IMG/VR virus record: IMGVR_UViG_3300010885_009075
Span: 1 to 23,278 of that record
Direction: 5' to 3' (one strand)
DNA from: a virus
Length of the DNA: 23,278 nucleotides
The notes below the pieces were generated by a model. That model was not told the origin of the DNA and did no database searches. It was given only the letters and a program-made list of their open reading frames with translations. Below are positions 1 through 23,278 of the stretch, in pieces (position 1 is the stretch's first letter; every line of letters starts with the position of its first letter). The position numbers were made by a program, and so were the translations under genes.

Positions 1-564
1 CTCCTCAAAGATTTTCTTTTGCTGGTAATACCAGTTTTGCCAACCTTTTACCTGCTCTACTAATTGGTAGTAGGTTCCGTAGTTTTCAACAACGGTACTG
101 AGTAATTCACTGGCTTTAACTTCTGTGGTGGTTCCAGCAGCACTTGAGGGGCTTGTGGGAACTTCACCTTGACTGGCACTGTTGTGGAGCAAGATTGTAG
201 AACCAGTAAGCTTACACTCACTGTCAAGGTCTTGAGCCACGTATTTGGTAATATATTCAATATCCGCATTGGTTATTTCTTTAACTACTTTTATTTTAGT
301 CAAAACTTTAGTTTCGATTTTTGTATTGGCTTCAGCAGATTTTTGTTCTGCTATAGCCACCTTTTGTTGCATCTCATCTACACGAGCTTGCCACTTGTGC
401 TCAGTTTCTAAGCCACCTATGTAAAAACATACAAAGCATGCTACTGCAAGTGCCATAAGCTGTATGCTACGTATATTTAAAATGCTGGCGCCAATTGCTA
501 AAACGCCACTGGTGACAAAGATTGCATAGAATACCCAATCTGGTAACCAGTTAATTAACCACAT
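1..564 (-). CDS. Rz: i-spanin (Rz-like), two predicted membrane segments; 3' end beyond left edge
   Basis: The frame is open from ATG at 564 to the window edge (188 codons, no in-frame stop), so the C-terminus is missing. The protein is expected to span the periplasm and, with Rz1, fuse inner and outer membranes in the last lysis step. Visible parts: hydrophobic segments at about residues 8-29 and 34-50, separated by a short polar turn; a charged, heptad-like helical region at about 52-110 starting ETEHKWQARVDEMQQK; a Ser/Thr/Ala linker; and a second helical region with ENYGTYYQLVEQVKGWQNW, like the C-terminal helix of Rz proteins. The start overlaps the endolysin stop by 10 nt and has AAGGA six bases upstream. 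Typical i-spanins have one N-terminal membrane anchor, so the second segment is unusual. The embedded Rz1 lipoprotein gene strongly supports the call. Confidence 0.85.
   Translation of the reverse strand, partial: MWLINWLPDWVFYAIFVTSGVLAIGASILNIRSIQLMALAVACFVCFYIGGLETEHKWQARVDEMQQKVAIAEQKSAEANTKIETKVLTKIKVVKEITNADIEYITKYVAQDLDSECKLTGSTILLHNSASQGEVPTSPSSAAGTTTEVKASELLSTVVENYGTYYQLVEQVKGWQNWYYQQKKIFEE
60..269 (-). CDS. Rz1: o-spanin lipoprotein (Rz1-like) nested out of frame inside Rz
   Basis: This 69-residue protein lies wholly within the i-spanin gene in another reading frame, the classic Rz/Rz1 arrangement. It has a basic N-terminus, a hydrophobic stretch at residues 15-24 (LTVSVSLLVL) and a lipobox-like LQSC with the lipidated Cys at residue 27. 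Gln at -2 departs from the consensus; Leu at -3 and Ser at -1 fit. The predicted mature part is 43 residues with eight prolines (FPQAPQ, LEPPQKLKP and others), and proline richness is a hallmark of Rz1. It should be anchored in the outer membrane inner leaflet and bind the periplasmic end of Rz. The ATG at 269 is the only start giving a complete signal peptide. No strong Shine-Dalgarno was noted. The opposite-strand frame in this area is a shadow. Confidence 0.85.
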   Translation of the reverse strand: MRILNILPNTWLKTLTVSVSLLVLQSCSTTVPVKVKFPQAPQVLLEPPQKLKPVNYSVPLLKTTEPTTN

Positions 565-1166
565 AAGATTTCCTTGATACGCTCATAGTGTTCTATGCGA
601 TCTTCTAAGCCCAAATAACCTCCGTTAATACGTTTAGTCATGGTTTTGATATCGCCTGAATCCGCTAAAGTGTTAAGGTCGTTGGTTTCCCAGAACCAGC
701 AAGCCGACTGTACAGCACCTTCAAAAGTTGCTAAATAATCAGGTAACTGATCTATATCACACTCAATTGAATCAGCAAACTGCTGGTAATTATCACGCCC
801 TGTTAACTGAATTAATCCACGACCACAGTAACGCCAACCATCTCCTGACTCTTCCGAACCATTGCCCATACGGTTAGCATACACGCGGTTGGCAATCTTT
901 TCAGGTTGTTTAGCGTACTGCTCGGCTAGCTCTGGTGTAGGAAAATACTTTGGGAATGTTTTTTGTAAACTGGTGGCTTTGTAGTTTAAGTTTTCACGAA
1001 TTGCCTGAAATTGGCCTGACTCGTGCGCGCACTGTGCAAGAAACGCAGCGACACGTTCCGGTGTGTCGATTCCATAGTCTGGTAGTAGCTGTGTGAGGGC
1101 TTGGTGCCATTGTGGAACACAGCCATTACCGGGTAAGATTTGATGTAATTGTTCCAGTGTTAACAT
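555..1166 (-). CDS. Endolysin, GH19 chitinase-like (lysozyme-type) peptidoglycan hydrolase
   Basis: The 203-residue product looks like the single-domain GH19 endolysins of Gram-negative phages, which cut the glycan strands of peptidoglycan. Visible family features: AAFLAQCAHESGQF with the probable catalytic Glu49; YANRMGNG at 96-103; the acidic patch at 104-109; GRGLIQLTGRDNY at 115-127, the family signature; and TKRINGGYLGLEDR near the C-terminus. There is no signal peptide or membrane segment, so export to the cell wall should need a holin. No separate cell-wall-binding domain is present. It starts two bases after the stop of the 41-codon gene upstream and lacks a strong Shine-Dalgarno, suggesting translational coupling. 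It overlaps the Rz start by 10 nt. Together with Rz/Rz1 it forms the lysis cassette. Confidence 0.93.
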   Translation of the reverse strand: MLTLEQLHQILPGNGCVPQWHQALTQLLPDYGIDTPERVAAFLAQCAHESGQFQAIRENLNYKATSLQKTFPKYFPTPELAEQYAKQPEKIANRVYANRMGNGSEESGDGWRYCGRGLIQLTGRDNYQQFADSIECDIDQLPDYLATFEGAVQSACWFWETNDLNTLADSGDIKTMTKRINGGYLGLEDRIEHYERIKEILCG

Positions 1167-1168
1167 AA

Positions 1169-1294
1169 TTAAGTGCTTTCAGTTACTAGTGTACGAGTAG
1201 TATGTACTTCACCTGTTGTTTCATCTAACCAAGATTCACATAACCACAAATTTTCGTTTTCGTCACGGTCGAATACTTCGCCAGTTTTAATCAT
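1169..1294 (-). CDS. Small acidic protein of unknown function, 41 aa
   Basis: I do not recognise a family. The reading frame fills the gap between the 778-residue structural gene and the endolysin almost exactly: its ATG shares a base with the upstream TAA (TAATG), and its TAA ends two bases before the endolysin ATG. A good ribosome site, AAGGGG, lies about 8-9 bases upstream. The product starts MIKTGEVFDRDENENLW and ends TTRTLVTEST. It is acidic, has two Trp and one Cys, and has no signal peptide or membrane segment. Alternating polar/hydrophobic stretches suggest a small beta-hairpin fold, which is inference. Its composition differs from the Thr/Ser/Gly-rich structural proteins next to it. 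It could be a minor virion protein, a lysis-timing factor, or serve mainly to couple endolysin translation to the tail genes. Confidence 0.75.
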   Translation of the reverse strand: MIKTGEVFDRDENENLWLCESWLDETTGEVHTTRTLVTEST

Positions 1295-3630
1295 TATGCT
1301 GACCCCTTTATCATAATAAAGTTCAATGTTGCACCCGAACCCGCTGTTTTAACTCTGATTCTAGCAAAACGGCCTAGTTGATCTACAACAGTTAACAAGT
1401 TATTGGTGTTTGCTGCAGTTGTAATATCTGCACCCACTTGAACCCAGTTAGTGTTATCTGGAGATATTTCTAAGACCAGTACTGGAGCCGTTGTTGTTAC
1501 AGCACCCATTGAAACCATTACTGCTAATGCTCGGCATCCGTCAATAAAGAAAGTTCCAGCAGTTACAGAACTTATAGTGTTAATTACTAATGCACGGTCA
1601 AAAAATTGACGTTGTAGTGGTGCTACTGCATGACTTTGTAATCGGTTTAGGGAACGTGTAAATGACGCACTAGTGCCTGTAATTGTTGGATTTAAACGTA
1701 CACGGTGTCCTGTTAGTGTAATTAATGGACTGCGATATTGTCCTGTGGCAGTAATACGCGGAAAGTGGTAAACGTCATACCAGTTTGTTCCTGTATCATC
1801 AGACTCTTGTAATACATAATCAAGTGTTGGTGTTGTGCCTGACACACCAGTAACAATAATGTTAAACTCTTGTGAAACTGCACCAGATGTAGGAGTAATT
1901 GTAGCACCATTTGCTGTTGTGGTAATTGTACCGCTGGCAGCATCTGCAACAATTGCATTAAGTGCTAGCGATGCACCGCTTACTGTAGTAACTGTAGTTA
2001 TAGTACTAATATTACCGCCGTTAGGTGTAACAGGAACACCACTAAAAGCGTCGGACTTGTTTAGTATTTCAACACGTTCACGTAAGTACTGGTTAATACG
2101 TGCATAAGAAATGCGAATATCGCTACGACGAATTACGGCACCACCGCAATTTGTTGTTGTAAATGCAGTTGGTAGTATGGTACCGCCAATGGGAATAAGT
2201 GTTATGGTAGTTGTAGCAATGTTTGCTACTTTGTAAACACCGTCAACACCTAAATCAGCACCAGCAGTAGCCTCGCGGCAACCGTATACGTTTACATAAT
2301 CGCCAACTGAAACACCAACAGTAGCAGAACTAGATACTAGTGTAAGTTCAGTTGCAGTAACAGCGGCACTTTGTACAGCAGCACCAGCACCAGCACCTGA
2401 AAAACCAGCTGGCAAGTTACCACCTTGAGCACGAGCAACAAAACCACCATAACTTGTTACAGTTGCACTTGTACCACCGTACACAAGTGTAAAAGTTGTT
2501 GATGTTGGTACGGACGCAACTTGAACTGCTGTTGTAATTGGAATAAAATCAGTACCATTACGAATACCAGTAATATAAACAAAATCATTAACAGTTAAAT
2601 TATGCGCACTAGCTGTTGTTATTGTTGCGGTTGTTGTACCTGCTTTTGCAGCAGACACAATTTTAGCTGTGGGTACTGTTAATCCTTTATTGTTGGTAAC
2701 ACGAACACGCAATTTGTATGTTTTTGTTGGCGAAGGTACAACTGTGGTACGGTTAATTCTTGCTGATGGTTGGTTGGTGGTATCTACCGCAGCATCATAA
2801 AAGTTTACGCGATCAGGCTGTAGTAAAAATCTATATTCATTGGTTGGAACGTATGCATAAGTATAAGAAGCAGCAACAAGAGCAACAGAAGCTGTTGAGC
2901 CTATAGTTACTGAGTGGTTACCACTAATAGTACCAGAGGCATATACATCACCACTATCAGCACGCACATAAAATGATGCGTTAGTTGCTGAAGTATTTTC
3001 AAAAATCTCTGAAATACCCTCTACAGCATATCCTAAAGCTGGTCGTACATATAAAAAACCTTGTGTGCTATAAGGACCCACAGTTAGTGATGTTACTGTA
3101 CCACCAGGACCCGCAGTTGCGTATACTTGAGTAGTAGACACCACAGCCGAAACCACCAGTGAAGGATAGTTCATACGACTATCTGAAGTTACGCCATAAA
3201 CACCAATACGTTGACCCACAGATAAATTATGTGGGTTAACAGTATTAATATAAAGTGTAGTTCCATTTGAACCAATAGAAGACAGTGCAAGATCTGCAAC
3301 TGTACTAAGCGGGGTGTCTGTGCTGATTAACTCAATGGCAGTTTCTTGACCTAAAACACGTTGTGATATACCCAGACCAACTGCAGTTTCCAGTGGTCCT
3401 GAGAATGCAGCTTGTGTTACTACGGTAGATTCCGAACCAGATGTTAATGGATCTTTTGAAATTACTAAGTAACTAGCGGCTGCTGCATTACCATCAAGTT
3501 GAACAATATCACCAGTACCCACGGACTGAGTCCAAGTACCGGCGGTATCATAAGTTTTAAACGACTCGCTAAATTGAGTTTGCGTATTTTGGGGTGCTAC
3601 TGTTACACCATTTTGTGAAATTAAACTCAT
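1294..3630 (-). CDS. Large virion structural protein with three inserted beta cassettes (probable tail tip/fibre component)
   Basis: This 778-residue protein is rich in Thr, Ser, Ala and Val, resembles structural proteins of many tailed phages, and probably forms part of the distal tail. The N-terminal part (about 1-115) describes a beta-rich domain. Similar cassettes recur at about 120-182 (NPHNLSVGQRIGVYG), 323-400 (SAHNLTVNDFVYITGI) and 422-500 (VSVGDYVNVYG), matching the common HNL-x-x-G-D-x-V-x-I-x-G module of phage tail proteins. Between them is YRFLLQPDRVNFYDAAVD (264-281), then an LRVRV strand. After the third cassette come the conserved-looking RRSDIRISYARINQYLRERVEI (in two adjoining blocks) and a C-terminal beta-sandwich region about 590-778 that may bind carbohydrate. 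No signal peptide or coiled coil is apparent. The start is set by TAATG overlap with the upstream gene and a strong AGAGGT ribosome site. Confidence 0.8.
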   Translation of the reverse strand: MSLISQNGVTVAPQNTQTQFSESFKTYDTAGTWTQSVGTGDIVQLDGNAAAASYLVISKDPLTSGSESTVVTQAAFSGPLETAVGLGISQRVLGQETAIELISTDTPLSTVADLALSSIGSNGTTLYINTVNPHNLSVGQRIGVYGVTSDSRMNYPSLVVSAVVSTTQVYATAGPGGTVTSLTVGPYSTQGFLYVRPALGYAVEGISEIFENTSATNASFYVRADSGDVYASGTISGNHSVTIGSTASVALVAASYTYAYVPTNEYRFLLQPDRVNFYDAAVDTTNQPSARINRTTVVPSPTKTYKLRVRVTNNKGLTVPTAKIVSAAKAGTTTATITTASAHNLTVNDFVYITGIRNGTDFIPITTAVQVASVPTSTTFTLVYGGTSATVTSYGGFVARAQGGNLPAGFSGAGAGAAVQSAAVTATELTLVSSSATVGVSVGDYVNVYGCREATAGADLGVDGVYKVANIATTTITLIPIGGTILPTAFTTTNCGGAVIRRSDIRISYARINQYLRERVEILNKSDAFSGVPVTPNGGNISTITTVTTVSGASLALNAIVADAASGTITTTANGATITPTSGAVSQEFNIIVTGVSGTTPTLDYVLQESDDTGTNWYDVYHFPRITATGQYRSPLITLTGHRVRLNPTITGTSASFTRSLNRLQSHAVAPLQRQFFDRALVINTISSVTAGTFFIDGCRALAVMVSMGAVTTTAPVLVLEISPDNTNWVQVGADITTAANTNNLLTVVDQLGRFARIRVKTAGSGATLNFIMIKGSA

Positions 3631-3959
3631 TAAGATACCTCTACTGCAGAAATTACAACATCCAGTGAACTAGCCAAACTACTTTGTACACTTATTGCAT
3701 TGCTTTGTGCTACTACCAGTTTACCAGTACTACCAACAACGTCTAGTGCATTACCGGCTGGAATTGTAGCATTTCTAATAAGATAACCAGTTGTAGCACC
3801 TACAGTCATTGTTACGCTAACAGTAACTGGTTGCGTAGTGGTATTGGCAATATTTAGACCAATTACTGTGGATTGAACACCTGTTGTTGTCGGATTATAA
3901 ACTTGGGTTAGGCTAGTACCAATCCCGGTTGTAATTGAATTTTTATAATTTATTGCCAT
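3630..3959 (-). CDS. Small virion structural protein, 109 aa
   Basis: This looks like a small beta-sandwich structural protein common in phage tail regions. The pattern is an N-terminal Asn/Thr-rich strand (YKNSITTGIGTS), a hydrophobic strand VIGLNIANTT at about 33-42, alternating strands around VTVSVTMTV, a short IPAGNALDVV turn, a KLVVAQSNAISVQSS segment and a C-terminal strand. Similar small proteins are usually encoded next to large tail-tip or fibre genes. It lies four bases after the collagen-like fibre gene and its stop overlaps the start of the 778-residue gene (TAATG), so the three are probably translated together. The ribosome site is weak, which fits coupling. The exact position in the virion is not known. 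Confidence 0.72.
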   Translation of the reverse strand: MAINYKNSITTGIGTSLTQVYNPTTTGVQSTVIGLNIANTTTQPVTVSVTMTVGATTGYLIRNATIPAGNALDVVGSTGKLVVAQSNAISVQSSLASSLDVVISAVEVS

Positions 3960-3963
3960 AATA

Positions 3964-4926
3964 TTATCTTGTTAATGAAAGGGCCAAGGCTACTTGGGTT
4001 ATGTCAGTTTTTGCGCTTGAGGGTCCAAAAGAAACTTGAACAGTGGTAAACACACCTGTTGTAGGCGTTGTTGCACCAATAGTAGTAGCATTAATTGTGC
4101 CACCAGTTATTGTTGCTGAGTTAGCGGCTTGTGATGCAATTGTACCTAGTGTTGGTTTATTTGTTAAATCAGTATAACTACCTGTGGTAGCTACAGTGGC
4201 CAGGCTACTAGTATTTGCTTTTAGTGCTAGTGCAGTTGTAATTGTAGTGGCAAAACTAGCATCATTGTTTAATGCAGTAGCAAGTTCATTTAGTGTATCC
4301 AGTGCAGCAGGTGCCGAATTTATTAAACCAGCAATTGCTGTGCCAACATAAGCTTCTGTTGCATAACCAGTTAAACTGGGAATGGTTGGTTTACCAATTA
4401 AATCATTATAACTACCACTAGCAGCTACTGTGGATAATGTTGGTTTGTTAATTAAATCAGTATAACTACCACTACTAGCTGCAGCTGCTAGTGTTGGCTT
4501 GTTTATTAAATCCGTATAACTGCCACTGCCAGCCACTGTGGCTAGTGTTGGTTTATTGGTTAAGTTATTATAATCAGTAGTACCAGCAGCACCTGTTGCA
4601 CCTGTTGCACCTGTTGCACCTGTTGCACCTGTTGCACCTGTTGCACCCTGCAAACCTTGTGGACCTTGAGCACCTTGAGCACCTGTTAAACCCTGTAAAC
4701 CTTGAGGACCGGTGTCACCTTTGGGCAACACAAAGTTTAGTACAGCTGCACTCTGAGTTCCGGTATTGGTTACTTGGGGGGTACTACCACTAGTAACACT
4801 GCCAACACTAACAGTTGCGTATGCTGGACCAACAACACCTTGAATACCCTGTGGACCCTGTATGCCTTGTATGCCTTGTATGCCCTGTGGGCCTTGGGCT
4901 GCTGAAGTTAAATAATATGCTGGCAT
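3964..4926 (-). CDS. Collagen-like tail fibre protein with NKPT repeats
   Basis: The 320-residue protein has a modular fibre layout. Residues 12-34 are a Gly-X-Y stretch ([12 protein letters not shown] and on), followed by a small beta domain at 35-68 (VSVGSVTSG ... LNFVLPKGD) that often precedes collagen segments in phage fibres. A second Gly-X-Y stretch at 70-114 ends in (GAT)n. Then come four tandem units of about 18 residues with [13 protein letters not shown] at about 119-184, a helical [16 protein letters not shown] segment at 210-225 like those in T4-type fibres, another NKPT unit, and [14 protein letters not shown]...GVFTT at 275-296. Such proteins form trimeric fibres. The C-terminal part after GVFTT is only about 25 residues, so a large receptor-binding head is absent. 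The start is supported by AAGGA before ATG at 4926. Confidence 0.82.
4396..4570 (-). repeat. Tandem 54-bp (18-residue) NKPTL...SGSYTDLI repeats in fibre gene
   Basis: Three to four diverged copies of an 18-residue unit ([18 protein letters not shown] and variants) follow directly after the collagen stalk. At DNA level the copies share stretches such as TTAAATCAGTATAACTACCA on the plus strand. Related NKPT units occur near 4150-4190 in this gene and at 10188-10290 in another fibre gene. Confidence 0.85.
4590..4643 (-). repeat. Six perfect 9-bp tandem repeats encoding (Gly-Ala-Thr)n
   Basis: On the plus strand CACCTGTTG is repeated six times without a mismatch. On the coding strand this gives Gly-Ala-Thr triplets in the second collagen-like segment of the fibre gene. 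The unit is a multiple of three, so copy changes would lengthen or shorten the collagen stalk without shifting the frame. Confidence 0.95.
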
Positions 4927-4988
4927 ATTTTTCCTTTATATTTAGTTTTTAAAGGTTGGTAAAGTTGCTGTCTTAACCAAACCAGCCG

Positions 4989-5011
4989 GTTATCACAATA
5001 TTGTTGATAAC
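4989..5011. repeat. Inverted repeat GTTATCA-N9-TGATAAC between two fibre genes
   Basis: Perfect 7-bp arms flank a 9-nt spacer. The repeat begins on the last base of the 1545-codon gene stop (TAG) and sits in the 84-bp gap before the collagen-like fibre gene. It is not followed by a T-run, so it is unlikely to be an intrinsic terminator. It might be an mRNA processing or stabilising stem, or a protein site. Confidence 0.5.
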
Positions 5012-8000
5012 TAGAAAAATGCAAAAAATGCACTAGAAAGGTTTCCGGTAAACAAATAAGATATTGTTGTAGATCCTAGTGGCGATATTGTTAGTTTTCT
5101 TATATTATATGTGTCAACTGAGTAATTTCCTACTATGATATTAGCAGAAGCAGGAGTTATAGAACTTGTGTTTCCAACATAATAATTCTTATTAGTTTTA
5201 AGAATAGGCTGTATACCACTATCAACTGCTGGAGTTATTATTAATTCATTAGATGTAAGCGTTGTACCTCCTGAACTTCCAGGTAATACACTATACTTTG
5301 AAATAATATCGTCAACAGTCAATGTAATTTCTTTAGTATTATTAAGTACAATATTACATACATTATTAGATAATTGTACTATAGTTTTAATTATTGCATT
5401 GTCATTTAATGTAATAGTTGGAGTATTATTAATTATCAATTTATTTATATTTATATAATTTGATAAAACTAAGCTTCCTCCTGTAGCAGACACTGTACCA
5501 TATACATTTGTGGTACTGCCTAGCGGGCCCCCAGAAAAAGTACAACTACTGTTACTATAAAATATTACATTAAAAGTTCCATAAGTAGTGTCTACTGTAC
5601 CATTACATATAAAACTATTGCCAACATTTATATCACCATAAGATGATAAATATGAACTTAGTGTTGCATTACTAGTAATAGTTAAGCTCATAGGCTTACC
5701 ACCAGCATATCCATATTTTACCGTGTCGTAAATAGTTACGTTAGAGTTATTACAAGCATAATCATAAAAACCACCAGCACCATATACCTTTATAGTAGCG
5801 CTACCAGCTTCATGTAGTCCTGGTTTTGTATATCCATAATAAATATTAAAACTTGGATTTGTGGTAGTAACAATATTAACTATTCCATTACTTGCACGAT
5901 TTAAAGTTCCATTTAGTGTGTATGTTCCAGCATAGCCAGTACCCGTTCCAAATGATGTTATTGTGCCAGTTCCAGATAATGTTAAAAGTGTAATTACGCG
6001 TCCAATCGGGTTAGTTTGACCTGGAGTATTAGACAAGGATGAAATAATAGTGCCATAGTTACCATATATTTTAGTAAAAGTTAATACTCCACTACTTACA
6101 GATCCTACTACTAAATCGCTGCTCGTACTGCTTTGGTTAATGTAATACTTTCCAACACCGCCAGTACCGCCCCCACTAGCTGTAGGAATTAATTCACTTA
6201 CATAATATAAAACTGAAGGTTGAGATGAAAGAATGAATTTACTATTTATAGTTAAGGCAGTACCAGTCAAAGATGAAACATCTATAATTGTGCTGAAATC
6301 AACAAGAGTACTTCCAACTACAGTAATTATATTTTGAGCACCCCCACCCTCATTATTTAAAATTTGATATTTTCCATTACCCCCCGTACCACCTCCATTA
6401 CTTGTATCAACTAATGCAACTATTTGATATACAATTTGATCTGGATCACCATAAAGTGTAATATTTGTGCCAACACTAATAGTACTTGGTGTTGATGTAA
6501 TTGACACTAATTGACGAGGAAATGTTGCTGTCAGTGTGCCAGTTACTAGTGTATTTTCAGCCGGCACTACGCTAACAGCACCTGTTGTACTATTATAGTT
6601 ACTAATAGTATATCTTTGTTGTTGTGCCAAATATGCATTTACTAAAGCACCTATGGCCAAAGTTCCGCTTGAGTTTATTTTACTAGTAACAGTTAATGTA
6701 TTGCTTGTTACAGATCCAAGTACATCATTATTTAACCCATAGTCAGTTGGTCCAATAAATTGTGCTGAATATGCACCGATTAATATTGTATGACCATTAT
6801 GGTAGGTCACGTCTAATATATTATAATATCCAGTGTATTTTATATAATCTTGACTATTATTAGGACTAGCTCTGTCAACAAATATATTAAATGCATCAAG
6901 TATACTGCTAGGCGTATAATAATTAGTAACTGTTCTACTATATGTGCTATTTGCTCCTACAGCAACTAAACGTATTGTACCAGAATCAGTATTTTGAGAT
7001 GATATATTCTTTGTTGTACCTGCAATAGATACTACTGCAGTATCAGCTGCACCACCCTCGTTTGTAACATAAATAGTATCGCGATCGTCATGCCAAATGG
7101 TCGATCCAGCAACAGAATATAATGAACCTACTGAAAAATCAGAACCAGTACCACTACCTAAAACAAGATCACCATTAACAGTTAATCTTCCAGTTGTTAC
7201 TGTAGAGGTTCCGGTGCTATAGTAGTAACTACCAGTATCAAATATTATATTAAATACCGATCCAGTTGATCCACCAGTAAAGTTTTTACGGGCTGCATTA
7301 GTTCCGCCTCTAAGATACAAGGTTATAACTGATGGTATATTACTTGTAGCGGTTGTAAAAAAATTGGTAAGTGAACTGCTATCAATATAGTCACCATATA
7401 CATAAATAGAACCAGCACTGGCTACAAAAGGTATCCCACTAAAACTTCCAAGATCTAGTGATCTTGTAGTTAATGATGCTAAACCTACAGGAGAAGAACC
7501 AGAAAATTTATAATTTACTTTGCCAGTAGTATCTGTTGGCCCAAGACTGGTAGTACCTGTCCACGTAAACTCAATACCCCAATTTCCACTACCATTTACA
7601 ACTAAAGTTGCTGGCATAGGGTTAGTAGTACTTCTACCATTTACTTGAAATTGATAGTATGAAGTTTCTGCATCATTGGCTGTATAGTATTGAAGGCCTG
7701 CAGCCGTTGAGATATAATATCTATTATTATTAGATAAATCTACAAAAACTTCGTTTTCTATAACAAGAGTATACTGTCCGGCGGCCCACTTATAAATGAG
7801 AGCACTATTGTAGCCTGTTTCAACTGCTGCAACTACATATCTTTTATTAGTAATACCCGTTAGTGGAAAATCATTAATACTATTATAATTTTGTAATGCA
7901 GGAAAACTATTAAACGTAGCATAAGTACTAAATGTGCGAACTCCAACGGAAGGTGTGCCAATTGTACAACCAGAACTAAAACTAATTGTTGTACATACTA

Positions 8001-9648
8001 TACGTGTATCAGCATGTAAAAGATTTGTTATCGAAGTTCCACTTAAAGTTAATGCTGTGCCTACAGTTAAAGTACTATTAACATTAGTAAAATTTATTGT
8101 ACCATTATGACCAAAAGTAGTAGACGATTCAAACGTGCCACCAGCCATATTTATAATACCGCCAGAATTTAAAGTAACATTAGTTGTTGTAGATGTTGTA
8201 GTTGTGCTAATAGAACAACCAGTATATAAATTTATAACACCGGTTGAATTTATAGTAAGAGCATTAGCTGAAAAAATACCAACTTGTCCATTTTGGCCAA
8301 CGTTTAAGTTTAGTGTTCCAGCAAGCGTTGCTGAACCAACAAATGATACATAAGCGTTAATGTTTATTATTCCTGCACTAGTAGCATTAGTACTAGTAAA
8401 TGAACTACTAAAACTGCTATAACCATTAAAAGTAACAGTACCACCAGTTGATGAAAAAGTAGTCCAAGAATACGAAGTTCCACCGGTATTATTAAAATTT
8501 AATGTGCCATTTCCAATTGCAAGCGCAGTAAAACTACCACCAGCTCCATTCATATTCACTGTACCGGTATTAGTAGTAGCTACTGTAAAAGTAGTACCAC
8601 TAATATTTCCTGACACATTAACTATTCCGGTGCCAAGATTGAATATTAAAGCTGATGCTAATGTAAAATTACCAGATACATTATAAGTACTATTGCCTGT
8701 AAATGTTAAAGCTCCTGCTGTAGAGTTACCAAGTGAAATAGTTCGTGTTGTAGCACTTATACCATCAGCAAATGTAGTAACGTTACTAGATGTACCGCTC
8801 CAAGTACCGTGAGTACTTTGTAGTATTAAATTTCCACAGATTGTTTTTACCGAATTAGCAAGAACTGCAGATCCAGCACCAGACAAATTTACGTCGTAAA
8901 CAGTGCCAGTTATAGTGTAAATCGAAGCAACACTATCAATACCATAAACACTAACTGCATTACTTGCAGTAAATCCAGTTAGTGTTACGGTTTTAGTTAC
9001 TGCACCACCACCACCAATAACAAATTTTGGGTATCCAGTAGTTGTAAATCCTGTTGCAGCAAGGTTAATTACGGTTGCTGCACTTGAAGATGTTAAATTA
9101 ATTACGCTACTAGTTGCAAATAAGATTCCACGAGTAGCTGTGCCAGTAGACACAAAAAGACCACAATTTAAATTATAATTATTTAAATCTAAAGTTCCGT
9201 TTGTAAGTGTAAAAGTTTTTCCCGAAGCAATTGCAAAGTTACTAGCTAACTTAAAGGTATTAGTACCAGAACCGGTTAAAGTAACTGCGCATGCTAAGGT
9301 GACGCCATTAATATCAAAATTAGTAGTAGCGGCGGTACCGCTAAATGCAATTGTACCAGTGTGAGACCAAACTGTTCCGGATGGTAGTGTAATACCACTA
9401 GCAATTGTTAATGTAGCCGAAGTTCCAGTAAATGTACTTGCTCCTGTAGCTTGAAGAACAGAACAAGTTGCTGCTGTTGTGCCAAAGCCCACAGTAACAC
9501 CTGGAGGTATTTGTACGATGTCACTTGCTGTTGGAACCCCACCTGTATCAGTACCGGTATGACTACTAGTTGACCAATTAGCTGCTGTTGCCCACGTACT
9601 GCTTGTTACACTTGATTTCCAATATTTTGTTGGAGTTAATAATGCCAT
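5011..9648 (-). CDS. Giant beta-helix-like tail adhesin, 1545 aa
   Basis: This very large Thr/Ser/Gly/Asn-rich protein is a probable receptor-binding fibre or adhesin at the tail tip. The N-terminus has W10, NWS at 24-26 and VPTASDIVQIPPGV at 38-51, a Trp-x-Asn-Trp...P-T-x-x-D pattern seen at the start of many beta-helix surface proteins. Residues about 55-600 show short repeating strands (LTLSGTS, GTLNFNNTGG, NINAYVSF), as in right-handed beta-helices. At about 966-1270 three tandem modules of roughly 75 residues interrupt this, each with a GGTGGxGKYxI-type end (about 1085, 1160, 1240). Beta-helix-like sequence then resumes to the end. The last residues, AFFAFF, are unusually aromatic for this protein. 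No catalytic depolymerase motif was recognised, though one cannot be excluded. The ribosome site at the 9648 start is weak. Confidence 0.8.
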   Translation of the reverse strand: MALLTPTKYWKSSVTSSTWATAANWSTSSHTGTDTGGVPTASDIVQIPPGVTVGFGTTAATCSVLQATGASTFTGTSATLTIASGITLPSGTVWSHTGTIAFSGTAATTNFDINGVTLACAVTLTGSGTNTFKLASNFAIASGKTFTLTNGTLDLNNYNLNCGLFVSTGTATRGILFATSSVINLTSSSAATVINLAATGFTTTGYPKFVIGGGGAVTKTVTLTGFTASNAVSVYGIDSVASIYTITGTVYDVNLSGAGSAVLANSVKTICGNLILQSTHGTWSGTSSNVTTFADGISATTRTISLGNSTAGALTFTGNSTYNVSGNFTLASALIFNLGTGIVNVSGNISGTTFTVATTNTGTVNMNGAGGSFTALAIGNGTLNFNNTGGTSYSWTTFSSTGGTVTFNGYSSFSSSFTSTNATSAGIININAYVSFVGSATLAGTLNLNVGQNGQVGIFSANALTINSTGVINLYTGCSISTTTTSTTTNVTLNSGGIINMAGGTFESSTTFGHNGTINFTNVNSTLTVGTALTLSGTSITNLLHADTRIVCTTISFSSGCTIGTPSVGVRTFSTYATFNSFPALQNYNSINDFPLTGITNKRYVVAAVETGYNSALIYKWAAGQYTLVIENEVFVDLSNNNRYYISTAAGLQYYTANDAETSYYQFQVNGRSTTNPMPATLVVNGSGNWGIEFTWTGTTSLGPTDTTGKVNYKFSGSSPVGLASLTTRSLDLGSFSGIPFVASAGSIYVYGDYIDSSSLTNFFTTATSNIPSVITLYLRGGTNAARKNFTGGSTGSVFNIIFDTGSYYYSTGTSTVTTGRLTVNGDLVLGSGTGSDFSVGSLYSVAGSTIWHDDRDTIYVTNEGGAADTAVVSIAGTTKNISSQNTDSGTIRLVAVGANSTYSRTVTNYYTPSSILDAFNIFVDRASPNNSQDYIKYTGYYNILDVTYHNGHTILIGAYSAQFIGPTDYGLNNDVLGSVTSNTLTVTSKINSSGTLAIGALVNAYLAQQQRYTISNYNSTTGAVSVVPAENTLVTGTLTATFPRQLVSITSTPSTISVGTNITLYGDPDQIVYQIVALVDTSNGGGTGGNGKYQILNNEGGGAQNIITVVGSTLVDFSTIIDVSSLTGTALTINSKFILSSQPSVLYYVSELIPTASGGGTGGVGKYYINQSSTSSDLVVGSVSSGVLTFTKIYGNYGTIISSLSNTPGQTNPIGRVITLLTLSGTGTITSFGTGTGYAGTYTLNGTLNRASNGIVNIVTTTNPSFNIYYGYTKPGLHEAGSATIKVYGAGGFYDYACNNSNVTIYDTVKYGYAGGKPMSLTITSNATLSSYLSSYGDINVGNSFICNGTVDTTYGTFNVIFYSNSSCTFSGGPLGSTTNVYGTVSATGGSLVLSNYININKLIINNTPTITLNDNAIIKTIVQLSNNVCNIVLNNTKEITLTVDDIISKYSVLPGSSGGTTLTSNELIITPAVDSGIQPILKTNKNYYVGNTSSITPASANIIVGNYSVDTYNIRKLTISPLGSTTISYLFTGNLSSAFFAFF
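5880..6750 (-). other. Tandem GGTGG-type beta modules within the giant adhesin
   Basis: Three consecutive segments of about 75 residues end in NGGGTGGNGKYQI, SGGGTGGVGKYYI and GTGYAGTYTLNGT. They match a short module (… GTGTGGTGTYTVN …) scattered through many phage tail proteins. The sequence before and after reads as continuous beta-helix, so the block looks inserted. Boundaries are approximate. Confidence 0.6.
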
Positions 9649-9673
9649 TATCTAATACCAGTTATTATAAAAA

Positions 9674-10543
9674 TTAAACTTCGGTGCCTGTTGCAATAAC
9701 ATCCCAGCGGGGGCTTGGCGATGCAATAGTTCCAGTTCCTATTGAGTTATATACGCAACCTATATACGTTGTTTTAGTTGCAGCAACTGTAATAGGAAGT
9801 GTAGTTCCAACAGCCCTAAATGCCCCACTAGAGCCTGTTGTTAAAGTCACCGTTCTAGCAGAAGAATCTGCTGTTATCCTAAACAACAGTTTATCACCGT
9901 TTAGGGGTGTTCCTGAGGGTGCGTTAATAGTAAGATCAGTTGTTTGCGATATAGCGCAATATTGATCGTATGCTGATATATCAGGAGTTAGTGGACTAGC
10001 AATAGTTGTTGCCGGTGATACAGGCGTATAAACACGTGGGCCAATACGTTTGTTTGTTAGCGTTTCTGTGCCAGCTAGCGTAGAAAGAATGCCGGTTGTT
10101 GGTAGTGTTACTGCTGTTGTAGCAGTTGTTGTTAGCGTTAAAGCAAACGCACCTGTTGTTGTTAAGCTACTAGCAAGGGTTAATGCAGGTTTATTGGTTA
10201 AGTCTGTATAAGAACCTGAAAATAACGTAGGTTTATTGGTTAAGTCTGTATAAGAACCTGAAAATAATGTAGGCTTATTTAGTATAGCACCTAGACCACT
10301 TGTTGCATTCCAGTCTGATTGAATTTGAGTACTTTTTACAACTAAATTACTGTCAGCAATGCCGCCGTTATACCAGTACTCTGTAGTATTAGTAGTACCA
10401 ATTCCTACTGTAAGACCTATATAGCGGTTTCCAGCATTAGCTGTTGCAGCATTAGCTGTTGCAGTATCCGCATAAGGACCATATCTTGCATCTGCCGGTT
10501 TTGGGGCTTGTACGGATAAATTATCGTTTAATGTAATTGACAT
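9674..10543 (-). CDS. Tail fibre protein with NKPT repeats and C-terminal beta-sandwich module
   Basis: The 289-residue protein has three parts. Residues 1-70 (APKPADARYGPYADTATAN ... NRYIGLTVGI ... EYWYNGG) form an N-terminal module found in phage fibres, probably for attachment to the tail. Residues 85-122 carry two near-identical 14-residue units with NKPTLFSGSYTDLT. The C-terminal half, from TLTNKRIGPRV at about 161 through APSGTPLNGDKLLFRI and ending SPRWDVIATGTEV, is a widely shared phage beta-sandwich module likely to sit at the fibre tip. It is similar in style to the collagen-like fibre gene downstream, which also carries NKPT units. The start at 10543 is supported by AAGGT eight bases upstream. 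Receptor specificity cannot be inferred. Confidence 0.82.
   Translation of the reverse strand: MSITLNDNLSVQAPKPADARYGPYADTATANAATANAGNRYIGLTVGIGTTNTTEYWYNGGIADSNLVVKSTQIQSDWNATSGLGAILNKPTLFSGSYTDLTNKPTLFSGSYTDLTNKPALTLASSLTTTGAFALTLTTTATTAVTLPTTGILSTLAGTETLTNKRIGPRVYTPVSPATTIASPLTPDISAYDQYCAISQTTDLTINAPSGTPLNGDKLLFRITADSSARTVTLTTGSSGAFRAVGTTLPITVAATKTTYIGCVYNSIGTGTIASPSPRWDVIATGTEV
10188..10271 (-). repeat. 42-bp tandem duplication in fibre gene
   Basis: Two 42-bp copies (10188-10229 and 10230-10271) differ at one position (C at 10226, T at 10268). They encode the 14-residue unit [14 protein letters not shown] twice, and a third degenerate partial copy follows. Near-identity suggests recent slippage or recombination. 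Confidence 0.93.
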
Positions 10544-10551
10544 AATTTACC

Positions 10552-11700
10552 TTAACTGAAAGAAATAGAGCCAGTAGTTGTCGTTGCATAACCGCTGATA
10601 TAAATCTTAAAGTTTACTGCGGACCAGTAACCTTGTTGTGATGTTACACTTTGGGTTACTGGGGCTAGTATAAATTGACCAGTACCAATTGAACCATTAT
10701 TTAGTGGAGTGTTATACCAAGCTATTTTGTCTGCATAACTTGCAGCAGTTGCAAACCAAACATATTGATTACTTGCATTAAACGTAATTGTAATTGAACC
10801 TGATCCATCAGATACAACTTTATTGGCTGTTCCACCACTGATTGCACTAGCAACGGTAGCTGCTGTAGGCTGTGTAGACGACACACCCCAATAGTATGGA
10901 TAAATACCAGTAACACTTAAACTACTTGAAACAAGAGTTGATCCTGCTTGTGGAGCACTAGTAGATCTAACTGCAGCAGTTGTTGTATCTGTTGCACCTT
11001 TATTATTTTTCTTTGCTAAACCTGCAGTATAGGTCCCTTCTGCTGTCCAGCTTGTTGTTCCGGGAAGAACTGTAAAAGAATCCGTATAGTTTTGACTATA
11101 CGAGTAGTTTGGATTGTTTGGGTCTGCATAACCAAACTGTGCGGCAATATCTGTAATTTGTGTTACAGTAAAACTAGAGCTAGATGCAGGGTTAATAGAG
11201 AAGCCGGCTCGTTTGAAGATTAAAGACGAATAGGCGCCAGCATCATTTTTATAGTGCGTTTGGTTTAATACTTGAGAAATTGTTGATCCAATTTCTTTGA
11301 TTCCTGCTTGAGTTCCTGTAAATGTAACTGTTGGAATGGTATATGTTGGTAACACGGTAGGAAATAGCAAGTCGTCAAGAACCGACACAATACTTTTAGC
11401 TTTTAACGTTGCAGCAGTTGTTCCTGCTGCAATACCACCAACTGTTGTGGGTACAGTCAAACTATCTGATATTCCACTATTATATATTGTTGAAAATTGA
11501 TTTGAACTAATTGCAATGCCAGCATTTGTTCCTGCTGTTAAAGTAGGATTTTCAAGCATACCAATTGTAGTACCATCAGATTTTTTATAGTATAATATAC
11601 CATCAGCATAGTTTAGTGCTAATTCACCAAAGTCCAAGTCTGTTATTGTTGGTACACGTGCAGCAACAGAAGATTTTTTAAGAATAACTTGTTGTGCCAT
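10552..11700 (-). CDS. Tail fibre / receptor-binding structural protein with MTD-like N-terminus
   Basis: Residues 1-50 (KKSSVAARVPTITDLDFGELALNYADG, in continuous short blocks, then LYYKKSDGTTI) match the N-terminal attachment domain of many phage fibres, including the family named after the Bordetella phage major tropism determinant. The middle is Thr/Ser-rich with strands such as YTIPTVTFTGTQ. The C-terminal part (about 265-382) has GIYPYYWGVS, GSGSITITFNASNQYVWFA, and GYWSAVNFKIYISGY, a recurrent phage structural module. It is probably a short trimeric fibre at the tail tip. A strong AGGAG lies upstream of ATG at 11700, after a 46-bp gap from the preceding gene. No C-type lectin variable region or reverse transcriptase is seen, so there is no sign of diversity generation. 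Confidence 0.8.
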   Translation of the reverse strand: MAQQVILKKSSVAARVPTITDLDFGELALNYADGILYYKKSDGTTIGMLENPTLTAGTNAGIAISSNQFSTIYNSGISDSLTVPTTVGGIAAGTTAATLKAKSIVSVLDDLLFPTVLPTYTIPTVTFTGTQAGIKEIGSTISQVLNQTHYKNDAGAYSSLIFKRAGFSINPASSSSFTVTQITDIAAQFGYADPNNPNYSYSQNYTDSFTVLPGTTSWTAEGTYTAGLAKKNNKGATDTTTAAVRSTSAPQAGSTLVSSSLSVTGIYPYYWGVSSTQPTAATVASAISGGTANKVVSDGSGSITITFNASNQYVWFATAASYADKIAWYNTPLNNGSIGTGQFILAPVTQSVTSQQGYWSAVNFKIYISGYATTTTGSISFS

Positions 11701-11746
11701 TTAGGCTCCTAATAAGGGTAACCCCACTATAGAGCAGGGTTTAAAT

Positions 11747-12901
11747 TTAATATGTTCCGCCGTCAACTTTACTAATAGTAACTGTAGCAGTTACGTTGGC
11801 ACTACCATCCACACTTAGTGAAGCAGTGGCATCACCACTTAAACTTAGTGTACGTGCAGTTTCCCAAGCACTAGCAGTTGTGGCGTTACCATATACTGTT
11901 GTAACTGTTAAAGCTTTGTTTAAATTCCAACGATCATCCACAGAGCTATATGTTAGTGTAGCCGGTACAGTTGGACCATTAACTGTTAAACCAGCACCAT
12001 TAGCAGCAGTGGCATTTGTGGCGTCTTTGGCTAATACTAAGTTTACATCACTAACAGCTACCGCAGTTGAATTAATAGTAGTAGTTGTACCTTGTACTGT
12101 TAAGTTACCAGTAATTGTCGCGTCACCAGCAATACTAATATTAGTACTGGTAATATCGTTACTGGTTAGTGTACCAGTAACGGTTAGGTCATTGAAGGTA
12201 ACATTATCAGTAATGCCAACACTTTGACCAATTGACAGTGTTACGACGTAACCACTAACTGCGGTAGTTACACCGGTGCCGCCAGTAAATGTTAGTGTAT
12301 TTGTACCAAGTGTAACTGAGCCAGTACCTGTACCACCAGCAATTCCTAGTGTACTAGAAATTTGTGCGGTTGTTACTGCTGTAACTAAACCTTTGCTGTT
12401 TACTGTTATAACAGGAATTAATGCTGAGCTTCCGTAAACAGTACCGCTAGTAGCTGCATTACTGTTAACTGTAGCCAGTGTTAGCGCAGCACTTACGTTT
12501 TGGCTGCCGTCCACACTTAGTGAAGCAGTAGCATCACCGGTTAAACTTAATGTGCGTGCAGTTTTCCAACTTAGCGCAGTATCTACTGTACCAGATAGTG
12601 AGCCTACAAATGAACTTGCAGTAATTGTATTAGCACTAAAATTACCGCTTGCATCGCGTTTTACTAGTGTAGACACAGTATTTGTGTTAGTAGCTGCTGT
12701 GATTTGATCAGTAAAATATTTACCACCAATTACTACGTGGTTTACTGCATTTCCACCAATTTCATTACCACTACCGATATATAATCGATCGCCACCATTT
12801 GACCCGTTATCTGCTAGTGCTGAGTAAGCTAGTTCGCCAGCACCTAAAACCGTGGGATTACCGGATGTTTCAGATCTTTTTATCTTTATACTAGATGCCA
12901 T
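11747..12901 (-). CDS. Tail fibre protein with MTD-like N-terminus and duplicated beta module
   Basis: The 384-residue protein starts with IKIKRSETSGNPTVLGAGEL, the fibre attachment pattern also present in the next gene, followed by DRLYIGSGNE. A stretch at 111-142 (TARTLSLTGDATASLSVDGS) recurs at 344-375 (TARTLSLSGDATASLSVDGS), and between them are strands typical of long fibres of T4-like phages, such as VITVNSKGLVTAV and DATITGNLTVQGTTTTINST. The second copy stops soon after, with the protein ending ISKVDGGTY. In longer fibres of this style such modules continue, so the C-terminus may mark a naturally short fibre or an older truncation. AAAGGAG precedes ATG at 12901. It is probably one of several host-range fibres; no enzyme motif is visible. 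Confidence 0.8.
   Translation of the reverse strand: MASSIKIKRSETSGNPTVLGAGELAYSALADNGSNGGDRLYIGSGNEIGGNAVNHVVIGGKYFTDQITAATNTNTVSTLVKRDASGNFSANTITASSFVGSLSGTVDTALSWKTARTLSLTGDATASLSVDGSQNVSAALTLATVNSNAATSGTVYGSSALIPVITVNSKGLVTAVTTAQISSTLGIAGGTGTGSVTLGTNTLTFTGGTGVTTAVSGYVVTLSIGQSVGITDNVTFNDLTVTGTLTSNDITSTNISIAGDATITGNLTVQGTTTTINSTAVAVSDVNLVLAKDATNATAANGAGLTVNGPTVPATLTYSSVDDRWNLNKALTVTTVYGNATTASAWETARTLSLSGDATASLSVDGSANVTATVTISKVDGGTY
11790..11869 (-). repeat. Intragenic direct repeat, copy near fibre C-terminus
   Basis: About 80 bp closely matches 12492-12571 in the same orientation, including the shared plus-strand block CCACACTTAGTGAAGCAGT. It encodes the TARTLSLxGDATASLSVDGS module near the C-terminus of the fibre. 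Confidence 0.85.
12492..12571 (-). repeat. Intragenic direct repeat, copy nearer fibre N-terminus
   Basis: This is the partner of the repeat at 11790-11869, about 700 bp away within the same gene. Mismatches are scattered, and the encoded residues are more conserved than the DNA, suggesting an old duplication under selection or ongoing homogenisation. Confidence 0.85.
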
Positions 12902-12913
12902 TATAGGGCTCCT

Positions 12914-13198
12914 TTAATATTGGCCACACTCAATGGCTTGTTTTGCTAGGTTTTTAGTAGCTACCCAAACACCGTTGACTTCGTCATAAACCAACAAAGA
13001 TCCGTCACCATAATTGATTAAACTAACATCATTTAATTGTGCTAATGTTTGAGCGGAACCTGCACCTGGAGGTCCTTGTGGGCCTTGTGCACCTGAAATA
13101 ATAGGTTCATGTTGGGTAGTACTATAAGTAACTATATTTGTATCGGTACTAACAACAGCATATACTTTTGTAAAGTCTAGAACCGAGGTATCACTCAT
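12914..13198 (-). CDS. Short collagen-like tail protein, 94 aa
   Basis: I place the start at ATG 13198, not at an in-frame ATG 13 codons upstream. This start forms an ATGA overlap with the preceding gene's stop and has AGAGGT six bases upstream; the longer form would overlap that gene by 43 bases and begin with an unlikely basic stretch. The protein has a short beta-like N-terminus (DFTKVYAVVSTDTNIVTYS), a brief Gly-X-Y segment GAQGPQGPPGAG at about 36-47, and a C-terminal part with LNDVSLINYGDGSLLVYDE and GVWVATKNL, which resembles segments of phage fibre proteins where a field is 'displayed' next to collagen stalks. It may be a connector or short fibre at the tail tip. Its function is inferred only from content and neighbours. 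Confidence 0.75.
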   Translation of the reverse strand: MSDTSVLDFTKVYAVVSTDTNIVTYSTTQHEPIISGAQGPQGPPGAGSAQTLAQLNDVSLINYGDGSLLVYDEVNGVWVATKNLAKQAIECGQY

Positions 13199-13785
13199 CT
13201 TGTTACCTCTTTTACTAGTGTTATAGTACCTTCGCAAAAAGGTGTTACTTGACCACCACTAGAAATTAATTCTAAGCTATAAACAGCTGTAGAAAACGTA
13301 AACTGTGCTGTTACGTCAGCAGGTATTACAAGAGTAATAGTTTTAGTAACATTACTAATATTAATGTATGCATTTTCAGTGGTTAGTTCTAAAATTACAG
13401 TATCGGACGTTAGTTTTTCACGAATTTGCATACGTGCAGTAAAACCAGTTAGATTAATAGGTGTATTATACTCTATAATACCACCGCTTACATAAGGTTT
13501 AAAACCTAAACTATTAACTTCATTGATTGTAACTGTATTTGTGGTAACACTAGTAGCTGAATAATAAGTATCCGCACTGTTGAGTTCAGTCATGCCCAAA
13601 ATATTAGTAAATTTTACACGCCACTCTGGTGTTATATTATGGTTGGGTGCAGTTACTACTAGTGGTGCACTATTACTAATGCCTGTTATTGGAATGTAGG
13701 TTTTTAAAGAAGATTCCCAGCGCAGTACTTCATTAAATGTACTACCCTGGTATATTTTAAAATTAATTTTTGCTGGAGTAGACAT
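13195..13785 (-). CDS. BppU-like baseplate/tail-tip protein with inserted beta cassette
   Basis: The frame of the protein matches the N-terminal domain family typified by baseplate upper proteins: FKIYQGSTFNEVLRWE at residues 9-24, then PINLTGFTARMQIREK at 109-124, ILELTTENAYI and ITLVIPADVTAQF, and a C-terminal YSLELIS ... GTITLVKEVTR. In such proteins the first block usually leads almost directly into the second. Here about 80 residues (28-106) intervene, containing APNHNITPEWRVKFTNI and TVTINEVNSLG, which looks like the HN-x-x-x-x-x-x-V module also seen in the 778-residue protein. It probably attaches fibres to the tail tip. Its start overlaps the upstream stop (TAATG) with AAAGGG upstream, and its stop overlaps the next start (ATGA). 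Confidence 0.8.
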   Translation of the reverse strand: MSTPAKINFKIYQGSTFNEVLRWESSLKTYIPITGISNSAPLVVTAPNHNITPEWRVKFTNILGMTELNSADTYYSATSVTTNTVTINEVNSLGFKPYVSGGIIEYNTPINLTGFTARMQIREKLTSDTVILELTTENAYINISNVTKTITLVIPADVTAQFTFSTAVYSLELISSGGQVTPFCEGTITLVKEVTR

Positions 13786-14114
13786 TAAATACCCTTTGCT
13801 TGTATATATGTATGAAGTGTAGCTATTTCATTTGTTAAGCTAACAATTTCAGTATGTAATCGTTGATTTTCTTCAGTAAGAATACGTAATTGTTTATTTA
13901 AACGAATCATTTCTTCTTGTAGTTTTCCGAGTTCAACTGATAAATGTGTGTTTTGCTCAGCCATGCGCTCTAATTCATTACGCATTAAACTTATAACTGA
14001 AGACTCAGCATTATTTAGTTGCCAAGACCCTAAAAATTTTTGTATAGCATATGCAAATGCCAATAAGCCGCCGCCCGCCATAGCAACTAACTGTGTTAAC
14101 TCTAAAGGACTCAT
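13785..14114 (-). CDS. Small membrane protein with C-terminal coiled coil (holin-like candidate)
   Basis: This 109-residue protein has one hydrophobic segment at about residues 7-29 (LTQLVAMAGGGLLAFAYAI), then a long charged helix at about 40-105 with heptad-like Leu/Ile spacing (NELERMAEQNTHLSVELGKL onwards), predicted coiled coil. I do not recognise a defined family. One membrane segment plus a soluble helix fits a class III-type holin or a membrane-bound assembly or regulatory factor. No other holin is visible, although the endolysin needs one. Against a holin role, it sits first in the fibre operon, 13 kb from the lysis genes. The acidic start and the Lys after the segment suggest the coiled coil is cytoplasmic. 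It is the first gene after a strong promoter, with GGGAG nine bases before ATG. Confidence 0.7.
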   Translation of the reverse strand: MSPLELTQLVAMAGGGLLAFAYAIQKFLGSWQLNNAESSVISLMRNELERMAEQNTHLSVELGKLQEEMIRLNKQLRILTEENQRLHTEIVSLTNEIATLHTYIQAKGI

Positions 14115-14134
14115 TATGGTAATCTCCCTGAAAT

Positions 14135-14157
14135 TAGTTGTTATCGTAAAACAACTA
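14135..14157 (-). promoter_or_regulatory. Leader hairpin before ribosome site of the fibre operon
   Basis: Arms TAGTTGTT and AACAACTA form a perfect 8-bp stem with a 7-nt loop, ending about six bases before the GGGAG ribosome site of the small membrane protein gene. It could set mRNA stability or access to the start. This is structural inference only. Confidence 0.45.
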
Positions 14158-14167
14158 CTGTAAATTT

Positions 14168-14188
14168 GGTAATAAATATTTATCTACC
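14168..14188. promoter_or_regulatory. AT-rich dyad just downstream of promoter, possible operator
   Basis: GGTA-ATAAATATTTAT-C-TACC is a nearly perfect dyad with one unpaired base; the central 12 bp (14172-14183) is a perfect palindrome. It lies at about +10 to +30 relative to the predicted start of transcription, where a repressor could block initiation. No regulator gene is in the window. Confidence 0.35.
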
Positions 14189-14203
14189 TATTAGTTTGGT
14201 TCT

Positions 14204-14232
14204 ATTATACCACAACAGTTATAAAAGGTCAA
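14204..14232 (-). promoter_or_regulatory. Sigma70-type promoter for fibre/lysis operon
   Basis: TTGACC (14227-14232) and TATAAT (14204-14209) are separated by exactly 17 bp, with TGG directly before the -10, giving an extended -10. Transcription should start near 14197 on the minus strand, leaving a leader of about 80 nt. The -35 directly follows the T-run of the upstream terminator. Confidence 0.85.
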
Positions 14233-14235
14233 CAC

Positions 14236-14268
14236 AAAAAAATACCCACCCCTTTTGTGGGCGGGTAT
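14236..14268 (-). terminator. Intrinsic terminator after tail-tip genes
   Basis: On the minus strand ATACCCGCCC pairs with GGGTGGGTAT across a 7-nt loop and runs into seven T (the first still in the stem). One pair is G-U in the minus transcript but would be an A-C mismatch in a plus transcript, so the element favours minus-strand termination. It lies just past the stop at 14272. Confidence 0.9.
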
Positions 14269-14271
14269 TTT

Positions 14272-15249
14272 TTAAATTTCTTCGATTTCTATTTTTGAGG
14301 AGTATATTGAAAACATCGGATGCGTTAAATCCGGTACTTGTGTTAGCTTTCCGTATATTTGAAAAGTTTGTTCTTTGTCGTAATCTTCACTAGCATCTGG
14401 AAATAAACTAATTAATAATCCTTTATTAATACCATTAGCTTTGATGATTTTAGTAAATACTGCGCGATCAGTGGGTGTTAACCAAGTTAAATCAAAACTC
14501 ATTGTGTTGTACTGAATACCACGATTTGTTACCAAATCTCCTGACTCAGTACGTGAGTTAGTGCTTAGTGATTTGGGTGCGCTTACCAACCCAAAACTAG
14601 TGTTATAAGTTGGTGACCAGTAATCACCTATTACTAATCGCGATGCCTCTACATATCCTGCTGTGTTCTCGTTATCAGTAATTGCAATAGTTAGACTTGA
14701 ACAAGTTTGTGCATTAGGTAACCATACTCTGGCATATGTTCCACTTCCATACGCATAACTATTTGCACCTTGTGGCAAGTAGCTAGAATCCCAAGTACTT
14801 TGACCATATGGACACGCCAGTACGTTTCCTGTAGTATAAGTTGCAGTACCACTACCTGTGCCAACACCTGTAGCCGTAAATGTAGTTGCTATGTTATTAT
14901 TGGCAGCACCAATAGCAGTAAAACTAGTAGTACCAGGACTTGCAATTGTGTAAGCAGTACCTACTACAAAAGAACCTGCAGGAACAGTAACAGTTGCTTT
15001 AATTTGCGCAGTTACAGTTAAATTAGTAAAAGGTAGTACTACTCCACGTACTTTTGGTAGAATACTAGAACTAAAAGTAGCAGTAAGTGACGGAGTCGTA
15101 TTAGTTGATCTCCAAACAAGCGACTTGGTATCTTTTAATAAGTTTCCAACTGGAGTAGTTGTCGCGTTTGCAGTTTGTGAAGCAGTAACAGTAGTAGTTG
15201 ATAAATCTGCTAAATTTTGATAGATTACTCGTAGGTTATTTGCTGCCAT
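14272..15249 (-). CDS. Virion structural protein (tail tip), with inserted beta cassette
   Basis: The 325-residue protein has an N-terminal domain of jelly-roll type: NLRVIYQNLADLST at 5-18, PVGNLLKDTKSLVWRS at 33-48, and VRGVVLPFTNLTVTAQIK at 67-84. The domain seems to resume at VLACPYGQSTWDSS (143-156) and ARVWLPNAQTCSSLTIAITD. Between the two, residues 89-140 hold VGTAYTIASPGTTSFTAIG and TFTATGVGTGSGTATY, a cassette found inserted in many phage proteins. The C-terminal half has RNVGIQ-like GIQYNTMSFDLTWLTPTDRA and a strand-rich end. Similar proteins are encoded next to tail-tip hub proteins. It is the last gene before a terminator, and AAGGAT precedes the ATG. Exact virion position is not known. 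Confidence 0.75.
   Translation of the reverse strand: MAANNLRVIYQNLADLSTTTVTASQTANATTTPVGNLLKDTKSLVWRSTNTTPSLTATFSSSILPKVRGVVLPFTNLTVTAQIKATVTVPAGSFVVGTAYTIASPGTTSFTAIGAANNNIATTFTATGVGTGSGTATYTTGNVLACPYGQSTWDSSYLPQGANSYAYGSGTYARVWLPNAQTCSSLTIAITDNENTAGYVEASRLVIGDYWSPTYNTSFGLVSAPKSLSTNSRTESGDLVTNRGIQYNTMSFDLTWLTPTDRAVFTKIIKANGINKGLLISLFPDASEDYDKEQTFQIYGKLTQVPDLTHPMFSIYSSKIEIEEI
14830..14985 (-). other. Inserted TYTI...TATGxGxGSGTA cassette within tail-tip protein
   Basis: About 50 residues rich in Gly, Thr and Ala, with the pattern G-T-x-Y-T-I-x-x-x-G-T-T-x-F-T-x-I-G-A followed by F-T-A-T-G, interrupt the jelly-roll-like domain. This pattern is familiar from many unrelated phage structural proteins. 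Boundaries are judged by eye. Confidence 0.65.
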
Positions 15250-15258
15250 ATTTTATCC

Positions 15259-17148
15259 TTATACTGATATACTTATAGTACCATTTGTAAGATCAATTTT
15301 GAAAGTACCAGTACTATTTTGTAAAAGTCCAGCAGTTAGTGTACCACAATCAGCACTAATAGCCTGTAAAGTACCTACTTTTAAGTTACTTAAGTAAGGG
15401 TTGCCCCAAGCAATACTTGTTGCTGAGGTAAGATCATTAGGGGTGCCGTTTAATATACCGTCTGATTGGTACATATACTGTCCGGCAGTAAGCGTACTTG
15501 TAGCAAGAAAACTCCAGTTGGTTGGGGCTTTGTCCCCTACAGCTGGAGTTGGAGCAGCTGGGGCAGTTCCACTTGTTGTTACAATATAACAAGTGCGGTA
15601 AGACTGACCGCGGGGGCCAATTGAACCATCAACTTTATAACCAATTGTGTTAACTGCCACAGCTGTACTATTCCAGTTAACTGTGGTGGTAACTGCTGTA
15701 GCTACATCTTTAATAGGTAAACTTAACTGATAAAGTGTATAACCTACTCCAGGTGCTGCAGGAGCATAACTTGTGTATCCTGTTGGGTAAGTATCAACTA
15801 ATGCCGTACTCCAAGTATATGCACCTGTGGCAACACGTGCAGGAGCACTACCCGTGTTACTCCAAGCATATGCAGTTACTGTGGCGTATTTTGTTGCTTC
15901 TGCTACCCCGTATTTACCTACACTAATATAGTCTACAACAACTTGACCACCGATACCACTAACAAAGTCAAAACGTATTTGGCTAATGTTACTAGCCAAA
16001 TAGTCAGTACTACTAACAGGTAACGTAAGCGTACGCATGTCTAAGTTTATTGTAGTCCAAGTACCTGTAGCAGGTTGTGGTATAGTTTTATAGTAAGCAT
16101 CTATATTTTCTGGACGAGTTTGGCTGGTATATGCAATTTTACCTACCCAAGTTCCGCTTACTACTTTTATTCGCATACTAATAATATAACTATTAGCAGG
16201 TACTAGAGTAAGACTGGTTAGTAACACAGATTGAGTGGTGTCGGTATTTGTAAGGGTAGTGGTAGTATCACCATCGGAAGTAGCTTTATTGCCTAAATAA
16301 GTTACGCCAGTTGGTAAAGTAGCACCAGCAAAATCATAATTAGCAATTGGATATAGGTTAACACCATCAGCCCCAATAGTACCATTAGCAACTTTGTTGT
16401 AAACAATTTCACGACCAATAGTAGGGGATACAGCCACACCGCTGGCGTCATATACTGTTATAATAAAAGCAACTTTTGCACCGTCTGTTGAAAGTGCGGT
16501 AATTCCGTTAAATGTCCAACTAGTTGAAGTATTTGAGGTTGTTCCGGCATTTCGGCCTGCTGCTTGTGTAGTGTCTATTGATACGCTAAAACTATTAGCC
16601 GCGGCCGTAGCGCTGTAGTTTAACAAAGTATTTCCGCGAGACACTGTAATAGTAGTATCTGTATTACCAAATGACGCAATATTGCCTGCAGAGTCAGAAC
16701 TTAATACGGCATTTGTACGCGTTAAACTAGTTACAATAGGTTCTGAAGGCTCTAATGTGTATAATAGTGTAAAATAACCGTATGCTGTATCCAATAGTGG
16801 TTCTGTTACTGTACAACGATACTGAATTTGACTAGAAGTGCTAATAGCTGCTAAAAATGCAGTATTAGTAATTGTTTGAGTTGTGCCTGTACCTAATAAT
16901 AATACCCATGTAGTAGGTGTCGCACTTAGTGCATAGTGCCAAGTGTACGTTGCTGCAGCTGTAAATACACTATTAGGGGCTGCGGTTAGTGTTATACTTG
17001 TAGCGGAAGTACTAAGTGCTAGTGTACTTCCGCCATTTTTTGCGGTTTTAAATCCGCCCGAAGTAGAAGTAACAGTTACCGCAGTTGATTTATTGCGGTA
17101 TGTGGCTGCTTGTAATGCCTTATCGCGATCATTTAAAAGTATTGCCAT
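15259..17148 (-). CDS. Tail-tip protein with carbohydrate-binding-like domain and lambda-J-like C-terminus
   Basis: This 629-residue protein follows the hub-like protein with a TAATG overlap and AGAGGT upstream. Residues 1-120 hold beta-sandwich repeats (TYTWHYALSATPTTW, IQYRCTVTEP) like immunoglobulin or fibronectin folds, and a second such unit spans about 125-255. Around 262-420, NLYPIANYDFAGATLPTGV through VVVDYISVGKYG resembles a jelly-roll carbohydrate-binding module. Residues 420-530 are strand-rich and include a short GSIGPRGQSY collagen-like turn. The C-terminus (VGTLQAISADCGTLTAGLLQ ... GTFKIDLTNGTISI) is typical of the terminal part of phage tail-tip attachment proteins related to lambda J. 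It probably lies at the tail tip and contacts the cell surface. Assignment of the middle domains is tentative. Confidence 0.75.
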   Translation of the reverse strand: MAILLNDRDKALQAATYRNKSTAVTVTSTSGGFKTAKNGGSTLALSTSATSITLTAAPNSVFTAAATYTWHYALSATPTTWVLLLGTGTTQTITNTAFLAAISTSSQIQYRCTVTEPLLDTAYGYFTLLYTLEPSEPIVTSLTRTNAVLSSDSAGNIASFGNTDTTITVSRGNTLLNYSATAAANSFSVSIDTTQAAGRNAGTTSNTSTSWTFNGITALSTDGAKVAFIITVYDASGVAVSPTIGREIVYNKVANGTIGADGVNLYPIANYDFAGATLPTGVTYLGNKATSDGDTTTTLTNTDTTQSVLLTSLTLVPANSYIISMRIKVVSGTWVGKIAYTSQTRPENIDAYYKTIPQPATGTWTTINLDMRTLTLPVSSTDYLASNISQIRFDFVSGIGGQVVVDYISVGKYGVAEATKYATVTAYAWSNTGSAPARVATGAYTWSTALVDTYPTGYTSYAPAAPGVGYTLYQLSLPIKDVATAVTTTVNWNSTAVAVNTIGYKVDGSIGPRGQSYRTCYIVTTSGTAPAAPTPAVGDKAPTNWSFLATSTLTAGQYMYQSDGILNGTPNDLTSATSIAWGNPYLSNLKVGTLQAISADCGTLTAGLLQNSTGTFKIDLTNGTISISV

Positions 17149-19085
17149 TAAATTATTACCTCTACGTTGACTGTACCATTAGCCCAGTCTGGTGCTAGTG
17201 TAATTACTTGTCCGGATTTACCGCTGTTAAGTCCAAAGCGATTATGCGTTAGTGTTACGCCTTGCCCAAGTTTTAAGCCCATAAGCTTAGCTGTTCCGGT
17301 AAATGCGTACACTGTATGTGGTACTTTAAAATAGTTATTCAAAAAAGTTGCAAAATTTGCAGCGTCTGATCCTACAATTAATCTTGTATCTTTTTGAATT
17401 GGAGCAGTTGTTAATTTGTACGTTGATTGTACACTAGCATCAACTACTGTATTTGAATACCACTGTTGACCAAACATAATATTAGCAATTCCTGGTATAC
17501 TGGAAGCTAGTGCTGTTTGTGGTGTATAGTTTTGACAATACCCTACTTTTGTTGCTGCAACTACAGGTGTTCTTTGGGAGATGTGTAAACTATGATGTAG
17601 AATATTATCATCCGTAATACTCATTGTAGCATCAGTCGTATTTATACCTAGTTGTAATAGTTGTAACAATCCAGCACGATTAAAAAATAACTGTGCACCA
17701 ACACTGTTAGCAATATCTTGGCATACTGCAAGCGTATTAGTACGATCTAATACAGGGATACCAATTGCGGAATTGTTAATACCTGTAGGTGCTGTAGCAA
17801 TACTTGAAAAAGCGTTAAAATTAGTTAAGTCAATATCATTAGCAGTTAGTCTTTGATTTGGTTGACCATATTTTGTAACAATAAGCGCAATAATATTGGC
17901 TATATTATTAACATAAGTTTCTTGCGCTACACCGGTAGTTAAATTTACAGAACGTTTTATACCTTGCAATGAGCAAGTAACTGTACCAGCAGGCGGAGAA
18001 GTAAGTGTAAATTTACCTGTAGCTAAAGATACGGTAGCCCCTTGTGGCGGTGTACTAGATCCGCTATTATTTTTTAGTGTAGCATTATAAACAGAAGTAT
18101 CTGTATAAATTGGAACACCGTTATCACGAATTTCAATAAGTAATTCTGTATTAAATGTATTTGACTCAGCTAGTACTGAATTAACGGTACTACCAGTACT
18201 GGTTATAGCGGCAGTAGATAAAGAATAGTATGCTGCCCCATTTACATCACCGCCAGTACTTGTTGTAGCTATAGTAAACGTAGTACCTGAATCAACTGTT
18301 TTAATATAATAAGTTGTTCCACTTACAATACCGCCAAAACCGCTTGGATAAGCTGTTGTAGAAAATGTAAATACAATTGGTTTATTGGGCAAAAAACCGG
18401 CTGTACTATTACAAGTAATTAAATTAGTGGTAACTGTAGTATTAGTTACATAAGTACCAATACTAGTATCATTAAACATATATTCTAGTTTACTGGGGTC
18501 TACTAGTACTGGAGATATATTATTTACTTCACCAAAAATTAGTGGGCGAATAGTGTCTTGATTTGTTTGACCCGCAGCCCAAGTTCCGTATGTACCTAAT
18601 ACATTATCTGTTAGCGGATAATTTAATCGTTGTAATTTATCGCGTACTTTAATGTTAATAGTTTCACGACTACTAGAGTCTACATCTGCAACCACACCAT
18701 CAAACACTTTTTCAAAATTAATGTGTACAACAGCTAAATTATTAGACTCCCAGCGAGGGTCACCTAGATAAACTTTTACTGTGCGATTAACCCAAATATA
18801 CTTTGTGCTATCAAGCCACGAATCTAATTCACCGTTTAGGTTAGCAACTTCAATATCGCCAAAACTCATTGATAAGTTATTGTCAATACCAAGTGATTCA
18901 GTAGTAGATAGTGTACCTGTTAAGTACGGTAAAAATGTTACATCTGCCGTAGTGGTATTATACCCAATGTTAGAAAGATAAAATGTTGTTTCAGTGCTTG
19001 TGGTGACATTTCTAGCAGTAATTTCTACTAGTAGACAACGAATACTTGTTTGGTCTTCTAGCCACGCCTGTGTTAACATACTCAT
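17148..19085 (-). CDS. Tail-tip/hub-like structural protein, 645 aa, with inserted beta cassette
   Basis: The N-terminal part (RCLLVEITARNVTTSTETTF, YLSNIGY, then FLPYLTGTLS and MSFGDIEVANLNGELDSWL) matches a phage virion protein family that seems to act as a hub or tail-tip base. It continues with NRTVKVYLGDPRW, FEKVFDGVVADVDSSS and TIRPLIFGEVNNISPVLVDP at 178-197. Family members usually pass from the YMFNDTSI block (202-209) straight to ELLIEIRDNGVPIY (314-327); here about 100 residues intervene, with LPNKPIVFTFSTTAYPSGF and SGTTYYIKTVDSGTTFTIAT. The C-terminal half has conserved-looking VLDRTNTLAVCQDIANSVGA and FNRAGLLQLLQL segments. The start at 19085 has AGGAG five bases upstream and directly follows a strong promoter. 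A second ATG two codons on is possible. Confidence 0.75.
   Translation of the reverse strand: MSMLTQAWLEDQTSIRCLLVEITARNVTTSTETTFYLSNIGYNTTTADVTFLPYLTGTLSTTESLGIDNNLSMSFGDIEVANLNGELDSWLDSTKYIWVNRTVKVYLGDPRWESNNLAVVHINFEKVFDGVVADVDSSSRETINIKVRDKLQRLNYPLTDNVLGTYGTWAAGQTNQDTIRPLIFGEVNNISPVLVDPSKLEYMFNDTSIGTYVTNTTVTTNLITCNSTAGFLPNKPIVFTFSTTAYPSGFGGIVSGTTYYIKTVDSGTTFTIATTSTGGDVNGAAYYSLSTAAITSTGSTVNSVLAESNTFNTELLIEIRDNGVPIYTDTSVYNATLKNNSGSSTPPQGATVSLATGKFTLTSPPAGTVTCSLQGIKRSVNLTTGVAQETYVNNIANIIALIVTKYGQPNQRLTANDIDLTNFNAFSSIATAPTGINNSAIGIPVLDRTNTLAVCQDIANSVGAQLFFNRAGLLQLLQLGINTTDATMSITDDNILHHSLHISQRTPVVAATKVGYCQNYTPQTALASSIPGIANIMFGQQWYSNTVVDASVQSTYKLTTAPIQKDTRLIVGSDAANFATFLNNYFKVPHTVYAFTGTAKLMGLKLGQGVTLTHNRFGLNSGKSGQVITLAPDWANGTVNVEVII
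18152..18458 (-). other. Inserted beta cassette within hub-like protein
   Basis: Residues about 210-312 carry NKPIVFTFSTT, GIVSGTTYYIKTV and TTFTIATTSTGG, the pattern of a small module often repeated in phage tail proteins (P-V-x-F-T ... G-T-x-Y-Y-V ... F-x-L/I). It separates two blocks that are normally adjacent in the family. Boundaries are approximate. Confidence 0.65.
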
Positions 19086-19110
19086 ATTTTCTCCTAAATC
19101 AATTTACCTT

Positions 19111-19139
19111 ATTATACGCTTTTAGGTAGTTAAAGTCAA
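19111..19139 (-). promoter_or_regulatory. Sigma70-type promoter for tail-tip genes
   Basis: TTGACT (19134-19139) and TATAAT (19111-19116) are separated by exactly 17 bp. Transcription would start near 19104, giving a short leader of about 20 nt before the ATG at 19085, with AGGAG at 19091-19095. It lies about 20 bp after the T-run of the upstream terminator. Confidence 0.88.
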
Positions 19140-19159
19140 GCATAATTTTTATTAGGCGT

Positions 19160-19184
19160 AAAAAAGCCCCGGGGTTACCGGGGC
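19160..19184 (-). terminator. Bidirectional intrinsic terminator after tape measure gene
   Basis: A perfect 7-bp stem (GCCCCGG/CCGGGGC, loop of five) is followed by six T on the minus strand. In the plus direction it is followed by AGTTTTT, so it can act both ways. It starts within six bases of the tape measure stop codon. Confidence 0.93.
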
Positions 19185-19189
19185 AGTTT

Positions 19190-22100
19190 TTACGCTACAC
19201 GAACTTGTGAACGGGTTTTCCAATCTTGTTGGTTTGCCATGTTTTGATTAGCGGTAGCAATCATTTGTGCGTTTTGTACGTTTGATTGTATTGTTGTATC
19301 TATAATAGCACCTGTTTGCTTGTTTTGGTCATCACGTAGCTGACATACTTCTTCGCGCAGTGCTTTGATTTCTGCTACCAATTCCTTAGTATTAAATAAA
19401 TCATTGCTTGCTTGATTTGAGTAAACTCGACTTGGGGTAGCAAAATCTACTAGTTCTGGGCCACGTTCACCTACAACTGACAATCCACGAGCTATACCGC
19501 CATTTGCATGATATCCAATATTTGCAGCATTGGAACCTGCGGTTATGGCACCACCTTGTGCAAGAGCTGTAGCTGCTTGTGCATCTAAGTATTGCTTTAG
19601 TAGTTTGGCCATTGTATCAGTAGAATCTGCAGTAATTTGTAGGTAACTTAATTGCTGTTCTTGTGCAGTTTTTTGTGTTGATAGTGTACCAATAGTAGAG
19701 TCAATAGCGCTTGTTACTGATCCAAGATCAGAGGAATATTGTGCACCGCTAGCATTTACTTCACGTGATGCACCTAATAGTGCATCTCCGGTTGACTGTA
19801 TTTTAGCTAGTGCTGCATCACGATTTGCAATGTCCGTAGCAGAACTATCTGCAGTTATTACCGCTTGTGCAGCAGCTGCGGTTTGCATAAAGATCGACTT
19901 AGCCTGAGCGTATTTTTCAGCAGGAGTTAGTGTGGATGCGGCGCCTGCAGTTAATGCAGTTTTATAGTCTGTTAGTGTTTTTATGGAAGTTGCTAAAGCA
20001 CTATTACTTGAGTTATATGCTGCTTTAAGCTTATCACGTAGCGCTGTTTCATCTGTTAGTGCATTAATATACTTTTGACGAGGACGCAAGCTTTCTTCTA
20101 GTGCATCCAGTTCTTTAGCACGAGAAATTTCTAGTGCTTTAGTTGGTTGTCCTAGTAGCGTATAAATTGCAGCTTCTTGGTCATTAATACTATTAGCATA
20201 AGCTTTAGCAGCTGCTGTTGCATCTGTAAAGGCTGGAACTAATTTAACCAAATCTGCATATAACTGTGAAGTTTCAGGTGTTATAGCAATTAAATCTTTT
20301 AGTTGTTTATCAGTATTAACGCCTGTTATGCCTAATTCTTTTAAACGGTTTTGTACATTTTGTGTACCAACAGCAGCTTTTTCACTATTGCTAAACAGTG
20401 CATTATAATATGCTGAAATAGCTGTGGCAAATTCATCTGCAGTACCGCCAAAATTTTTAATTACAAGCTGTTGTTTTGCTACTAATTCTTCAGAACCAAC
20501 TGCAGTTTTACCTAATGACTTTCCAACCATGTTTAAACCAAAAGTAACAGTTTCGCTATCTTTGATTAGTCTAGCAGCTACTTGATACGATTCTTCGCCA
20601 ACTTTAGTGTAAGTGGACAAGAAAGGGTAAATCTTTAAGGCTTCTTGATTTAATTTTACAGAAATTTCGGCTGTTAATTTTTGTGCAAATTCAGTAGCTG
20701 TTAAATTTTGGTTAGAAACTGTAAAATCTATAACCTCACTGTTAATAATAGCTTGAATTTGTTTGCTATTTTTTCCAAATTTATCTGCTGTATCAAGTAT
20801 AGCCTCATTGAAATTCTGAAAAATTCCTTGTATTGCTTTCTTTACACTAGTAGGTAATTCACTAGGAATTTGAGAATACGTAGTATCTGATCCACGGAAT
20901 TCCCACCACGGATGTTCAGTAGTAGTAGCTACATTAGTATAACCTTGTGCTGCATTTGAACCACTAGCAAAACCAGCTGCAGTACCTCTAGCCATGATAC
21001 CAGAACCAGTTACTGCAGTACTCTGACCGCCCATACCAAAACCAATAGCACCTAGTAGATGATCAATACCGGCAATACCAGTTAGTGAGTTTTGACTACT
21101 ACCAGTATAGGCACCAAAAGGATTATTACCACCAATAAATCCACTTGCACCAAGTGCTTTAGCAGTATTGTAAGTATTTTCTTGAATACCCTTTAAGTGA
21201 GTAATCATGCTACTACTGCTAGAACCCATATTATCAAAGAATACTTTGCCTAATAAGTCAAGTGAGTCGGTAATTGATTTTGCCTCAGCTTTAGGGTCTC
21301 CTAAGACACCACCTTCACGTACGCCAATGGTTTGACCGTCTGCACCTACTTGTTGACCTGTACCGGCTAGTGTACCTTGATCGATTGGTGGTGGGGATGC
21401 TACACTTTGACCAGTTAAACTAGATACAAATTGTGCCATTGCAATCATACGTGGAATGGCAGTATAAGGATCTCCTGCACCCTGAACAAGGACGTCTTGG
21501 ATACCTTGTAAGAAAGTACCATCTTCGACAGTTTTCATCCATTTTTGTGCATTTGCCATAGCATCTTGGATACCTTGTTTGCTTAATCCAGCTTCTTTTG
21601 CAGCTAATGCTAGGCGTTCTAGACTAGCACCTTTTTCAATTGCACTAATTGCTTTGTAAGCAACTGTTTCTTCTTTGAATAGTTTCTTTTGAGCACTGGC
21701 TAGTGTTGCAATATCAGATAGTCTGTCTTTGGCGTTTTTCTTTTTTAGTGCATCTAGTTCGTCTGGCTTAGCATTTGCTTCCTGTGCTAGTCTATCTGCG
21801 CTGCTTTTAGCAAACGCATCCATTGCAGCTGCAGCTTCACCAATTTTTTGACCTATATCACCAAACGCAGTAGCTAGTGCTTGTGTGTTTGCATTAATAT
21901 CTGCTAAATGTTGTTTTTGCTTGATAAGCTCATCATTGTACATTTTTGCTTGATCAATGCCGTCTTGTTGTGCTTTTTTTCTTTTATCAAAAGCAGCTTG
22001 CTGTTCTTTAGCTAAATCAAGAGCAGTTTGTGCGTCTTTTTGTTTTGACGTTAAACTTTCCTGTAATTGTGGATTATTAAGATTAGCACCTGATTCAGTT

Positions 22101-23278
22101 CTGTTTTTTGCATCATCTAGAGCTTTTTGTTTTTGTAAAACATCATCTTTAATCTTTTTTTCTTCTTCGGCAGATTTTTGCTGTAATGCCTGCGATTCAT
22201 AAGCTGCTTTTTGTGCGTTAGCTGAACGTTCATCAATTAAACCAAGCTGTTGCTTAAACCCAAGTTCTGCTTGAAGATTACTTAAACGAGCATCTTCTAC
22301 AGAATTTCTTAGTCTTAATGTTTCAAGTTCTTTTGCAGACTCTTTAGCCATTTCTGTTTGAGTAGCTAAACTTGACTTTTCCGAAGCTAATATTGCGTCA
22401 ATTATACCTTTATTAGCAGCATTATCTTTTATTGACTCTGATCTATTTTTTGCACGCTTGTTTATTACTTCTTGTTCAGTTAAACTAGCACCAATTAAAG
22501 AATCTTTTCTATTTTTTTCTATTTCTGCTAACTGTGCAGCTGTGTCATTTGCACGAAGCTTATTTTGTATTTCTAGTTTAGCATTTGCTACACTAGCAGA
22601 CTCATAACCAGCAATTTGAGTTGCTAAGTTTAAGTAGTCCATTTGAGTATTTAAACGTTTACTGTCAAGGTCTAAACGTTCTTTTTCACGTCTTAGTGCT
22701 TCGTCTCTTAATTGAGCTTCATGTGTTAAACTTGCTTCTACACGTTGACCACGTACACCAGCAAGTTGAGCATCTGCTTGTTTTCTTGCTATTTCTGGCT
22801 CTTTATTTCTTGCACGTGCTGCAGCTATTACTTCTGGACTAAAAGATTCACGGTTTAGTACTTCATTCATACCGCCTGTTTTTAATGCATTAGATACAAA
22901 AAATGTTTGCATTCTTTGTGATGCTGCTTTATACATAGCTTCCCCAGCATCTTTTACTTTAGCATCTTTGCTATCTCTCATTCGATCAGCAATATCAAGT
23001 TGCATTGTTGTATTTAATTCATCTAATCTTTGTGAATTTTCTATAGATGCTAGTTGTACTTTATAGTTAGCTTCAATTAAGGTTTCTTGAATTTTTAGCT
23101 CAGAAATTTTTACAGCATAGGTTCGATCAGCGGTATCAGCACCACCACTAGCTGAAATACCTATTTCTGTTCTTGCTATGCCTAAAGCAGCTTGCTCTTT
23201 TGCTTTCTTTAAACCAATTTCAATTTTCTCAAATCCGGCTTCTGCAATTTTAGTAACTAAACCAATCTGACTTAGTGA
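19190..23278 (-). CDS. Tail tape measure protein, 5' end beyond right edge
   Basis: The frame is open to the right edge: the 91 codons from 23278 to the ATG at 23005 contain no stop and encode charged helical sequence like that after it, so that ATG is internal. At least 1362 residues are present. The protein sets tail length and is expected inside the tail tube. The first half is long coiled-coil-like helix (RREKERLDLDSKRLNTQMDY; Lys/Glu/Gln-rich runs up to about 21700). A Gly-rich segment near 21000-21200 (SGFIGGNNPFGAYTG) follows, then helices again. Near the C-terminus (about 19440-19480), VGERGPELVDFATPSRVYSN is the motif at the end of many phage tape measure proteins. The final helix is charged. 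It ends directly at a strong terminator. Assembly chaperones would lie upstream, outside the window. Confidence 0.93.
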   Translation of the reverse strand, partial: SLSQIGLVTKIAEAGFEKIEIGLKKAKEQAALGIARTEIGISASGGADTADRTYAVKISELKIQETLIEANYKVQLASIENSQRLDELNTTMQLDIADRMRDSKDAKVKDAGEAMYKAASQRMQTFFVSNALKTGGMNEVLNRESFSPEVIAAARARNKEPEIARKQADAQLAGVRGQRVEASLTHEAQLRDEALRREKERLDLDSKRLNTQMDYLNLATQIAGYESASVANAKLEIQNKLRANDTAAQLAEIEKNRKDSLIGASLTEQEVINKRAKNRSESIKDNAANKGIIDAILASEKSSLATQTEMAKESAKELETLRLRNSVEDARLSNLQAELGFKQQLGLIDERSANAQKAAYESQALQQKSAEEEKKIKDDVLQKQKALDDAKNRTESGANLNNPQLQESLTSKQKDAQTALDLAKEQQAAFDKRKKAQQDGIDQAKMYNDELIKQKQHLADINANTQALATAFGDIGQKIGEAAAAMDAFAKSSADRLAQEANAKPDELDALKKKNAKDRLSDIATLASAQKKLFKEETVAYKAISAIEKGASLERLALAAKEAGLSKQGIQDAMANAQKWMKTVEDGTFLQGIQDVLVQGAGDPYTAIPRMIAMAQFVSSLTGQSVASPPPIDQGTLAGTGQQVGADGQTIGVREGGVLGDPKAEAKSITDSLDLLGKVFFDNMGSSSSSMITHLKGIQENTYNTAKALGASGFIGGNNPFGAYTGSSQNSLTGIAGIDHLLGAIGFGMGGQSTAVTGSGIMARGTAAGFASGSNAAQGYTNVATTTEHPWWEFRGSDTTYSQIPSELPTSVKKAIQGIFQNFNEAILDTADKFGKNSKQIQAIINSEVIDFTVSNQNLTATEFAQKLTAEISVKLNQEALKIYPFLSTYTKVGEESYQVAARLIKDSETVTFGLNMVGKSLGKTAVGSEELVAKQQLVIKNFGGTADEFATAISAYYNALFSNSEKAAVGTQNVQNRLKELGITGVNTDKQLKDLIAITPETSQLYADLVKLVPAFTDATAAAKAYANSINDQEAAIYTLLGQPTKALEISRAKELDALEESLRPRQKYINALTDETALRDKLKAAYNSSNSALATSIKTLTDYKTALTAGAASTLTPAEKYAQAKSIFMQTAAAAQAVITADSSATDIANRDAALAKIQSTGDALLGASREVNASGAQYSSDLGSVTSAIDSTIGTLSTQKTAQEQQLSYLQITADSTDTMAKLLKQYLDAQAATALAQGGAITAGSNAANIGYHANGGIARGLSVVGERGPELVDFATPSRVYSNQASNDLFNTKELVAEIKALREEVCQLRDDQNKQTGAIIDTTIQSNVQNAQMIATANQNMANQQDWKTRSQVRVA

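Follow-up and report, generated by a model that had tools for sequence, protein, structure and literature searches.

A phage spanin pair with a predicted hairpin-anchored i-spanin, from a family holding both nested and separated o-spanin genes

In phage lambda, the gene of the i-spanin Rz follows the endolysin and carries a nested gene for the lipoprotein Rz1. A 2018 survey of spanins (PMC6139136) describes i-spanins with an N-terminal transmembrane domain (TMD), a single helix in the case of lambda Rz. In the available portion of this survey the term 'two TMDs' does not occur, section 11 states that no spanin family mixes embedded with overlapped or separated members, and the origin of nested spanin genes is treated in the same section as hypothesis only. 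Here we analyze a stretch of 23,278 nucleotides (positions 1-23,278 of IMG/VR record IMGVR_UViG_3300010885_009075), referred to below as the window, which shares the layout logic of lambda, with an i-spanin gene after the endolysin and a nested Rz1-like lipoprotein gene. Compared by description, its i-spanin differs from Rz in having two predicted N-terminal helices instead of one.

We consider it quite probable that the locus belongs to a tailed phage and encodes a two-component spanin pair composed of a hairpin-anchored i-spanin and a nested o-spanin, and that nested and separated layouts in this family are linked by two frame-changing length changes. In the proposed arrangement, a helical hairpin would anchor the i-spanin in the inner membrane, with its N-tail outside and a basic loop in the cytoplasm; a long helix in the periplasm would follow, then Cys117 and a helix at the C-terminus, and the product of the nested gene would be a small proline-rich lipoprotein of the outer membrane. 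Once the endolysin has cleared the wall, the pair would join the inner and outer membranes, as lambda Rz/Rz1 does. Helix 1 would represent an extra anchor segment ahead of the single helix of most other i-spanins.

Spanin genes at the edge of the window

The i-spanin gene occupies positions 1..564 on the minus strand, where a frame with an ATG start runs from 564 to 1 and stays open up to the window edge (188 aa). The stop codon, which an earlier sequence-only reading of this DNA had proposed to look for to the left of the window, was found in L002, a 4,415-base IMG/VR contig fetched with the i-spanin. Its first 87 bases are those of the last 87 of the minus strand of the window with zero mismatches, and a TAA at L002:88-90 follows directly, after residue 188 and just outside the window. 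The join, for which the exact 87-base overlap is the sole basis, is supported by L004 and L005, each of which carries the same order of endolysin, i-spanin with nested o-spanin, 161-aa protein and holin-like gene within a single contig. The 161-aa protein (L002:94-576, L004:7161-7643, L005:7161-7643) has one C-terminal hydrophobic segment and matches phrog_32327 (unknown function) in L002 and L004. Behind the lysis genes, L002:1085-2660 holds a PhoH-like and a Dps/ferritin-like ORF, both named by eye.

Upstream lies a GH19-like endolysin gene (555..1166, minus strand; phrog_181, E 1e-84; PF00182), which overlaps the i-spanin start by 10 nt. Kinship of the i-spanin is indicated by phrog_4952 ('signal peptide motif'; E 9.8e-26, residues 34-186), by the Rz-like phrog_5369, phrog_312 and phrog_2536 (E 0.0008-0.0033), and by the annotated i-spanin of phage Salva, which is among the tblastn matches to the window protein (E 5e-3). 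No Pfam or NCBIfam model scored above its cut-off for either spanin, and a sequence search of the PDB with the family profile returned four matches with E values of at most 1, the best being 0.19, and no spanin by name among them. The best three Foldseek matches in BFVD, all from uncultured Caudovirales phages, were A0A6J5LEH1 (5.6e-06), A0A6J5KRX1 (1.1e-03) and A0A6J5LM11 (0.15); the last is named 'Spanin, inner membrane subunit', the other two are unannotated, and the likeness of all three to the window protein is by Foldseek only. The window protein is predicted to possess the N-terminal inner-membrane anchor and the periplasmic helical domain of an i-spanin, and it is predicted to depart from the textbook form with a single N-terminal TMD.

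The o-spanin gene (60..269, minus strand) starts with ATG and encodes 69 aa in the +1 frame relative to the i-spanin. Its product carries a lipobox signal, LQSC (189..200, minus strand), with Cys27, the residue to be lipidated, at 189-191, and a short proline-rich mature part; it matches the Rz-like phrog_456 (0.0016). The gene ends 62 nt before the end of the i-spanin gene. Since L002 places the i-spanin stop right after residue 188, it lies wholly inside the i-spanin gene, which defines the embedded spanin architecture and bears out the nesting read from the window itself. Embedded o-spanins are present in 28 distinct i-spanin genes, including that of the window.

Among the tail genes of the window, that at positions 13785-14114 (minus strand) encodes 109 aa with a coiled coil and, as judged by eye, a hydrophobic stretch at the N-terminus; 'hol-like chemotaxis' and Rz-like PHROGs match it weakly. 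Another ORF of the tail region (3964-4926, minus strand) contains collagen-like GPQGIQG repeats followed by repeats of the NNLTNKPTL type.

Family survey and the two N-terminal segments

A total of 139 rows was classified, comprising the window, L004-L008, L018 and 132 further loci. Eight rows were without a complete i-spanin, and the remaining 131 gave 95 distinct proteins, counting that of the window: 28 with an embedded o-spanin, 9 with an overlapped one (25-61 nt), 54 scored as separated and 4 without an o-spanin found by script. The 54 include the broken L148, and the 28 embedded together with 63 separated or overlapped make 91 pairs. For the pair analyses 91 of the 95 were kept, the dropped ones being L148 (a broken 68-aa copy) and L029, L038 and L047 (script-called o-spanin missing); L030 and L050, whose i-spanins equal those of L029 and L047, respectively, do carry an o-spanin. 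Three of the four cases without a script-found o-spanin, read by eye (L026, L030, L048), are separated with the module described below in the o-spanin; in L038 the contig ends within an apparent o-spanin signal. The L148 locus (875-1307), a relative of L126 and L127, has its i-spanin cut to 68 aa and the C-terminal part in another frame, which may be either a natural variant or an assembly error.

One query of the family search contained the C-terminal module and one of the six baits lay inside it; a weak contig scan with a small alignment and two bait patterns identified no relative among 15 pattern matches. The 16 endolysin-anchored loci include five with a complete i-spanin (L004, L005, L007, L008, L018), a cut one (L006) and one that repeats L008 (L009). 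Contigs of three end shortly past the endolysin (L010, L012, L017), a nuclease-like gene follows the endolysin in L011 and L013-L016, and L019 has a different order. L014 and L050 share one contig, as do L013 and L087, and i-spanin matches lie upstream of the endolysin there. As read by eye, separated spanin pairs precede the endolysin in L024, L026, L030, L032, L048 and L014/L050, unlike the pair of the window, which follows it. In L050 the two spanin genes are about 300 nt apart with a short ORF between them, and the insert of L038 (i-spanin from 2501) is very similar. A DUF4337 protein follows the o-spanin in L007 (7703-8248; PF14235, 3e-28), and in L048 a similar ORF, judged by eye, separates the o-spanin from the endolysin.

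The two hydrophobic segments first read at residues 8-29 and 34-50 recur in Kyte-Doolittle hydropathy (residues 15-31 and 36-52) and, as modeled, in the AlphaFold2 prediction from the 43-row alignment A1 (helices 2-6, 9-29, 32-116, 121-132 and 151-187; mean pLDDT 83.4, pTM 0.48, pLDDT about 92 over residues 11-60). Based on hydropathy and the model, helix 1 is assigned to residues 8-29 (478..543; all features of this paragraph are on the minus strand), overlapping the motif MWxxxxLPxWxF at residues 1-12, and helix 2 to residues 34-52 (409..465), where the phrog_4952 match starts. The loop between them (residues 30-33, with Arg32; 466..477) is predicted to be cytoplasmic from the charge count in 91 family members. 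It is followed by a predicted long periplasmic helix at residues 54-116 (217..405), within AlphaFold2 helix 32-116, and by the periplasmic Cys117 (214..216), which is invariant in alignment A1.

Within the first 80 residues, 94 of the 95 distinct family members, including the window, have exactly two segments (Kyte-Doolittle window 17, threshold 1.4). The exception, L004, has a weaker first segment and one above 1.4, and all 91 members used later have at least two segments at threshold 1.2. P8 and G50 are invariant (91/91), W2 is present in 83 and W10 in 85 of the 91, and helix 1 contains small residues, with G20 in 86/91 and Gly at position 23 in 77/91 (Ala in the window). Some members were fetched with N-terminal bait peptides, which favours the N-terminal motif; in the 60 of 91 fetched without them, a Pro is found at residues 6-11 in 60/60 and W or F at position 2 in 59/60. 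The aligned first codon is ATG in 84 members and GTG in two, and the other five have an ATG one codon earlier (four members) or five codons earlier (L082). Two segments in 94/95 members and Pro8 in 91/91 argue against helix 1 being a start-site artefact, and helices 1 and 2 most likely form a hairpin anchor.

Over the 91 members, the N-tail carries on average 0.20 K+R versus 0.74 D+E, with a K or R present in 18/91, and the loop 1.60 K+R versus 0.01 D+E, being basic in 88/91. The positive-inside rule is an established basis for reading membrane topology from charges. Given this charge distribution, an i-spanin with the N-terminus out, the basic loop in and the C-terminus out is predicted from hydropathy and charge, in agreement with the initial suggestion that both termini lie on the same side.

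Three other readings of these genes were weighed. A true start past the first segment, for example at Met37, would yield an ordinary single-helix i-spanin. Wrong starts are common in spanin annotation according to section 8 of PMC6139136, and phrog_4952 aligns only from residue 34 onward. We nevertheless judge such a start highly unlikely, because initiation at Met37 would cut into helix 2, P8 is conserved in every member and W2 in most, and the homologues, which the sequence-only reading had allowed might begin behind the first segment, have a start codon at, or 1-5 codons before, the aligned first residue in 91/91 cases. In addition, a Shine-Dalgarno-like AAGGA (571..575, minus strand) ends 6 nt ahead of the first ATG, although matches of at least 4 nt occur in 40% of the 91 members versus 24% at random positions, a modest enrichment only. 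A dual start at Met37 was considered and discarded. For the nested frame, a chance ORF might be invoked, since alternative-frame ORFs of at least 69 aa appear in 0.5% of 20,000 synonymous resamplings of the i-spanin and the o-spanin ATG of the window has no clear Shine-Dalgarno sequence (a clear one is found at 9/28 embedded o-spanin starts). However, a lipoprotein-like alternative ORF arose in only 1/20,000 draws and homology of the mature N-half links 25 distinct embedded o-spanins to 48 distinct ones of the other layouts, so that coincidence is hardly credible.

A third reading takes the first segment as a pinholin- or holin-like addition that would give the i-spanin a part in lysis timing. 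Like class II holins and pinholin S21, the window i-spanin has two membrane helices; helix 1 carries small residues in the family (G20, position 23), and the window is without a holin. The sequence-only reading had likewise noted no dedicated holin near the endolysin, which is correct inside the window but does not extend beyond it, since the window stops short of a downstream candidate. Two genes past the i-spanin, L002:582-920 matches PF11351 (GTA_holin_3TM) barely over threshold (25.7 bits, cut-off 24.8) and the holin phrog_3427 (2.2e-7). At the other loci at which holin genes were sought (L004, L005 and L008), phrog_3427 also matches downstream (2.7e-7, 5.1e-7 and 3.1e-8, respectively). 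Furthermore, class II holins have an N-in/C-in topology according to PMC9636201, opposite to the N-out/C-out arrangement that the charges predict for the window i-spanin, which in addition has a large predicted periplasmic domain. Section 9 of PMC6139136 assigns membrane localisation signals of spanins an anchoring role only. In view of the reversed topology and the L002 candidate, a role of helix 1 in holin action or lysis timing is not supported, and we regard it as very unlikely; the hairpin anchor is the reading used below.

The C-terminal module and its reading frame

The C-terminal helical module of the window i-spanin (residues 144-188; 1..135, minus strand) is homologous to the C-terminus of the o-spanin in separated-layout relatives. 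With hhalign, C45 of 48 distinct separated or overlapped o-spanins aligned to that of 26 distinct embedded i-spanins (99.2%, E 7.8e-20) and the mature o-spanin N30 of both layouts aligned to each other (48 versus 25 distinct; 98.7%, 4.6e-16), with at most 0.6% in five unlike control comparisons; the separated/overlapped set comprised 51 pairs from loci L023-L110 fetched with i-spanin baits only, and E refers to a one-profile search. The end of the separated i-spanins also aligned to the embedded i-spanin stretch read over the lipobox (73.2%, 3e-5), from which a C-I/V-P..F...HN.A stretch seems to be common to both layouts.

For a frame-blind test, a module HMM built from one layout was searched in the three forward frames of the other. 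In embedded pairs the module lies inside the i-spanin ORF in 28/28 (iE 1.6e-15 to 6.7e-7), and in non-embedded pairs outside it in 65/66 (iE 3.9e-16 to 8e-8), with frame +2 in 63 and frames 0 and +1 in one each; L038, the contig of which ends too early, gave no match in the three frames. Consistent with this, a pattern test identified the module in 26/28 embedded i-spanins and in none of their o-spanins, the missed L126 and L127 having Cys for Tyr, and in 62/63 overlapped or separated o-spanins (not L148) and none of their i-spanins. Of the modules compared with PHROGs, the five from embedded i-spanins each matched the end of phrog_4952 (E 4.8e-14 to 7.2e-8); the four from separated o-spanins each did so weakly (6.8e-4 to 0.024) and also matched phrog_2425 (7.1e-4 to 0.027).

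In the embedded layout, the o-spanin is in frame +1 and the distance from the lipidated Cys to the module is 107 nt in 28/28. In the non-embedded layouts (62/63 measured), the o-spanin is in frame +2 in 61 and frame 0 in one, and the distance is 126-192 nt, being 129 or 132 in 54/62; here the module was sought in the expected partner only, and the frame-blind search agrees. From the i-spanin Cys to the lipidated Cys there are 25 or 28 nt in embedded pairs versus a median of 102.5 (range 38-381) in the others. The layouts are connected by two net length changes, and in the most frequent cases neither is divisible by three. Past residue 60, embedded i-spanins carry a single Cys in 26/28 and two in the other two, and embedded o-spanins have no Cys besides the lipidated one; in 61/62 pairs of the other layouts, the i-spanin has one Cys after residue 60 and the o-spanin two beyond the lipidated Cys.

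When 91 i-spanins are placed on a tree built from their first 135 residues, which excludes the module, the embedded label requires two changes compared to a mean of 24 for shuffled labels, none of 500 shuffles being as low as two. The embedded rows form groups of 4 (including the window) and 24, both inside a set of 35 rows, of which the remaining 7 are separated. The tree is unrooted and based on few columns, with 30 of 88 forks open and long branches, and a single origin of the embedded layout could also be accommodated. We favour a relation of the layouts by indels within one gene pair, in either direction. One indel would have removed the i-spanin stop and brought the o-spanin into the +1 frame; the other would have shifted the C-terminal module out of the reading frame of the o-spanin and into that of the i-spanin.

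Alternatively, the layouts might stem from module recombination between distinct spanin genes, which would touch only this last step of the explanation, the layout change. L007 and L008 have hairpins that are similar by eye together with different layouts, and both module frames also occur among cultured relatives. Against this stand the homology of the mature o-spanin N-halves across layouts, by which the order of N-half then module is kept in the DNA, and the low number of label changes on the tree. Recombination is therefore possible but the less likely course, and indels within one pair remain our preferred reading.

As the family of the window has both layouts, it reveals the parts that stay in frame and those that switch, and it renders the origin of the classic nested gene pair testable. 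Its natural variants also make it possible to ask whether the C-terminal helix is functional when tethered to one membrane or to the other. A far-reaching and, in our estimate, improbable extension is that the spanin complex needs a periplasmic C-terminal helix tethered to either membrane, handed between the partners in either direction by frame-changing indels, and that the aromatic, proline-kinked MWxxxxLPxWxF tail, predicted on the periplasmic face of the inner membrane, would act beyond its anchor function as a fusion-peptide-like active part of the membrane merger.

Comparison with cultured phages and described spanins

In tblastn searches of 50,697 phage records, the window protein gave six matches (E 2e-9 to 5e-3), and the protein of L116 gave 26, including Burkholderia phage KS5, all from residue 55 or later. 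With the window protein and six family members as queries, two of the six yielding zero matches in these records, matches begin no earlier than residue 50, where the hairpin is ending or has already ended; the exceptions are four Stenotrophomonas records, in which the match to the window query starts inside helix 1, at residue 20. With hydropathy computed at the same setting, nine of 11 cultured relatives have one N-terminal segment. Smp131 has none, its annotated start seeming late, and Salva has two, of which 1-17 is barely over threshold (1.48), followed by 19-35; AP3 and Mana show an additional weak segment at 120-136.

The embedded-module HMM placed the module in the i-spanin frame in nine of the 11 cultured records (1.6e-15 to 0.002) and in the o-spanin frame in PAJU2 and FBPa42, and the separated-module HMM agrees with weaker values, namely 1.1 for 20Sep420 and 5.6e-7 to 0.056 for the ten others. 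All of these E-values refer to a small set of translated frames. The o-spanin frames of L155 (PAJU2), L157, L020, L021, L158, L159, L160 and L161 have no GenBank gene annotation. KS5 is listed as embedded and PAJU2 as separated in PMC6139136. Contrary to the latter listing, the o-spanin frame of PAJU2, which carries a lipobox, begins within the i-spanin gene.

In the literature covered, judged mostly by titles and abstracts and with subscription papers largely outside, we found no report of a double-helix i-spanin or of such a module exchange. The mixture of layouts extends rather than contradicts the 2018 survey, since its grouping at 40% identity would hide distant links. What is new here, within the known two-component spanins, is the predicted hairpin, which adds a second form to the single-helix anchors of i-spanins, and the presence of both layouts in one family. 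Among the nearest known counterparts, the Burkholderia phages AP3 and Mana (Peduoviridae, phrog_4952 type) have an embedded o-spanin, as in the window, and an i-spanin that ends with the same C-terminal module (1.2e-11 and 3.7e-12, respectively; embedded-module HMM, few frames), but with one N-terminal segment and no hairpin motif seen, in contrast to the two segments of the window protein. The Pseudomonas phages PAJU2 (8.7e-12) and FBPa42 (2.7e-13) share the module with the window family and, unlike the window, carry it in the o-spanin frame, next to a 117-aa i-spanin with a single segment.
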